Source: Streptoalloteichus hindustanus (lineage in GTDB: Bacteria; Actinomycetota; Actinomycetes; Mycobacteriales; Pseudonocardiaceae). From it: a stretch of 64,000 nt of DNA. Of the stretch, positions 1 to 64,000 are shown in pieces. The stretch's first letter is position 1. The number at the start of each line of letters is the position of its first letter. Below the pieces are notes generated by a model. The model was given only the letters and a program-made list of their open reading frames with translations. It searched no databases and was not told the DNA's origin. A program made the translations under genes and the position numbers. The stretch spans positions 186,001 to 250,000 of the forward strand of contig NZ_FQVN01000004.1 in the NCBI RefSeq assembly GCF_900129375.1. Reading direction: 5' to 3'.

Positions 1-99
1 CAAACCCGTGGACGGGTCGTGGCACAGCACGACCTGCTCGTGCTCGAAGGAATCCGAGCCGAGGACGGCGTGCGGCGTGGCGCGGTCGAACGAACTCAT
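1..99 (-). CDS. Glu/Leu/Phe/Val dehydrogenase, N-terminal 33 residues only
   Basis: The fragment begins MSSFDRATPHAVLGSDSFEH and continues EQVVLCHDPSTGL before the window edge. The HEQVVLCHD..TGL segment is the conserved start of leucine/valine dehydrogenases, NAD-dependent cytosolic enzymes that oxidatively deaminate branched-chain amino acids. The ATG at 97-99 is preceded on its own strand by AAAGGAG at good spacing, which fixes the start. The catalytic lysine and Rossmann domain lie outside the window, so amino acid specificity cannot be judged. It is upstream of nothing else here; its reading direction runs off the left edge. Confidence 0.75.
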   Translation of the reverse strand, partial: MSSFDRATPHAVLGSDSFEHEQVVLCHDPSTGL

Positions 100-249
100 G
101 CTGGTTCTCCTTTGCGAGGATTGGTTTTCGATGTGACGAGTACCGGGAATGCCGGCCGCGTCGGGTAGTGGCGGTGGGCCGGTGGTCGCTTCGGTTCGCC
201 CACCGGCGTTCGACGCCTCAGCGCGCCCTCTCCGTGTCTGGCCGCGTCC

Positions 250-1881
250 TCACCGTGACCGCGCGTACTCCCCGGGTGCGGGGGCGCCGGCGGGGTGGCG
301 GGCGCTGCCCGTCGCGCGGCGGGGAACGCGCGGACCCGAGCGGGGCGCGAGCCACCGCGACCACGCCACCCACCAGGACTCGTGCCGGGGTGTGGCGCGG
401 GCCGACCAGACCCGGGGGTCGGGGGGCAGCCCGTCCGCGCAGATCCGGTAGTCCGCCTGCGGACGCGGCGGGTTGACGATGCCGCCCACGTGCCCGGAGG
501 GCACCAGGTGGAACGCCACGTCGCCGCCGAGCAACCGGGCGCTGCGGTACACCGTTTCCCAGGGGGCGATGTGGTCCCGGAGGCCGGCCACCACGAAGGC
601 GTCCTGCGCGACGGCGGACAGGTCGACGGGTCTTCCCCCGACCCGGAGCCGGCCGCGGGCCAGCGCGTTGTCCGCCGCGATGCGCAGGGTCTGTTCGAAC
701 AGGACGCGGGGCACGTCGATGCCGTCCTCGCTCCACGCCCAGATGTCGAAGGGCTTCGGCCGCTCGCCCAGCAGCCAGCCGGCGACGAGGGGCTGCCAGA
801 CGGTGTCCCTGGACCGCAGCAGGTCGAACAGGACACCGATCCGCCCGCCGTCGACCAGGCCGTCGCCCCTGGACAGGGCACGGGTCAGGAACGCGATCTC
901 CTCCGCCATCGGCTGGTCGCCGCCGTCGGGGGGTGTGTGGTCGAGGGCGGACATCAGCAGGGTCAGCGAGGCGACCCCCGGCTCGCCGCCCGCCGTGAGC
1001 CAGGCGGCGGTGATCGCGGCGAGCAACCCGCCGGCGCACACCCCGACCAGGTGGGCCCGTTCCGAGCCGGTGATCTCCCGGACGACGTCCAGCGCGCGCA
1101 GCGGAACCCGCGACAGGTACTCGTCCAGTCCCAGGTCGGTCTGGTCCGGCGTCGGGTCGCGCTGGCTGATGGCGAACACCGTGAAGCCCGCGCGGACCGC
1201 CCACTCGACGAGACTGCGGCCGGGGGCCAGGTCGTAGATGTAGAACTTGTTCACCCACGCCGGGACGAGCAGCAGGGGGACCTGGTGCACCTCGGCGGTC
1301 TGCGGCTCGTACTGGAGCACCTCCACCAGGTCGTCGCGGTGCACGACCCGGCCGGGAGTGGCCGCCAGGTTCTCGCCGAGGCGGTAGGAGCCGGGCGCGA
1401 TCTTGGCGGGGCGTCCCCGGCGGCGGGCCAGGTCGTCCAGGAGGTTGCCCGCTCCGCGGACCAGGCTCGTGCCGCGGGTGTCCAGGGCGCGGCGCAGCGC
1501 GGCGGGGTTGCCGGGGAGGACGTTCGTGGGGGCCAGGGCCTCGGTGAGGACCTGGGCGAGGAACTGGACCTGCTGGCGGCGTCGGGCCGGCAGGTAGGGC
1601 GCCTCGGCGCCGGCCAGGACCAGCCGGCGCCAGGTCAGGTAGACCTGGAGCACGAACCGGTAGCCGGGGACGGAACTCCAGGCGGGGTCGCCGAACCGTT
1701 GGTCATCGGGGTCCGGGCCCCAGTCGGCCGTCGGGGCCAGCTCGCGGATTCCGAGGAGGGACTGGCGCACCACCCTCGCGCACCAGCTTTCCGAGGCCCA
1801 GCTACCCGAGGCCCAGCTTTCCGGGACAGGGCCCGGAAGGCGGTCGTCGTGGAGGTGCGGTTCGCTGCCACGCGGACTCAC
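250..1881 (-). CDS. phaC: Poly(3-hydroxyalkanoate) synthase (PhaC-like)
   Basis: Polymerises hydroxyacyl-CoA into storage polyester at granule surfaces. The 543-residue protein has the PhaC N-terminal signature (RFGDPAW, then VYLTWRRLV, residues 62-88), the KFYIYDL and GFTVFAISQRDP blocks (212-242), and an alpha/beta-hydrolase core. The lipase-box analogue is GVCAGG with Cys282 as nucleophile; Asp436 and His464 (PSGHVGG) complete the usual triad. The length suits class I or class III-like actinobacterial enzymes. GTG start at 1881 follows AAGGAG on the minus strand. The N-terminus has a low-complexity ESWASGSWASESW run. It is divergent from an acyl-CoA ligase that could feed it activated acyl groups; that link is inference. 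Confidence 0.85.
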   Translation of the reverse strand: MSPRGSEPHLHDDRLPGPVPESWASGSWASESWCARVVRQSLLGIRELAPTADWGPDPDDQRFGDPAWSSVPGYRFVLQVYLTWRRLVLAGAEAPYLPARRRQQVQFLAQVLTEALAPTNVLPGNPAALRRALDTRGTSLVRGAGNLLDDLARRRGRPAKIAPGSYRLGENLAATPGRVVHRDDLVEVLQYEPQTAEVHQVPLLLVPAWVNKFYIYDLAPGRSLVEWAVRAGFTVFAISQRDPTPDQTDLGLDEYLSRVPLRALDVVREITGSERAHLVGVCAGGLLAAITAAWLTAGGEPGVASLTLLMSALDHTPPDGGDQPMAEEIAFLTRALSRGDGLVDGGRIGVLFDLLRSRDTVWQPLVAGWLLGERPKPFDIWAWSEDGIDVPRVLFEQTLRIAADNALARGRLRVGGRPVDLSAVAQDAFVVAGLRDHIAPWETVYRSARLLGGDVAFHLVPSGHVGGIVNPPRPQADYRICADGLPPDPRVWSARATPRHESWWVAWSRWLAPRSGPRVPRRATGSARHPAGAPAPGEYARSR

Positions 1882-2489
1882 CGGTCGCCACTCCTTGCCG
1901 GGCCGGCCACCCGGCCGGCCCTCGCCGTCGTGACCCCCGGATGCTCCGCCCCGGCGCGCACGGGACGCGCGGTCGCCGTGGCGGGACGGCGGACCGTGAA
2001 CGGATATCCGGCGGCTTTTCGCTTTCCGTGGAAGGAAAGTAGCGGCGGGCGCAATGGTGTCGGCAGGCGTGTTGGGAGTCCGTCGCGCCGGTCAGCCGCC
2101 GGGTGCGCAGAGGGCGCGTGGCGGAGGCGCGGAGAGCGTTCGGGGCCCGCCCACACCACCGAACGCGACAATCGGCGCGGATCTCACGTGGAACGACGCG
2201 GGATACCAACCACGACAAGGGGAAATCCGCCGAGGTGTGCGTTCGCGACGCGCCTTTCCCTCCACCACGCGCGATGTCGGTGCGGAGTTCGCGGCCCGGC
2301 CAGGAAAACGCCGGGAACGGCAGGGTTTTCCGGGATCGGGAAGACCCACGGAGAGCCCCGCGCGCCCCGGCCACACGAGACCGTTCCGGGAGGCGACAAC
2401 GAGCTCACGCGCCACCTACCTTTCGGCGCAACGGATCTCCGGGTGCCCACGATCCGACGCACCAGCGAGACTCGAACGGAGGGGTCGTC
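1882..2489. other. Intergenic region between divergent phaC and acyl-CoA ligase
   Basis: About 600 bases without a convincing gene. It must carry the promoters of both divergent genes. A 6-bp inverted repeat (CTTTCC...GGAAAG near 2028-2045) is the only small symmetry I noted. Long open frames cross it in several phases but lack ribosome sites and family similarity, so I read them as GC-rich shadows. Confidence 0.5.
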
Positions 2490-4217
2490 ATGTACAGCAC
2501 CATGCCGGACATCCCGCTCACCCTCGTCCGCGTCCTGCGGCACGGCGCCACGGTCCAGGGCGCCTCCACCGTGTCCACGTGGAACGGGCGGAGCTTCGAC
2601 CGCAGGTCCTACGCCGAGGTGGGCGAGCGCACCGCCCGTCTGGCACACGCGTTGCGCACCCGGCTGGGGGTGCGCACCGGCACCCGGCCGGAGAGCGAGC
2701 AGAGCGTCGTCGGCACCTTCATGTGGAACAACGCCCGACACCTCGAACTGTTCCTCACGGTTCCCGCGATGGGCGCCGTCCTGCACACCCACAACCTGCG
2801 CATGCCGGCCGCCCAACTGATCTACACCATTCGGCACGCCGGCGACGAGGTGATCGTCGTGGACGCCGGCCTGACCGGGACCCTGGCCACCGTGCTGCCC
2901 CACCTGCCGGACACCGTGCGGCACATCGTCGTCGCCGGCCGCGGCGGACGCGCGGCCCTGGCGGGGTTCACCGGCGAGGTGCACGACTACGAGGAGCTGA
3001 TCGCCGACCAGCCCGTCGACTACCCGTGGGAGGAGGAGCTCGACGAGCACACCGCCGCGACGATCTGCTACACCTCCGGCACCACCGGGAACCCCAAGGG
3101 CATCGTCTACAGCCACCGGTCGACGTACCTGCACTGCCTCCAGGTGGCGGCGCCGAACCGCTTCGACCTGACCCACCGCGAGACGATCTTCCCGATCGCC
3201 CCGATGTTCCACGTCAACGCGTGGAACATCCCGCACACCGCGTTCCTCACCGGCGCCGACCTGCTGCTGGCCGACCGGTACCTCCAGCCCGTCCCGCTCG
3301 CCCACATGATCGAGCTGGGCCGGCCGACGGCGGCCGCCGCGGTCCCCACCGTCTGGACCGGCCTGCTGGCGGAGCTGGACGCCCGCCCCTACGACACGTC
3401 GAGCCTGCGCCGGGGGCTCGTCGGCGGCTCCGCCTGCCCGCCGGCCCTCATGGCCGCCTACCGCGACCGCCACTCCATCGAACTCGTGCACGCCTGGGGG
3501 ATGACCGAGACCTCGTCGCTGACGACCACGGCCCTGCCACCCCGGCGAGTGGACAGCGAGGAGGAGTGGTCCTACCGGATCAGCCAGGGCCAGTTCCCGG
3601 CGTCGATCCGGTTCCGGCTCGTGGACGACGACGGCGTGATCGTGCCCAACAACGGTGTGGCCACGGGCGAGTTGCAGGTGCGCGGTCCCTGCGTCACCAG
3701 CGCCTACCACGGCGGGGTGGACGCACCGCAGCGGAAACCGGAGGCGGACTTCACCCCCGACGGGTGGTTGCGGACCGGGGATGTCGGGCGGATCTCCCCG
3801 GACGGCTACCTGACCCTCACCGACCGGGCGAAGGACGTCATCAAGTCCGGTGGCGAGTTCATCTCCAGCGTGGAGCTGGAGAACGCGCTCGCCGAGCACC
3901 CGGCGGTGGTCGAGGCGGCCGTGGTCGCCGTGCCCGACGACCGCTGGGGCGAGCGGCCCCTGGCCGCCGTGTCCCTGCGCCCGGGCAGCGGCGCCGAGCC
4001 GGCGGACCTGCGCGACTTCCTCGCCCGGCGGATCGAGTCGTGGATGGTGCCCGAGCGGTGGACGGTCCTGAGCTCGGTGCCGAAGAACTCGGTGGGCAAG
4101 TACGACAAGCGGGGCATCCAGGACCAGTACGCACGGGGCCGGCTCGACGTCGTCCACCTGAGCAGACACCCCAGTGGCGGGACCACCGCCAGGGAACCCG
4201 GGCTCATCGGGATGTGA
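2490..4217 (+). CDS. Acyl-CoA synthetase, AlkK-like (ANL superfamily)
   Basis: Activates a fatty or related acid to acyl-AMP and then acyl-CoA. The 575-residue protein has the adenylate-forming P-loop YTSGTTGNPKG (residues 194-204), the YSHRS block that follows it in medium-chain AlkK enzymes, the A5 motif WGMTETSS, the hinge TGDVGRISPDGYLTLTDRAKDVIKSGG, and the C-terminal catalytic lysine region NSVGKYDKRG. The N-terminal MWNNARHLELFLTVPAMGAV block also matches AlkK. The ATG at 2490 sits behind GGAGG; the frame stays open upstream but nothing there looks like the family. Medium- or long-chain preference cannot be told from sequence alone. Confidence 0.88.
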   Translation: MYSTMPDIPLTLVRVLRHGATVQGASTVSTWNGRSFDRRSYAEVGERTARLAHALRTRLGVRTGTRPESEQSVVGTFMWNNARHLELFLTVPAMGAVLHTHNLRMPAAQLIYTIRHAGDEVIVVDAGLTGTLATVLPHLPDTVRHIVVAGRGGRAALAGFTGEVHDYEELIADQPVDYPWEEELDEHTAATICYTSGTTGNPKGIVYSHRSTYLHCLQVAAPNRFDLTHRETIFPIAPMFHVNAWNIPHTAFLTGADLLLADRYLQPVPLAHMIELGRPTAAAAVPTVWTGLLAELDARPYDTSSLRRGLVGGSACPPALMAAYRDRHSIELVHAWGMTETSSLTTTALPPRRVDSEEEWSYRISQGQFPASIRFRLVDDDGVIVPNNGVATGELQVRGPCVTSAYHGGVDAPQRKPEADFTPDGWLRTGDVGRISPDGYLTLTDRAKDVIKSGGEFISSVELENALAEHPAVVEAAVVAVPDDRWGERPLAAVSLRPGSGAEPADLRDFLARRIESWMVPERWTVLSSVPKNSVGKYDKRGIQDQYARGRLDVVHLSRHPSGGTTAREPGLIGM

Positions 4218-4295
4218 CGCGGCGACCACCGCCACCGGACCGGCAACCAGGAGAGGACGCTGGTTCGTTCTCCGGCAGCGGTACCGCGGCGCGGG

Positions 4296-4757
4296 TCAGG
4301 CGGCCGGCGGCGCGGCCTCCCCGGTGCCGGTGGCCGGCTCCGCCGGGCTCACGTCCGTGACGCCACCAGCGCGGTCGTCGGCGCGCCTCCCGTGGTGGCG
4401 GGCGGGGGAGTGCTGTCCCCGGGACATCGCGGCGTCGACGACCGCCACCGCCCAGTCCCGGTCGTCGCCGAGGTCGGGGTTCTCCAGCAGCACCTGCCGC
4501 AGCCGCCCCCACACCCCCGCCTTCGTCCACGCGGCGAAGCGGCGGTGCGCGGTCGCGGGTGAGACCGCGAAGGAGGACGGCAGGCGGCGCCAGGCGCAAC
4601 CGCTGGTCACCACGAACACGACGGCGGCGAAGACGTCGCGGCCGTCGAGCGGCACGGTGCCGCCACCCTGCGGTCGTGCGGTGAACCCGGGGATCAGCGG
4701 TGCGGCCAGTTTCCAGAGCGGATCAGGTACCAGACGCCGTGCCAACTTCCCTCCCAT
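4296..4757 (-). mobile_element. IS5-type transposase, N-terminal half only (solo OrfA)
   Basis: The product reads MGGKLARRLVPDPLWKLAAP and then GGGTVPLDGRDVFAAVVFV, VTSGCAWRRLPSSF and PATAHRRFAAW, the typical DUF4096-like first half of IS5-family transposases. The first catalytic Asp region (VAVVDAAM) is present, but the rest is replaced by an unrelated Ala/Pro/Gly-rich tail and no second frame with the remaining DDE residues follows. The frame stays open to 4793, 12 codons further upstream. I found no terminal inverted repeats. It is best read as an inactivated insertion-sequence remnant between two metabolic genes. Confidence 0.7.
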
Positions 4758-5177
4758 GGCCGGACAGCATGGCACCCAACGCCGTTCCGGCAACGCGACT
4801 CGGCTGTCTCATGTGGTGTGTGCACCGATTGACGGTGCTGCGGAAGGCATTCCGCTCACCACGGGTGCGCACGCGGTGCGCGTCGGGCGGGGGCCAGGCC
4901 TCTGGTCGACTCCACCGCATGGCACGGTCTGCCGTGCCGTCAGGCAAGCCGGCGTTCCACGCCATGTCGCGAACCGAGCGCCTGCCACCACATGAGACGG
5001 GCTTTCCGTCGAGGCTTCGGGAGTGTTCGGCATCCAGCACGCGCACGACCGCTCCCGAGGAACAGGCGCGCACAACAGGTCGTCCGCGCACCTCCGATGC
5101 CGCCAGCGCACGCCTGCCACCAACACCGGGGCCGTGCCTAGCGTGGGGAAGTCGCCCACCGAAGAAGGAAGGCAGAC
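4758..5177. other. Intergenic region upstream of the decarboxylase gene
   Basis: No supportable gene. A TAGCGT hexamer at about 5139 is a plausible actinomycete -10 element for the decarboxylase gene at 5178. The rest is probably former insertion-sequence flank, judging from the transposase fragment beside it. Confidence 0.4.
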
Positions 5178-6950
5178 ATGGAAACCAGCCCGTTAGGACC
5201 GCACATCACGGTGATGGACCACCTCCTGAACCGCTTGAGCGCCCTGGGGGTGCGACACCTGTTCGGCGTGGCCGCCGACTACAGCCTCCAGGTGCTCGAC
5301 CGCGTGCTCGCCCACCCGCGCGTGCGGTGGATCGGGACGGCGAACGAACTCGGCGCGGCCTACGCCGCGGACGGCTACGGGCGCACCAACGGCTTCGGGG
5401 CGCTCCTGACCCCGTTCGGGGTGGGGGAGCTGAACGCGATCAACGGGGTGGCGGGCGCCTACGCCGAGCGCGTCCCGTTGCTCCACATCGCCGTCGGCCC
5501 CACACAGGCCACCGAGCGGGCCGGTGCCGTGGTCCACCACACGCTCGGGGACGGGGACTTCGACCGGTTCGCCCGCGCACAACGGCAGGTGGTGTGCGCC
5601 GACGCCGTGCTGCGCCCCCACGACGCCCTGGCGGAGATCGACCGGGTGCTGATCACCTGCCTGCGGGAGCGCCGACCCGGATACCTGCGGGTGCCCCGCG
5701 ATGTCGCGCTGGGCCCCGCCGTCCCGCACCGGTCGCTGGACGTGCCCGACCCGAAGGCCGCCGACCAGGACAACCTGGAGGCCTTCCGCGCCGCGGCCCG
5801 CGCCCGGCTCGCCGCGGCGGACGACGTCGCGGTCCTGGCCGACTTCCTGGTGGACCGGTTCCACGCCCGCGAGGAGTTGGCCGCCCTGCTGGCCGCCAGC
5901 TCCTTCCCGCACGCGACCCTGATGGCCGGCAAGACCGTCGTGGACGAGAGCACGCCCGGGTTCCTCGGGGTGTACGCCGGGGGCATGAGCGAGGCGAAGG
6001 TCCGGGCCACGATCGACGGGGCCGACCTGTTGATCCGCGCGGGCGTGCTCCTCACCGACCTCAACACCGGCAAGTTCACCCACGAGTTCGACCCCGAGGA
6101 GGGCATCGATCTCGGGCCGACCACCGCCAGAGTGGACGGCGCCGCCTTCCCCGGCGTGCCACTGGCCGCGGCGCTGGACGTGCTGACCGAGCTGGTCGGC
6201 GAAGACGCTGCGACCCGGACCCCGACCCCGACTCCGGCGTCGGCTGCCGTCCCCGCGCCGCGCGGGCTGGCCGCGCTGGCGCGGCGCGCGGCGGATTCCC
6301 TGGCCAGGGCCGAGGAGGCCGCCACCTGCGTCAGCCGAACGGTGTGCGGACCGAGGCTCCCCCTGACCCAGTCCTACCTGTGGAAGGCGGTGGGCAACGC
6401 CGTCCGGCCCAACCACACCGTGTTCGCCGACGACGGCACCGCGCTCATGGGCATCGTCGACCGCCGCTTCCCGAGCGGCGCCCGGTTCGTCGCGCAGACG
6501 CTGTGGGCCTCGATCGGCTACACCCTCCCCTCGCTGCTGGGAGCGCAACTCGCCGACCCCGCCCGGCGCGGGCTGCTGCTCATCGGCGACGGCGCGGCCC
6601 AGCTCACCGTCCAGGAACTGGGCACCATCGGCCGCCACCACCTCAAGCCGATCGTGGTCCTGGTGAACAACGACGGCTACACCATCGAGCGGATCACCCA
6701 CGGCGTGAACGCCGTGTACAACGACATCGCCCGGTGGCGCTGGGCCGACCTGCCGGCCGCCCTGGGCGTGGCGGACCCGCTGGTGCTGACGGCCCGCACC
6801 CGCGCCGCACTGGACAGCGCGCTCGCCCGTGCCGTGGCCACCACCGACCGGCTGGTCCTGATCGAGGTGTTCACCGGCAGGCTCGACGTCCCGCCGGGAA
6901 TGGTGCGCCTGTCCGTCAACCGGCCGGACAGGGCCCGCTGGGTTCCCTGA
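5178..6950 (+). CDS. Thiamine-diphosphate 2-oxoacid decarboxylase (indolepyruvate/phenylpyruvate type)
   Basis: A 590-residue enzyme of the pyruvate/indolepyruvate decarboxylase family, which removes CO2 from 2-oxo acids to give aldehydes. Family marks are HLFGVAADYSLQVLD (PDC: GVPGDYNLQFLD), ANELGAAYAADGYGR with the thiamine-binding Glu, and HHTLGDGDF with the adjacent catalytic His pair. The C-terminal cofactor motif runs from GDGAAQLTVQELG to VNNDGYTIE (about 470-505). ATG is preceded by GAAGGAAGG. Indolepyruvate, phenylpyruvate and branched oxo acids are all possible substrates; sequence alone does not decide. A proline-rich linker (about 345-360) separates the middle and C-terminal domains. 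Confidence 0.85.
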   Translation: METSPLGPHITVMDHLLNRLSALGVRHLFGVAADYSLQVLDRVLAHPRVRWIGTANELGAAYAADGYGRTNGFGALLTPFGVGELNAINGVAGAYAERVPLLHIAVGPTQATERAGAVVHHTLGDGDFDRFARAQRQVVCADAVLRPHDALAEIDRVLITCLRERRPGYLRVPRDVALGPAVPHRSLDVPDPKAADQDNLEAFRAAARARLAAADDVAVLADFLVDRFHAREELAALLAASSFPHATLMAGKTVVDESTPGFLGVYAGGMSEAKVRATIDGADLLIRAGVLLTDLNTGKFTHEFDPEEGIDLGPTTARVDGAAFPGVPLAAALDVLTELVGEDAATRTPTPTPASAAVPAPRGLAALARRAADSLARAEEAATCVSRTVCGPRLPLTQSYLWKAVGNAVRPNHTVFADDGTALMGIVDRRFPSGARFVAQTLWASIGYTLPSLLGAQLADPARRGLLLIGDGAAQLTVQELGTIGRHHLKPIVVLVNNDGYTIERITHGVNAVYNDIARWRWADLPAALGVADPLVLTARTRAALDSALARAVATTDRLVLIEVFTGRLDVPPGMVRLSVNRPDRARWVP

Positions 6951-7069
6951 GTCCGTCGGCGTTTCCCGGCGCGCCCGACCAGCGCCAGGGTGGGGCGGCC
7001 GCGACCGGGACCCGCGTGGCCGCGGCCAACGAGGGTCCACGCCCAGGCCCGGGGCAGCCCGGAACCAGG

Positions 7070-7143
7070 CCCGAAACCGGGCCCGAAACCAGGCCCGAAA
7101 CCGGGCCCGGGATCAGTCCGGGATCAGTCCGGGATCAGTCCGG
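7070..7143. repeat. Two adjoining short tandem repeats at the regulator 3' end
   Basis: A 12-bp unit (GGCCCGAAACC plus one base) is repeated about three times, followed directly by three copies of the 11-bp unit CGGGATCAGTC at about 7108-7140. The second block overlaps the stop codon of the minus-strand regulator. Because the period is 11, each copy places a TGA in a different minus-strand frame. Confidence 0.8.
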
Positions 7144-8553
7144 AGAACAGTTTCGGTCCGGCTCGGCGAGGAGCGCCCGGGCTTCCTCCCGACGCCCCTG
7201 TGCCTCCAGCCGGCCGCAGAAGTCGGCGAGGTCGCTGGCGCACTGCGCGGAGTGCAGTCCGCCGAGCACCTCCACGGCCTGGGCCGCGGTGCCGCAGCTC
7301 AGGTCGACCTCCCCCAAGCGCAGTTGCGTCGAGGCCACGAGCAACAGCCGGAGCGCACGCCGCCGCGCCCGGTCCGGCGGGCAGCCCCGGAGGGCTTCCT
7401 GGGCCCACCGCGCGGCGGTGTCGCGCTGTTGGAGGTCCGCTGAGCAGCGGGCCAGCTCCTCCGCCAGGTAGGCGTGGTCGACGTGGCCGGCCCAGTCCGG
7501 CTCCCCGTCGAGACCGCTGCCGAGTCCGCTGCCGGGGTGGCTGTCGGGATCGCCGTGCTCCAGCACCGCGACCGCCTTCCCGATGGCCTGCTGACAGGCA
7601 CGCGCGTCGCCCAGCAGCGCGTGGCCGCGGGCTTCCGCGGCGTGGCAGGCCGCCGCCACGGTGGGGGTGCTGCGCGCCCGCGTTCCCTCCTGCGCCGCGC
7701 GGGCGAGCTGGACGGCTTCCTGCGGGCTGCCGAGCTGGAGCGCCACCCGGCTCATCCCGGACGCCAGCACGTAGCCGCCCAGTCCGCGGTCGTCCGCCGC
7801 CTGCGCCAGGCGCAGTGCCTGGATGTAGTAGCGCTGCGCCAGGCCGGGCTGCCCGGTGTCGACGGCCATGTACCCGGCGAGCTCGGTGAGCCGGGCCACC
7901 GCGCCGAGCAACTGCCGCCCGCTGGCCTCCCCGTAGGAGCCGGCGACGAGCCCGGAGACGACGCTGTCGAGGTAGTGGACGACGACGGGACGCAGCCGCC
8001 CGCTGCCGAAGCGGTGGTCCAGCTCGGCGAGCGAGGCGGTCGTCGCGCGGAGCACCGCGAGGTCCGCCGTGCGCACGGCGGCCGGACCGTGGCCGGCGAC
8101 GACGGCGTCCGGACCGGCGATCAACCAGTCGCGGCTGGGCTGGACCAGCACCGACGTCGAGAGCCTCTCCCCGGTCAGCGCGCCGGTGCGGTGGGCGTCG
8201 CCGCGCCACAGGGCGCGCGCCTGCCGGAGCGCGCCCGGCACGGTCGGCTCGAACCGCAGGCCCACCGTCGGCGCGGCGCCCTGGCCCGACGTCATGCCGA
8301 TCTCCTCGACGGTCACCATCCGGCCCAGCTTGCGCCCCAGCGCCTGGGCGATGATCACGGGCGCGCGGCCGCGCGGCTGCTGCCCCCGGAGCCAGCGGGC
8401 CACCGACGTCTTGTCGTAGCGCAGGTGGAGTCCGTGCTCGGCGCCGCAGACGTTGACCCGGCGGGCCAGCCCGGTGTTGGAGCACCCCGCCTCCTCCATC
8501 ACGGCGCGCAGCCGTTCGTTCGGCTGTCGACCAGCACGCGATCGCACGTCCAT
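7135..8553 (-). CDS. NsdA-like regulator: N-terminal helix-turn-helix with TPR-type repeats
   Basis: A 472-residue cytosolic protein. The first 80 residues (PNERLRAVMEEAGCSNTGLARRV, then VARWLRGQQPRGRAPVIIAQAL) resemble the DNA-binding start of the Streptomyces NsdA family, negative regulators of sporulation and antibiotic production. The rest is Ala/Leu-rich helical repeats of the tetratricopeptide kind. The start at 8553 gives MDVRSRAGRQPNERLR. The gene stands alone, with a long non-coding stretch upstream, and its stop lies inside a tandem repeat. Targets are unknown. It could equally be one of the many NsdA paralogues with no role in development. Confidence 0.65.
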   Translation of the reverse strand: MDVRSRAGRQPNERLRAVMEEAGCSNTGLARRVNVCGAEHGLHLRYDKTSVARWLRGQQPRGRAPVIIAQALGRKLGRMVTVEEIGMTSGQGAAPTVGLRFEPTVPGALRQARALWRGDAHRTGALTGERLSTSVLVQPSRDWLIAGPDAVVAGHGPAAVRTADLAVLRATTASLAELDHRFGSGRLRPVVVHYLDSVVSGLVAGSYGEASGRQLLGAVARLTELAGYMAVDTGQPGLAQRYYIQALRLAQAADDRGLGGYVLASGMSRVALQLGSPQEAVQLARAAQEGTRARSTPTVAAACHAAEARGHALLGDARACQQAIGKAVAVLEHGDPDSHPGSGLGSGLDGEPDWAGHVDHAYLAEELARCSADLQQRDTAARWAQEALRGCPPDRARRRALRLLLVASTQLRLGEVDLSCGTAAQAVEVLGGLHSAQCASDLADFCGRLEAQGRREEARALLAEPDRNCSPD

Positions 8554-9973
8554 AGCCTCCTGCCTCCTTCGCGCCCGTCGGGAAACCTGGCCGCCGCCGG
8601 TGGAGTCCGCGGTGTGCCGGGGCGTCCCGCTCCGTGCCCGGGGTCGGGCACCAGGTGGCGACGCGGGGGACCGGGCGGCGCCCGCTGTCCCACGTTTCGT
8701 CAGATGACGTTTCTTGGATGAGGTGAAGGTCTACCACCGCGCTTGACGGGCCGCGTGAGGAACAAGGCGGATCGGAGGTGGCGCGCGGCGCGCACCGCCT
8801 CTTCGTCGTTCTCCTCGGGCACGGCCGCACTCGTCGCCTGTCCGTCACCTCTCACGCTGGCCAATCGGGGGGAAGCGCATTTCCGTGGTTCGTTCGTCTC
8901 GTGTGCGCGCGTCATTCCGCTGTCGTGGGGGAACATTCCCGGGCCGGCGTCGGCCTCCCCGGTCTTCACCGCGGGGGTCAGGGAGGGAATCTTATTCCAA
9001 GATCCGTCCGGCGTGCCATTCGGTCCTCGGTTGACGTCCTCGGCGCAGGTCGCCTCTCCTCCGTCGACTCGTCCTCTCGCGCGCTCCGGCGTCGGACCGT
9101 GTCGCAATCCTCTGGCAAGAGAACCGCCCAGCGGGGGGCGCGCCACGAGAACGCGGCCCACCCCGCCAGAGCGCAGGTCAACGCGGGGGAGCGGGCCAGC
9201 GCGCTCCTGGTGGGTGACGGTGGCGACCACCCGCGAGCCGATCGCCTCGACCGCGAACGGTCCCGCCGACGTCGAGGTCCGCGGTCGTTCACCGGCCTCC
9301 CGGAGAATGAACAAGCCTTTGGCCGTTCTCGTCATGCCAAGCCAACTCCCCTTTTCTTCACCGCTTGCGCCAATGGCGAGAACGCGATTCCGCGTGAGGT
9401 AAAACTTATGCTAAGTGCAGCAACGAGGGTGGTGGATAGCAGCCGATGGGGTGAACATGCGGTGTTTCTCACCACTCGTGTCGGAAACAGCCCGTTCGGG
9501 CTCCCCGGCGTGAACGGGCGGGCTAGGCCGTCGGGATGCCGGCCCGGTCAGTCGACGGCGGAACTCGACCCGCCCTTCAGCCCGCTCGGCCGGCCAACCA
9601 CGCCACCGCCCCAACCACACCGCCGCCCCCGACACGCGGTGCGAAATCCCAGTTCAGAAGCCACTCACTTGTCCGCTGCGCGATCTCGACAAGGTACCGT
9701 CCGACCGCGTCACCGGCGAGAGGGCATATCAACGCGAATTCCGCGCCGGCCGTTCGCTTCCGGTGCCCGCGGAACCGCCCTGTGAGCAGGCGCGCACACC
9801 ACCGGGCGTCCACGCTCCCGGTGTCGCCCCCCACGCCTGCCAACACCACACCACCCACACCTACCGTCCCGGCTGTTGACTCACCTGGTCCGTCGCGCGA
9901 CCAGCGCGCAGGCGCCCGTGCCGCACCTCCCGCGGCCTCCGCGCCGCCAGATGACCGGAGACGGGAGACCTCG
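8554..9973. other. Long region without a convincing gene
   Basis: About 1.4 kb whose base composition is visibly less GC-rich than the flanks in places (for example 9300-9480). One minus-strand frame is listed separately as a weak candidate. A GCCCGTTC/GAACGGGC hairpin lies at 9490-9519. Otherwise I see only short competing frames without ribosome sites or family similarity, so this may be decayed genes or long regulatory DNA. Confidence 0.45.
8700..9335 (-). CDS. Weak candidate hypothetical protein
   Basis: A 211-codon frame starting MTRTAKGLFILREAGERP. In its favour are an AAGGGGAG ribosome site about 10 bases before the ATG and a normal GC-rich third position over the first 80 codons. Against it are the loss of that bias in the second half and the absence of any recognisable family. 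It may be a real short gene, or the 5' remnant of one that has decayed. I cannot assign a function. Confidence 0.22.
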   Translation of the reverse strand: MTRTAKGLFILREAGERPRTSTSAGPFAVEAIGSRVVATVTHQERAGPLPRVDLRSGGVGRVLVARPPLGGSLARGLRHGPTPERARGRVDGGEATCAEDVNRGPNGTPDGSWNKIPSLTPAVKTGEADAGPGMFPHDSGMTRAHETNEPRKCASPRLASVRGDGQATSAAVPEENDEEAVRAARHLRSALFLTRPVKRGGRPSPHPRNVI

Positions 9974-10876
9974 ATGAACGCGTCCACCGCCGTGCGGGAG
10001 CGGGCAGTGGAAGAACACTGGACCACTGTGGACGGCACACCGACCCGCTACCTGCAAGCCGGCCACGGGCATCCCGTCCTGCTGATCCACGGCGAGGGCA
10101 GTGTCTCCGAGTCGTGGTACGACGTCCTCAGGGACCTCGCCCGCGACTACCGCGCCATCGCCCTGGACCTGCCCGGCTACGGCTACACCAGACCGATCTC
10201 GGACGCCTCCCCGCCGTCGCTCGCCGCGTTCGTGTGGAAGTTCGCCAGGACCCTCAACCTGCGGCGCCCCGCGCTCGTCGGGCACTCGCTCGGCGGCGGG
10301 GTGAGCGTCCACGCCGCTCTGCGCCGACCGGGCCACGTGCCGGCCCTGGCGCTGGTCAGCTCCTCCGGCATGGGCCGCGCCGTCAGCCCGGCGATGGTGG
10401 CGCAGTCCGTCACCCCCCTCGGGGACCTGACGCGGTGGCTGATCCCGGTCCTCCCCTTCGGCCCCACGCTGCTCGTCACCTCGGCGGCGGTGTTCGGCGC
10501 CGTCCGGCCCTGGCGCATCACCCCGCCGTGGTGGTCCAGCCAGACCCACGCGGTCTCCACACCGGGAGCGCTGGCCACCACCCTGCGCTCGCAGCGCTCC
10601 GCCGTGGGACTGCTCGGACAGAAGGACGTGCTCCTCGGCCGATTACGGGAACTGCCGATGCCGGTCCTGGTCGCCTGGGGCGTCCACGACCGGCTGGTGC
10701 CCTTCTGGCAGGGAATCGCCGCCCGCCGGCGGTTGCGCCGAGGACGGTTGCGGCTGGTCCCGTGCAGCGGCCACCTGCTGCCGCTGGAGTCCCCCGGAGA
10801 ACTCCTCAAGTCCCTCCGCCCCTTCCTCGCCGACGCCATCGCCGGCGCGGCCGGGGGAGGTGCCGGCGATGAGTGA
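9974..10876 (+). CDS. Alpha/beta-hydrolase
   Basis: A 300-residue serine hydrolase. It has HPVLLIHGEGSVSESW as oxyanion-hole strand, the nucleophile elbow GHSLGG (Ser105), the acid in WGVHDRLVPFW, and the His in CSGHLLPLESP. The chosen ATG at 9974 follows GGAGACGGGAGA; the frame is open far upstream but without family similarity. The stop overlaps the next gene by 8 bases, so the two are probably co-translated. The substrate is unknown; the neighbour suggests a hydrolase/flavin-dehydrogenase pair acting on one lipophilic or alicyclic compound (inference). Confidence 0.8.
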   Translation: MNASTAVRERAVEEHWTTVDGTPTRYLQAGHGHPVLLIHGEGSVSESWYDVLRDLARDYRAIALDLPGYGYTRPISDASPPSLAAFVWKFARTLNLRRPALVGHSLGGGVSVHAALRRPGHVPALALVSSSGMGRAVSPAMVAQSVTPLGDLTRWLIPVLPFGPTLLVTSAAVFGAVRPWRITPPWWSSQTHAVSTPGALATTLRSQRSAVGLLGQKDVLLGRLRELPMPVLVAWGVHDRLVPFWQGIAARRRLRRGRLRLVPCSGHLLPLESPGELLKSLRPFLADAIAGAAGGGAGDE

Positions 10877-12530
10877 CGACGCGGACGTCATCGTCGTGGG
10901 CGCCGGCCTCGCCGGTCTGGTCGCGACGTACGAGCTGACCAGGGCCGGCCGGCGGGTGATCGTCGTCGAGCAGGAGAACGAGGCCAACCTCGGCGGCCAG
11001 GCGTACTGGTCCGAGGGCGGCCTGTTCCTGGTCAACACCCCCGAACAGCGGCGGGTGGGCGTCAGGGACTCGCACGAGCTGGCGCTGTCCGACTGGCTGG
11101 CCTCGGCCGGGTTCGACCGCGCCCGCGAGGACCGGTGGGCCCGCGAGTGGGCCGAGGCCTACGTGGACTTCGCCGCCGGGGAGAAACGCCGCTACCTCAC
11201 CGGGCGCGGGCTGTGCCTGACGCCCATCGTCGGCTGGCCCGAGCGGGGCGTGGGCACCGCGACCGGCCCCGGCAACTCCGTCCCCCGGTTCCACTTCACC
11301 TGGGGCACGGGACCCGAGCTCGTCCGGATCTTCCGCGACCCGGTGCTGGCCGCCGCCGAGCGCGGGTTGGTGACCTTCCGGCACCGGCACCGGGTCGACG
11401 AGATCGTCGTCGAGGGCGGGGCCGCGGTCGGCGTCCGCGGCGCGGTGCTGGTCCCCTCCCGCGAACCCCGCGGCGTGCCCTCCTCGCGGGAGGAGGTCGG
11501 CGCGTTCGAGCTGCGGGCGCAGGCGGTCCTGGTCACCTCCGGCGGCATGGGCGGCAACCACGAGATGGTGCGCGCCCACTGGCCGACCGACCGCATGGGC
11601 CCGGCTCCGGCCGCGATGCTCAGCGGAGTGCCGGCGCACGTCGACGGGCGCATGCTGCGGATCAGCGACCGCGCCGGCGCCTCGGTGGTCAACCTGGACC
11701 GGATGTGGCACTACCCCGACGCCCTGAAGCACCACACGCCGGTCTGGCCCCGGCACGGGGTCCACCTCCTGCCCGGCCCGTCGCCGCTGTGGCTGGACGC
11801 CAGCGGTCGGCGGCTGCCCCCGCCGCTGTTCCCGGGGCACACCGCCCTGCTGACGTTGCGGCACATCGCGTTGTCCGGCCACTCCCACTCGTGGCTGATC
11901 ATGACGCGCGCGATGGTGGACAAGGAGTTCGAACTGTCGGGCTCCGACCAGAACCCCGACCTGACCGGCAAGAACCCCGCGCTGGTGTTGCTGCGCCTCA
12001 AGAAGAGCCTGATGGCGCCGGTGCGCGCGTTCCTCGAACGCGGCGAGGACGTCCTGATGCACGGGAACCTGGCCGGGTTGGTCCGGGCGATGAACGCCCG
12101 CACGCCCGAAGCGCCGCTGGACTACGCGCGCGTGGAGCACGAGGTGGTGGCGCGCGACCGCCAGCTCCGCAACGACTACTCCAAGGACATGCACCTGATG
12201 TCGCTGCGCAACGTGCGCGCGTACCTGCCCGAGAGGATCACGCGGACCGCCACGCCGCACCGCCTGCTCGACCCCGCCCACGGCCCGCTGGTCGCCGTCC
12301 GCCTGCACGTGCTCACCCGCAAGACGCTGGGCGGGATCCAGACCACCCTCGACGCGCAGGCGGTACGCCCGGACGGGACGCTCTTCGACGGCCTGTACGC
12401 GGCCGGCGAGACGGCCGGGTTCGGCGGGGGAGGGATGCACGGGTACAACGCGTTGGAAGGCGTCTTCCTCGGTGGCTGCGTCTTCTCCGGCCGGACCGCC
12501 GGCCGCGCGATCCACCGGGATCTCGGATGA
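10869..12530 (+). CDS. FAD-binding dehydrogenase (fumarate reductase/3-ketosteroid dehydrogenase-like flavoprotein)
   Basis: A 553-residue flavoprotein of the FAD_binding_2 family. The dinucleotide fold VIVVGAGLAGLVATYELTRAG lies at the N-terminus, followed by the glutamate-ended strand VIVVEQE. Further family marks are GGQAYWSEGGLF, VLVTSGGMGGNHEMV and the C-terminal FAD-contacting block LYAAGETAGFGGGGMHGYNALEG. Relatives oxidise or reduce C-C bonds in steroids and other cyclic ketones; the exact substrate cannot be read here. Start ATG 10869 lies inside the preceding hydrolase gene behind GGGGAGG, and the stop overlaps the next ATG, making a coupled three-gene unit. Confidence 0.85.
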   Translation: MSDDADVIVVGAGLAGLVATYELTRAGRRVIVVEQENEANLGGQAYWSEGGLFLVNTPEQRRVGVRDSHELALSDWLASAGFDRAREDRWAREWAEAYVDFAAGEKRRYLTGRGLCLTPIVGWPERGVGTATGPGNSVPRFHFTWGTGPELVRIFRDPVLAAAERGLVTFRHRHRVDEIVVEGGAAVGVRGAVLVPSREPRGVPSSREEVGAFELRAQAVLVTSGGMGGNHEMVRAHWPTDRMGPAPAAMLSGVPAHVDGRMLRISDRAGASVVNLDRMWHYPDALKHHTPVWPRHGVHLLPGPSPLWLDASGRRLPPPLFPGHTALLTLRHIALSGHSHSWLIMTRAMVDKEFELSGSDQNPDLTGKNPALVLLRLKKSLMAPVRAFLERGEDVLMHGNLAGLVRAMNARTPEAPLDYARVEHEVVARDRQLRNDYSKDMHLMSLRNVRAYLPERITRTATPHRLLDPAHGPLVAVRLHVLTRKTLGGIQTTLDAQAVRPDGTLFDGLYAAGETAGFGGGGMHGYNALEGVFLGGCVFSGRTAGRAIHRDLG

Positions 12531-13129
12531 ACTCCAGGTCGGACAGGTCGGACAGGTCGGGCGGGTCGGGCGGGTCGGGCGGGATGGGCTGGTCGCGCCA
12601 GTCGCGCCGAGGCGCGGCGGCACTGCGGGACGCCGCCGTCTCCTACGCCGCCCAGGGCTGGTCGGTGGTGCCCGGCGACCCGGACTGCCTGCCGGTCGCG
12701 CAGCCGTGCGGAAGCCCGCCCGGAGTGACCGCGTCCCAGGCGCGGGAGCTCTGGACCCGTGCCGCCCACCCGATCCTGTTGGCCTGCGGGCGGGGGATCG
12801 ACGCGGTGGAGATCCCCGCCGGCGAGGGCGAACGCGTCATCCCGGCCCTGCGGAACTCCGGCGTCGTGGGGCCGATCGCGGTGACCTCCCACCACAGCTG
12901 GCTGCTCCTGGTCACCTCCGGCGGCCCGCTCCGCCCGGTGCCCGGGACGCGGGTGTGGGGGACGGGGTCGTGGGTGCCGCTGCCACCGACCAGGCGGCAC
13001 CGGCGTCCCTACCGCTGGCGGATCTCCCCGCAGGCGGTGGACTGGGCGATCCCGCACCGGAACCTGGTTCGGGACGCCCTGTCCCGAACCTGGGGCGGCC
13101 CGCGCCCACCCACCGCGGAGCACCGGTGA
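12527..13129 (+). CDS. Bifunctional primase/polymerase N-terminal-like (Prim-Pol) domain protein
   Basis: A 200-residue protein starting in the ATGA overlap with the flavoprotein. After a low-complexity start (RSDRSDRSGGSGG) it has the small actinobacterial Prim-Pol domain pattern: AALRDAAVSYAAQGWSVVPGD, a Cys/His-poor linker, ILLACGRGIDAVEIPAGEGERVIPAL, and WVPLPPT. Full Prim-Pol enzymes carry acidic metal ligands in this fold; I cannot identify a clear DxE here, so the protein may be a regulatory, catalytically dead derivative, as is common in actinomycetes. Its coupling to a hydrolase and an FAD dehydrogenase is unexpected. Confidence 0.6.
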   Translation: MNSRSDRSDRSGGSGGSGGMGWSRQSRRGAAALRDAAVSYAAQGWSVVPGDPDCLPVAQPCGSPPGVTASQARELWTRAAHPILLACGRGIDAVEIPAGEGERVIPALRNSGVVGPIAVTSHHSWLLLVTSGGPLRPVPGTRVWGTGSWVPLPPTRRHRRPYRWRISPQAVDWAIPHRNLVRDALSRTWGGPRPPTAEHR

Positions 13130-13365
13130 ACCCGAACAGCGGACTCGTGCGGTGTTCGACGATTTCCCCAGCGCCACAAAGCAGTTCGTCTGGGTGGGTC
13201 GAGGGCTGCCGGTGGGGACGGTGGTGCCGGCCGAACTGCCCGAAACTGTCCACTGAGGACGGTTGCTGCTCGCGCCGGTGGTGGGCCGGCTCGGTTCAGC
13301 CCGGCCAGGTCGCCATCGGGCCGCCTTTCCGGAACGTCCCCCGCGCCTGGTGCGATGATCGCGAG

Positions 13366-13815
13366 ATGAGGATCGATTATCGCTGGCGCGGCGACTGCGG
13401 TGACGCCGAGCTGGTCGGGTTGACGCTTTCCCACGGCGGCCAGGCGGAACCGGGGTGGTGGGACAGGGTCAGCCGGCACAGCCTCGGCTGGGTCACCGCC
13501 CGGCTGGTCGACACGTCCCTGGTCGACACGTCCCTGGTCGGCTTCGTCAACGTCGCGTGGGACGGCGGCGCCCACGCGTTCCTGCTCGACACCAAGGTGC
13601 GGCCCGACCACCAGCACCGGGGGATCGGCACGGAACTCGTGCGCCACGCGGCGAACGCCGCCCGGGAGGCGGGCTGCACCTGGCTCCACGTGGACTTCGA
13701 GGAGCACCTCCGCGACTTCTATTTCGGCTCCTGCGGATTCCGGCCAACTGAGGCGGGACTGATCCGGCTGAACGACGATCCCGTGCCCCTGGCGGAGCCC
13801 GGTGCCCCGGCCTGA
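13366..13815 (+). CDS. GNAT family N-acetyltransferase
   Basis: A 149-residue protein with the acetyl-CoA binding motif A VRPDHQHRGIGTELVRHAANAAREAGC and the terminal FGSCGFRPT (GFxx) block of GNAT enzymes. The substrate is unknown. ATG at 13366 was chosen because the domain begins immediately; the ribosome site is poor. An exact 15-bp tandem duplication (13507-13536) adds a second VDTSL in frame between the first strands of the fold. The 13130-13365 gap upstream holds a GTCC-N5-GGAC palindrome at 13248. Confidence 0.8.
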   Translation: MRIDYRWRGDCGDAELVGLTLSHGGQAEPGWWDRVSRHSLGWVTARLVDTSLVDTSLVGFVNVAWDGGAHAFLLDTKVRPDHQHRGIGTELVRHAANAAREAGCTWLHVDFEEHLRDFYFGSCGFRPTEAGLIRLNDDPVPLAEPGAPA

Positions 13816-13944
13816 CCGTCCGTCGCCGCGAACCCCGCGTCCGTGCGGGTTCCCGCGCTCGTCAACGCCCGACGTCGGGGGCGGTTGCCGTTCCGGTCGC
13901 CGTGCGCCGCCCCCGACTTCCCGCACCGGGAACCACTTCGTCGA

Positions 13945-14418
13945 TCAGCGCGGTTTGAACACCCAGAGGCTGACGCCCTGCTGGTCGGTGCACGCCGAGC
14001 GGAGCAGGCTCCGCTTGATGTGGTCGAGGCACCGGCCCTCCTTCGCGTCAAGGATGTACTGACCTCGACCGCCGGTGTCGCGCACCCGCCACCGCTGCGC
14101 GGTGTTCTGGTCCGAGCAGGGGTTCGTGCGGACGCGGGTGCTGCCCGGCTCGAACTCCAGACACCGCCCGGTGGCCAGTCCCTGCAGGGAGACCTCCCCG
14201 TTGCCCCGCGACAGCACCCGCCACCGCTGGTAGCGGTTCTCCATGTCGGTGGTGCACTGCTTCCCGTAGGCGCTGCCGCCCGCGTCGTGGTCGAGGCAGT
14301 GGCCGCTCCCGCGGTTGACGATCTCGAACTTCACCTCGGCCGCCGAGGCCGACGGGGTCAGGAACGCGGCGGCCAGCAGACCGAGAACGGCTGGTAACAC
14401 CATGGTTCGACGGCGCAT
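13945..14418 (-). CDS. Secreted ricin-type beta-trefoil lectin
   Basis: A 157-residue exported protein. The first 26 residues (MRRRTMVLPAVLGLLAAAFL, then TPSASA) are a Sec signal peptide. The mature part is one beta-trefoil: three subdomains with CLDHD, CLEFE and CLDHI cysteine strands, and QRWRV repeats equivalent to the QxW motif. Such domains bind galactose or other sugars and usually sit on glycosidases, but here the lectin stands alone. The start is secure: AGGAGGAG lies directly upstream on the minus strand. Confidence 0.87.
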   Translation of the reverse strand: MRRRTMVLPAVLGLLAAAFLTPSASAAEVKFEIVNRGSGHCLDHDAGGSAYGKQCTTDMENRYQRWRVLSRGNGEVSLQGLATGRCLEFEPGSTRVRTNPCSDQNTAQRWRVRDTGGRGQYILDAKEGRCLDHIKRSLLRSACTDQQGVSLWVFKPR

Positions 14419-14896
14419 GCGTGCTCCTCCTCTGGTTCTCCCCGCTCCACGACGACCGGCGTCGCCGTGTCCACAGCGGACGGAAACCGATGTCCCGTAG
14501 ATCTATCCCCCCTCGTTCCGGTGAACCAGGGGTTCCCCGTGTCGTCACTCGTTCGAGCGGTGCGGGGCACACGAAGAGAGCATCGATCCGAGCACACCTC
14601 GATCACTGTCCATAAAGGACATCTGAGAGCGGTTGACCGGTGCTTGCTCCGATTGGCTCCCGCCGTTGGTCGAGGTGACTTTCTGGCCCCTTGGCCGATG
14701 TCCGCCGCGGCCGGCACGGTGAGGATCGCTGATGGGCCGGGATCGGTCTCTGGGGACGACAGGCTTCTGACGTGGGGGAGCAGAGCAACGCCGCCTGATC
14801 CGCTGGCGGGTCCACCCCCACGGCGGCGCGTTGTGCTTGTGCGGAACCGGCCTGCCAAGGGAAGACGAGCTCGTTCGTCACAGACAGGGGAGAAGC
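14419..14896. other. Divergent intergenic region
   Basis: Nearly 480 bases between the lectin gene and a small secreted-protein gene, with no supportable gene. It contains one copy of the window-wide palindrome, TGTCC-ATAAA-GGACA around 14607-14621, in a locally AT-richer patch that may be promoter DNA for one of the two flanking exported proteins. Confidence 0.5.
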
Positions 14897-15235
14897 ATGC
14901 GCCTCGTTGGGCTCATCAGTCCGAAGCGCCTCGCGATCGGTGTGACGGCGTCCGCGCTCGCCGTGGGGATGCTGCTCGCGCCGGCGGCCATGGCGGCGCC
15001 CGCCGAGATCACGGCGCCGGTGGTGTCCGCCGCCGCCGACCAGGACGTCGCCGCCCGGTACACGGTGACGGTGCGGTGTGACCTCGTGAAGCACGGCGGG
15101 CACACCGTTGGCAAGGTTGAGGGCACCGGCAGCGGGAAGACCCGCCCGGCCGCGGTGGCCGCCGCCAAGAAGGACGCCGACCGGAAGGTGCCGCGCGGCC
15201 ACTACAAGCGTCACTGCAAGGTCATCAAGGGCTGA
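14897..15235 (+). CDS. Small secreted basic protein of unknown function
   Basis: A 112-residue protein with a Sec signal peptide (basic start MRLVGLISPKRLAIG, hydrophobic run, cleavage after AMA/APA near residue 35). The mature 75 residues contain two cysteines (VTVRCDLV and KRHCKVI) that could form one disulfide, and a Lys/Ala-rich helix TRPAAVAAAKKDADRKV. ATG 14897 follows GGGGAG. I do not recognise the family. Its position opposite a secreted lectin may be chance. Confidence 0.65.
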   Translation: MRLVGLISPKRLAIGVTASALAVGMLLAPAAMAAPAEITAPVVSAAADQDVAARYTVTVRCDLVKHGGHTVGKVEGTGSGKTRPAAVAAAKKDADRKVPRGHYKRHCKVIKG

Positions 15236-15321
15236 CCTCGACACCGGCCCTCCGGGTCGCCGGGTTTCTCGGCGGCCCGGAGGGCTCCGGCGAGGCGGCC
15301 CAGGAGAGGGAGTTGGCCCCG

Positions 15322-15555
15322 ATGTCCGAGAAAGCGGTCTGGGAAGTCAGGCTGGGCCTGTACGCGACCGAGGAGGAGGCGACGCGGATCGTCGAGCGGA
15401 TCACGGCCCTGCTGTGCCCGGACCCGGAGCACGAGTCGCCGTGCCCCGTTCCGTGGTCCGTCGCCCTGACCCCGGAGGAGGACCTGGACGAGGAGGACTA
15501 CGCCGAGCTGCGGGAGCAGCACGAGATCGAGTCGCGGCCCCCGACGACGGGCTGA
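15322..15555 (+). CDS. Small acidic cytosolic protein, conserved-looking, function unknown
   Basis: A 77-residue acidic protein (MSEKAVWEVRLGLYATEEEA at the start, then DLDEEDYAELREQHEIE near the end). It resembles short hypothetical proteins common in actinomycetes; two cysteines flank the CPDPEHESPCPVPW segment. ATG 15322 is preferred over an in-frame TTG at 15313 because GGGAG stands nine bases before it. No partner is evident; the MFS gene follows after a promoter region. Confidence 0.6.
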   Translation: MSEKAVWEVRLGLYATEEEATRIVERITALLCPDPEHESPCPVPWSVALTPEEDLDEEDYAELREQHEIESRPPTTG

Positions 15556-15594
15556 CACCGGGGGTGCCGGCTCCTGGCGGCCGGGCCCGTTAGC

Positions 15595-15645
15595 TTGGTG
15601 ATGGTAATCGTTCCCGGTTAGGGTCACGGGCGTGACGGGAACGAT
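15595..15645 (+). promoter_or_regulatory. Promoter and operator of the MFS gene
   Basis: A candidate promoter is TTGGTG (15595) and TAGGGT (15619), placing transcription start at or next to the GTG at 15632, so the mRNA may be leaderless. A perfect 10-bp inverted repeat, ATCGTTCCCG (15607-15616) and CGGGAACGAT (15636-15645), brackets the -10 and start codon. The left arm and its flank match the operator upstream of the ABC operon at 20489-20506. Confidence 0.55.
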
Positions 15646-16864
15646 GGGGGACTTCCGCCGGTACCTGGCCGCACGCGTCCTCTCGGTGGCGGGCAGCCTG
15701 GTGTCGGTGGTGGCCCTGCCGGTGCTGGTCTACCAGCTCACCGGCTCGGCGTCGTGGACATCGGCGGTGGCCGCCGCGGAAGCCGTGCCCTACCTGGTCT
15801 TCGGCCTGGTGGCGGGCGCGGTCGCGGACCGGGTGGACCGGCGCGCGCTGATGGTCCGGCTCGACCTGGTCGCCGCGCTGTTGCTGGTCAGCGTTCCGGT
15901 CGCCTGGGCGGTGGAGGCGCTGAGCGCGACGCACGTGCTGCTGGTCGGGTTCGGCGTGCAGACCGTCTTCGTGTTCTTCGACGCCGCCAACTTCGGCGCA
16001 CTGCCCACGTTGGTGGGCAAGGAGCGTCTCACCACCGCCTACTCCACCCTCTACGGCAGCACGACCGTCACCGAACTCGTCGTCCCGCCACTGGTCGGAC
16101 TCGTGGTCGCGGTGGTCGCGCCGGCGCCGTTGATCGCCCTGAACGCCCTCACCGCCGTGGGCTCCGCGCTGCTGATCCGCGCGATCACCCGACCGCTCTC
16201 CATCGGCCACGGCACGCCACAGGTGCGGCGCGACATCCGCTCCGGGCTGGATTTCCTGTGGCGCAACCGGATTGTCCGCGTGCTCACGTTGGTCGGCACC
16301 ACTCACTCGGCCGCGAGCGGGGCCTGGGTGGCGATGCTGGTGCCGTGGGCCGACCAGACCCTCGGCATCCGGACGTCCGGCGACGCCAGGCTGGCCGTCC
16401 TGTTCGGATGTTGGGGCGCTGGCGGCGTGGCGGCGGCGAAACTGGTGCCACGACTCAGCGAACGGCTCGGCGCGGCCCGGCTGGCACTCGCGGCGTTGCC
16501 CACCTCGCTGCTCTGCGGATGCCTCGTCGCGCTGTCAACACACTGGATGCTGGCGTTGTTCTCGGCGGCGGCGTGGGGCGCCGCGCACTCCACCGTCGTC
16601 CTCAACGCGATCACCTACCGGCAGCAGGTCATTCCCGACGAGTTGCAGTCCCGGGTGAACACCACGTGCCGCATGCTGGCGTGGGGATTGGGTCAGCCGC
16701 TGGGCGCCGCGCTCGCGGGCGCGATGAGCGCGTTCGGCCCTCGTGCCGGTCTTGCCGCCGGTGTGGGAGTGCTGGCGAGCGGTGTTCTGGCCGCCTGGAT
16801 CACGCCAACACTGCGGGCAGAGGCTACTCGACCGAGTCGTACACGCACAGCGGTCGCCCGGTGA
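15632..16864 (+). CDS. MFS transporter (enterobactin-exporter/DHA type)
   Basis: A 410-residue inner-membrane protein with about twelve hydrophobic segments. The MFS loop motif GAVADRVDRRALM lies between helices 2 and 3, and DELQSRVNTTCRMLAWG is typical of EntS-like and macrolide-efflux-like permeases. It ends with a short basic tail. The start may be GTG 15632 (leaderless) or ATG 15644. The gene runs convergently into the ABC uptake operon, with a 41-bp coding overlap, and shares its operator-like motif. A siderophore or metallophore exporter paired with the uptake operon is a reasonable inference. Confidence 0.82.
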   Translation: MTGTMGDFRRYLAARVLSVAGSLVSVVALPVLVYQLTGSASWTSAVAAAEAVPYLVFGLVAGAVADRVDRRALMVRLDLVAALLLVSVPVAWAVEALSATHVLLVGFGVQTVFVFFDAANFGALPTLVGKERLTTAYSTLYGSTTVTELVVPPLVGLVVAVVAPAPLIALNALTAVGSALLIRAITRPLSIGHGTPQVRRDIRSGLDFLWRNRIVRVLTLVGTTHSAASGAWVAMLVPWADQTLGIRTSGDARLAVLFGCWGAGGVAAAKLVPRLSERLGAARLALAALPTSLLCGCLVALSTHWMLALFSAAAWGAAHSTVVLNAITYRQQVIPDELQSRVNTTCRMLAWGLGQPLGAALAGAMSAFGPRAGLAAGVGVLASGVLAAWITPTLRAEATRPSRTRTAVAR

Positions 16865-17597
16865 CCTCGTCCCGCCACACCCGGCCCCGCACCCCGAAGA
16901 CATCGCTCAGCAGCGCGGTGTCGACCACGTCAGCCGCCCGGCCGTCGGCGTGGATGACGCCCTCGCGCAGCGCCACGACCCGGTCGGCATAGCGGGCCGC
17001 CTGCGCGAGGTCGTGCAGCACGGTCACCACCGTGAGGCCGAGTTCGCCGCGGAGGCGTTCCACCAGCTCCAGAACCTCCAACTGGTGGCGGACGTCGAGG
17101 TAGGTGGTCGGCTCGTCCAGCAGCAGCACCGGGGCCGCCTGGGCCAACGCCAGCGCCAGCCGGACCCGTTGCCGCTCACCACCGGACAACCGGTCGACCT
17201 GCGCGTCCGCGTACGCGTCGGTGCCGGTCACGCGCAAAGCGTTGCGCACCGCGGCGTCCTCACCGCCGCCGAGCATGCCCAGCGGACCGCGCACGGCGTA
17301 CCGCCCCTGCCTGACCAACTGGCGGACAGTCAACGCCGGCACAGCGGGCATGGCCTGCGGCAACACCGCCACCCGGCGCGCGATCTCCCTGCGCGACAAG
17401 GACTCCAGCGGCGTCCCACCAATGTGGACAGAACCGGTCGCTCGCCGCAGCCCGGCGAGCACCCGGAGCAACGTGGTCTTCCCACACCCGTTCCGCCCCA
17501 CCAGAGCGACCCATTCCCCCTCGGCCACCTCCAGGTCCACACCCCGCAACACCACGCGCTGTCCAAAGTGGACCTCGACGCCCTTCGCCTCGATCAC
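16824..17597 (-). CDS. ABC transporter ATP-binding protein, FecE/FepC type
   Basis: A 257-residue ATPase that powers uptake of a chelated metal or cobamide. Walker A is GRNGCGKTT, the signature LSGGERQRVRLALAL, Walker B VLLLDEPTTYLD, and the switch His lies in VLHDLAQAARYADR. The GTG at 17597 follows GGGAGG and overlaps the stop of the permease gene (GTGA). It is the last gene of a four-gene operon in the order binding protein, two permeases, ATPase. Its 3' end overlaps the convergent MFS gene. Confidence 0.92.
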   Translation of the reverse strand: MIEAKGVEVHFGQRVVLRGVDLEVAEGEWVALVGRNGCGKTTLLRVLAGLRRATGSVHIGGTPLESLSRREIARRVAVLPQAMPAVPALTVRQLVRQGRYAVRGPLGMLGGGEDAAVRNALRVTGTDAYADAQVDRLSGGERQRVRLALALAQAAPVLLLDEPTTYLDVRHQLEVLELVERLRGELGLTVVTVLHDLAQAARYADRVVALREGVIHADGRAADVVDTALLSDVFGVRGRVWRDEVTGRPLCVYDSVE

Positions 17598-18514
17598 GCC
17601 ACACCTCCCGAAGTACGCCGAGCCACCATGACCAGCACACACGCCCCCAACAACGCCGTCACGGCACCGGTCGGCACCCCGGGAACGGCCTGGGCCAGGG
17701 AATCCGCGGCCGTCACGGTGCCCGCGCCGAACACCGCCGACACCGGCACCGCGACGCGCGGGTCAGCACCCACCCAACTCCGGGCGGCGTGGGGAGCCAG
17801 CAGCCCGACGAACGCCAACGCCCCGGTCGTGGCGACCGCCGCGGCCGTCGCCATCACCGCGAGCAACAACACCGCGCTCCGCCACGGCCCGACGGCCAGG
17901 CCAACCACCCGCGCGTGATCGTCGTCGACCGCGAGCACCTCCAGCACCGGGGCGAGCAGCACCGCCGCGACCGCCACGGCCAGCAGACACGGCCACAACG
18001 CCGCCCAGTGCTCCCACGTGCGACCGTTCAGCGAACCGACGAGCCACCGGGTCATCGACCCGGCCAACTGCGGCCGGGCGGTCAGCAACACCAACGTGAG
18101 CCCGGCCAGCACCGCGGAGACCAGCACGCCGACCACCGCCAGCCGAACCGGATCGCTCCCGGCCCTGGCGGCGATCACCCACAGCACTCCTCCACCCACA
18201 ACCCCGCCGAGCACCGCGGTCGCGATCACGCCCACCGGGCTGGTGGCGGCCCCACCGAACACCGTCACCACCACCGCACCCAACACGGCCCCGGACCCGA
18301 CCCCCGTGGCTTCGGGCGCTGCCAAAGGATTCCGCAACACCGCCTGCATGACAGCGCCCGCGATCCCGAGGCAGGCCCCGGCGCCCAGCCCGACCAACAC
18401 CCGGGGCAACCGCAACTCCAGCACGATCCGCTCGTCCACCTGCTCCCCGGGCACCAGCCCGGACACCACGAACCCCGCCGCCACCAGCCCCGCCGCCAGA
18501 ACCAGCCATCTCAT
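17594..18514 (-). CDS. FecCD-family ABC permease
   Basis: A 306-residue membrane protein with about nine to ten hydrophobic helices. Family marks are ELRLPRVLVGLGAGACLGIAGAVMQ, RNPLAAPEATGVGSGA and GALAFVGLLAPHAARSWVG, the last being the loop that contacts the ATPase. With its partner at 18511-19485 it forms the channel for a chelated metal or vitamin B12-like ligand. ATG at 18514 overlaps the upstream stop (ATGA), so translation is coupled. Confidence 0.92.
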   Translation of the reverse strand: MRWLVLAAGLVAAGFVVSGLVPGEQVDERIVLELRLPRVLVGLGAGACLGIAGAVMQAVLRNPLAAPEATGVGSGAVLGAVVVTVFGGAATSPVGVIATAVLGGVVGGGVLWVIAARAGSDPVRLAVVGVLVSAVLAGLTLVLLTARPQLAGSMTRWLVGSLNGRTWEHWAALWPCLLAVAVAAVLLAPVLEVLAVDDDHARVVGLAVGPWRSAVLLLAVMATAAAVATTGALAFVGLLAPHAARSWVGADPRVAVPVSAVFGAGTVTAADSLAQAVPGVPTGAVTALLGACVLVMVARRTSGGVA

Positions 18515-19485
18515 GCCAGCGCCTCGCGAAGCCCGCGACGTCTGGCGTGCAACAGGGCTCCCACGGTGACGGCGACCGCCGCCGTCAGACCGCCCACGGG
18601 GAGCTCGATCGGGTAGAGCACGGTGCGGGCCAACAGATCCGCCACCACCACGAGCAGGGCGCCGGTGCCCGCGCACCAGACGAACCACACGAGCGGCTCC
18701 CCATTCGGCCGGGCCGCACGCGCCAGTCGCGGAGCGAGGAAACCCACCCACGCGATCGGGCCGCACGGCCCCACCACGGCGGCGACCAACACACACGCCA
18801 CCGCGAGAACACCGACCCGGGCACCACCGGCCCGCAGCCCCAGAACCGAGGCGTTGTCCTCCCCGAGGCGCAGCAAACCCACCGCGGGCAACGCGAGAAA
18901 CGCCAGCGGCAACGCGATCAGCATGCCCGGCACAGTCTGCCCCACGGTGTTCCACGTCGTCCCGGTCAACGACCCGAGCAGGTACCGAACCAGCACACCC
19001 TGCTCCCGTGAGTCCGAAAGGGACATTCCGGTGAGCATCAACGCCTGCGTCGCGGCGCTCACCGCGGCTCCGACCAACAGAACCGCAGCCGGCCCCACCA
19101 CTCCGCGCGCGGCCAACAACGTCAGCGATCCGCCGACCACCGCCCCCACCAACGCCGGAACCAGCGGAGCCCCGGGCACAGCGATCCCGAACACCACACA
19201 GGCCGAAACAGCCGCCGCCGCGCCGGAAGAAACCCCGAGCAACTCCGGCACGGCGAGCGGGTTGCGCAAGGTTTCCTGCAACAGCAACCCGGCGACCCCG
19301 AGGGCCGCCCCGGCGAACGCGGCGAGCACCAGACGCGGCGCCCGCAACTCGACGACCACCACCCGTTCCACGCCCTCGGCCACCAGCAGCCGGTTGACCC
19401 CGACGAACGGCTCGCCGAAACAGAGGTACGCGGCCACCACCAGCGCGGCGGCAATCACGAACCCCAGCCACGCCAGGCCCCTCAT
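18511..19485 (-). CDS. FecCD-family ABC permease, second subunit
   Basis: A 324-residue membrane protein homologous to its neighbour. It carries ELRAPRLVLAAFAGAALGVAGLLLQ, RNPLAVPELLGVSSGA and GPIAWVGFLAPRLAR. The two permease genes are separate, as in FecC/FecD pairs. The ATG at 19485 lies in an ATGA overlap with the binding-protein gene, so all four genes of this operon are translationally linked. Confidence 0.92.
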   Translation of the reverse strand: MRGLAWLGFVIAAALVVAAYLCFGEPFVGVNRLLVAEGVERVVVVELRAPRLVLAAFAGAALGVAGLLLQETLRNPLAVPELLGVSSGAAAAVSACVVFGIAVPGAPLVPALVGAVVGGSLTLLAARGVVGPAAVLLVGAAVSAATQALMLTGMSLSDSREQGVLVRYLLGSLTGTTWNTVGQTVPGMLIALPLAFLALPAVGLLRLGEDNASVLGLRAGGARVGVLAVACVLVAAVVGPCGPIAWVGFLAPRLARAARPNGEPLVWFVWCAGTGALLVVVADLLARTVLYPIELPVGGLTAAVAVTVGALLHARRRGLREALA

Positions 19486-20462
19486 GCCGAGGGAACCTTC
19501 TCCAGAGCCTGGTCGATGACGGCCGACAGGCTCCGCGTGCCCCGACCCGAACCCCACAGTTTGGCGTGCATCTCGTGCACCCGGTTGCCGGTCACCGCCG
19601 GAACCTGCCGCCACACCGGGTTGTCGGCGAGCTGCGCGCTGAGCGTCCTGTCCTTGTCGGAGAACAGCAACGAGTACACGAAGACCACGTCGGGCTTGCG
19701 CGCCAGCAACTCCTCAACGCTGTAGTTGCTGGCCGTCGACACGTCACTTCCCTTGGCGGGGAAGGGATAGCTGAAGAGCTGCTTGAGCAGGTCACCCTTG
19801 AGGGAGTCCGCGGTGTCCACGCCGATGGAGTCCACGCTGCCGTACATCAGCACCACCGTGCGCCGGGCCTGCCCGGTCTGCCGAGTCCTGGCCACCGCAT
19901 CGGCGAGCTTGCCCCGGAATTCGCGCTCGGCCCGCACCGCCTGCTCCACCCGCCCGGTCAGGGCACCGAGGCCGCGCAGGTACCCCACGGACTCCTGCCA
20001 GTTCTTCGGTTCGGTCAGCCACAACGGCGCGAACTTCTCGATCGCCGTGGCCAGCGGCTCGTGCACCCCGCTCAGCCCGACCACCAGGTCCGGCCTGAGC
20101 CGGGCGATGCTCTCGACGTCCTCGCTGCCGAAGCTGCCCTGAACCACCGGAACCGCGCTCCCACCCTGACCCAGCAGCGCGGGGTGGCTGATCAGAGCCG
20201 GACTGCTCGTGCCCACCGGGGTCATGCCCAGTTCCACGACCATGTCATCGCACAGCCCGCTCAAACACACGATCCGCTCCGGCGGTTTCGGCAACGAGAT
20301 CTTGCGCCCATGCGGATCCGTAATGCTGCTGGCAGCGGCCAACGGCGGCGCAGAACGGTCAATGGACGGCTCCCCCGACCTCCCGGTGCTTGCGGCAGGC
20401 AGCGGCGATGAGCACGCGGCCGTGACCAACACGGCCGCCAGGACACCAACGATGGTGCGCAC
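19482..20462 (-). CDS. Metal-chelate (siderophore-type) ABC substrate-binding lipoprotein
   Basis: A 326-residue lipoprotein of the FecB/BtuF class that captures a metal complex outside the membrane. The lipobox is VTAAC at the end of a short signal peptide (MRTIVGVLAAVLVTAAC). The domain starts at ITDPHGRKISLPKPPERIVC and includes LRPDLVVGLSG and KPDVVFVY, the two Rossmann-like lobes joined by a long helix. I placed the start at GTG 20462, behind TGAGGGG, instead of the TTG at 20489. The ligand (Fe, Zn or another metallophore) cannot be told from sequence. Confidence 0.88.
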   Translation of the reverse strand: MRTIVGVLAAVLVTAACSSPLPAASTGRSGEPSIDRSAPPLAAASSITDPHGRKISLPKPPERIVCLSGLCDDMVVELGMTPVGTSSPALISHPALLGQGGSAVPVVQGSFGSEDVESIARLRPDLVVGLSGVHEPLATAIEKFAPLWLTEPKNWQESVGYLRGLGALTGRVEQAVRAEREFRGKLADAVARTRQTGQARRTVVLMYGSVDSIGVDTADSLKGDLLKQLFSYPFPAKGSDVSTASNYSVEELLARKPDVVFVYSLLFSDKDRTLSAQLADNPVWRQVPAVTGNRVHEMHAKLWGSGRGTRSLSAVIDQALEKVPSA

Positions 20463-20488
20463 GCAGAAACCCCTCACCCCAAGAAACA

Positions 20489-20506
20489 ACTATCGGCAAC
20501 GATAGT
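20489..20506 (-). promoter_or_regulatory. Operator of the ABC uptake operon
   Basis: A perfect 7-bp inverted repeat, ACTATCG-GCAA-CGATAGT, lies 27 bases upstream of the binding-protein start. Read on the minus strand it contains TATCGTTGCCGATAG, which aligns with AATCGTTCCCGGTTAG upstream of the MFS gene. It does not look like the IdeR/DmdR iron box. A Fur-family or other metal sensor is possible but unproven. Confidence 0.5.
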
Positions 20507-20573
20507 CATTCCCACTCACTGCCGTCCAGCACCCTCCTGACCAGCAACAGCGAACTACCGCCACCCATCTGAC

Positions 20574-21030
20574 CGACCCACCCCCGCTCGCGCGGGGCCG
20601 ACTACCAGGCCGAGGCGTACGCGGCGTGCGAGGTGGAGCTATCCCCGCTCGCGCGGAGCCGACCACCCACCACCGGCCACCACCCCGGCGACCCGGGAGC
20701 TATCCCCGCTCGCGCGGGGCCGACGCCCCACGCCCGGGATGCGCTACAGGCGACGACGGAGCTATCCCCGCTCGCGCGGGGCCGACAGCTACGGGGACGC
20801 GGCGTTGGAGCTGCTGGCGGAGCTATCCCCGCTCGCGCGGGGCCGACACCCGGGCGTACGCGGTGCTGGCGACCTCGGGGGAGCTATCCCCGCTCGCGCG
20901 GGGCCGACACGACGGGCCCGCCGACGGCCATGACCCGACCCGAGCTATCCCCGCTCGCGCGGGGCCGACGCGGACGAGGCGTCGGAAAAGACCTGGGACG
21001 CGGAGCTATCCCCGCTCGCGCGGGGCCGAC
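20574..21030 (-). CRISPR. CRISPR array 1, type I-E, 8 repeats and 7 spacers
   Basis: In crRNA sense (minus strand) the 29-nt repeat begins GTCGGCCCCGCGCG and ends AGCGGGGATAGCTCC, with a CCCCGC/GCGGGG stem typical of I-E. Repeats end on the plus strand at 20602, 20663, 20724, 20786, 20847, 20908, 20969 and 21030. Spacers are 32 nt, with one of 33. The repeat at 20574-20602 is degenerate at four positions of its handle side and the next has one substitution, marking the old trailer end. The leader is therefore on the right, next to cas3, and the array is transcribed away from the cas genes. Confidence 0.95.
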
Positions 21031-21068
21031 ACTTGCTGACCTGGGGCTTTACCGGGCTTGGTCGGTCG
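21031..21068 (-). promoter_or_regulatory. Leader of CRISPR array 1
   Basis: Read toward the array, the last 20 leader bases are AAAGCCCCAGGTCAGCAAGT, 17/20 identical to the leader ends of array 2 and array 3. The remaining 160 bp up to cas3 must also hold the divergent cas promoter; a TTGACC hexamer lies at 21071. Confidence 0.7.
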
Positions 21069-21227
21069 TTTTGACCATTTGCTTTCGGAACATGCTGTTC
21101 GGGGTGGGCTGCTTGGCTGGGTTCGGTGCCATCACGGGCTTCCTGTTGGCTTGTCCTGTTCGCCCGAGTCTGTCGGTGTCACGTCCTACGCTCTCACGTC
21201 GGGTACCGCTGAGGCCGAGGAGGTTGG

Positions 21228-24197
21228 GTGCGGTTCGGTGTGGGTGACGACCCCCAGATCGTGCGGTGGCTGGGTGTTCTGTGGGGGAAGTCGAAGGAGC
21301 GGGCTGGCGGTGTGATGAATCTGCTGATGTCGCACCTGCTGGACACAGCCGCCGTGGGGGAGGTGCTCTGGGATCACTACCTCGCGCCGGCAACACGTGA
21401 GTTGTTGGATGAAGTGGCAGGCGGGCCAGGGCGCGGCAGGGCACTGTTCGCGTGGCTGTGTGGAATTCACGACTGCGGGAAAGCCACCCCGGCTCACCAG
21501 CGTCTGTGGCCCGAAGGGGCACAGGCTGTCAACAAGGCTGGTCTGACCTGGCATGAGCCGACGGCGGCACGGAATCGCTGGCGACACGATCTGGCAGGCG
21601 GTTGCCTGTTAGAAGAGGCTTTGGAACAGGCGGGGTGGCATGCAGGCCATGTGGCATGGGTCTGGCCGCTGGTGGCGGGCCACCACGGCCTGATTCCTGC
21701 CGAGGGGGAGTTACCGGAGCCGAGCAGGGCCAAGGGGCAACTGCGGGGGAACAGCGACTGGCGCCGGGTTCAGGCTGCGGTGATCGAGTTCTTCACCCGC
21801 GAACTGGGATTCGCTGATCTGAACGCGGTGCAACCCGTGCTGGTGCCTTCGCGGGCGACGCAGTTGCACCTGAGTGGCCTGGTCGTGATGGCGGACTGGA
21901 TCGCCAGCGACGAGAGGCACTTCAAGGGCATTGACGATCTCGCGAGGGTGAGCATCGAGGGGGCTCGGGAACGAGCCGAGCGGGCGTGGGCTGACCTGGG
22001 ACTGCGCCGTGGATGGGGGGCTCGGGCTGAGCCCGGACCGGAGGCATTCGAGGAACGCTTTGGCCAATCGCCGCGACCGTCGCAGAGTCTCGTGATCGAA
22101 GTTGCCCGGACGATGGCGGAGCCCGGTCTGGTGGTGGTCGAGGCGCCGATGGGCGAGGGCAAGACCAAGGCCGCACTGGCCGCCGCCGAGATCCTGGCTG
22201 CCCGGTTCGGTGCGGACGGCGTCTTCGTGGGGATGCCGACCCAGGCCACCAGCGACCCGATCTTCAGCCAGGTGCGTCAGTGGCTGGGGAAGGTCGGTCC
22301 GGAGCTGCCCTCGCAGGTGGCGTTGCTGCACGGCAAGCGCAAGTTCAACAAGGAGTGGCGGCGGCTGCTGGAGTCCTCCCCGGATGAGGCCGAGGAGCGG
22401 TTCGGCGGTGTGGACGAGTTCGGGATGGCTGACGAGGATGACGCCTACGGGTTGCCGTCATCCCCAGGTTCCGGGCAGCGGGAACGGCAGGTTCCGGCCG
22501 AGTGGTTTCTGGGCGCCAAACGCGGACTGCTGTGCCCGTTCGTAGTCGGAACTATCGACCAGTTGCTGATGACGGCGACGCGCACCAAGCACGTGATGCT
22601 GCGAATGGCCGGGCTGGCGGGCAAGGTCGTGGTGCTGGACGAGGTCCACGCCGCCGACGTCTACATGTCGAGGTTCCTGGCCGAAGGGCTGTGGTGGCTG
22701 GGACAGGCTCGCGTGCCGGTCGTGCTGCTGTCGGCGACCCTGCCACCTCGGCAACGCCAGCAGCTTGTCGAGGCGTACCTGGCCGGAGCGGCCTCGCGTG
22801 AGGAGTTCGCGCTCGAAGCTCCCATCCAGACCGTGGGCTATCCCTGCGTGACGACCGCGTGGCTCGACACGAACAGCCAGGAGCCGGTGGTCAGGACGAG
22901 CGACACGTCGTCCTGGCGGGCTGATCTCCAGGTCGAGGTGGAGGTGCTCGCCGAGTCCATTCCCGACGCCAGGGCGAGCCGCGAGCAACGGCGCCAGGCC
23001 CAACACGCCGCTGACGTCGCCGTCGCGGAACTGCTCAGGCAGCGCCTCGGGCAGGGTGGGTGCGCGCTCGTCATCCGCAACACCGTCGCCCGCGCTCAGT
23101 CGCTCTACGAGCTGTTGCGTCAGCCAGCGTGGTTCGGGGAGGACGTGGATCTTCTGCACGCCCGCCTCATCTCCCAGGAGCGGGCCGACCGCACTGAGCG
23201 CTGTCTGACGATGCTCGGTGCTGCTCGTGACGACACGGACGAGGAGAGCGTCCAGCGGCCGCAGCGCTTCGTCCTGGTCGCCACCCAACTCGCTGAGCAG
23301 TCCTTCGACGTGGATGCCGACCTGCTGGTCACTGATCTGACGACCATCGACTTGCTGCTGCAGCGGATCGGTAGGCTGCACCGCCACGACAACGTCATTC
23401 GTCCGGCAGGTGTGGACCGTCCGCGCGTGGTGATCACGGGATTCGACCCTGGTGCGGGGAAAGCGCCGAACATCCTGCCCGCCAGCGAGGTGATCTACGG
23501 GCGGTACCTGTTGATGCGCTCGGCCGCCCAAGTCCTCCAGGCCGCCACGGTGTCCACTGAGGACAGTGCGAAGACTGGGAACAGCTGGGCGATCCCCAGT
23601 CAGGTGCCGGACTTGGTGGCTTGCGTCTACGAGCCCGCGCGGCAAGTGGTGCCGGAGGCATGGCGGGATGTCGAGCAGGCGGCGTGGGAGGAGTGGGAAC
23701 AACGGCAGCGCGACCGCGCCAGCAAAGCTGACGCTTTCCTGTTGACCCGGTTGGGAGAGCACGAGAGCCGCACTCTGGCGGGGCTCCATTCCTCTGGGCC
23801 GTCCAGCGCGGGGACGGAGAGGGACATGGAGGCTGTGGTTCGCGACGGCGAGCCCAGCGTCGAGGTGATCCTGGTGAGGCGAGACGGGGACCGCTACCGT
23901 ACGTTGGCTAGCCGGCCGTTGACACAGAACGGAGATGTCGCTCCAGACCTGCTTGACGAGGTTCTTGGCGCGACAGTGCGTCTGCCGTCGAAGTTCACCG
24001 CCGTCGCCCCCAGCCAGCTGCGGCCTCTTGCCGGGTGGTACGGCCATCCCTGGCTGCGGCACAGCCTGGCGCTGGTGTTGGACCAGGCTGGCCGCGCCGA
24101 GGTCGACGGGCAGCCCTTCTGTCTGCCCAACGGCACAACCTTGCGCTACGACAAGAAACTTGGACTGGTGGAGGAACCAACTACCGCCGGCCGGTAG
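21228..24197 (+). CDS. cas3: Type I-E CRISPR helicase-nuclease Cas3
   Basis: The interference effector that degrades DNA marked by Cascade. The 989-residue protein has an N-terminal HD nuclease (His36 in SHLLDT, His81-Asp82 in GIHDCGK), the Walker-type APMGEGKTKAAL, the DEVH box (VVVLDEVHAADVYM), LLSATLP, and motif VI LLLQRIGRLHRHDN, followed by a C-terminal domain. Length and motif order are normal, so it looks functional. GTG 21228 follows AGGAGG at ideal spacing. It is divergent from array 1 and separated from cse1 by 232 bp. Confidence 0.95.
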   Translation: MRFGVGDDPQIVRWLGVLWGKSKERAGGVMNLLMSHLLDTAAVGEVLWDHYLAPATRELLDEVAGGPGRGRALFAWLCGIHDCGKATPAHQRLWPEGAQAVNKAGLTWHEPTAARNRWRHDLAGGCLLEEALEQAGWHAGHVAWVWPLVAGHHGLIPAEGELPEPSRAKGQLRGNSDWRRVQAAVIEFFTRELGFADLNAVQPVLVPSRATQLHLSGLVVMADWIASDERHFKGIDDLARVSIEGARERAERAWADLGLRRGWGARAEPGPEAFEERFGQSPRPSQSLVIEVARTMAEPGLVVVEAPMGEGKTKAALAAAEILAARFGADGVFVGMPTQATSDPIFSQVRQWLGKVGPELPSQVALLHGKRKFNKEWRRLLESSPDEAEERFGGVDEFGMADEDDAYGLPSSPGSGQRERQVPAEWFLGAKRGLLCPFVVGTIDQLLMTATRTKHVMLRMAGLAGKVVVLDEVHAADVYMSRFLAEGLWWLGQARVPVVLLSATLPPRQRQQLVEAYLAGAASREEFALEAPIQTVGYPCVTTAWLDTNSQEPVVRTSDTSSWRADLQVEVEVLAESIPDARASREQRRQAQHAADVAVAELLRQRLGQGGCALVIRNTVARAQSLYELLRQPAWFGEDVDLLHARLISQERADRTERCLTMLGAARDDTDEESVQRPQRFVLVATQLAEQSFDVDADLLVTDLTTIDLLLQRIGRLHRHDNVIRPAGVDRPRVVITGFDPGAGKAPNILPASEVIYGRYLLMRSAAQVLQAATVSTEDSAKTGNSWAIPSQVPDLVACVYEPARQVVPEAWRDVEQAAWEEWEQRQRDRASKADAFLLTRLGEHESRTLAGLHSSGPSSAGTERDMEAVVRDGEPSVEVILVRRDGDRYRTLASRPLTQNGDVAPDLLDEVLGATVRLPSKFTAVAPSQLRPLAGWYGHPWLRHSLALVLDQAGRAEVDGQPFCLPNGTTLRYDKKLGLVEEPTTAGR

Positions 24198-24238
24198 GGG
24201 GCGGGGCGGTTTCGTGGGTGGTGGGATGTGTCACCCCC

Positions 24239-24267
24239 GAAGCCTTCCCCGCGTATGCGGGGCCAAC
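24239..24267 (-). repeat. Solitary CRISPR-repeat-like hairpin between cas3 and cse1
   Basis: On the minus strand the 29 bases run from GTTGGCCCCGCATA to CGCGGGGAAGGCTTC. They match the array 1 repeat at about 21 of 29 positions, with the stem CCCCGC/GCGGGG intact and most differences in the loop. A few bases away, the plus strand reads CTGACCCGG, close to CTGACCTGG in the array 1 leader. No second repeat is visible. The rest of the 24198-24429 gap has no gene. Confidence 0.6.
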
Positions 24268-24429
24268 CTGGAAACCCTGACCCGGCACATACACAGCCAA
24301 GGCACATCCCCGCCGGTCGGCGGCCACTTCAGCGGCGCAGGGCACCTCAACATACCCCGTTGTTGACCCAGAGCAATGAGCTGATACTCTCTGTCGTCAG
24401 ATACAAAGCCAGTTCGTCCCGAGGGGCAT

Positions 24430-26166
24430 ATGGTCAACTTAGTGGACGACCCGTGGCTGCTCGCCTACCCCTGCGAAGGGACAAAGGTGGAGGAGCACTC
24501 GCTACGGGATCTCCTGCTCGACGCACACAAGTTCCGTGACCTTGTCGTGGACTTTCCCACGCAGAAGCCTGCACTGTTTCGGCAGGTCCTGCTGCCGGTC
24601 CTGCTTGCCGCGTTAGGGCGTCCGCACGACCCAACCGCCTGGGCGCCACTCTTCCAGCAGGGGAGGTTCACGCAGGGCCAGCGTGACCAATTGGGACGCT
24701 ATCTCGACAAGCACCGCCATCTCTTCGAACTGTTCGACGACGTCAACCCCTTCGCCCAGGTCGCGAACCTGGAGGCCGTCAGCGGTGAGACGAAAGGGAC
24801 GGCGTCGCTGGTGGTGACAGCGCCGACGGGCAACAACGTTCCCCTGTTCTCCTCCCGTTCCGACGCCGACCCTCTGGAGTTGACTCCCGCGCAGGCAGCC
24901 CGATGGTTGATCCACGCGCACTGCTGGGACACTGCCGCGATCAAGACCGGGGCAGTGGGCGATCGGAACGTCAAAGCGGGGAAAACGACCGGAAATCCCA
25001 CCGGCCCGCTCGGCCAGATCGGCTTCGTCATGCCGGTCGGCCGTACCCTCTACGACACGCTGCTGCTGAACATACCCAGCGGGCCGGCGCTCCCCGCCAC
25101 TGATAGTCCTCAGTGGACGCGGCGAAGCACCAGTGGCAGGGTGGAGGAAACTCGCTCCGTTGCTCTCCCTGCCTGGCAGTCCCGTGATGCCACAGGTCTT
25201 TTGGACCTGTGGACGTGGCAGTCACGGCGGATTCGGTTGATCCCTGAGCAAACCGACGATGGTGTGCGGGTGTCCCGGGTGATCATCGCGGCGGGCGACC
25301 GGATGACGCAGGTGCCCGACATCGAGCCGCACACAGCGTGGATCCTGGAAGCCACTGGGAGTGTGGGCGGGAAGACCAAGCAGGGCAAACAGCGACAACC
25401 ACTGCCACCGCGCAGGCCCCGGCGGCATCAACCGGGCAAGGCTGTATGGCGCGGGTTGGACGCCCTGCTGGCGGTGAGCCGAGAAAAGCGTGAAGCGAAA
25501 CTGAAGGCCGCCGGATACGCGACCAGCGATCTGCTCATCGAGATCAACGCACGACGAAAGAAGATGCCTTTGGACTACCCGCTGCAGATCGAGGTCAGCG
25601 GAGTCGTCTATGGCAACCAGTCCGCTGTTGTTGAGGATGTGATCTCGGACTCCATCCCGCTGCCGCTGGCGGCCCTGAGTCACGGCTCGTTGGCCAGGGC
25701 GACCATCCTGGAAGTCGTTTCCCAAGCCGAGGGCCTGGCCAACACGGTCAACAACCTCTCCGCTGACCTGCGTCGTGCGCTCGGGAGTGAGCCGGTCCCG
25801 TGGGACAAGGGACAACGGCCAGGTGAGGTGGTCCTGCACGCCCTTGACGACCTGGTCCGGCGGCTGTTGGTCGGGCTCCGCGCCGCCGGTGAGGACTTTG
25901 ACCTGGTTGAGCGTGGGCATCTGGCATGGGAGCAGAAGGCTCGCTCGGCGACCGTGCAGGTCGCCGAGCGGCTGATGGAATCGGTTCCCGGCAGTGCGTT
26001 CCTCGGTCATACGATCCAGAGCGACCGGGAACAGCGCAGCTACCGCCTCGCTACTGCGGAGGCGGGCTTCTGGCGGCAACTTGATCGCATCCTGCCGCGT
26101 GCTGCCGCCGCCAGGAAAAGTCGCGAGCGGGACGGCGAAAAGACCACGAAAACCGAGGAAGCATGA
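24430..26166 (+). CDS. casA: Cascade large subunit Cse1 (CasA, Cas8e)
   Basis: A 578-residue large subunit that recognises the PAM and recruits Cas3. It starts MVNLVDDPWLLAYPCEG, the usual Cse1 opening, and carries FELFDDVNPFAQV, ANLEAVSGETKG (L1 loop region) and the C-terminal helical bundle. ATG 24430 is preceded by GAGGGG. The stop overlaps the cse2 start (ATGA). Length is at the upper end for the family. No disruption is visible. Confidence 0.93.
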   Translation: MVNLVDDPWLLAYPCEGTKVEEHSLRDLLLDAHKFRDLVVDFPTQKPALFRQVLLPVLLAALGRPHDPTAWAPLFQQGRFTQGQRDQLGRYLDKHRHLFELFDDVNPFAQVANLEAVSGETKGTASLVVTAPTGNNVPLFSSRSDADPLELTPAQAARWLIHAHCWDTAAIKTGAVGDRNVKAGKTTGNPTGPLGQIGFVMPVGRTLYDTLLLNIPSGPALPATDSPQWTRRSTSGRVEETRSVALPAWQSRDATGLLDLWTWQSRRIRLIPEQTDDGVRVSRVIIAAGDRMTQVPDIEPHTAWILEATGSVGGKTKQGKQRQPLPPRRPRRHQPGKAVWRGLDALLAVSREKREAKLKAAGYATSDLLIEINARRKKMPLDYPLQIEVSGVVYGNQSAVVEDVISDSIPLPLAALSHGSLARATILEVVSQAEGLANTVNNLSADLRRALGSEPVPWDKGQRPGEVVLHALDDLVRRLLVGLRAAGEDFDLVERGHLAWEQKARSATVQVAERLMESVPGSAFLGHTIQSDREQRSYRLATAEAGFWRQLDRILPRAAAARKSRERDGEKTTKTEEA

Positions 26167-26801
26167 GCGAGAAGACTCCCTCGCGCTACTGGACACGGTT
26201 CATCGGCGCTGACGGGAAGTGGCGTCGGCTCAAACGGAGGCCGCAGGGCGAAGGCAAACAGAGGCCGCCGCGCGAAGACGAACAGAGGCCCCCAGGTGAG
26301 GATCTGGCGGTGTTGCGGTCAGGACTCGGCCGACCAGCGGGCACGGTGTTCGCGGTGGTGCCGTTCTACACCTCGCCCATCGACGACCATGCCGCCCGCA
26401 GGGGTGAGGTCTCGGCGGAACAGGCTGCCGAGCACGTGGCACTGGCCCTGTTCGGGCTGCACCAGCAAGGCCAAGATTCTCCGATGCACAAGCCGGGTCT
26501 GAGCGTGGGACGAGCGCTGCGGCGCTTGCGGCAGAGCGGGAGGTTCGCTGAGGAAGCTCTCGACCGGCGAGTCACCGCGACCGTGAACGCGACCAGTGTT
26601 TCCTCGTTCGCATATCGGTTGCGTGGTCTGGTCGATCAACTCCGGTCCCAGGGCATCCCGCTCGACTACGACCTGCTGCTGAAGGACGTCCTTGACTGGC
26701 ATCACGCTGATGGGCGCCAACGAGTACGACGGCGCTGGGGGCTTGCCTACTTCGACTGGAGTTCCCCGTCCACCGCTGACGCCCAGTCCGTCGAATCCTG
26801 A
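26163..26801 (+). CDS. casB: Cascade small subunit Cse2 (CasB)
   Basis: A 212-residue helical protein; two copies line the R-loop in Cascade. Family features are RYWTRFIG at the start, the FAVVPFYTSP loop, LALFGLHQQG, and RRLRQSGRFAEEALDRRVTA. An unusual charged insert near residues 26-47 consists of a 24-bp unit repeated (RPQGEGKQ, RPPREDEQ, RPPGED; 26238-26303), which lengthens the protein slightly. The gene starts in the ATGA overlap with cse1. A 125-bp gap without a gene follows before cas7e. Confidence 0.9.
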   Translation: MSEKTPSRYWTRFIGADGKWRRLKRRPQGEGKQRPPREDEQRPPGEDLAVLRSGLGRPAGTVFAVVPFYTSPIDDHAARRGEVSAEQAAEHVALALFGLHQQGQDSPMHKPGLSVGRALRRLRQSGRFAEEALDRRVTATVNATSVSSFAYRLRGLVDQLRSQGIPLDYDLLLKDVLDWHHADGRQRVRRRWGLAYFDWSSPSTADAQSVES

Positions 26802-26926
26802 GCAGCGCCTTCCGCTTCCCGCGCCGACCTTCCCTGCGTGATGAGCAAAGTTGTTGCCTGCCAAGGTGTTTCGGTGATTCTTTTCGTTTCGGCGGTCACT
26901 GCCGCCACGTCGACCACGGAGATCTG

Positions 26927-28072
26927 ATGGCCCAGCGTCGTTACCTGGACGTCCACATCCTGCAGACCGTTCCCCCGGCCAACCTGAACCGGGACGACCA
27001 AGGGAATCCCAAGGAGGCGTACTTCGGTGGGGTGCGTCGCTCCCGAGTGTCCTCGCAGGCATGGAAGAGGGCGACGCGGAAGTTCTTCGACGAGCACGAG
27101 AGCGGACTGTCCAAGGAGGACTTGGGCGTTCGGACCAAGAGGATCGTCAGCAAGTTGAGTTCGGCGGTGGTCGAGCACACCACTGCCGTGGACCCCGAGA
27201 CGGCGGGCAGGCTGGCGGCGGAAGTGGTGTCCACCCTGGGAATCAAGCCGGGGAAGAAGGAGGGTGACACCGCCTACCTGCTGTTCTACGGGCGGCGCCA
27301 GCTCTCGGCGTTGGCAGACCTCGTCGCGTCGCGAGCCGAGGAACTGGCCGTCCTCGACGAGTCGGCGCTGAAGAGCGAACTCAAGAAGCTGCCGATCGCG
27401 GACACGTTGGGCAAGGGGCATCCGGTGGATGTGGCGTTGTTCGGGCGAATGGTCGCTGACGTCCCCGCGCTCAACGTCGACGCCGCCACGCAGGTCGCCC
27501 ATGCCCTGTCCACCCACGCCACCGAGCTGGAGTTCGACTACTTCACCGCGGTGGACGACGAGAACGAGAAGGAGGAGCCCGGGGCCGGCATGATCGGCAC
27601 GGTCGGCTTCAACTCGGCCACCCTGTACCGCTACGCCACCGTGGGGCTGCACCAGCTCGTCGACAACCTCGGGGACGTGGACGCCGCCCGCCGCGCGGCC
27701 GGCCTGTTCGTCGAGTCGTTCGCCCGGTCCATGCCCACGGGGCACGGCAACGCGTTCGCCCACCGGACTCTGCCCCACCTCGTCGCGATCAGCGTGCGGG
27801 CGGACCAGCCGGTGAACCTGGTCTCGGCGTTCGAGAACCCCGTACCCGCGAACCAGGGCATCGCGGCCGCCTCGGCTCGACGTCTCGCCCGCGAACAGCG
27901 CACCGCTGTGCGCAACTGGGGAGACCAGCCCCTGCACCAGGGCCTCTGCCACAGCTTCGGGGACGAGGAGCTCGCCGCCGAGCTCGCCGAGGCGTTCGGG
28001 CCGGCGCGAACCTTCGCCGAACTGCTCACCGAACTGGACGCGCACCTCGCCGGGTTCGGGGAGCACGCCTGA
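26927..28072 (+). CDS. casC: Cascade backbone subunit Cas7e (Cse4, CasC)
   Basis: A 381-residue RAMP protein; six copies form the crRNA-binding backbone. Typical blocks are RRYLDVHILQTVPPANLNRDD, AYFGGVRRSRVSSQAWKRATR and the C-terminal SFARSMPTGHGNAFAHRTLP. No frame disruption is visible. The stop overlaps the cas5e start by one base (TGATG). Confidence 0.94.
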   Translation: MAQRRYLDVHILQTVPPANLNRDDQGNPKEAYFGGVRRSRVSSQAWKRATRKFFDEHESGLSKEDLGVRTKRIVSKLSSAVVEHTTAVDPETAGRLAAEVVSTLGIKPGKKEGDTAYLLFYGRRQLSALADLVASRAEELAVLDESALKSELKKLPIADTLGKGHPVDVALFGRMVADVPALNVDAATQVAHALSTHATELEFDYFTAVDDENEKEEPGAGMIGTVGFNSATLYRYATVGLHQLVDNLGDVDAARRAAGLFVESFARSMPTGHGNAFAHRTLPHLVAISVRADQPVNLVSAFENPVPANQGIAAASARRLAREQRTAVRNWGDQPLHQGLCHSFGDEELAAELAEAFGPARTFAELLTELDAHLAGFGEHA

Positions 28073-28917
28073 TGGCGACCCCCAGTCCCGGCACCCCCAG
28101 TGATGAGGGGCAGGCTGTCCTGCTCCTTCGCCTGGCGGGGCCGTTGCAGTCCTGGGGCGACCGCAGCGCGTTCAACCGGCGTGACACCCGACCCGAACCC
28201 ACCAAGTCCGGGATCGTCGGGCTGCTGGCCGCCGCTGAGGGACGCGCCCGAGGCGAGCCGATCGCGGACCTGACCGACCTGCGGCTCGGCGTGCGCGTCG
28301 ACCAGCCTGGACGACTGCTCCGCGACTACCACACCGTGAGCGACTACCGAGGGGGTCCGCTTCCCCAGGCCGGAGTGTCGGCCAAGGGAGTGCAGAAACT
28401 CACGTCGCCGCCCAAGTTCACCCATGTCACGACCCGCTTCTACCTGGAGGACGCGGTGTTCGTCGCTGGTCTGGCCGGCCCCCGGGACCTTCTGGAGCGC
28501 CTCGACAGCGCTGTCCGCCGACCGGCGTTCCCCCTGGCGTTGGGGCGTCGAAGCTGCGTTCCCACCCAGCCGTTGAGCCTGGGCCTGCGGGACGGGTCAC
28601 TGGAGACCGTGCTGGCGAACGAACCCTGGCAGGTCCCCGAACGGGCTCAGCGGCGCGGCCGTCGTCGCGTGGACCTGAGTGCTGTGCTGGACGTCCAGGA
28701 ATCGGGCAACGACCGGGATGCGGACGATGACTCGAAGGCGCGCGAAGACCTGGTCTACGACGTGCCAAGCACCTTCGACCCCCGCGCCAGGTCCTTCACC
28801 TCCCGCCGAGTCCAGCACACGTGGTTGTCGGTGCCGACCATGGCCACCGGCAGCGGCACCGACACCGAACCGGACGTCGACTCCGGCCATGACCCCTTCG
28901 CCCTCCTCGGCTGGTAA
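28072..28917 (+). CDS. casD: Cascade subunit Cas5e (CasD)
   Basis: A 281-residue RAMP protein that caps the crRNA 5' handle. It contains LLLRLAGPLQSWGDRSAFNRRDTRPEPTKSG in overlapping recognisable pieces, GLLAAAEGR and the conserved DYHTVSDYRGG. The C-terminal DPFALLGW ending is also typical. Start ATG 28072 shares a base with the cas7e stop. Intact by inspection. Confidence 0.93.
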   Translation: MATPSPGTPSDEGQAVLLLRLAGPLQSWGDRSAFNRRDTRPEPTKSGIVGLLAAAEGRARGEPIADLTDLRLGVRVDQPGRLLRDYHTVSDYRGGPLPQAGVSAKGVQKLTSPPKFTHVTTRFYLEDAVFVAGLAGPRDLLERLDSAVRRPAFPLALGRRSCVPTQPLSLGLRDGSLETVLANEPWQVPERAQRRGRRRVDLSAVLDVQESGNDRDADDDSKAREDLVYDVPSTFDPRARSFTSRRVQHTWLSVPTMATGSGTDTEPDVDSGHDPFALLGW

Positions 28918-28921
28918 GCAC

Positions 28922-29728
28922 ATGCCCTACCTCTCCCGAATCAGGATCAACCCGCTGCGGAAGGCCAGCCGCTCCATGCTGGCCAGTCCCCGCGTCCTGC
29001 ACGCCGCCGTGGTCAACGCGATTCCCGACCACCCCACCACCGAACGCAGCCTGTGGCGCCTGGACGCCGATGATCCGCGCCGCCCGCACCTGGTGGTCCT
29101 CACCCAGTCCCGTCCGGACTGGAACCACCTCGTCGAGCAGGCCGGGTGGCCCGAGGCCGACGGCGAGCACTTCGTGATCGCCGACTACAACCGGCTGCTG
29201 ACACGGCTGCGGACCGGGCAGGAGTTCGCCTTCCGCCTGACCGCCAATCCCGTGCAGAACACCATGACCCCAAACAAACTCACAGCCCATCAGGCAGAGG
29301 ACAGCGACACCGAGCGGAGCCGGTCGTATCGCCTCGGCCACCGCACCGCGGCGATGCAGCTGAGGTGGTTTCTGACCAGGACGGACAAGTGGGGGTTCGA
29401 GGTGCCCGAAGCCACCACAGCCGCACCCGCTGTCGACCTCGGCCAGCAGCCCACGCACCAGGCTGACACGGACGACGTTCTTGGCCAGACCCCGAGGGAC
29501 GTGCGCATCATCGCGCGCGAACGCCGCTCGTTCAGCAAGCGAGACGGGAAACCTCCCGTGGTGTTGTCCACCGCCACCTTCCAGGGCCGACTTCGCGTCA
29601 CCGACCCAGAACTGCTCACCGAACGGCTGCTCACGGGCATCGGGCCGGGCAAGGCCTACGGCTGTGGGCTGCTCACCCTCGCCCCGCTGACGAACACGGT
29701 GACGGGAAACGGGGGCGCACGTGGCTGA
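28922..29728 (+). CDS. casE: crRNA endoribonuclease Cas6e (CasE)
   Basis: A 268-residue enzyme that cleaves the repeat hairpin to release crRNAs. It begins MPYLSRIRINPLRKASRSML; the conserved His in the following SPRVLHAAV segment is the likely catalytic residue. The glycine-rich loop GIGPGKAYGCGLLTL near the C-terminus is the RAMP signature. ATG 28922 is four bases after the cas5e stop. Its substrate repeats in array 2 have a contracted loop, which is odd for this enzyme. The stop lies inside the start of cas1. Confidence 0.93.
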   Translation: MPYLSRIRINPLRKASRSMLASPRVLHAAVVNAIPDHPTTERSLWRLDADDPRRPHLVVLTQSRPDWNHLVEQAGWPEADGEHFVIADYNRLLTRLRTGQEFAFRLTANPVQNTMTPNKLTAHQAEDSDTERSRSYRLGHRTAAMQLRWFLTRTDKWGFEVPEATTAAPAVDLGQQPTHQADTDDVLGQTPRDVRIIARERRSFSKRDGKPPVVLSTATFQGRLRVTDPELLTERLLTGIGPGKAYGCGLLTLAPLTNTVTGNGGARG

Positions 29729-30709
29729 CATCTGGTGGAAGGCCGACCCGCTCGACCTGCACCGCCTGGTTGACCGCGTTTCGAGCATTTACGTGGAACG
29801 CAGTCACATCGACCGGGACGAGAACGCGGTCGTCCTGATCAACAAGCGAGAGACGGTGCGGGTGCCCGCCGCGTTGATCGCCGTCATGCTGCTCGGTCCC
29901 GGCACTCGTATCACCCACGGTGCGGTCAATCTGCTCGGCGACTCCGGCACAGCCGTGTGCTGGGTCGGCGAACAGGGCGTCCGGCTGTACGCCTCGGGAT
30001 TGGGACCCAGTCGCGGCGCCGGACTGCTGAATCGCCAGGCCTGGCTGGTCAGTCGCCGCCAACCCTCGCCTCGCTGTACGGGACGCGCGACGTCTCCGAG
30101 CTGTTCAGACGCATCTACGTGGCAAGGAAGGTGCCCGGGCGCGCAAGTCCTGCCAAGAGCACTCCCGCACCGGTATCCCCTGGAGTGGCTGTGGGTCCGC
30201 GCCGGTGATCCCTTTGCGGCCGGTGACGACCTGAACAGGTTGCTGTCGGGGACCAGGCGTCCTCTACGGCATCTGTCAGGTCGTCATCGTCGGCTTGTGC
30301 CAGCCCGGGGCTTGGCTTCCCACCGGTCGGCCACCTCGTTCGTCATGGACAGCCGCTCTGTACAAGGTTGACTACACCATTCCCCGTTCGACCTCACCGC
30401 CAGGAGACTCGTCAAGGATCGCGAAGCCCGGACCTCCTTGCGAGATGGCATCGCGGAGAACCTGCTTCTGGGCACGAACACTGTGATGCGAAAGCGTTGC
30501 CGACACCTGAGGAAGGGAGGGTGAGGAGCTCGACCCCCTGAACGGGCTGTGGGATGAGGAGGTTGGGTGGGGCCCCTGGTGGAGACAACTGGTCCAGCCT
30601 GCCAACCGATAACGCTATGTCGCTGGTCGATCCCGGGATGGGGGAGCGGCACATCGCGGTGGTCGGCCCGGAGTTCGACGCTCCCGATGACGGCGCGAGG
30701 CAGCCATGA
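29721..30709 (+). pseudogene. cas1: Broken CRISPR integrase gene cas1 (type I-E)
   Basis: The N-terminal third reads cleanly as Cas1e (MADIWWKADPLDLHRLVDRV, GTAVCWVGEQGVRLYASGLG, NRQAWLVS) up to about 30053. After that the conserved Cas1 segments appear in changing frames: LYGTRDVSEL, LRGKEGARARK, FAAGDDLNRLLS, VLYGICQVVIVGL, TSFVMD, LYKVDYTIP, FDLTARRLVKDREARTSLRD, LWDEEVG, PGGDNWSS. That needs at least eight indels. The longest surviving product is 216 residues, against about 300 or more for a working Cas1e. One 4-bp deletion (after 30385) lies inside the segment matched by spacer 1 of array 2. The remnant ends at a TGA overlapping the cas2 start. Adaptation by this locus should be dead unless another Cas1 exists. 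Confidence 0.93.
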
Positions 30710-30987
30710 CCACCGTCATCGTGCTCATCGCCGCGCCCGAGGGACTACGCGGACACCTGACCAGGTGGATGGTGGAGGTCAACGCCGGGGTGTTCGTGGG
30801 TAACCCGAGCCAGCGCGTCCGCGATCGGCTCTGGGACCTGCTGGCCAGCCGAATCGGTGATGGACAGGCGGTGCTGGTGGAGCCAGCGGAGAACGAGCAG
30901 GGTTGGGCGGTCCGCACCGCTGGCCGAGACCGCTGGCATCTCGCGGACGTCGACGGACTGGTATTTTCGGGGCGTCTTCACCAATAA
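30706..30987 (+). CDS. cas2: CRISPR adaptation protein Cas2e
   Basis: A 93-residue Cas2 of the I-E (CT1978) type, partner of Cas1 in spacer integration. It starts MTTVIVLIAAPEGLRGHLTR and has VNAGVFVGNPSQRVRDRLWD and the C-terminal FSGRLHQ. It is complete, with GAGG before the ATG, although cas1 just upstream is destroyed. Its last codons lie within 20 bases of array 2, so the end of the gene overlaps the array leader. Confidence 0.93.
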   Translation: MTTVIVLIAAPEGLRGHLTRWMVEVNAGVFVGNPSQRVRDRLWDLLASRIGDGQAVLVEPAENEQGWAVRTAGRDRWHLADVDGLVFSGRLHQ

Positions 30988-31003
30988 AACCCCAAGTCAA
31001 CAA
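30966..31003 (+). promoter_or_regulatory. Leader of CRISPR array 2, overlapping the cas2 3' end
   Basis: The last 20 bases before the first repeat are AAAACCCCAAGTCAACAAGT, 17/20 identical to the array 1 leader end. The preceding bases are cas2 coding sequence, so either the leader is very short or it extends into cas2. Confidence 0.65.
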
Positions 31004-31337
31004 GTGTCGTCCCCCCATGCGGGGATAGCTCGGCCGACTACACCATTCCCCTCGCGTTCGACCTGTCGTCCCCGCGCGTGCGGGGATAGCTCCCCGTTGT
31101 CGCCCAGCAGATAGACCCGTTTGACGTCTCGTCCCCGCGTGCGGGGATAGCTCTCGAGACGTGGGAGATACGGACGGCCTGCGTCTCGTCTCGTCCCCGC
31201 GTGCGGGGATAGCTCGCTCGCCGAGCGCCTCGGCGAGCACTGAAGGAGGTCTCGTCCCCGCGTGCGGGGATAGCTCCCCGGCGGCGACCAGGGCGTCGCG
31301 CAGCTTGGCGTCTCGTCCCCGCGTGCGGGGAACGCTC
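31004..31337 (+). CRISPR. CRISPR array 2, type I-E, 6 repeats and 5 spacers, with a cas1-derived first spacer
   Basis: Repeats of 28 nt start at 31004, 31065, 31126, 31188, 31249 and 31310; spacers are 33-34 nt. Repeats three to five run GTCTCGTCCCCGCG-TGCGGGGATAGCTC, leaving only GT between the CCCCGC and GCGGGG arms. The second repeat keeps a four-base loop. The first differs at three positions and the sixth ends AACGCTC. A further degenerate repeat-like sequence (31344-31371) follows after only six bases, as if a spacer had been lost. The leader is on the left. Spacer 1 (31032-31064) encodes ADYTIPLAFDL, a conserved Cas1 segment. Confidence 0.94.
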
Positions 31338-31634
31338 CAAACCGTCTCGCCTCTGTGTGCGGGGGACCACTCTGTCGTTTCAGCCTTCGGCTGGGGGCTG
31401 TGGCGGGGTGGGCGCAGTGGTGAGGGGGCCGCTGGCGTGACTGGGTGGGGGAGCTGGGGTGGTGGGGGTGCTCTTTTCGTGGAATGCGGTCACTTCTTGG
31501 GGTGAAGGGGGGTGGTAGGGGTCCTGGGGGCGAGTCCAGGGTGGGGGGCTGAGGTGGGAGGTGACCGGTGGTGTGCCGCTCGCCTCGGTGAGGAGCAGGG
31601 GCCGGCGGACGGGTTGACACCGGAGGGACGCCAG

Positions 31635-32762
31635 ATGCGGGTTCGGTCGGGGGCCGGGACTGCCCCTGCGACGAGACGAGAAACTGGGGAGCAGGTGGCG
31701 GGTCAGGGGGCGCGGCGCGGCGAGAGCGGCGCCGGCACGAACGTGGAGAGTGTCCCGATCAGCTCGTTGGTTCCGGCCGATTCGCCGAGAACCGGGGGCG
31801 TGGACCCGGAGCACGTGCGGCGCCTCGCGGACTCGGACAGCCCGTTTCCCCCGATCGTCGTGCAGCAGGGCACTTTGCGGGTGATTGACGGCATGCACCG
31901 GTTGCGCGCCTCGGCGTTGAGGGGTGATTCGCACATCCAGGTGCGGTTCTTCCAGGGGACCAACGAGGACGCGTTCGCGCTCGCTGTCCGGCTGAACGCG
32001 TCGCACGGTCTGCCGCTGTCGCGGTCGGACCGGGTCAACGCGGCGAGCCGCATCCTGGTGTCGCATCCGCAGTGGTCGGATCGCGCGATCGCGTCGGTCA
32101 CCGGTCTGGGGAGCAAGGCGGTGGCGGCGTTGCGCCGGCGTTCAACTGACGCGCTGCCCCGGTTGAACAGCAGGACCGGACGGGACGGGCGGGTGCGGCC
32201 GCTGGACCCGGCGCCGGGCAGGAGGGCGGCCGCGGAGTTGATCGCGGAGAACCCGGGGGCGTCGTTGCGGGAGATCGCGCAGCGGGCCGGGATCGCCGTC
32301 GCGACCGCGAAGGACGTGCGGGAGCGCCTCCGGCTCGGTCAGGACGCGGTGCCGCTGCCGCGCAGCGGTGAGCAGGGCCATCGCGAGGCGGGTGGTCGTC
32401 GGGTTCCGGGGCCGGTCGCCCGGCCGCCCGTGCGGCGGGGACCCGACCTGGACGTCCTCAAGAACGATCCTTCGTTGCGGTACAACGAGCAGGGGCGAGC
32501 GGTGCTGCGTCTCCTGGGCGCCAGCGCGATCGGTATCGAGGACTGGGACCGGCTCATCGAGAGCGTGCCCGCGCACTGCGTGGACGCGGTGGCCGAGGCG
32601 GCGCGGAACTGCGCCGAGCGATGGCGCACCTTCGCCGTGGAGCTGGAACGTCGCCGGGTGGCCGCGGCCCGCCAGCGACCCGATGCGGGCCGAGCACAGG
32701 AGGGTGCGACGGAGTCCTGCGGTGAGGTACGTCAGGAAGCCGTGCACACGAGTTGGGCGTAG
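31635..32762 (+). CDS. StrR-type ParB-like transcriptional regulator
   Basis: A 375-residue DNA-binding protein. The N-terminal half has the ParB/sulfiredoxin-like fold of pathway regulators such as StrR: VPISSLVPADSPRTGG, PPIVVQQGTLRVIDGMHRLRAS, NASHGLPLSRSDRVNAASRIL, HPQWSDRAIASVTGLGSKAVAALR (helix-turn-helix). A second helix-turn-helix-like stretch (ASLREIAQRAGIAVATAKDVRE) follows. ATG 31635 lies behind GGAGG. Members activate aminoglycoside and glycopeptide clusters, which fits the genes downstream. It converges on the ABC exporter genes with a 31-bp overlap. The 300-bp region before it is G-rich and empty. Confidence 0.85.
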   Translation: MRVRSGAGTAPATRRETGEQVAGQGARRGESGAGTNVESVPISSLVPADSPRTGGVDPEHVRRLADSDSPFPPIVVQQGTLRVIDGMHRLRASALRGDSHIQVRFFQGTNEDAFALAVRLNASHGLPLSRSDRVNAASRILVSHPQWSDRAIASVTGLGSKAVAALRRRSTDALPRLNSRTGRDGRVRPLDPAPGRRAAAELIAENPGASLREIAQRAGIAVATAKDVRERLRLGQDAVPLPRSGEQGHREAGGRRVPGPVARPPVRRGPDLDVLKNDPSLRYNEQGRAVLRLLGASAIGIEDWDRLIESVPAHCVDAVAEAARNCAERWRTFAVELERRRVAAARQRPDAGRAQEGATESCGEVRQEAVHTSWA

Positions 32763-34483
32763 GGGCCGCCCGCGGTCAGCAGCTCGGTGTGGCTGCCGAG
32801 TTCGGCGATGCGGCCGTTGACGAGCACCGCGACCCGGTGGGAGACCGCCGCCGTGTGGAGCCGGTGCGCGATGGCGATGACGGTGCGGCCGGCGAGCACC
32901 CGGGTCAGCGACCGTTCCAGCTCGCGCGCGGAGGTGGCGTCCAGCAAGGAGGTCGCCTCGTCGAGCACCAGGGTGTGGGGGTCGGCCAGCACCACGCGCG
33001 CCAGCGCCATCTGCTGGGCTTTCGCGGCGGGCACGGGATGTCCGCCGGAGCCGAGTGGGGTGTCCAGCCCGTCGGGGAGGGCCGCGGCCCACTCCCGGGC
33101 GCCGACGGCGGCCAGGGCGTCGAGGATCTCCGCGTCGGTCCAGTCGCCGCCGGCCGGTTGGGCGGGCAGTGCCAGGTTGTCCCGCAGCGTTCCGGCGAAC
33201 ACGTGGTGTTCCTGGGTGAGCAGCAGGACTTCCCCGCGTCGGACGTCCTCGGGCAGGTGGGAGATCTCGGCTCCGCCGATGGCCACCGAGCCGGCGGTGG
33301 GCGTGGCGATGCCCGCGAGCAGCCGGCCGAGCGTGGACTTGCCCGCGCCGGAGGGGCCGACGATCGCCAGGCGCTGCCCGCACGGGATCGTCAGGTCGAT
33401 CCCGTGCAGCACCTCGTGTCCGTCGCGGTAGCCGAAGCGCACTCCGGTCACCGTGATCTCCTTGCCCGCTGGGGATTTCGCTGCCACCGGGGTGGTTCGG
33501 GCCGCGGCGGGTCGCGGGTGCACCCCGAGCACGCGGCGCAGTGCCGCCGCGGCCACCTGCAGTTCCTGCAGCCACAGCAGGGCGTCGTTCAGCGGCGTGA
33601 TCATGGCCTGCTGGTAGGCGAGCACGGTGGCGATCGTGCCCAGCCCGGCCCAGCCCAGCCCGTAGGCGAGCCCGCCGAGCGGCAGCATCACCGCGATCGG
33701 CAGGAGGTAGCAGACGTCCAGGGACAGCAGCCAGGTCAGCCGCAACCGCCGGAACAGTTGTTCCCGGCGCACGGCTTCGTGCAGCAGCGCGTCCGTCGCG
33801 GCCTGCCGACGTTGGTTGAGCGACAACGCCTCCGCGGTGCGCGCGCCGACCACGGTCTCGTGCACGGCGGCCTGCACCGCTGCCCACGAGCCCAGCGCGC
33901 CGAGCACGGCGTCGGGCACGCGTCGCTGGTACCAGCGGTTGGCCGCGACCAGCAGCGGGACCGGGACGAGCAGTGCCAGGCTGAGCAGCGGTGCGGTGAC
34001 GACCATGGCCACCGCGGTGAGCAGCACCGTGATCACGGCGATCAGGAGTTCGGGGACGGCGTGGCGGATCGCCTGGTTGAGCCGGGAGACGTCCTTGGTG
34101 GCGCGGCTGAGCAGGTCGCCGGTGCCCGCCGTCTCGGCCGTCTCCAGGCTGAGCCGCAGCGCGTTGGCCACGAACCGCTCGCGGGTGTCGGCGAGCACCG
34201 CCTCGCTGAAGAGGCGGCACCGGACTCTGGCGGCTCCGCGCGCGAGAGCCTGCAGCAGCAGCACGGTGACGAACATCCCGGCCAACAGGTCGATGGTGGC
34301 GACGGTGGTGCCGCCGTCGATCCCGTCGACCATCGCGCCGAGCAGTTGGGGCCGGGCGAGCCCGATCGTCGTCGCCAGGCAGAACAGCCCGAGCACCAGG
34401 CCGAACTCCTTTTTTCGCCCGCGCACGGTGGTCACGGCCCAGCGGCGCACGTCGCGGGGGGTGGCGAGGGGGAGGCCGGTCAT
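32732..34483 (-). CDS. ABC exporter subunit with degenerate signature motif
   Basis: A 583-residue half-transporter: six membrane helices, then an ATPase domain. Walker A is intact (GPSGAGKST) and Walker B reads TLVLDEATSLLD, but the LSGGQ signature is replaced by GGHPVPAAKAQQ. It starts in an ATGA overlap with the partner gene at 34480. In the heterodimer its Walker A would pair with the partner's good signature, giving the single working ATP site. Half-exporters of this kind flank aminoglycoside and other antibiotic clusters (StrV/StrW-like by context) and export the product. Confidence 0.88.
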   Translation of the reverse strand: MTGLPLATPRDVRRWAVTTVRGRKKEFGLVLGLFCLATTIGLARPQLLGAMVDGIDGGTTVATIDLLAGMFVTVLLLQALARGAARVRCRLFSEAVLADTRERFVANALRLSLETAETAGTGDLLSRATKDVSRLNQAIRHAVPELLIAVITVLLTAVAMVVTAPLLSLALLVPVPLLVAANRWYQRRVPDAVLGALGSWAAVQAAVHETVVGARTAEALSLNQRRQAATDALLHEAVRREQLFRRLRLTWLLSLDVCYLLPIAVMLPLGGLAYGLGWAGLGTIATVLAYQQAMITPLNDALLWLQELQVAAAALRRVLGVHPRPAAARTTPVAAKSPAGKEITVTGVRFGYRDGHEVLHGIDLTIPCGQRLAIVGPSGAGKSTLGRLLAGIATPTAGSVAIGGAEISHLPEDVRRGEVLLLTQEHHVFAGTLRDNLALPAQPAGGDWTDAEILDALAAVGAREWAAALPDGLDTPLGSGGHPVPAAKAQQMALARVVLADPHTLVLDEATSLLDATSARELERSLTRVLAGRTVIAIAHRLHTAAVSHRVAVLVNGRIAELGSHTELLTAGGPYAQLVCTAS

Positions 34484-36111
34484 ACCGCCGCCCTGAGGCT
34501 CAGCGCCCGGTCGGCCCAGCGTGTCCACAGTGGACTCTGGCTGAAGACCACGGTGGTGCGCCCGCGTCGCAGCTCCGCGACCCGTTCGGCGATTCGCGAC
34601 TCGGTGTGCGCGTCCACGGCGGAGGTCGGTTCGTCGAGCAGCAGCACGTCGGCGTCGGTGGCCAGCGCGCGGGCCAGGTTGAGCCGTTGTCGTTGCCCGC
34701 CGGACAGTTCCCACCCGCGTTCGCCCAGCGTCTCGTCGAGGCCGGCCGGCAGCGCGTTGACGATGTCGTCGGCGTCCGCGGCGAACACCGCCGCGCTCAC
34801 GCTCATCAAACTGGGGTGTGCCGGTGTCAGTTGCTCGCGCAACACGCCGGAGAACCAGATGTCGCTGTGGTGGGCGCACACGACGCGCCTGCGCAGCTCG
34901 GCGAGTGCGACCTGTCGCACCGGCACGCCGCCGACCAGGACGTCCTCCCCGGGCGCGGTGTCGGCGAACCCGGCCAGCCGGTCGGCCAGCGGCGCTCCCG
35001 CCTCGCCGGCGTCGATCACCGTCAGCAGTCCCGGTTCCACCCGCACCCCCGACTCGGTGTCCACCAGCGACAGCGGGCCGTCGGGAAGCGGCACCGGGTG
35101 CGGCGGGTCGGAGCGGGTCGGTGGGACGGCGAGGACGGCGAGGACCCTGTGCGCCGACACCAGACCGCCGGAGAGGGCGTCCGCCGCCTCGGTCATCGTG
35201 GTCACCGGCACCACCAGGTAGGCCGACGCGGCGTAGAACGCCACCAGTTCGCCCACGTCGAGGGTGCCGTCGAGGGCCAGCCGCGCCCCCCACCAGACGA
35301 TGACCACCGTGACCAGCCCCGGCAGGGCCACGTTGGCGGCGGACAGCACGCCCTCGCTGCGAGCGATGGGCCGGCCCGACTCCCGCACCCGTTGGCTGGC
35401 CGCGCGGAAACGGCGCAGGAACCGCTGCTCGCCGCCGATGCCCCGCAGGATGCGCAGGCCGGAGACGATGTCCGCGCCGAGCGCGCTGGCCTCGGCGAAG
35501 CGCTCCCGCTGCGCGGCCGTGCGCCGCTGCAGCGGCGTGAACAGCGGCTTGATCCCCAGCACCGCCAGCGGCACGCCGACCAGCGCGACCCCGCCGAGCA
35601 CGGGCGAGCTGCCCAGCAGCGCCACGGCGACCACCACGAACCCGACCGCCGTGCCGATCACGCGTCCGAGCACCGTGAAGCCGTTGCCGATGTACTCCAG
35701 GTCCGAGGAGGTGACGGTCACGACCTCGCCGACGGTGGTGGCGTCGCGGACGGCGGTGCCCGCCCGCGCCAGCTGGGCCGTCACCAGTTGCTGGGTGCGG
35801 CGGACGCCGTGCAGGCGCAGACCGGTGGCGAGGAAGTCGGAGACCGCGCTGAAGGCGGACTGCGCCACGCCCAGCCCGGCGGCGACCAGCGCCCACAGCC
35901 AGATCCCCCGCCAGCTCCGCGCGTCGATCGCGCCCACCCCGTGCCCGATCACCAGCGGCAGCAGGGCGCCCGGCAGCGCCCACAGCGTCGAGGTGATCGC
36001 CGTGCCGGCCACCAGCCACGGCCGCTCCCACAGAATCAGCCACAGATATCGGCCGCCGCCGAGCGGCCGCCGCGAACGTGTCAAGCTTTCCGGGCCGCGC
36101 GTTCCCGTCAT
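34480..36111 (-). CDS. ABC exporter subunit lacking Walker A
   Basis: A 543-residue half-transporter with an N-terminal membrane domain (six helices) and an ATPase domain. The signature LSGGQRQRLNLARAL and Walker B VLLLDEPTSAVD are canonical, yet the Walker A position reads VIDAGEAGAPLADRL with no GKS/T, so it should not bind ATP normally at that site. This complements the defect in the partner and predicts one consensus and one dead site. ATG at 36111 faces the aminotransferase gene across a 176-bp divergent promoter. Confidence 0.87.
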   Translation of the reverse strand: MTGTRGPESLTRSRRPLGGGRYLWLILWERPWLVAGTAITSTLWALPGALLPLVIGHGVGAIDARSWRGIWLWALVAAGLGVAQSAFSAVSDFLATGLRLHGVRRTQQLVTAQLARAGTAVRDATTVGEVVTVTSSDLEYIGNGFTVLGRVIGTAVGFVVVAVALLGSSPVLGGVALVGVPLAVLGIKPLFTPLQRRTAAQRERFAEASALGADIVSGLRILRGIGGEQRFLRRFRAASQRVRESGRPIARSEGVLSAANVALPGLVTVVIVWWGARLALDGTLDVGELVAFYAASAYLVVPVTTMTEAADALSGGLVSAHRVLAVLAVPPTRSDPPHPVPLPDGPLSLVDTESGVRVEPGLLTVIDAGEAGAPLADRLAGFADTAPGEDVLVGGVPVRQVALAELRRRVVCAHHSDIWFSGVLREQLTPAHPSLMSVSAAVFAADADDIVNALPAGLDETLGERGWELSGGQRQRLNLARALATDADVLLLDEPTSAVDAHTESRIAERVAELRRGRTTVVFSQSPLWTRWADRALSLRAAV

Positions 36112-36287
36112 TGTTCACCCGCCTCTCCTGGCGCGGAATCTTGACAGTCCGGTGGGCCCACCTCAAACTTTGGTTCCACTTCCTTGACGCTCACGTTCCT
36201 TACGAGTGCGCGGAGCCCACTTCGCCGTGGCGGTTCCGCGAAGAGAAATTTCCAGGGCAACCCGGTCGCGGAAGAGGTTTGTGGCGC
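36112..36287. promoter_or_regulatory. Divergent promoter region with a 12-bp palindrome
   Basis: The gap between the exporter and the first biosynthetic gene contains TTGACA at 36141 and, just downstream, the perfect palindrome GGTGGGCCCACC (36151-36162). The palindrome is a candidate operator for divergent control of export and biosynthesis. It is not the published StrR-type GTTCGACTG inverted repeat, which I did not find here. Confidence 0.4.
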
Positions 36288-37538
36288 ATGGACACTTTGG
36301 CGATTCTTGGCGGAGAGCCGGTGCGGGAGCGGAAGATCGTGCCGCGCTTCGTCCCGACCGAGGACACGCGCAGGAGGATCGACGAGTTGCTGGCCAGCGG
36401 CGCGCTCAGCGACTTCTACGGTGGCCCCTGGTGCGCGGAGTTCGAGCGGCGGTTCGCCGAGTACCACGGCGTCCGCAACGCCGTCGCCGTCAGTTCCGGC
36501 ACCTGCGCCCTGCACACCGCGGTCACCGCGTGCGGGATCGGTCCCGGCGACGAGGTCCTGATCCCCACGAGCTGCTTCTTCACCGCCGCGACGGTGGTCC
36601 TGCAGCAGAACGGCGTCCCGGTGCTGGTCGACTGCCTCCCGGAGAGCTTCGAGATCGACCTCGACGCGGCCGAGTCGCTGGTGACCCCGCGCACGAAGGC
36701 GATCCTCCCGGTGCACATGTACGGCTACCCGAGCGACATCGACCGGCTCACCGAGTTCGCGGACCGGCACGGGCTGTTGGTCATCGAGGACGCCTGCCAG
36801 AGCCACGGCGCCCGGTTCCGCGACCGGCCGATGGGCACGAACGGGACCGTGGGCTGCTTCAGCTTCGGCGCGCCCCGCAAGCACATCAACTGCGGCGAGG
36901 GCGGCATGCTGATCACCGACGACGACGAGCTGGCCAGGCAGATCCGCCGGGTGGCCAACAAGGGCAAGGACAACGGCTGGTTCACGCACCGGGTCATGGG
37001 GTTCTCGTACGTCATGCCGGAGCTGAACGCGATCATCGGGATCCAGGGCGTCGAGGAGCTGGACGAGCTGGTCGTCGTCCGGCGCGCGGTGTCCGACAGC
37101 TACGACGCCGTCCTGCGGGGCACCGAGCTGGAGCCCGCGCCGGTGCCGGACACCCTCTACCACTCGTACTTCCGCAAGGTCGTGCTCCTGCCCGAGCGGT
37201 TCGCGCCGATCCGGGACTGGGTCGTGCGGGCGATCGAGTGGGAGAACGTCTCGGCGAAGCCGCCGCACGCCGCGCTGCACACCATCGCCTGGCTGCGGGA
37301 ACGCCTCGGGCCCTCCCTGCCGGCGAGCTTCCCGGTCGCCGACCGCGAGCTGGCCAGGGTGGTGGACCTGGAGGTGGGCCCGTCGATGACCGCGGAGGAC
37401 GGCGTGGTGAGCGGGCAGGCCGTGCTCAAGGTGTGGCGGTGGGTCCGCGAGCACGAGCAGGAGGCCTTCGCGCTGGCGGAGCAGAGCGGGCGCTACACCG
37501 ACAAGGGACCGCTTCTGACGGTGTCCGCCGCCCGATGA
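36288..37538 (+). CDS. PLP aminotransferase, DegT/DnrJ/EryC1 family
   Basis: A 416-residue PLP enzyme that transaminates a keto-sugar or keto-cyclitol. Cofactor marks are SSGTCALHTAV (phosphate contacts), Asp168 in VIEDACQSHG, and Lys198 in FGAPRKHINCGEGG. The family includes scyllo-inosose aminotransferases such as StsC and many NDP-sugar enzymes; sequence inspection cannot separate them. The start ATG 36288 follows GAAGAGG. Its stop overlaps the kinase gene (ATGA), implying that transamination and phosphorylation belong to one pathway. Confidence 0.88.
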   Translation: MDTLAILGGEPVRERKIVPRFVPTEDTRRRIDELLASGALSDFYGGPWCAEFERRFAEYHGVRNAVAVSSGTCALHTAVTACGIGPGDEVLIPTSCFFTAATVVLQQNGVPVLVDCLPESFEIDLDAAESLVTPRTKAILPVHMYGYPSDIDRLTEFADRHGLLVIEDACQSHGARFRDRPMGTNGTVGCFSFGAPRKHINCGEGGMLITDDDELARQIRRVANKGKDNGWFTHRVMGFSYVMPELNAIIGIQGVEELDELVVVRRAVSDSYDAVLRGTELEPAPVPDTLYHSYFRKVVLLPERFAPIRDWVVRAIEWENVSAKPPHAALHTIAWLRERLGPSLPASFPVADRELARVVDLEVGPSMTAEDGVVSGQAVLKVWRWVREHEQEAFALAEQSGRYTDKGPLLTVSAAR

Positions 37539-38557
37539 CGGCGTCGACGGACGGCCGCGCCGTGTTTGTTGCTAGTGTCCGCCAAGTGATGGCGAACGAT
37601 GTGCTGGACAACATCCTGGCGCACTACGGATTCTCCGGAGAAATGGCGAGTGCGGCGAGTCAGGGCGCGGACAATCTGACTTTTCTCGTGGGTGATCCCG
37701 AGCCGCGCCACGTGTTGCGGTGCTATCAGGTCACGGCGGCGCACGAGATCGACTTCGAACTCGACCTCATCGACCACCTGGTGAACCACGGATTTCCCAC
37801 ACCCCGGATCGTGCGCACCGCCACCGGCCGGCGCCGGGTCGTCGAGTCGGGCGTCCACGCGGTGCTGTTCGACTTCGTCGCGGGCGTCCCGATCGACCCC
37901 CGACGGAGCGAGAGCGGCGCCCAGATCGCGGATCTGGCGGCCCGCCTGCACCTGGTGACGGCCGGCTGCTCCTTCGGCGTCGAGCGCTCCCGGTCCGACC
38001 GGGGCCGGATCCGGGCTTTGCTGCGGGCGCTGGAAACCGACGCGGTCCTGGGCGGCAAGGCCGGCGCCGACCGGCTCGTCGAGCACCTGCGCGGCCTGCT
38101 CGACGACCTGGCGGAGCTGCGGGAGCGGGCACTGCCGTCCGGGGCGATCCACCACGACTTCGCGCCGGACAACATCCTGGTCCACCCCGCGGACGCCAAC
38201 CACGGCCAGTCCATCGCGGCGCTGATCGACTTCGACGAGTCCTACGCCGGCCCCTTCGTCTTCGACATCGCCTCCCTGCTGACCAACTGGGCCAAGGGGG
38301 AGCGCGACTGGTTCGACCTGCCGGCGATGCGCGAGCTGCTCACCGCCTACCAGCGGGTGCGGCCCCTCACGCCGGGCGAGCGCGAGGCCCTGCCGTTGGC
38401 CGTGCGGGCATTCAACGCGGCTGACGCCGCGGAGTACATCCTGCGGAACTACCCCAAGCGCCCGGCCGAGTTCGCACTGTCCGGCTGCCTCTCCCTGAGC
38501 ACCTACTACGCACTGACCGAACGCGACGACTGGCTGCGCGGGCTCGACGTGGGCTAG
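37535..38557 (+). CDS. APH/ThrB-type small-molecule phosphotransferase
   Basis: A 340-residue kinase of the aminoglycoside phosphotransferase fold. It has SQGADNLTFLV as nucleotide loop, catalytic IHHDFAPDNILV (HxDxxxxN) and the metal-binding LIDFDESYAGP. The start overlaps the aminotransferase stop; an in-frame ATG at 37589 is the alternative and fits the domain edge better. By context it may phosphorylate an aminocyclitol intermediate, as StrN does in streptomycin synthesis, or inactivate the product for self-protection. The sequence does not decide. Confidence 0.82.
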   Translation: MTASTDGRAVFVASVRQVMANDVLDNILAHYGFSGEMASAASQGADNLTFLVGDPEPRHVLRCYQVTAAHEIDFELDLIDHLVNHGFPTPRIVRTATGRRRVVESGVHAVLFDFVAGVPIDPRRSESGAQIADLAARLHLVTAGCSFGVERSRSDRGRIRALLRALETDAVLGGKAGADRLVEHLRGLLDDLAELRERALPSGAIHHDFAPDNILVHPADANHGQSIAALIDFDESYAGPFVFDIASLLTNWAKGERDWFDLPAMRELLTAYQRVRPLTPGEREALPLAVRAFNAADAAEYILRNYPKRPAEFALSGCLSLSTYYALTERDDWLRGLDVG

Positions 38558-38589
38558 CGGCACGCCGGTCGCGGCGACCAGGAGGAAAG

Positions 38590-39168
38590 ATGCACCAAGA
38601 CTTCCGGGTGTTCCTCGCGGCACCCTTCGCCCAGTGGCTGTCCGCGGACGGCGTGGTCGACTCCCGCGCGCGTCGGGGGCTCACCGCCCTGCGTCAGACG
38701 TTCCTCAACCTGGGTCTGCCGGTGTTCAGCGCGCACCACAACGAGCGCTGGGGCCAGGGGTGGCTGCCGCCCGAGACGTGCGTGCCCAGCGACTTCCGCG
38801 CCATGCAGACGGCCGATGTGGTGTGCGCCTACCTCGGCACGCCGCCCTCCGGTGGCGTCTGCCTGGAACTGGGGTGGGCCTCGGCCATGCACAAGCCGGT
38901 GTTGCTGGTTCTCGACGACGGCGCCAGGCCCAGCCAGATGATCGAGGGGCTGGCCACGGTCACGCCGGTGCGCCGGCTGGTCGTCACCGACGGGCTGACC
39001 GAGGAGACGGCGAGGGAGATCGTCGACGCGACGGTCGCGCTCGCCGGCGACTGTTCGCCGCAGCAGCGCACGGCGTGGCGGGCGGACGCGCTCGACGCCT
39101 CCCTCGGCTACGTGCGGGCCATCCAGGTGGCGCAGACCTCCGAGCTGCTCGGCGACTCGTGCGGCTGA
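38590..39168 (+). CDS. Nucleoside 2-deoxyribosyltransferase-like protein
   Basis: A 192-residue protein with the Rossmann-like pattern of the nucleoside 2-deoxyribosyltransferase family: FRVFLAAPFAQWL at the start, ADVVCAYLGTPPSGGVCLELGWA (ligand-binding Asp and Glu) and KPVLLVLDDG. Relatives cleave or exchange N-glycosidic bonds; some act on CMP in nucleoside antibiotic pathways. AGGAGG before ATG 38590 is excellent. It follows the kinase by 32 bp, so it is probably co-transcribed with the cluster. Confidence 0.68.
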   Translation: MHQDFRVFLAAPFAQWLSADGVVDSRARRGLTALRQTFLNLGLPVFSAHHNERWGQGWLPPETCVPSDFRAMQTADVVCAYLGTPPSGGVCLELGWASAMHKPVLLVLDDGARPSQMIEGLATVTPVRRLVVTDGLTEETAREIVDATVALAGDCSPQQRTAWRADALDASLGYVRAIQVAQTSELLGDSCG

Positions 39169-39281
39169 CCACCTTTGTCCTATGTGGACATTCACTCGGT
39201 CTTCGTGGCGCGGTGTCGGGTGCGTGACCGCAGGGCGGTCTGACGCTCGTACTGCCCGCTGAAGGACGCCCGCACTGTCCA

Positions 39282-40451
39282 CTAAGGACAGACCTGGCCC
39301 GCGGAAGCCGGTTCCGGGTCCGCCAACGGTTCGGGCCGGCGGCAGTCGCTGACCACCGGAACCCGTCGGCCGTCCCGAGCGGACTCCAGGATCGATTGCA
39401 TGACGTCCACGACGTGGAAGGCGAGATCGCCGTTGGCGCGGTGGTCGGTCCCGGCGCGCAGGGCCCGGGCCAGGTCGACCACGCCGGCGCCGCGTCGCAC
39501 CGGAGGCCGTGAGCCGGTGGAGCTCGGTCCGGCCAGCTCGGTCCACTCGGTGGCGCCCCGGGCCCGCAACAGCACTGGGCCGTCGTACCCGCTGGGGTCC
39601 GGACACCGCAGCGTGCCCTCGCTGCCGTGGATCTCCAGCCGGGACCGCTCGGTCGCCACGTCGAACGACGTCGTCAGCGTGCCGATGACACCACCGGCGA
39701 ACTCCAGCACCGCACACAGGTGCGTCAGCACCTCGACGTCGATGACCTGGCCCGCGCGGGGTTCGCTGGTGACTGTCCTGTGTGGCCACGTCCTGGTGGC
39801 GCTCGCGCACACACCGGTGACCGCGCCGAGCACCGCCACCAGCGCGGTGAGGTGGTAGGGGCCCATGTCGAACAGCGGCCCGCCGCCCCGGTGGTAGAAG
39901 AAGGCCGGGTCGGGGTGCCACCATTCCGGGCCGGCGCACAGGGTTTCCGCGGTCACGCTGACCGGGCGGCCGATCAGCCCCGCGTCGATCGCTCGCCGGC
40001 ACTCCTGGAACGCGGGAGAGAGGAACGTGTCGGGCGCGCTGGCCAGGCGCACCCGGGACGCGTTCGCGGCGGTGACCAGCCGCCGGGCCTCCGCGCGGTC
40101 GACGGCGAGTGGTTTCTCGCTGTACACGTGGCAACCCGTCGCCAGGGCGCGCAGCCCCACCGCCACGTGGTCCCGGGGACGGGTGAGGTTGAGCAGGATC
40201 TCGACCTCGGGGTCGGCGAGCAGGGCGTCGACCTCGCCCACGCGCATGCCGGGAACCAGCGCGGCCAACGCCGCGGCGCGTTCGGGATCGATGTCCGCGC
40301 AGGCCAGGAGCCGGACTTCGGGATGTCGCCCGAGGTGCCGCGCGTAGGACCGGCTGATCATGCCCGCGCCGACCACGCCCACACCGACCGGCGCCGCGTC
40401 CGGGATGTGTTCCGGAAACTGTTCCGGGAGCTGTTCCGGGAGCTGACTCAC
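39282..40451 (-). CDS. Gfo/Idh/MocA family oxidoreductase
   Basis: A 389-residue NAD(P)-dependent dehydrogenase. The Rossmann motif GVGVVGAGMISRSYARHLGRH is followed by ACADIDPERA, the EKP motif SEKPLAVDRAEA, and a C-terminal domain with GGGPLFDMGPYHLTAL carrying the catalytic-region His. Relatives oxidise inositol, glucose 6-phosphate or NDP-sugars, so it could produce the ketone used by the aminotransferases. GTG 40451 follows GGAGG. The first residues contain a 12-bp repeat (QLPE QLPE QFPE). Divergent from the glycosyltransferase gene. Confidence 0.88.
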   Translation of the reverse strand: MSQLPEQLPEQFPEHIPDAAPVGVGVVGAGMISRSYARHLGRHPEVRLLACADIDPERAAALAALVPGMRVGEVDALLADPEVEILLNLTRPRDHVAVGLRALATGCHVYSEKPLAVDRAEARRLVTAANASRVRLASAPDTFLSPAFQECRRAIDAGLIGRPVSVTAETLCAGPEWWHPDPAFFYHRGGGPLFDMGPYHLTALVAVLGAVTGVCASATRTWPHRTVTSEPRAGQVIDVEVLTHLCAVLEFAGGVIGTLTTSFDVATERSRLEIHGSEGTLRCPDPSGYDGPVLLRARGATEWTELAGPSSTGSRPPVRRGAGVVDLARALRAGTDHRANGDLAFHVVDVMQSILESARDGRRVPVVSDCRRPEPLADPEPASAGQVCP

Positions 40452-40887
40452 GACGTGACCTCCGCTGTTGTCGCGCACAGGGCCGCCGGCGTTGTCGAAC
40501 CACCGCGGGCGGCCGGGCGACGTCATTTCCAGCACTCACCTGACGAGGAACCGGCCGAGGCGGGAACGGAACTGGCGTGGACGAGCGGCGCTGCGCGGAG
40601 TGGGGATTGGTGCCGTGCCAGGGTGTTGTGGTCCCGGACCGTACTGGGAGTCGGCTTTCCCAGCAACGCCAACACTCCTCGCTGGTCCCGGCCCTACCGG
40701 GGCAGGTGCCGGCGGTGGCCGGGTGCGGTGCTGAGCAATACCCCGGACGGGTTTCAGCGGCACGGGTGGAATGGGCACGCGGAGCTGGTCGTTCCCTTGC
40801 TGCGTCCACACCGCGTTGCTAGCGTCAATTCGGCTCGCGGGGTACGGACAGTTTTCCGGCATTACGCCGAACACCAAGGTGGTGCTG
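40452..40887. other. Divergent intergenic region inside the cluster
   Basis: About 430 bases with no supportable gene. It should hold promoters for the dehydrogenase and for the glycosyltransferase. I found no clear operator. Confidence 0.45.
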
Positions 40888-42393
40888 ATGCCCCTTTCCA
40901 TGACCGCGCACCTGGAGAACCTCGGCCCGCTCGCGGGAAGCGCGCCCTACCGCCGCACGTCCCGGGGGCTGGTCCAGCCGGACGGCTCCGCCATCCACCG
41001 GTCGGCCCGTCGCGAACGCGCGCGCCTCCGCCAGTACTTCGACGCACTGCCCACGGCGCACCGGGATCGGGTCCGCGCGCTGGCCGACGCCCTGCCCGCC
41101 ATCGACCCGCGGTGCCGGATCTCCGTGCAGGTCCCCGCCCGCTTCGAAGCCGGGTACCTGCGCCAGTTCCTCGACGTCTACGCCAACCAGCGCGCCCTGG
41201 ACCGCACACCGCTTCCGCCGCGCTTCTTCGACGTTCTGGTCGTCAACAACCGCCTGGCCGGAGAGCGGCCCGACGACTCCGCCGCCGTCTTCGCGGAGTT
41301 CCGCGCGGCGGCGGGCGAACGGGCCGACGACTTCCACTTCGTCGACGTGGAGCTCGACGTCGACGAGCCGTACCCGCTGACCCTGGTCCGCAGGCTCGGC
41401 GCGGACATCACGATCGCGCGCCTGCTGGCGCGCGAGAACTACCCGGAGCCGGTGTACTTCGCCCTGGAGGACGCCGACACCGTCTGGCTCGATCCGCGCC
41501 AGTTGGCCATCCAGGTCGCGGTGCTGGACGCCCGTCCCGAGCTGGACGGCGTGCGGGGCCAGCAGGACCGCTGCCCCTGGGTCATGTGCGAGAACGACCT
41601 GCTGGTCGCGTTGCGGAGGTCCTGGAACTTCACCGAGGCGTACCTCGCCCGGGAGTCGTTGCGGCCGCACCGCAATCCGCGGTACGACTTCACCTGGAAC
41701 AGGGTGGTCACGAGCGGCTGGAACTCCGCGGTGTCCGCCGAGGCCTTCGCCGTGATGGGCGGCTACACACCGGACCGCCGGCTGGGCGAGGACGTGGACA
41801 TCGGCGAGCGGCTGAGCTGCGTGCGCGGTGGGTGGCGCGGTGACGAGTTCGTGCCGGAGGTCGGCACGATCGGCCCGCTGCGCACCCGAGCCGAGGGATC
41901 TCCGCGCCGGTGGCTGCTGCGGGTGGCCGCCGACGTGGACCCCTACAACCGGAAGAACGGCTACGAGAACTTCTTCTCGCGCACCGTCACCGACCAGATC
42001 AGGTCCCCCGACTACTCGGGTTTGCTGGCGGCCGCCTGGTTCTCGGCGCGGCTGTCCCCGGCCAACGCGCACCTCTTCGAGGACGCTCTGTCCCGGGACT
42101 TCGAGTTCACGCTGAAGGTGCGCGGGAACCGGACCGACGCGGAGGACCAGTGGCGGTGGGTCTGCCACGCGCTCGGCCTGCACCCCGCCGACTGGCGGAT
42201 CACCGGCGACCGGGTCCGGCTGCTGTCGCTGGACCGCCTCGCCGAGGCCCTGAACGGCTTCCGGGCCAGGAACCGCGGCCGGCCGGCGGAGATCGGGAAA
42301 CCCGCTCGGCCGGTGGGCCGGGTCCCGGCGCCGCGGCCGCGGCCCGAAGCACAGTCCGAAGAGGAGAGTGACCATGCGAACGCTTGCTGTTGA
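40888..42393 (+). CDS. GT-A-type glycosyltransferase-like protein
   Basis: A 501-residue protein with a family-2-like glycosyltransferase core. It has ISVQVPARFEAGYLRQFLDVY at the nucleotide end, the acidic metal motif FALEDADTVWLDP (DxD equivalent, near residue 194) and SAEAFAVMGGYTPDRRLGEDVDIGERL, the acceptor-side ED motif. The C-terminal 120 residues are family-poor and end in a Pro/Arg tail. ATG 40888 follows AAGGTGG. The stop lies 20 bases inside the next aminotransferase gene. It probably attaches a sugar to the aminated core, but donor and acceptor are unknown. Confidence 0.7.
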   Translation: MPLSMTAHLENLGPLAGSAPYRRTSRGLVQPDGSAIHRSARRERARLRQYFDALPTAHRDRVRALADALPAIDPRCRISVQVPARFEAGYLRQFLDVYANQRALDRTPLPPRFFDVLVVNNRLAGERPDDSAAVFAEFRAAAGERADDFHFVDVELDVDEPYPLTLVRRLGADITIARLLARENYPEPVYFALEDADTVWLDPRQLAIQVAVLDARPELDGVRGQQDRCPWVMCENDLLVALRRSWNFTEAYLARESLRPHRNPRYDFTWNRVVTSGWNSAVSAEAFAVMGGYTPDRRLGEDVDIGERLSCVRGGWRGDEFVPEVGTIGPLRTRAEGSPRRWLLRVAADVDPYNRKNGYENFFSRTVTDQIRSPDYSGLLAAAWFSARLSPANAHLFEDALSRDFEFTLKVRGNRTDAEDQWRWVCHALGLHPADWRITGDRVRLLSLDRLAEALNGFRARNRGRPAEIGKPARPVGRVPAPRPRPEAQSEEESDHANACC

Positions 42394-43588
42394 CGGTGGC
42401 GCGCCGGCCTTCGACACGGAGAAGACGAAGGTGCTGTGGCCGGCGCCGACGGACGCGGAAACCGCCGCCCTGCAACGGGTTCTCGACTCCGGTGTCTGGA
42501 CGCGCAGTCGGGACGCCAACTGGTCCGAGGGCGAGGCGGGACAGTTCGAGCGGGAGTTCGGTGCGTACCTCGGGTGCAACCACGTCACCGCGGTCACCAA
42601 CGGCACTGTCGCCATCGAACTCGCGCTGTCCGCCCTCGGGGTCGAGCCGGGGGACGAGGTGATCGTCCCGGCGTCGACCTTCTTCGCCACGGTGTCGCCG
42701 GTCGTCCGGATGCGCGCCATCCCCGTCTTCGCCGACATCGACCCCCTGACCTACACGGTCTCGCCCGACTCGATCGCCGAGCGCGTGACGGACCGGACTG
42801 TGGGGGTGCTGGTCGTCCACCTGTCGGGCGTGCCCGTCAACCTCGACGCCGTCGTCAGCGTGTGCGCGAGGGACTCGCTCTTCCTGGTCGAGGACTGCGC
42901 GCAGGCGGCCGGTTCGCAGTGGCGGGGTCGCCAGGTGGGCACCGTCGGCGACGTGGGCACCTTCAGCTTCCACCACGAGAAGCAGCTCACCTGCGGCGAG
43001 GGCGGAGCGGTCGCCACCGACGACGCCCGACTGGCCGGCCGCATGTACGCGTTCCACCACGGTTTCTGGATGCCGGGCGCGCCCGAGCAGGAGTGCCACG
43101 AGATCTCGACGAACGCCCGGCTGACACCGTTCCAGGCGGCGATCCTCCGGGCGCGGCTGCCCCGGCTGGACGACGAGATCGACCGGCGTCAGCGCAACGT
43201 GGCCCTGCTGCGCGAACTCCTCGGCCCGGCCGTCGTCCCGGTGCGCCCACCGGCCGAGACGACCCGGTGGAGCGTGTACTCGGTGCCGCTGCGCCTGGAC
43301 CACGAGCACGCGGAGGGACTGTCGCGCGACCGGCTCGTCCGGGCCCTCCGGGCGGAAGGGGTCTCCGCCCACGAAGGCCACCTCGACCCGGTGTACCGCC
43401 GCCCGATGTTCCGCGACAACCCCATCCAGTACCGCAACGACGGCTGCCCCGCGGCCGAGCACGCCGCGGACCGGACCGGCTTCGTGATCTCCCAGCGCAT
43501 GTTCCTCGGCCCGGACACCTGGATGTACCGGCTCGCCGAACTGATCGAGGAACTGGTCACCTCGGGGCGCTGCCACGCGGAGGAGTAG
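42374..43588 (+). CDS. Second PLP aminotransferase, DegT/DnrJ/EryC1 family
   Basis: A 404-residue enzyme related to, but clearly distinct from, the one at 36288. Marks are TNGTVAIELALSALG, Asp174 in LVEDCAQAAG and Lys203 in FSFHHEKQLTCGEGG. The opening RTLAVDGGAPAFDTEK...LWPAPTD resembles AHBA-synthase- and StsC-type enzymes. ATG 42374 is six bases after GAGGAGA and lies within the end of the glycosyltransferase gene, so expression is coupled. Two aminotransferases in one small cluster suggest a diamino product. Confidence 0.88.
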   Translation: MRTLAVDGGAPAFDTEKTKVLWPAPTDAETAALQRVLDSGVWTRSRDANWSEGEAGQFEREFGAYLGCNHVTAVTNGTVAIELALSALGVEPGDEVIVPASTFFATVSPVVRMRAIPVFADIDPLTYTVSPDSIAERVTDRTVGVLVVHLSGVPVNLDAVVSVCARDSLFLVEDCAQAAGSQWRGRQVGTVGDVGTFSFHHEKQLTCGEGGAVATDDARLAGRMYAFHHGFWMPGAPEQECHEISTNARLTPFQAAILRARLPRLDDEIDRRQRNVALLRELLGPAVVPVRPPAETTRWSVYSVPLRLDHEHAEGLSRDRLVRALRAEGVSAHEGHLDPVYRRPMFRDNPIQYRNDGCPAAEHAADRTGFVISQRMFLGPDTWMYRLAELIEELVTSGRCHAEE

Positions 43589-43693
43589 ACCGACGGCGGG
43601 AACCGTCCACAGTGTCCGTCGACGGCGTGTCGGTCGGTGGTCGACCGGTTGCGGTGGTGGGCGCGGTCAGCCGCTGAGGAGAGGCACGGGCGT

Positions 43694-44221
43694 CTACTGT
43701 GGACGCAGCGGCGAGTCGGCGGCCGACGTGATCCTCCGGTGGAAGCACACCCGATCCTGCCCGGGACCGTCGTAGTCACTGTGGACGGACAGCCCGTCAA
43801 CCTCGCGATCGCCCGGTTCGAGCGTGAAACCCAACGCCTGGTGGAACGCGATGGAGCCGGCGTTGTTCGGGGAGGTGATCGCGCGCACCTCGCGGCGCCC
43901 CGCCTCGGCGGCGCGCTGGAAGAACGCCTCGTAGAGCCTCCGGGCGATGCCCTGTCCGCGCAGCTGGGGGTCCACGCCCACGAAGTGGATGTAGGCCTCG
44001 GTCTCGTTGTCGGCGGCGTGGAAGCCGACCAGGAACGCCCTGATCCCCGTGCCGTCCCGCACCACCAGGCTGGTGCTGGAGAAGAACTGCAGGAAAAGCC
44101 TGGGCAGCAGCAGGGACAGCTCACGGGCCTCCTCGGGCGTGCGCGAGTCGCCCCACCAGCTCTGCACGCACTCGACGAGCGCGCGGTGGTCGGAGACGTG
44201 GGCCTGGCGTACCTCAAGCAT
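43694..44221 (-). CDS. GNAT family N-acetyltransferase
   Basis: A 175-residue acetyltransferase with the motif A sequence VGVDPQLRGQGIARRLYEAFFQ and the ITSPNNAGSIAFHQALGFTLE motif B region. The chosen ATG 44221 follows AAGGA. It closes the cluster on the right. An aminocyclitol or aminoglycoside acetyltransferase giving self-resistance is possible, but the family covers many substrates. Confidence 0.8.
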   Translation of the reverse strand: MLEVRQAHVSDHRALVECVQSWWGDSRTPEEARELSLLLPRLFLQFFSSTSLVVRDGTGIRAFLVGFHAADNETEAYIHFVGVDPQLRGQGIARRLYEAFFQRAAEAGRREVRAITSPNNAGSIAFHQALGFTLEPGDREVDGLSVHSDYDGPGQDRVCFHRRITSAADSPLRPQ

Positions 44222-44441
44222 TCGTGTCCTTCCGGATCCGGCTCTCTGCCACGGGGGCGGGACGACCGCTGGCGACAGCGGTGCCCTCAGGACCAGGGAA
44301 GCATTCGGTGGACGTCCCGGTCGAGTGGGGTGACAGGGATGAAGGCGGCTTCGCTTCGCCCACGCCGACGACCGGCGTGACGCGCACGACAGGTCCAACT
44401 CCTCGTCCACCACGCCCGGGAGCTCTGCGAGGATGGTTGCG

Positions 44442-45323
44442 ATGACCACCGACCGACGAACACGTGCGTTGAACTCCCTGCACGGACTGGCCCTCGGCGA
44501 CGCGCTGGGCTCGCAGTTCTTCGTTCCCGCCAACCGCGACTTCCTGACGACGCGGAGCCTTCCACCCGGCCCGTGGCGGTGGACGGACGACGCTGAGATG
44601 GCCTGCTCGGTCTTCGCCGTGCTGGCACGGTCCGGCCACGTCGACCAGGACGCGTTGGCGACCAGTTTCGCCGAGCACCACGACTTCGACCGCGGCTACG
44701 GCCCGGGAGTGAACCGGCTCCTGCGGTTGGTCCGGCAGGGCGGCGCGTGGCGTGAGCTCGCCACCGACCTGTTCGACGGCCAGGGCTCCTGGGGCAACGG
44801 GGCGGCGATGCGGGTGGCCCCGCTCGGCGCGTGGTTCGCCGACGACCTCGCCGAAGCGGCGCGCCAGGCCGCGTTGTCCGCCGAAGTCACGCACACCCAC
44901 CCCGACGGCGTGGCGGGCGCGGTCGCCGTCGCGGTCGCCGCCGCGCTGGCGGCCGACCCGAACCCACCGGAGCCCCGGGACTTCCTCGACCGCGTCCTGG
45001 AGCACGTGCCGCCGGGGCGGGTGCACCACGGCGTCCGGTGCGCCAGAGGGTTGGCGCACGTGCCGTCCGCCGAGATCGCCGTGCGCGAGTTGGGCAACGG
45101 CCGCAACACCAGCGCCCACGACACCGTGCCCTACGCGCTGTGGGCGGCGGCCCGCAACCTCGCCGACTACGAGCAAGCCTTCTGGACCACGGCGAGCACC
45201 GGCGGTGACATCGACACCACCTGCGCCATCGTCGGGGGAATCGTCGCCACGCACGTCGGGGCCGAGGGCCTGCCGAAGCGCTGGCGTGAGCTCTGCGAGC
45301 CACTTCCCGCGTGGGCTGTGTGA
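44442..45323 (+). CDS. ADP-ribosylglycohydrolase (DraG/ARH-like)
   Basis: A 293-residue all-helical enzyme that removes ADP-ribose from proteins or metabolites. Family marks are LHGLALGDALGSQF, the metal-binding WTDDAEM, and the C-terminal STGGDIDTTCAIVGGI with paired Asp ligands. ATG 44442 is preferred over ATG 44433 because AGGA then has normal spacing. No cognate ADP-ribosyltransferase is nearby. The 220 bp upstream hold only promoter DNA. Confidence 0.87.
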   Translation: MTTDRRTRALNSLHGLALGDALGSQFFVPANRDFLTTRSLPPGPWRWTDDAEMACSVFAVLARSGHVDQDALATSFAEHHDFDRGYGPGVNRLLRLVRQGGAWRELATDLFDGQGSWGNGAAMRVAPLGAWFADDLAEAARQAALSAEVTHTHPDGVAGAVAVAVAAALAADPNPPEPRDFLDRVLEHVPPGRVHHGVRCARGLAHVPSAEIAVRELGNGRNTSAHDTVPYALWAAARNLADYEQAFWTTASTGGDIDTTCAIVGGIVATHVGAEGLPKRWRELCEPLPAWAV

Positions 45324-45422
45324 CGACCGGGTCACCCGAGCGCCCTGAGACGGTGTGCGCCGGCTAGCTTCGTGCCCAGGCACGTCACGGCCCCATCGGC
45401 CCGATGGCCCGGAAGGAGATCC

Positions 45423-46430
45423 ATGTCTTTCGACGACGACCGGTTACCAGCCTGGTTGACCTGGCAGCGCAGGCCGTTCCCCGACGCGAACCTCCTTCTG
45501 GCGCACGGGCGCCAGCCCGCCCTCGTGGACAGCGGTTTCGTCGGCCACGCCGAGGAAACCGCCGCGTGGGTCCGCGCGCGCACCAGCGATCTCGCGCTGG
45601 TCGTGAACACCCACTGGCACTCCGACCACGTGGGAGGGAACGCGCTGCTGCAGGCGGCGGGCGCGGGGATCGCGGCGAGCGCTCCGGACGCCGAGGCCAT
45701 CGCCCGGCGGGACCCGGGCTGCTGCCTGGCGGAGTACCTCGACCAGCCGGTCAACGCCTACACCGTTGACGTGTCCCTTGTGGACGGACAGCTCCTCCGG
45801 CTCGGCGACGCCGACTGGGAGGTCGTTCGCACACCGGGGCACACGCCCGGCCACCTGTCGCTGTGGCAGCCGGAGGAGCGGCTGCTGGTGGTCGGAGACG
45901 CGCTCTCGGACTACGACGTGGGATGGGTGAACACCGCGCTCGACGGCCCGGAAGCGGCGGCCACCGCGCTCGCCTCCCTGCACCGGCTGGTCGACCTCTC
46001 CCCGCGCGTGGTGCTGCCCTCCCACGGGCCGATCCCCACTGACGCCGGCGCGGCGTTCGCCACCGCGCTCCGCCGCGCCCAGCGCCTCGTCGACGATCCG
46101 GCTGGGGCGGTCTGGTACGGCGCGCGGCGGATCTTCGCGTTCGCCCTGATGATCCGCGGCGGCCTGCCCGTCGACGAGGTCGAGCCCTACCTGCACGCGC
46201 GGATGTGGCTGACCGACGCCGCGCGGTTGCTGGGCAGAACGCCCGAGGCACTCGCCGCGGAGCTCGTCGACACGATGCTCCGCAGCGGCGCGATTGTCCT
46301 GCGCGACGGGCGACTGCACGCCGCTGCCGAGCACACGCCGGTCGCGGCGGAAGCACTGCGGGTGCCGTTCCCCCGGGCGTGGCCCGTAGCGGAGCCGACA
46401 GGAGCGGGAGCCGAGGAGCCGCCGCGGTGA
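45423..46430 (+). CDS. Metallo-beta-lactamase-fold hydrolase
   Basis: A 335-residue hydrolase with the binuclear metal motif NTHWHSDHVGG (His64, His66, Asp68, His69), then TPGHTPGHLS, VVGDALSDYD and LPSHGP, and a C-terminal helical extension typical of MBL-fold lactonase, thioesterase or glyoxalase-like enzymes. The substrate is unknown. GGAAGGAG before ATG 45423 is ideal. No link to the neighbours is evident. Confidence 0.85.
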   Translation: MSFDDDRLPAWLTWQRRPFPDANLLLAHGRQPALVDSGFVGHAEETAAWVRARTSDLALVVNTHWHSDHVGGNALLQAAGAGIAASAPDAEAIARRDPGCCLAEYLDQPVNAYTVDVSLVDGQLLRLGDADWEVVRTPGHTPGHLSLWQPEERLLVVGDALSDYDVGWVNTALDGPEAAATALASLHRLVDLSPRVVLPSHGPIPTDAGAAFATALRRAQRLVDDPAGAVWYGARRIFAFALMIRGGLPVDEVEPYLHARMWLTDAARLLGRTPEALAAELVDTMLRSGAIVLRDGRLHAAAEHTPVAAEALRVPFPRAWPVAEPTGAGAEEPPR

Positions 46431-46773
46431 GCCGCCGGTCGCGCGGCGGCGGACGCGATCGCGTGGGAACTGGAGAATGCCTCGTTGTCGTGGGGAACGG
46501 ACGCCCTGATCGAGATCCACGATGACGTGAGGGTGCGCCCAAACTCGTGGGAAGCAAGGGAAATCCTCGCGCCGGAAGCGCCATCGGATCGCGTCGTGGT
46601 GGGGGAGAAGGGCTCTTCACGCGTGAGCGCCTCAACCGGCTCACCCGCGGGGACATGCCCTCGCGCATGTCCCCGTTTCCCGTCCGCGAAAGCCTGATGC
46701 GCCAACCGAATGGGGAGCAGGCGACCCGCAGGCTTCCCGCGCCGGCGCCCGCGAGCGAGCCGGCTGCCGGCGA
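46431..46773. other. Convergent intergenic region with a terminator-like hairpin
   Basis: About 340 bases between the hydrolase gene and trpF. An 11-bp stem, CGGGGACATGC/GCATGTCCCCG at 46648-46675 with a 6-base loop, could terminate both convergent transcripts. A short open frame (46485-46697) has no ribosome site or family and was not accepted. Confidence 0.6.
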
Positions 46774-47391
46774 CTAACGAGCCGGGCTCCCGGCCGCCTC
46801 CCGGGCGGCCGCCACGAACTCCCGCATCAGCCCGTGGTCCTTCACGCCGCGCCGGGACTCGATCCCGCTGGAGACGTCCACACCCCACGGCCTCGCGCGC
46901 TCGACGGCCGCGCCCACGTTCCGCGGCGACAGACCGCCCGCGAGCAGCCAACGGCCCTCCGGGCGCGCCCCGTCGAGACGGTCGAGATCCCACTGGTGCC
47001 CGGAGCCGGCGACCGGCGAGTCCAGCAGCAACATCTCCTCGCCGTACGCGCCGACCCGGACGTCGGTCTCGGGCGTGAGCGCGGTCGCGCGGATCAGCGT
47101 CGCCGGCAGGTCGGCGAGGTCGTCGAACGCGGCGCGGGGGTAGTCGCCGTGCAGCTGGACGGCGCCGACGCCGGAAGCGGTGGCGAGCCGCCGCACCTGG
47201 TCGACGGGCACCCCGCCGAAGACCCCGACCGCGAGCACGTGCGGCGGCGTCCGCGCCACCAGCCGCCGGGCGGTGTCGAGGTCGACCTGACGCACGCTCT
47301 CCCCGAACACGAACCCGACGGCGGAGGCGCCCGCCTCGATCGCGGCGGCGACGTCGGCGTCGGTGCGCAACCCGCACAACTTCACGTACAT
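46774..47391 (-). CDS. trpF: N-(5'-phosphoribosyl)anthranilate isomerase TrpF
   Basis: Catalyses the third step of tryptophan synthesis. The 205-residue (beta-alpha)8 barrel has VKLCGLRTDADVAAAIEAGA (catalytic Cys), AVQLHGDY, LLLDS, the phosphate loop LAGGLSPRNVGAAV and GVDVSSGIE. The ATG at 47391 begins exactly at the fold; the ribosome site is weak. Many actinomycetes use the bifunctional PriA instead, so a dedicated TrpF away from other trp genes is notable and may serve secondary metabolism. Confidence 0.92.
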   Translation of the reverse strand: MYVKLCGLRTDADVAAAIEAGASAVGFVFGESVRQVDLDTARRLVARTPPHVLAVGVFGGVPVDQVRRLATASGVGAVQLHGDYPRAAFDDLADLPATLIRATALTPETDVRVGAYGEEMLLLDSPVAGSGHQWDLDRLDGARPEGRWLLAGGLSPRNVGAAVERARPWGVDVSSGIESRRGVKDHGLMREFVAAAREAAGSPAR

Positions 47392-47584
47392 GGCGGCGAC
47401 GTTAGCCGGTCCTGGCTCCGGATCTCGCGGCACCCGGGCACCGTGGCCGCGCCGTTCGACCGGAGTGACGTTCTCTGATTCGGCGAGCGCGCGGGAAGAG
47501 TAGGGTGATCCGGGCGGAAGACGTGATCAGACAGCCTGGGGGCCGGATGTCGCCGCTCGTCCGCTGTCCCGCTGGGAGGGCGCA

Positions 47585-48196
47585 GTGAGTCTCGAATTCC
47601 TGGTGACGACCCTGATCGTGGTCGTGACACCGGGCCCCGGGGTGCTCTACACGATGGCGGCCGGGCTGGCCAGGGGAACCCGGGCCAGCGCCGTCGCGGC
47701 GGTCGGGTGCACGCTGGGCATCGTGCCGCACATGGCCGCGGCGATCACCGGGCTGGCCGCGCTGCTCCACACCAGCGCGTTGGCGTTCCAGATCCTCAAG
47801 TACCTCGGTGTCGCCTACCTGGTCTACATGGCGTGGGGAGCGTTGCGCGACAAGGAAACGCTCGCGGTGGAGGCGGGCGACACCGCGCCCCGCCCGGCGT
47901 TGAGGGTCATCGTTTCGGGAATCCTGCTCAACATCCTGAACCCGAAGCTGACCATTTTCTTCTTCGCTTTCCTGCCGCAGTTCGTCAACACCGCCGAGTC
48001 GAACGCGTTTCCGAGGATGCTGGAGCTGAGCGGCGTCTTCATGCTGGCGATGTTCCTCGTCTTCGTGGTGTACGGCTGGTTCGCGGCGAGGATCCGGAGC
48101 TACGTCGTCAACCGCCCGCGCGTGCTGAGCGTGGTGCAACGGGTCTTCGGCGTCGCCTTCCTCGGGCTGGCCGCCCGGCTCGCGTTCGAGGGCTGA
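47585..48196 (+). CDS. LysE/RhtB family exporter
   Basis: A 203-residue membrane protein with six hydrophobic segments and the family opening FLVTTLIVVVTPGPGVLYTMAAGLARG. The GILLNILNPKLTIFFFAFLPQF block is also diagnostic. Members export amino acids such as homoserine, threonine or lysine. GTG 47585 is preceded by GGGAGG. It probably forms a two-gene unit with the B3/B4 protein downstream. Confidence 0.9.
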   Translation: MSLEFLVTTLIVVVTPGPGVLYTMAAGLARGTRASAVAAVGCTLGIVPHMAAAITGLAALLHTSALAFQILKYLGVAYLVYMAWGALRDKETLAVEAGDTAPRPALRVIVSGILLNILNPKLTIFFFAFLPQFVNTAESNAFPRMLELSGVFMLAMFLVFVVYGWFAARIRSYVVNRPRVLSVVQRVFGVAFLGLAARLAFEG

Positions 48197-48210
48197 CGCC
48201 ACCGTCCGGG

Positions 48211-48242
48211 CCCGTCCACGAGAGGACCCGTCCACGAGAGGA
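48211..48242 (+). repeat. 16-bp tandem duplication carrying the ribosome site
   Basis: CCCGTCCACGAGAGGA occurs twice in immediate succession. The second copy supplies the GAGAGGA ribosome site of the gene at 48247; the first supplies an identical, now upstream, copy. Confidence 0.9.
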
Positions 48243-48246
48243 ATCC

Positions 48247-48939
48247 ATGTACTTCCAACACTCGACCGAGATCTGGAGCGAGTTCCCCGAGCTGGTCCCC
48301 GGGGCGCTCGTCGCCGACGGCATCACCGCCGACGTCTCGGTGCGCGACCGGCTGACCCCGTTCCACCGGACGGCAGAGGAGCGGCTCGCGACGGCCGCCG
48401 AGGGGGAGCTGCCGGAGATCCAGGCCTGGCGCCGGGCGTTCTCCCGCATGGGTCTCAAGCCCACGCAGTACCGGTGCGCCTCGGAGTCGTTGCTGCGCCG
48501 GTTCCGCAAGGAGGGGTCGCTGCCCGAGATCCACCCGCTGATCGACCTCTGCAACGCGGTCTCGCTGGCGTTCGCCACCCCGATCGCGGTCCTCGACGTC
48601 ACCGAGATCGCCGACCACATCGAGGTCCGGCACGCCCACGGCGACGAGAGCTACCTCGCCTTCTCCGGCGAGACCGAGAACCCCGACCCGCGTGAGGTCG
48701 TCTTCGCCGACGCCGAGAACCGGGCCCACGCGCGGCGCTGGACGAACCGGCAGAGCCGTCTGTCGGCCGTCCGGGACACGACCAGCACGGTGCTCATCGT
48801 CAGCGAGGCGATGCACGACGGCGCGGCCGAGGACGTCCCCCGGCTGCTGTCCGCTGTCGCCGACGAGCTGTCGGCGGTCTGGTCGGTCAGCGCGAAGTCC
48901 ACGGTGCTGAGCCGGTCCGCGCCCCGCTTCGACTTCTGA
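48247..48939 (+). CDS. B3/B4 (PheT-like tRNA-binding) domain protein
   Basis: A 230-residue protein with the B3/B4 fold found in the beta subunit of phenylalanyl-tRNA synthetase. Recognisable blocks are WRRAFSRMGLKPTQYRCASESLLRRFRK, HPLIDLCNAVSLAFATPIAVLD and RRWTNRQSRLSAV. Stand-alone members may bind or edit misacylated tRNA or amino acids, but the role is not established. ATG 48247 follows a duplicated ribosome site. It follows the LysE exporter by 50 bp. Confidence 0.85.
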   Translation: MYFQHSTEIWSEFPELVPGALVADGITADVSVRDRLTPFHRTAEERLATAAEGELPEIQAWRRAFSRMGLKPTQYRCASESLLRRFRKEGSLPEIHPLIDLCNAVSLAFATPIAVLDVTEIADHIEVRHAHGDESYLAFSGETENPDPREVVFADAENRAHARRWTNRQSRLSAVRDTTSTVLIVSEAMHDGAAEDVPRLLSAVADELSAVWSVSAKSTVLSRSAPRFDF

Positions 48940-49028
48940 GGAACGCTGTCGGGCCGGTCCTGGTGACCGGCCCGACGTGTGTCCCGCACGGGGTTCCTCG
49001 ATCAGGGTGGAGGACCGATACTGGGCCG

Positions 49029-49460
49029 GTGCTGACGGTCGACGAGGTGGTTGCCGAGTTGCAGCGGGTCTGGAACGCCGGTGACGGCGCCGGGTGGGCG
49101 GCGCACTTCGCGGAGGACGCCGAGTTCGTGGACGTGGTGGGGCGGGTGCAGCACGGCCGGCAGGTGATCGCCGGGGAACACCAGAAGATCCTCGACACCC
49201 TCTACCGGGGAAGCCGGATCGCGATCCGGCGGGTGGCCAGCCGACCCCTGTGCGCGGACGTCCTCCTGGTGCGCACGACATCGGTGCTGCGGGTGCCGGC
49301 CGGGCCGAGGGCCGGCGAGACGCGCGCCATCCAGACCATGATCTTCCAGAACGGGCAGATCCTGGCGTTCCACAACACCATCCGGTCCGGAATCGCGGAC
49401 TTCGCGCAGCGGGACGAGGATCTGGGCCGGCTGTCCCCGCTGGGATGGGACGCGGACTAG
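49029..49460 (+). CDS. SgcJ/EcaC-type NTF2-like small protein
   Basis: A 143-residue cone-shaped NTF2-fold protein: VDEVVAELQRVWNAGDGAGWAAHFAEDAEFVDVVG, then GRQVIAGEHQKIL and IQTMIFQNGQILAFHNT. This is the SgcJ/EcaC oxidoreductase-family pattern; members include enediyne-associated proteins of unclear chemistry. I chose GTG 49029 because it fits the family length; GTG 48963 is an in-frame alternative. Ribosome sites are weak for both. Confidence 0.72.
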   Translation: MLTVDEVVAELQRVWNAGDGAGWAAHFAEDAEFVDVVGRVQHGRQVIAGEHQKILDTLYRGSRIAIRRVASRPLCADVLLVRTTSVLRVPAGPRAGETRAIQTMIFQNGQILAFHNTIRSGIADFAQRDEDLGRLSPLGWDAD

Positions 49461-49610
49461 GCGAGCCGGGCGTGGTGGGCGTGGTGCCGGGGAACGACAG
49501 GCGACCTGGGGCAGAGAGCCCTGATTTCCTTTCCTCGACGGGAAGATCTGCCGTCCTGACGTCGGGGGACCACCGTCCACAGAGGACGCCCGCCGGGCGT
49601 TCTGGCGCGT

Positions 49611-50141
49611 TCAGTCGAGGATCTCGCGGAGCCAGGCGCGTTCGGCCCGGTTGGTGGCCTGGGCGATAACGAGCATGCCTCGGCGGTAGGGATCGTCGAC
49701 GTCGGCCGCGCGCAGCGGGCGGTCGCCGTCGTGGAAGAAGCTGGCCGGCCGCTCCAGGAACTCCAGCCGACGGCGCAGCACGGCGTGCTGTTCGGCGATG
49801 TCGGGCAGTGTGGAGAGAAACGCCAGGATCGTGAAGAACCGGGTGCTGTCGGTGATGTCCTGGTCGGCGGGTTCCCGCAGCCGGCGCAGCAACTCCCGGC
49901 GGCCGTCCTCGGTCAGGCTCAGCACGTGGCGCTGGGCGGCCGAAGCGCCCGGCTCGGCGCGCCGCGTCAGCAGACCCGCCCTGGCCAGACGGTTGATCGC
50001 CGGGTAGAGGCTGCCGTCGCTGACCGGCCTGGTGTGCCCGGACAACCGCGCGACCCTGCGGCGCAGCTCGTAGCCGTGCAGCGGCCCCTCCGCCAGAAAA
50101 CCCATGATCGCCAGTTCCAGCACGGTGCTACCGTCCCACAT
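49611..50141 (-). CDS. PadR-family transcriptional regulator
   Basis: A 176-residue repressor-type protein. The winged helix is STVLELAIMGFLAEGPLHGYELRRR, with SDGSLYPAINRLARAGLLTRR as recognition part, followed by the C-terminal dimerisation domain (Vir-type). The start is uncertain: ATG 50141 fits the fold, while ATG 50156 and GTG 50183 are possible. It is divergent from the isochorismatase gene and likely controls it, as PadR proteins often regulate adjacent genes. An imperfect palindrome lies at the shared start region. Confidence 0.84.
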   Translation of the reverse strand: MWDGSTVLELAIMGFLAEGPLHGYELRRRVARLSGHTRPVSDGSLYPAINRLARAGLLTRRAEPGASAAQRHVLSLTEDGRRELLRRLREPADQDITDSTRFFTILAFLSTLPDIAEQHAVLRRRLEFLERPASFFHDGDRPLRAADVDDPYRRGMLVIAQATNRAERAWLREILD

Positions 50142-50164
50142 CGAATCGACATACATCGGATCGA
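50141..50164. promoter_or_regulatory. Imperfect palindrome between divergent padR and hydrolase genes
   Basis: The 24 bases run from TCGAATCGACAT to ACATCGGATCGA and match their reverse complement at 16 positions. They overlap the likely PadR start and lie 9 bp before the hydrolase ATG, leaving almost no room for separate promoters. Candidate PadR operator. Confidence 0.4.
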
Positions 50165-50172
50165 GGTACGTG

Positions 50173-50856
50173 ATGCGGTACACCGAGGCGTGGGTGACGG
50201 AGCGGGCGCGAGCGGCCTACGAGCAGGGGCTGGCGTCCTTCGCGGTCCACCCCGACCGGACAGCGCTGCTGGTCATCGACATGCAGGACGAGTTCGTCCG
50301 CCCCGGCTGGAGCCCGTACTGGGTGCCGGCCGCGACCCGGATGGCCCCCCGGTTGCGGGCCCTGGTCGACCACTGCCGGGACCGGGACATCCCGGTGATC
50401 TGGACCATCTTCGACAACACGCACCACGGGCTGGACCGCCCGCACGCCCTGCGGCACCTCCCGCACGGCGACACCGACTGGCGTCGCCCGGGACCCGCCG
50501 AGGTCTGGGACCAGATGGGCTACCGCGACGACGAGGTCCTGATCCGCAAGCCCTCCTACGGCGCGTTCTACGACACCCCGCTCGACACGATCCTGCGCAA
50601 CCTCGGCAGGGACACGGTCATCGTCACCGGAACGCTCACCAACTACTGCTGCGGCACCACCGCCCGCCAAGCCTACGAACGCGGATACCACGTCGTGTTC
50701 GGCGCGGACCTCACGGCGACCGACGACGAGTCCCGCCAGGAACCCGAACTCGCCGTCCTCCGCAAGGGCTTCGCCCAGGTGCTGCGAGCCGAGGAAATCA
50801 TCGACCGCCTGGCCAACGCAGACGCGCCTGCTGACTCGTGCACCGCGATGCGGTGA
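50173..50856 (+). CDS. Isochorismatase-family cysteine hydrolase
   Basis: A 227-residue hydrolase with ALLVIDMQDEFVRP (catalytic Asp), VLIRKPSYGAFYDTPLD (catalytic Lys) and TGTLTNYCCGTTARQAYERGY (nucleophile Cys). The family covers isochorismatases, nicotinamidases, ureidoacrylate hydrolases and carbamoylsarcosine amidases; the substrate is not evident. GAGG precedes ATG 50173. Divergent PadR control is likely. The stop is only a few bases before the orphan CRISPR array 3. Confidence 0.87.
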   Translation: MRYTEAWVTERARAAYEQGLASFAVHPDRTALLVIDMQDEFVRPGWSPYWVPAATRMAPRLRALVDHCRDRDIPVIWTIFDNTHHGLDRPHALRHLPHGDTDWRRPGPAEVWDQMGYRDDEVLIRKPSYGAFYDTPLDTILRNLGRDTVIVTGTLTNYCCGTTARQAYERGYHVVFGADLTATDDESRQEPELAVLRKGFAQVLRAEEIIDRLANADAPADSCTAMR

Positions 50857-50859
50857 TCT

Positions 50860-50949
50860 GTCGAGCCCCCCGCATGCGCGGGGCCGAGCCGACCTCACGG
50901 AGCACCCGCACCACGGCCGCCGAGCCACCCCCGCGTGCGCGGGGCCGAG
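50860..50949 (-). CRISPR. CRISPR array 3: orphan mini-array, two repeats and one spacer
   Basis: In crRNA sense (minus) the leader-side repeat begins CTCGGCCCCGCGCA and ends CGCGGGGGTGGCTCG; the distal one (50860-50888) is degenerate. The spacer at 50889-50920 is exactly 32 nt. The 20 bases on the leader side are AAAGTCGCAGGTCAGGAAGT, 17/20 identical to the array 1 leader end, which makes chance resemblance very unlikely. No cas genes adjoin it; it presumably uses the locus 20 kb away. Confidence 0.82.
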
Positions 50950-51205
50950 ACTTCCTGACCTGCGACTTTACCTTGTGGGATCGGGTGTTCTGGCCACAGG
51001 TTCTGAGGTTGGCGTCGAATGCGGCGAGCCGAGATCTTGGCTCGGGGAAGTTGTTGGTCTGCGCCAGTCACGGCGGCGGGGAGGTCGCATCCTGGCGGAC
51101 GTCGTGTCACCGGATCGGGCTTCCGGGTCGGGCGCGAGGCGCCGGGTTGAGGCAAGATCAGAGCGGTAGGCGCTGTCCTCTCGACGTCGTGAGAAGGGTT
51201 GTCCC

Positions 51206-51610
51206 ATGGCCGCCACGCTGCCCGAGCCTCTCAAGGAACTGCTCGACGCTCCCACCTTCGTGACCCTGGTGACGATCCAGCCCGACGGCAGCCCGCAGGC
51301 CTCTCCCGTGTGGGCGAAGCGCGACGGCGACGACATCCTGATCTCCACCACCGTCGGGCGGCGCAAGGAGCGCAACCTCCGCCGTGACCCGAGGACGACG
51401 TTGGTGGTTCAGCCCTTCGACGAGCCCTACTCCTACGCCGAGATCCGCGGCGAGGCCACCATGACCACCGAGGGCGGCCCTGAGCTCATCGACGAGCTGT
51501 CGCTGAAGTACACCGGCAAGAAGTACTCCGAGTTCAACCCCGCCTCCGCGGGAGAGGGGCAGCGCGTGATCGTCCGGATCACGCCCCGCAAGGTCGTGGG
51601 CCGCGTCTGA
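51206..51610 (+). CDS. PPOX-class, probably F420-dependent, split-barrel protein
   Basis: A 134-residue flavin/deazaflavin-binding split barrel: PTFVTLVTIQPDGSPQASPVWAKRDGDDILIST, then GRRKERNLRRDPRTTLVV and YAEIRGEAT. This matches the short actinobacterial F420-dependent members of the pyridoxamine-5'-phosphate-oxidase superfamily, which reduce enoates or degrade various compounds. ATG 51206 follows AGAAGGG. The 250 bp upstream include the leader of CRISPR array 3. Confidence 0.85.
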   Translation: MAATLPEPLKELLDAPTFVTLVTIQPDGSPQASPVWAKRDGDDILISTTVGRRKERNLRRDPRTTLVVQPFDEPYSYAEIRGEATMTTEGGPELIDELSLKYTGKKYSEFNPASAGEGQRVIVRITPRKVVGRV

Positions 51611-51818
51611 GCCTCCCGCGCCACCGAGTCGCCTCCTCCGCGGCGTAGGTGATCCAGTCTGGCCGGAGCCCCGTTGCCAGGCGACGGTGACGTCGACCTG
51701 ATGCGACGGGGCTCCCCGCGCTCCGAAGTCCCTGCCGCCGCTGCCTGAGAGCTGCCTCGGGCCACCTCTGCGCGTACCGAGACGAGTTGGCGCCGGCGTC
51801 TGTACATACTCTGATCAA

Positions 51819-51830
51819 CGGTATATACCG
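51819..51830. promoter_or_regulatory. Palindromic promoter element of the second padR gene
   Basis: CGGTATATACCG is a perfect 12-bp palindrome six bases before the ATG at 51836. The embedded TATATA could serve as -10, with TGTACA (51801) as a poor -35; transcription would then start at or next to the ATG. No ribosome site is visible, supporting a leaderless message with autoregulation at the palindrome. Confidence 0.5.
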
Positions 51831-51835
51831 GTGGC

Positions 51836-52174
51836 ATGACCAATGGCGCGCTGAGGGAGCCGACCTTCCTGATCCTCACGGCGCTGGCCGCTCGGGCGCA
51901 GCACGGCTACGGCATCCTGCGGGACGTCGAAGCGATCTCCGACGGCCGCGTCAGACTGCGCGCCGGAACCCTGTACGCCGCGCTGGACCGACTGTCGGCG
52001 GACGGCTGGGTGGCCGTCGACCGGGAGGAAGTCGTGGACGGCCGGCTCCGTCGCTACTACCGGCTGACCGACGAGGGGGCGGCCAGGTTGGAGGCTGAGG
52101 TGAAGAGGTTGCGCGCACACACCCGTGCGGCAGAGCAACGCTTACGAGCACGACTCATCGGGGGGACGGCGTGA
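51836..52174 (+). CDS. PadR-family transcriptional regulator, short
   Basis: A 112-residue winged-helix regulator: EPTFLILTALAARAQHGYGILRDVE, LRAGTLYAALDRLSADGWV and YYRLTDEGAARLEAE. This is the small PadR type without the C-terminal Vir domain. It starts next to a palindrome and its stop overlaps the GTG of the membrane-protein gene (GTGA), a common actinobacterial pair in which PadR controls a HAAS-type membrane protein. Confidence 0.87.
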   Translation: MTNGALREPTFLILTALAARAQHGYGILRDVEAISDGRVRLRAGTLYAALDRLSADGWVAVDREEVVDGRLRRYYRLTDEGAARLEAEVKRLRAHTRAAEQRLRARLIGGTA

Positions 52175-53097
52175 GCAAGCTGGAGCGGCGCTACCGCAGA
52201 CTGCTGGCCTGCTACCCGCGCGATCACCGCGAACGCAACGGCGAGGAGATGCTCGGGGTCCTCATGGCGGGGGCCGGCGACCGGAGAGCTCCGGGTTGGC
52301 GCGAGTCCGTCGACCTGCTGTGGGGCGCGGCCCGGCTGCACCTGCGACGCGTGGTGGCGGCGGACGGCGGCATCGAACCCCGCGACGTGCTGGCGATCGT
52401 GAGCCTGTTGGGGCCGATCGCCCTGTTGACCGGCGCCACGACCGGACTGCACGAACTGGGCTGGTGGGTCCAGGCCGGAGCGCTGTCGGAGATGCCGTGG
52501 ACTGGGCAGATTCCGGACGCTCCGGTGTGGTGCGTCTGGCTGGCCGTGGCCGTGCTCAGCCTGTTACGGCTGCGCCGCGCCGCCGCCGTGGGCGCGTGGC
52601 TGGGTACGGCCGGCTTCGTGTTCCTCGCGACAGTCTTCCCCGCCCAACACTGGTGGACCGCTCTGGACGCGGGCTGGGTTCTGCTCGGTGCGCTCACCGC
52701 GGTCGCGTTGACGTGGTCGCCCGGGCCGACACGTGGGCGTGAACTGGTGGGCGGGAAAGCGGTCGCCACGATGGCCGCGACGGTCGTCGTGGCCGTGGTG
52801 TTGGGAGTTCTGGCCGACCGTTACGCGGTGGGCGAGTTGCTGAGACTGGTCGTCCTGGTCGTCGGCACCGTGGCAGCCTGTGGCGCGCGGTCGCGCATCG
52901 GCCGCCGTGCCGCTCTGGTGCTGGTGCTCCCTGTCCTGATCACGTGGCCGGCGAAGGCACTGATGCTTTCGGCGCTCGTTCTCCCGGCCCCGGTGGAGGT
53001 AGCGATCTTCTACGGCGTGCCGGTCGTGGTGTTGCTGGCGCTGGGCGCCCTGCCCCGCCGCGTCCGGCGGCGACGCCCTGGCGGAGCGACCTCCTAG
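52171..53097 (+). CDS. Multi-spanning membrane protein co-transcribed with PadR
   Basis: A 308-residue protein. Residues 1-55 are cytosolic and charged (LERRYRRLLACYPRDHRERNGEEMLGVL, a pattern seen in proteins paired with PadR). After this come about seven hydrophobic segments and a basic C-terminus. The function is unknown. GTG 52171 overlaps the padR stop. The convergent MFS gene ends 42 bp downstream. Confidence 0.75.
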   Translation: MSKLERRYRRLLACYPRDHRERNGEEMLGVLMAGAGDRRAPGWRESVDLLWGAARLHLRRVVAADGGIEPRDVLAIVSLLGPIALLTGATTGLHELGWWVQAGALSEMPWTGQIPDAPVWCVWLAVAVLSLLRLRRAAAVGAWLGTAGFVFLATVFPAQHWWTALDAGWVLLGALTAVALTWSPGPTRGRELVGGKAVATMAATVVVAVVLGVLADRYAVGELLRLVVLVVGTVAACGARSRIGRRAALVLVLPVLITWPAKALMLSALVLPAPVEVAIFYGVPVVVLLALGALPRRVRRRRPGGATS

Positions 53098-53138
53098 CCA
53101 GGACAAGCACCACGGCCGACAAGCACCACGGCCAGGAG

Positions 53139-54335
53139 TCAGCGGACCGGGACGGGCTTCTCGGCGTCGTGCGGTGCGGGGGTTTCTCGGCGGGGGCGGC
53201 GCTCCAGCCAGCCGGAGAGGAGCGCGAAGGCCAGGCCGACCAGGGCCAGGGCGGCGCCGACCCAGCTGGGGGCGGTGAGTCCCATGCCGGCCGCGATGAC
53301 CAGGCCGCCGAGGTAGGCGCCCAGCGAGTTGGCGATGTTGAAGGTCGACTGGATGCTCGCCGACCCCAGCGCGGGGGCCTCCTTGGCCTGGTCGAGGATG
53401 CGGGACTGGATGCTGGGGATCGCCGCGAACCCGGTCGCCCCGATCAGGAACACGGTGACCGGGGCCAGCAGCGCGCTGTGCGCGGTGGACGCGAACAGGG
53501 CGAGGCTGGCGGCGAGCGCGGCGAGGAAGACGTACAGCGTCCGCATCGGGTCGCGGTCGGCCAGTCGACCGCCGACGGCGGTGCCGACGGTCATGCCCAC
53601 GCCGAACACCGCCAACAGCACGGTCACCGCGGTGGGGGTGTAGCCGGTGACGTCGGTGAACACCGGCTTGACGTAGCTGTAGAAGGAGAAGATCGCCGCG
53701 AAGCCGAACACCACGACCGCGAACGCCAGCCAGACCTGCGGGCGGGTGAACGCGCGCAGCTCGCCGCGCAGGCTGACGTCGGTGGGCCTGGCCTGCCAGG
53801 GCACCAGGGCCGCCACCGCGGCGAGCGCGACCACGCCGATCACCGCGACCAGGCCGAACGCCCAGCGCCAGCCGAGCGCCTGACCGAGCAGGGTGCCGAC
53901 CGGGACCCCGACGACGTTGGCCACGGTCAGCCCGATGAACATCAGGGAGATGGCCTGGGCGCGCCGGTCGCGGTCGACCAGGCTCGCGGCCACCACCGCG
54001 CCGATGCCGAAGAACACGCCGTGCGGCAGTCCGGTGAGGAACCGGGCGCCGAGCAGCAGCTCGTGCGTCGGGGCGAAGGCCGAGATCAGGTTTCCGACGG
54101 TGAAGAGCACCAGCATGCTCAGCAGCATCGTCTTCTGCCGCGCGCGCATCCCGAGCATGGTCAGCAGCGGTGCGCCGACGACCACGCCGAGGGCGTACAG
54201 CGAGATGTAGCCACCGGCGTCCGGGATCGACACCCGGAAGTCGTTGGCGATCTCGGGCAACAGGCCCATCATGACGAACTCGGTCGTCCCGATCCCGAAC
54301 GCGGCGACAGCCAGGGCCAGCAGGGCGATGGGCAA
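53139..54335 (-). CDS. MFS transporter, AraJ-like (DHA1)
   Basis: A 398-residue permease with twelve hydrophobic segments. AVAAFGIGTTEFVMMGLLPEIA in helix 1, ARFLTGLPHGVFFGIGAVVAA and GRLADRDPMR are marks of the AraJ/YdhP arabinose- and drug-efflux group. I chose the TTG at 54335 because GGGGGAG precedes it and the protein then begins PIALLALAV like its relatives; the open frame extends 32 codons further to 54431. The substrate is unknown. Confidence 0.85.
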   Translation of the reverse strand: MPIALLALAVAAFGIGTTEFVMMGLLPEIANDFRVSIPDAGGYISLYALGVVVGAPLLTMLGMRARQKTMLLSMLVLFTVGNLISAFAPTHELLLGARFLTGLPHGVFFGIGAVVAASLVDRDRRAQAISLMFIGLTVANVVGVPVGTLLGQALGWRWAFGLVAVIGVVALAAVAALVPWQARPTDVSLRGELRAFTRPQVWLAFAVVVFGFAAIFSFYSYVKPVFTDVTGYTPTAVTVLLAVFGVGMTVGTAVGGRLADRDPMRTLYVFLAALAASLALFASTAHSALLAPVTVFLIGATGFAAIPSIQSRILDQAKEAPALGSASIQSTFNIANSLGAYLGGLVIAAGMGLTAPSWVGAALALVGLAFALLSGWLERRPRRETPAPHDAEKPVPVR

Positions 54336-54680
54336 GGAAGCTCCCCCGAAACGGATGTGCGGTGCTGGTTCGCCCCCCGTCCCCGACCCCAGTGCCCAGT
54401 GCGCGGTCACATTCCGGGAAGTGGAGAACACGACTTCGTCGAAGCCGACTGCCGGTGGCGCTCACAGATCTAACAGAGGCCGGCGCGGGACGTGTTCCTG
54501 AACCGCTTATGACCCGTGCCACGTCTACGTTCGCCCAGCTCAGAGCAGGGGGGAGACCTTCGCGAGGGAGCTGACAATGATGGCGAAGATCTGTCGGAGC
54601 GGCTTTTCCGGATCAGTCATACCGGGCGAAAGACGCGAAACCGGCCGCACCCCGGGGGGTGCGGCCGGTTTCGCGGGGGA
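54336..54680. other. Intergenic region between MFS and carboxylase genes
   Basis: About 345 bases without a gene. The right end carries a strong terminator (54634-54675), and the left part must contain the MFS promoter. Nothing else recognisable. Confidence 0.5.
54634..54675 (-). terminator. Strong hairpin terminator of the carboxylase gene
   Basis: A perfect 20-bp inverted repeat (CGCGAAACCGGCCGCACCCC and its complement) with a 2-base centre, just 6 bases beyond the carboxylase stop. It lacks a T-run, as is usual in actinomycetes. Confidence 0.85.
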
Positions 54681-60218
<5,538 letters not shown>

Positions 60219-60246
60219 CGGCTGAGCCTCCCAAGCACCCGCGCGC

Positions 60247-60279
60247 AAAAGGCGACGTCCGGGTTCCGGAGCGTCGCCT
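60247..60279 (-). terminator. Terminator-like hairpin in the carboxylase 5' leader (possible attenuator)
   Basis: On the minus strand, AGGCGACG and CGTCGCCT pair over 8 bp with inner TCCGG/CCGGA, followed immediately by TTTT. It ends 29 bases before the carboxylase start codon, leaving too little room for a promoter between. It may therefore end upstream transcription or attenuate the carboxylase message. Confidence 0.5.
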
Positions 60280-60877
60280 GCACCTCCCTCTACCCTCCTC
60301 GATCAACGGCGAACGCACCAATGTGCCGAACCGCGCATGCCGGGCCCGCTGCGTTGTAGGGACCCCACAAAAGCGCGGTCTGGGCCACCCAACCGGCTGA
60401 CGGACGGCGCGAGATCCGCCACAAAGTGACGTACCCCGCGTCGCGAGCGGCGGAGAAACAACCGGAACGGCGGAAACGGTCAGAAAGCCGGAATACCCCA
60501 TTCGGGGACGGCGGCGGCCGGCGGCGGGCGGGGTGACGGCGGGCACCCCAGCGGCGCGGCCCCCGCCTGGTCCTGACCGCTGGCAGGAGCCTGCCGTCGA
60601 TCTCGGCCCGGCCGAGGGGGCTGTCCCCGTGACGCCCGGCCGTTCGCGATGCCGGTCGAGTCGGGGGTGAGGGCCGGGGGACATGACAAGGCCGTACGTC
60701 TTCGCTCGGCTCTGGGAGGCTGGCGTGCCGAACAGTCCAGAGTGGACGTGTCCGCACAGGACAGACGTGCTCGCCGTGATCGGGCGGGTGGGCGCCCACC
60801 CGCCGTCGACCCCGGTTACGCGTCACCGGCCGGACAGCGGCGAATTGGTCCGCTGTGGACGGTCGTGGGCTCAGGAC
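60280..60877. other. Intergenic region upstream of the carboxylase
   Basis: About 600 bases with no supported gene. It contains three copies of the GTCC-N5-GGAC palindrome (60735, 60750, 60848), the densest group in the window, near the 3' end of the monooxygenase gene. The carboxylase promoter should be here. Confidence 0.5.
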
Positions 60878-62377
60878 TCAGGGCTCGCGGTGGGTGGCGG
60901 TGAGCGCCCTGTTCGCGGCCGAGGCCAGCGCGGCGTCGTCCGGTGTGGTCCCGGCCCATGCGACGTGGCCGTCGGGACGGACCAACGCCGCGCGAACCGC
61001 GGTCCAGTCGGACCGGGACTCCGCCAGCGACCGGGAGTGCACGGTGAGCCCCGTCCGCGCCAGGTCCCTGAGCGGGCTGACGGCTCTCCCGGTCAGGTCC
61101 AGCAGGACGTACCCGTCCGCGCGCAGCAGGGCGAACAGGGAGGAGCCGCCGGGCTCGTCGCCGGCGTCGGCGAACGCGAGGTCCGGCGCCCGGGTGCCGG
61201 TCAGCGGGTGGGCCGACGGGTCCCGCGGCGGGTAGTGGACGGCGAGTCCGGTGAGGCGCTCGGCCAGCGTCCGGTTGAAGGACGGCTGGGTGGCGATCGC
61301 GCGGCTGAGCACCGTCCGCAGGTCGATCCCCTCCGGGGAGAAGCCGGTCATCAGGGCGACCTGGGCGCGGCTGCCCTCCGCCAGGTCCGCGCCGACGGGA
61401 CGGCGTTCGGCCTGGTAGGTGTCCAGCAGGTCGTCGGGCGCCCAGCCGCGCAGGGTGGCGGCGAGCTTCCAGCCGAGGTTGTGCGCGTCCTGCAGACCGA
61501 CGTTCATCCCCACGCCGCCGGCCGGGAAGTGCTGGTGGGCGGCGTCCCCGGCGAGCAGGACCCGCCCGAGGCGGTAGTGCTCGGCCAGGCGGGTGGCGTT
61601 GCCGAAGCGGGAGAGCCACACCGGGTCGCGCATGCCGAAGTCCCGCCCGGCGATGGCCGTGGTCCTGGCGCGGAGCTCGTCCAGGGTCAGGTCGCCGGGC
61701 CAGTCCGTGCGCAGGTCCTGGGGTGTGACGCCGACCAGTCGGAACAGGCCGCCGGGCAGCGCCACGACCATCAGCAGCCCCGCCGGCGTGAAGGCGGTGA
61801 AGCCGGGCGGCGGCGGGGTGTCGAGGGTGACGTCGCCGAGCCAGCCCAGGACCGTGGACGGGGTGCCGGGGAAGTCGATCCCCGCCGCCGCGCGCACCGT
61901 GCTGCGGGTGCCGTCGCAGCCGACGACGTAGGCGGCCCGGAGCTCGTACGGCCCCTCGGGGCCCGCCACCCGCACGGTCACCGCCGTCGGGTCCTCGGCG
62001 AGGCCGGTGACGCGGTGGCCGCGTCGGACCTCGACGCCGAGCGCGAGCGCGTGGCCTTCGAGCAGCTCCTCCGTCCGGGCCTGGGGGAGGGCCAGCGTGT
62101 ACGGGAACGGGGTGTCCAGCGGGGTGAAGTCCAGCCGGTCGTCGAGCGCGCCGAAGTGGCCGCCGGGGAAGGGCGTGCCCTCGGCGAGGAAGGGCTGGTG
62201 CGCCCCGCGCGAGGCCAGGATCTCCAGGGTGCGCGGGTGGACGGTGAGGGCCTTGGACCGCTCGTCGCGCTCCGGTCGCTCCTCGATCACGGTGACGGGC
62301 ACGCCGCCGAGTCGGAGCTCGGCCGCCAGCCAGAGCCCGACCGGACCGCCGCCGACCACGATGACCTGCTGTTCCAC
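60878..62377 (-). CDS. FAD-dependent aromatic monooxygenase (PHBH/RdmE type)
   Basis: A 499-residue class A flavin monooxygenase. FAD/NADPH marks are VIVVGGGPVGLWLAAELRLGG, the DG motif VVGCDGTRSTVRAAAGI and the GD motif LLAGDAAHQHFPAGGVGMNVGLQDAHNLGWKLA, with a C-terminal thioredoxin-like domain. Relatives hydroxylate phenols, polyketides or antibiotics such as rifampicin and tetracycline. GTG 62377 follows AAGGAGG. It is divergent from a TetR gene with two shared palindromes, so it is probably induced by its substrate. Confidence 0.88.
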   Translation of the reverse strand: MEQQVIVVGGGPVGLWLAAELRLGGVPVTVIEERPERDERSKALTVHPRTLEILASRGAHQPFLAEGTPFPGGHFGALDDRLDFTPLDTPFPYTLALPQARTEELLEGHALALGVEVRRGHRVTGLAEDPTAVTVRVAGPEGPYELRAAYVVGCDGTRSTVRAAAGIDFPGTPSTVLGWLGDVTLDTPPPPGFTAFTPAGLLMVVALPGGLFRLVGVTPQDLRTDWPGDLTLDELRARTTAIAGRDFGMRDPVWLSRFGNATRLAEHYRLGRVLLAGDAAHQHFPAGGVGMNVGLQDAHNLGWKLAATLRGWAPDDLLDTYQAERRPVGADLAEGSRAQVALMTGFSPEGIDLRTVLSRAIATQPSFNRTLAERLTGLAVHYPPRDPSAHPLTGTRAPDLAFADAGDEPGGSSLFALLRADGYVLLDLTGRAVSPLRDLARTGLTVHSRSLAESRSDWTAVRAALVRPDGHVAWAGTTPDDAALASAANRALTATHREP

Positions 62378-62386
62378 GATTCCTCC

Positions 62387-62437
62387 TTGGTCACTGACCA
62401 AATCAACTGCGGGGCAGTAAACTAGGTCAGTGACCAA
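62387..62437. promoter_or_regulatory. Paired TetR operators in the divergent promoter
   Basis: TTGGTCA-C-TGACCAA (62387-62401) is a perfect palindrome; TAGGTCA-G-TGACCAA (62423-62437) matches it with one arm mismatch. Their centres are 36 bp apart. The second overlaps the tetR start codon. TAAACT at 62418 is a fitting -10 for a leaderless tetR message. Confidence 0.8.
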
Positions 62438-63092
62438 GAAGCAAGCGGAGACCGAGAAGCAGGCCGGGGTCGAGAAGCGGACGGGCGAGGGTCGCGCCGC
62501 ACGGCTCGACCAGGACACCGTCGTGCGCGCCGCCGTCGAGCTCCTCAACGACAAGGGGCTGGACGCCGTGTCCACCCGCGCGGTCGCCGACCGGCTCGGG
62601 GTGCGGATGAACACGGTCCTGTGGCACGTCAAGACCAAAACCCGGCTGCTGGAGCTGATGGCCGACGCCGTCGTCGGCGAGATCCGCCTCGACGACCTGC
62701 CGGAGGCGTGGGACGAACGGGCCCGAGAGCTCGCCCGTCGCCACCGCCGAGCGCTGCTCGCGCACCGCGACGGGGCCGCGCTGGTCACCGGCACCTACAC
62801 CCCCGAGCCGCACACTCTGCGCTTCGCCAACGCCCTGGTCGGCGCCCTGCTCGACGGCGACATGCCCGAGCGCGAGGCGGCGTGGACAGCCTGGGCCGTC
62901 ACGTACTTCACCCTCGGACTGACCCAGGAGGAGCAGGCCGCGCCCCAGTCCCCGGACGACCGCCTCACCCGGGCGGTCTCCGCGGCGAGCCACCCCGCGC
63001 TGCTCCGGGTGCTCCCGCACCTCGACGCCGCGTCCTTCGACGAGCGCTTCGAGCACGGCCTCTCGGCTCTCCTCGCCCCTGGCCGGCCCTGA
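62430..63092 (+). CDS. TetR-family repressor
   Basis: A 220-residue regulator. The helix-turn-helix is VVRAAVELLNDKGLDAVSTRAVADRLGVRMNTVLWHV, followed by an all-helical ligand domain of the TetR C-terminal type. A Lys/Glu-rich 25-residue N-terminal arm precedes the DNA-binding domain. GTG 62430 lies at the centre of an operator and has no ribosome site, consistent with leaderless translation and tight autoregulation. It likely represses the adjacent monooxygenase. Confidence 0.87.
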   Translation: MTKKQAETEKQAGVEKRTGEGRAARLDQDTVVRAAVELLNDKGLDAVSTRAVADRLGVRMNTVLWHVKTKTRLLELMADAVVGEIRLDDLPEAWDERARELARRHRRALLAHRDGAALVTGTYTPEPHTLRFANALVGALLDGDMPEREAAWTAWAVTYFTLGLTQEEQAAPQSPDDRLTRAVSAASHPALLRVLPHLDAASFDERFEHGLSALLAPGRP

Positions 63093-63137
63093 CCGCGTTG
63101 AGGTCGGAGGTGACCTGGCGCGGAGCGGGTGCGACTC

Positions 63138-63189
63138 CACTGTGGACTGACACCGGGGACTGACACTGTGGACCGACACCGGGGACGGT
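63138..63189. repeat. 26-bp tandem repeat between convergent genes
   Basis: Two copies of a 26-bp unit beginning CACTGTGGAC and containing GACACCGGGGAC, differing at few positions. It lies between the tetR stop and the WYL gene end and may be a variant of the local GTCC/GGAC palindromes. Confidence 0.75.
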
Positions 63190-63229
63190 CGGGAGCAGTG
63201 CCCGAGCAGCGCGCCCACGGGGAGTTGGA

Positions 63230-64000
63230 TCAGTCCGGCTCCGGCACGCGTCCGGTGGGGTCCGGCACGGCGTCGGCGCAGGTGGCGAGCTGGCGGGCCA
63301 GCGCGCGCACGTGGTCGCGCAGGGCGTCCGGATACTCGATCACGAACGGGCGGTCCAGCCAGGCGAGCACGGACGGGACCCGCTCCAGCCGCTCGGCGCG
63401 CAACCGGACCCGCACCCACCCCTCGTCCCCAGTCGGGATCTCCTCCACCGTGGCGATCCCGGCCGGGAACAGGCCCCGGACCTCCTCGACCGCGCCGCGA
63501 ACCCGCACCGACACCTCGTGCGCGTAGGGCACCTGGGCGAGCCCGGACAACACGCGGGCGGCGGGGTCGAACCCGGCGGGCACCTCGAACGAGCCCGGCA
63601 ACGCCGTGGCGGCCTCGATCCGGTCCAGCCGGAACGTGCGCACCTCACCGCTGTCCGAGTCCGCCCCGGTCACGTACCAGCGCCCGGAGTGGGCGACGAT
63701 TCCGTACGGGTGCACGTCGCGTTGGCTGCGCCGCCCGCCCCAGGCGGTGTAGCTGATGGCGACGGGCTGGCGGTGCCGTGCGGCCTCCGCGAGCGTCAGC
63801 AGCACCTCCGTCTCCGGGGTCGACACGGAACGCGCCGGCGCGGTGAAGTCGGCGGTCGCCAGCAGGGCGTCCAGCCGGCGGCCGAGCGCCTCGGGCAGCA
63901 CGCGGCGCACCTTGGCGGCGGCGCTCTCCATCGCGCTCACGGACGCGGTCACCAGGCCGGCCCGTCGGCCGGTGACCAGGCCGAGGAGCACGGCGACCGC
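63230..64000 (-). CDS. WYL-domain transcriptional regulator, 5' end outside the window
   Basis: The visible 257 residues begin AVAVLLGLVTGRRAGLV and contain the WYL domain proper: HRQPVAISYTAWGGRRSQRDVHPYGIVAHSGRWYVTGADSDSGEVRTFRLDRI in recognisable pieces, then the C-terminal WCX extension (ETVPVSV-like strand, WLDRPFVIEYPDALRD). The N-terminal helix-turn-helix lies beyond 64000. WYL proteins bind nucleic acid or nucleotide ligands and regulate DNA-damage or defence genes; the target here is unknown. Confidence 0.86.
   Translation of the reverse strand, partial: AVAVLLGLVTGRRAGLVTASVSAMESAAAKVRRVLPEALGRRLDALLATADFTAPARSVSTPETEVLLTLAEAARHRQPVAISYTAWGGRRSQRDVHPYGIVAHSGRWYVTGADSDSGEVRTFRLDRIEAATALPGSFEVPAGFDPAARVLSGLAQVPYAHEVSVRVRGAVEEVRGLFPAGIATVEEIPTGDEGWVRVRLRAERLERVPSVLAWLDRPFVIEYPDALRDHVRALARQLATCADAVPDPTGRVPEPD

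Follow-up and report, generated by a model that had tools for sequence, protein, structure and literature searches.

The window analysed here is a 64,000-nucleotide stretch (G000:C12:186001-250000) of the 7.28-Mb draft genome of Streptoalloteichus hindustanus (33 contigs), the only genome of this species in the analysis. It holds a type I-E CRISPR operon in the order cas3, cse1, cse2, cas7, cas5, cas6, a remnant of cas1, cas2 and a CRISPR array (array 2), all on the forward strand. The models of the I-E interference set (cas3_core, cas3_HD, casA, casB, casC, casD and casE) all score above their cut-offs. The six interference genes are full-length and open, as expected of a type I-E system, with dN/dS of 0.18-0.29 against the reference congener, a single genome of Streptoalloteichus tenebrarius (DSM 40477; G001). 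Cas2e is fine as well (61.3 bits, cut-off 33.15), and the 28-29-nt palindromic repeats, the 61-nt unit and the leader adjoining cas2 are those of type I-E, apart from a shortened repeat 1. The departure is cas1e, whose frame reaches 110.4 bits against a cut-off of 215.6 and covers only model positions 3-106 of 269.

In S. tenebrarius, the cas1 frame (L004 1492-2592, 366 aa) lacks the stop found in the window and reads into cas2, which there is without the ATG start of the window copy. Window positions 21172-31092 align to one contig of that genome (G001:C39), the rest of which is unalignable except for short weak matches and array repeats. This points to a different chromosomal place of the I-E locus in the two species, by relocation or transfer.

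Table. Features of the type I-E locus, in window coordinates.
Feature	Position	Strand	Remarks
Array 1	20575..21030	-	8 repeats; leader side adjoins cas3
cas3	21228..24197	+	profile match, conserved
cse1 (casA)	24430..26166	+	profile match, conserved
cse2 (casB)	26163..26801	+	profile match, conserved
cas7e	26927..28072	+	profile match, conserved
cas5e	28072..28917	+	profile match, conserved
cas6e	28928..29728	+	frame used for dN/dS; open frame from 28679, start codon uncertain
cas1 5' part	29721..30063	+	114 codons, conserved
Damaged cas1 block	30064..30606	+	543 bp; 15 deletions, 1 insertion
AAG PAM at resident target	30364..30366	+	
Resident protospacer remnant	30366..30394	+	29 of 33 nt left
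cas1 3' tail	30607..30709	+	little changed though 3' of frameshifts
cas2e	30706..30987	+	intact (TIGR01873), dN/dS 0.20
Leader end	30988..31005	+	GTCAACAAGT; conserved in S. tenebrarius
Repeat 1	31006..31031	+	26 nt, weakened stem
Spacer 1 of array 2	31032..31064	+	33 nt, GGCCGACTACACCATTCCCCTCGCGTTCGACCT; copy of cas1e; first G PAM-derived
Repeat 2	31065..31092	+	28 nt, canonical
Repeats 3-6	31126..31337	+	shifted variant repeat; spacers 2-5 within 31093-31309

Array 2 starts beside cas2, where the leader end CAACAAGT is common to S. tenebrarius, and its repeat 6 at the far end is degenerate. Spacer 1 is therefore leader-proximal, as a sequence-only reading of this DNA had it. The spacer sits between repeat 1, which is short of two bases and part of its stem (fold energy -11.2 kcal/mol), and the canonical repeat 2 (-17.2 kcal/mol). 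Mutated adjacent repeats are among the marks of ineffective self-targeting named in the relevant part of a review (PMC6990116). Further along the array, repeats 3-6 have a loop shorter by 2 nt and two additional 5' bases, and the unit stays at ~61 nt, the product that would be expected of a fixed-length ruler. Repeat 2 is canonical again after these variant repeats, which simple duplication does not explain.

Spacer 1 is a piece of cas1e. Translated from its second base it reads ADYTIPLAFDL, and the same stretch of cas1 in S. tenebrarius is intact and identical at 32 of 33 bases, within an open 366-aa frame. With the AA in front of that site, the PAM is AAG. The sole mismatch (GAC in the spacer, GAG in S. 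tenebrarius) falls at guide position 6, and type I-E interference does not read every sixth guide base. At this base the resident remnant agrees with spacer 1, a hint of own-lineage origin that is blunted by the GAC of some other genera. A chance match is ruled out by a BLAST E-value of 9e-11 against the S. tenebrarius locus (search of 2,157 spacers against related loci), together with the right length and PAM register. Among the distinct spacers from related I-E loci, approximately 2,157 by a crude extraction (chains of >=3 repeats, overlapping loci, some repeats unresolved), spacer 1 is the only one to match cas1. It is likewise the only one of 133 spacers from the examined arrays of its own genome to match the S. 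tenebrarius cas locus; one other matches elsewhere on that cas contig, with 7 mismatches. At up to 7 mismatches, none of the 133 matches the window outside its own place in an array.

The resident counterpart of the spacer is damaged. CC has become TT at 30368-30369 (guide positions 2-3), four nucleotides are gone at 30385/30386, and the AAG in front is kept; our alignment agrees in all of this with the sequence-only reading. Up to 3 mismatches to the 31-nt core, the genome holds no other place than the spacer itself. As the comparison with S. tenebrarius shows, it is the spacer that preserves the sequence of cas1 before the damage. By its 32/33 match to a cas gene of its own subtype in a relative, spacer 1 resembles an anti-cas spacer. 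Its array is no orphan, as the adjoining interference operon is open and conserved. Nor does the spacer qualify as functionally self-targeting, which takes a complete match to the own genome with a PAM: the PAM is kept, and two seed mismatches and the 4-nt deletion break the match.

The damage extends well beyond the target. In a 9.9-kb alignment to S. tenebrarius there are 32 indels, 16 of them at 30071-30606, three at the array end and 13 elsewhere. None falls in the 343 bp before the block or the ~400 bp after it (Fisher 8e-7), and the operon outside the block has at most 4 per 540 bp. The count depends on the aligner: a second one puts 20 indels into the block and leaves the remainder of cas1, as well as cas2 up to the repeats, free of them. 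Deletions of 13, 12, 4 and 4 nt are mixed with substitutions, 70 of which are assigned to the S. hindustanus lineage. Amino-acid-changing sites tell the same story: 0/251 differ from S. tenebrarius in the 5' part of cas1 (with 28 synonymous differences), 59/384 in the block and 7/77 in the 3' tail, mostly in the last codons. The tail has 1 change in 22 codons where ~7 are expected, over a short stretch. Columns invariant in S. tenebrarius and 12 further relatives are broken at 0/175 in the 5' part, 32/233 in the block (p 1e-8) and 0/14 in the tail. Relatives compared in pairs have no such contrast between 5' part and block (0.032 and 0.051 for S. tenebrarius against Goodfellowiella). The conserved 5' part may be a truncated Cas1 domain still under selection. 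The sequence-only reading had explained the loss of cas1 by the single deletion in the protospacer, as an escape mutation. This explains little, because that deletion is one of 16 indels which, with the 70 lineage substitutions, lie in 543 bp between conserved flanks.

Several sources of the block were considered. Shared bases assign it to the lineage of the 5' part (p 0.31), and import from another genus is not supported. R-loop deamination is not supported as its cause (C>T 10/87 against G>A 6/111 at codon positions 1-2, p 0.19), nor is microhomology-mediated deletion, with only 0-2 bases of homology at the 15 deletions. No donor copy was found in the own genome or in 297 genomes of the family.

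Age is where the block and its surroundings differ. At amino-acid-changing sites the block diverges by 0.15, roughly half of the synonymous figure (0.31-0.36). In a first control, 10.0 kb of BLAST-matched synteny in the window that omitted the stretches between matches, there were 23 indels, with no 540 bp holding more than 7. Aligned end to end (12.3 kb), the control region has 69 indels. The highest count in 540 bp is 16, reached where the sequences align poorly (near 9.3-9.9 kb); around 2.0 and 4.8 kb the count rises to 12. Sixteen indels per 540 bp are thus normal for unconstrained DNA between these two species, and a burst of hypermutation is no longer favoured. The block is unusual for a cas gene, yet its apparent age is that of the split between the species, in keeping with cas1 having decayed earlier on. 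Cas2, spacer 1 and the first repeats seem to point instead to a recent loss of adaptation. In cas2, 14 amino-acid changes stand against ~31 predicted at the block's rate (p 0.0006); of the 33 bases of spacer 1, one departs from S. tenebrarius where ~5 would be expected to (p 0.04). The leader-proximal repeat equals the array consensus in 16 of 18 leader-led arrays, the exceptions being array 2 and the L122 array; several of the 18 have just 3 or 4 repeats, too few for a meaningful consensus, and the clock assumes weak constraint and would be weakened by selection on repeats. Plain decay after the capture fits this pattern poorly. A recent loss and an old block could both hold if a copy that had decayed earlier took the block's place; the alternative, which would also fit better, is an older loss with lasting selection on the 5' fragment of cas1.

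The loss probably reaches beyond this locus. A Pfam model of the Cas1 family has no match in the genome, and no second intact Cas1 was found; the model leaves the remnant unreported too, so the search covers intact genes only. A second I-E interference operon lies on contig C21 of S. hindustanus (L138 7593-14989, minus strand), with relatives of cas3, cse1, cas7, cas5 and cas6 at 26-43% identity. Within the 20 kb examined it has no cas1, cas2 or cse2 match, and no CRISPR array there is among the 20 of 59 repeat families listed. The 18 leader-led I-E-like arrays (L122-L135, L096 and window 20575-21030 and 31006-31337), taken from two sets of 40 scored candidates each minus a few short matches, belong to several repeat classes and share a similar leader end such as CAGGTCAGCAAGT. 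The window cas1 would have served both operons and all arrays. Given a genome with no Cas1 family match, a second operon without cas1 and cas2, and 18 arrays, its loss probably froze the whole CRISPR memory. Ku is present in the genome, so end-joining is possible.

The comparisons support a Streptoalloteichus-type cas1 as the source of spacer 1, and searches outside the genus gave nothing closer. Among 72,556 plasmid records 79 carry cas1, with identities of 60-80% throughout (77% for the best listed), and 1 of 50,697 phage records matches it, weakly. Two exact-pattern scans of viral contigs gave 0 matches. Capture from a phage or plasmid is not supported by these searches, which hold no perfect match to a cas1 on a mobile element, the finding that the sequence-only reading had said would count against it. 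The other such finding, a relative with the cas1 deletion and without the spacer, is equally absent: S. tenebrarius has an open cas1, and spacer 1 is missing from both of its arrays examined (C39, C21). In 397 genomes of the order, a sample that did not list S. tenebrarius, up to 3 mismatches returned only the spacer itself and one genome with 3 mismatches.

Two other spacers of related loci match DNA less than 10 kb from their own arrays. In Rhizohabitans arisaemae (L049), the spacer at 12306-12338 equals 20671-20703 (33/33, AAG PAM), 8 kb away, at the end of what we take to be an acyl carrier protein gene. In Streptomyces caatingaensis (L043), the spacer at 12340-12371 equals 17952-17983 (32/32), 5.6 kb away, with no obvious AAG PAM. 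A Streptomyces minutiscleroticus spacer (L068 11802-11834) matches two other Streptomyces I-E loci at 30/33 (L074 6228-6258 and L088 6267-6297), in L074 within an open frame resembling cse1. It is possibly a second cas-targeting spacer, directed against a different I-E lineage.

We are evenly poised on the reading that the last act of this array was the capture of its own lineage's cas1, and that only descendants without the target persist. The last spacer to enter array 2 would have derived from a then intact cas1 of the lineage, in a type I-E system with apparently no second cas1; the donor would most likely have been the gene on the chromosome ~640 bp upstream of the array. With AAG beside the protospacer, spacer 1 would have marked that cas1 for Cascade-Cas3. 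The persisting descendants would have lost the target when a decayed version took the place of a block of ~540 bp around it, or arose from that block, a change that would also have destroyed Cas1. Repeat 1, ahead of spacer 1 in the precursor RNA, is damaged as well. Adaptation would then be dead, with the interference genes and other arrays remaining, and the spacer 1 guide, if still made, would target relatives' intact cas1 and no longer self. Since the S. tenebrarius gene differs only at guide position 6, spacer 1 may block the replacement of cas1. Judged by its genes, the system probably attacks still and learns no more. Own-cas1 capture with adaptation lost and interference kept had been proposed from the sequence alone, and that part gains from the lineage match, the absent Cas1 family match and the conserved interference genes. 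With one genome of the species and one of a congener, the order of events is inferred, and an origin of the spacer in the resident gene is beyond proof; the same spacer would result if a close relative's incoming DNA had been the source. A further point against this reading is that one escape needs one mutation, and 16 indels call for another cause. Touchon and Rocha (PMC2886076) also dispute, for E. coli, that captured spacers lead to the disappearance of cas genes.

We consider it rather unlikely that spacer 1 came from outside as an anti-cas guard. On this account the resident cas1 was already broken; Cas1 came with an I-E locus arriving from a close relative, a piece of whose own cas1 stayed behind as spacer 1, and such loci are now repelled. 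The block looks as old as the species split in both substitutions and indels and the spacer is nearly unchanged, just as an outside guard would have it. Type I-E cas1 does occur on plasmids, in the 79 records above, and 21 of the 66 loci examined (some genomes counted twice) keep AAG and have no seed mismatch to spacer 1 under the usual type I-E seed and PAM rules. E. coli I-F offers a precedent in the pertinent parts of PMC2886076 and of PMC8616872 (section 20). The price is lasting selection on a 114-codon cas1 fragment, on cas2 and on an out-of-frame tail. The undecayed first repeats of the other arrays are also left unexplained, and neither the plasmid, phage and viral-contig searches nor the order-wide one found an element with a cas1 closer than that of S. 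tenebrarius. Ordinary neutral decay, in which cas1 became useless for unrelated reasons and rotted after the capture, with the spacer a coincidence, strikes us as quite improbable. The ratio of divergences in the block is that of an old pseudogene, its indel density is that of unconstrained DNA elsewhere, and its deletion bias is 15 to 1, such bias being usual in bacterial pseudogenes. Over the same time, however, the 5' part, cas2, spacer 1 and most leader-proximal repeats have not decayed.

Still less is to be said for a block that is an assembly or sequencing error, with cas1 intact in the living strain. Its sharp boundaries and the draft state of the genome would fit, whereas deletions of such sizes among substitutions resemble natural decay and unconstrained DNA elsewhere, the shared bases assign the block to the lineage of the genus, and repeat 1 is damaged too. 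We give hardly any credence to regulation of cas1 by partial pairing of the spacer 1 guide, in the manner of known crRNA-like regulators. The PAM kept at the resident site would suit it; two adjacent seed mismatches and a 4-nt gap would not, nor would a target inside a dead gene rather than at a promoter, nor a full-length spacer nearly identical to intact cas1.

A more specific form of own-lineage capture, which we put forward only tentatively, is that CRISPR autoimmunity edited its own adaptation module. Here the self-captured spacer would have led to a cut in cas1, and repair would have copied ~540 bp from a long-decayed relative of cas1 by gene conversion, erasing the protospacer and Cas1 in one step. 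Such a conversion would account for an old-looking block between young-looking flanks. The spacer would then act as a ratchet, destroying any incoming intact cas1 of the genus and fixing the memory in a cell with many arrays, two interference operons and no learning.

The closest known case is in E. coli, where orphan I-F arrays carry spacers that match Cas1, Cas3 and Csy2 genes of their own subtype and the cognate genes are missing, according to the parts of PMC2886076 that treat them. Experimental support for these anti-cas spacers (Almendros 2016) is described in section 20 of PMC8616872, and capture of cas pieces as the cause of cas loss is, in those same parts of PMC2886076, a proposal of others opposed by Touchon and Rocha. 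Spacer 1 of S. hindustanus likewise matches a cas gene of its own subtype. The difference is that here an actinomycete has a type I-E system in which cas1 alone is destroyed, with its remains next to the array, and the interference genes are open and conserved. Spacers against the own chromosome that come with escape damage, as the portion of PMC6990116 on them describes, are tolerated through an altered target, adjacent repeat or cas genes. The present case is similar, except that the target is cas1, so that damage to the target and loss of adaptation would be one event, and that spacer and chromosome no longer match completely. Protospacer hotspots in E. coli lie near oriC, near Ter and upstream of CRISPR-1, as stated in the hotspot passage of a review (PMC10011333). 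The last of these suits capture from a cas1 ~640 bp upstream of array 2, on the leader side; the hotspot is a bias seen in adaptation studies, whereas ours is one fixed natural spacer. Among the literature matches listed, as far as their accessible text goes, none describes a type I-E case of a cas1-targeting spacer or of cas1 loss, or a native CRISPR system of Streptoalloteichus. As anti-cas spacers are already known from E. coli I-F, a case in which interference is kept and only adaptation is lost is a variant and not a new kind.

CRISPR systems without adaptation genes exist, and to our knowledge how they lose these genes is mostly guessed. In this locus the lost sequence survives in the spacer and the damage in the wreck, which makes the order of events testable. 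If the favoured reading is true, cells in nature can lose adaptation yet keep interference through self-capture beside the array, and the spacer that ended adaptation can also keep cas1 from returning.
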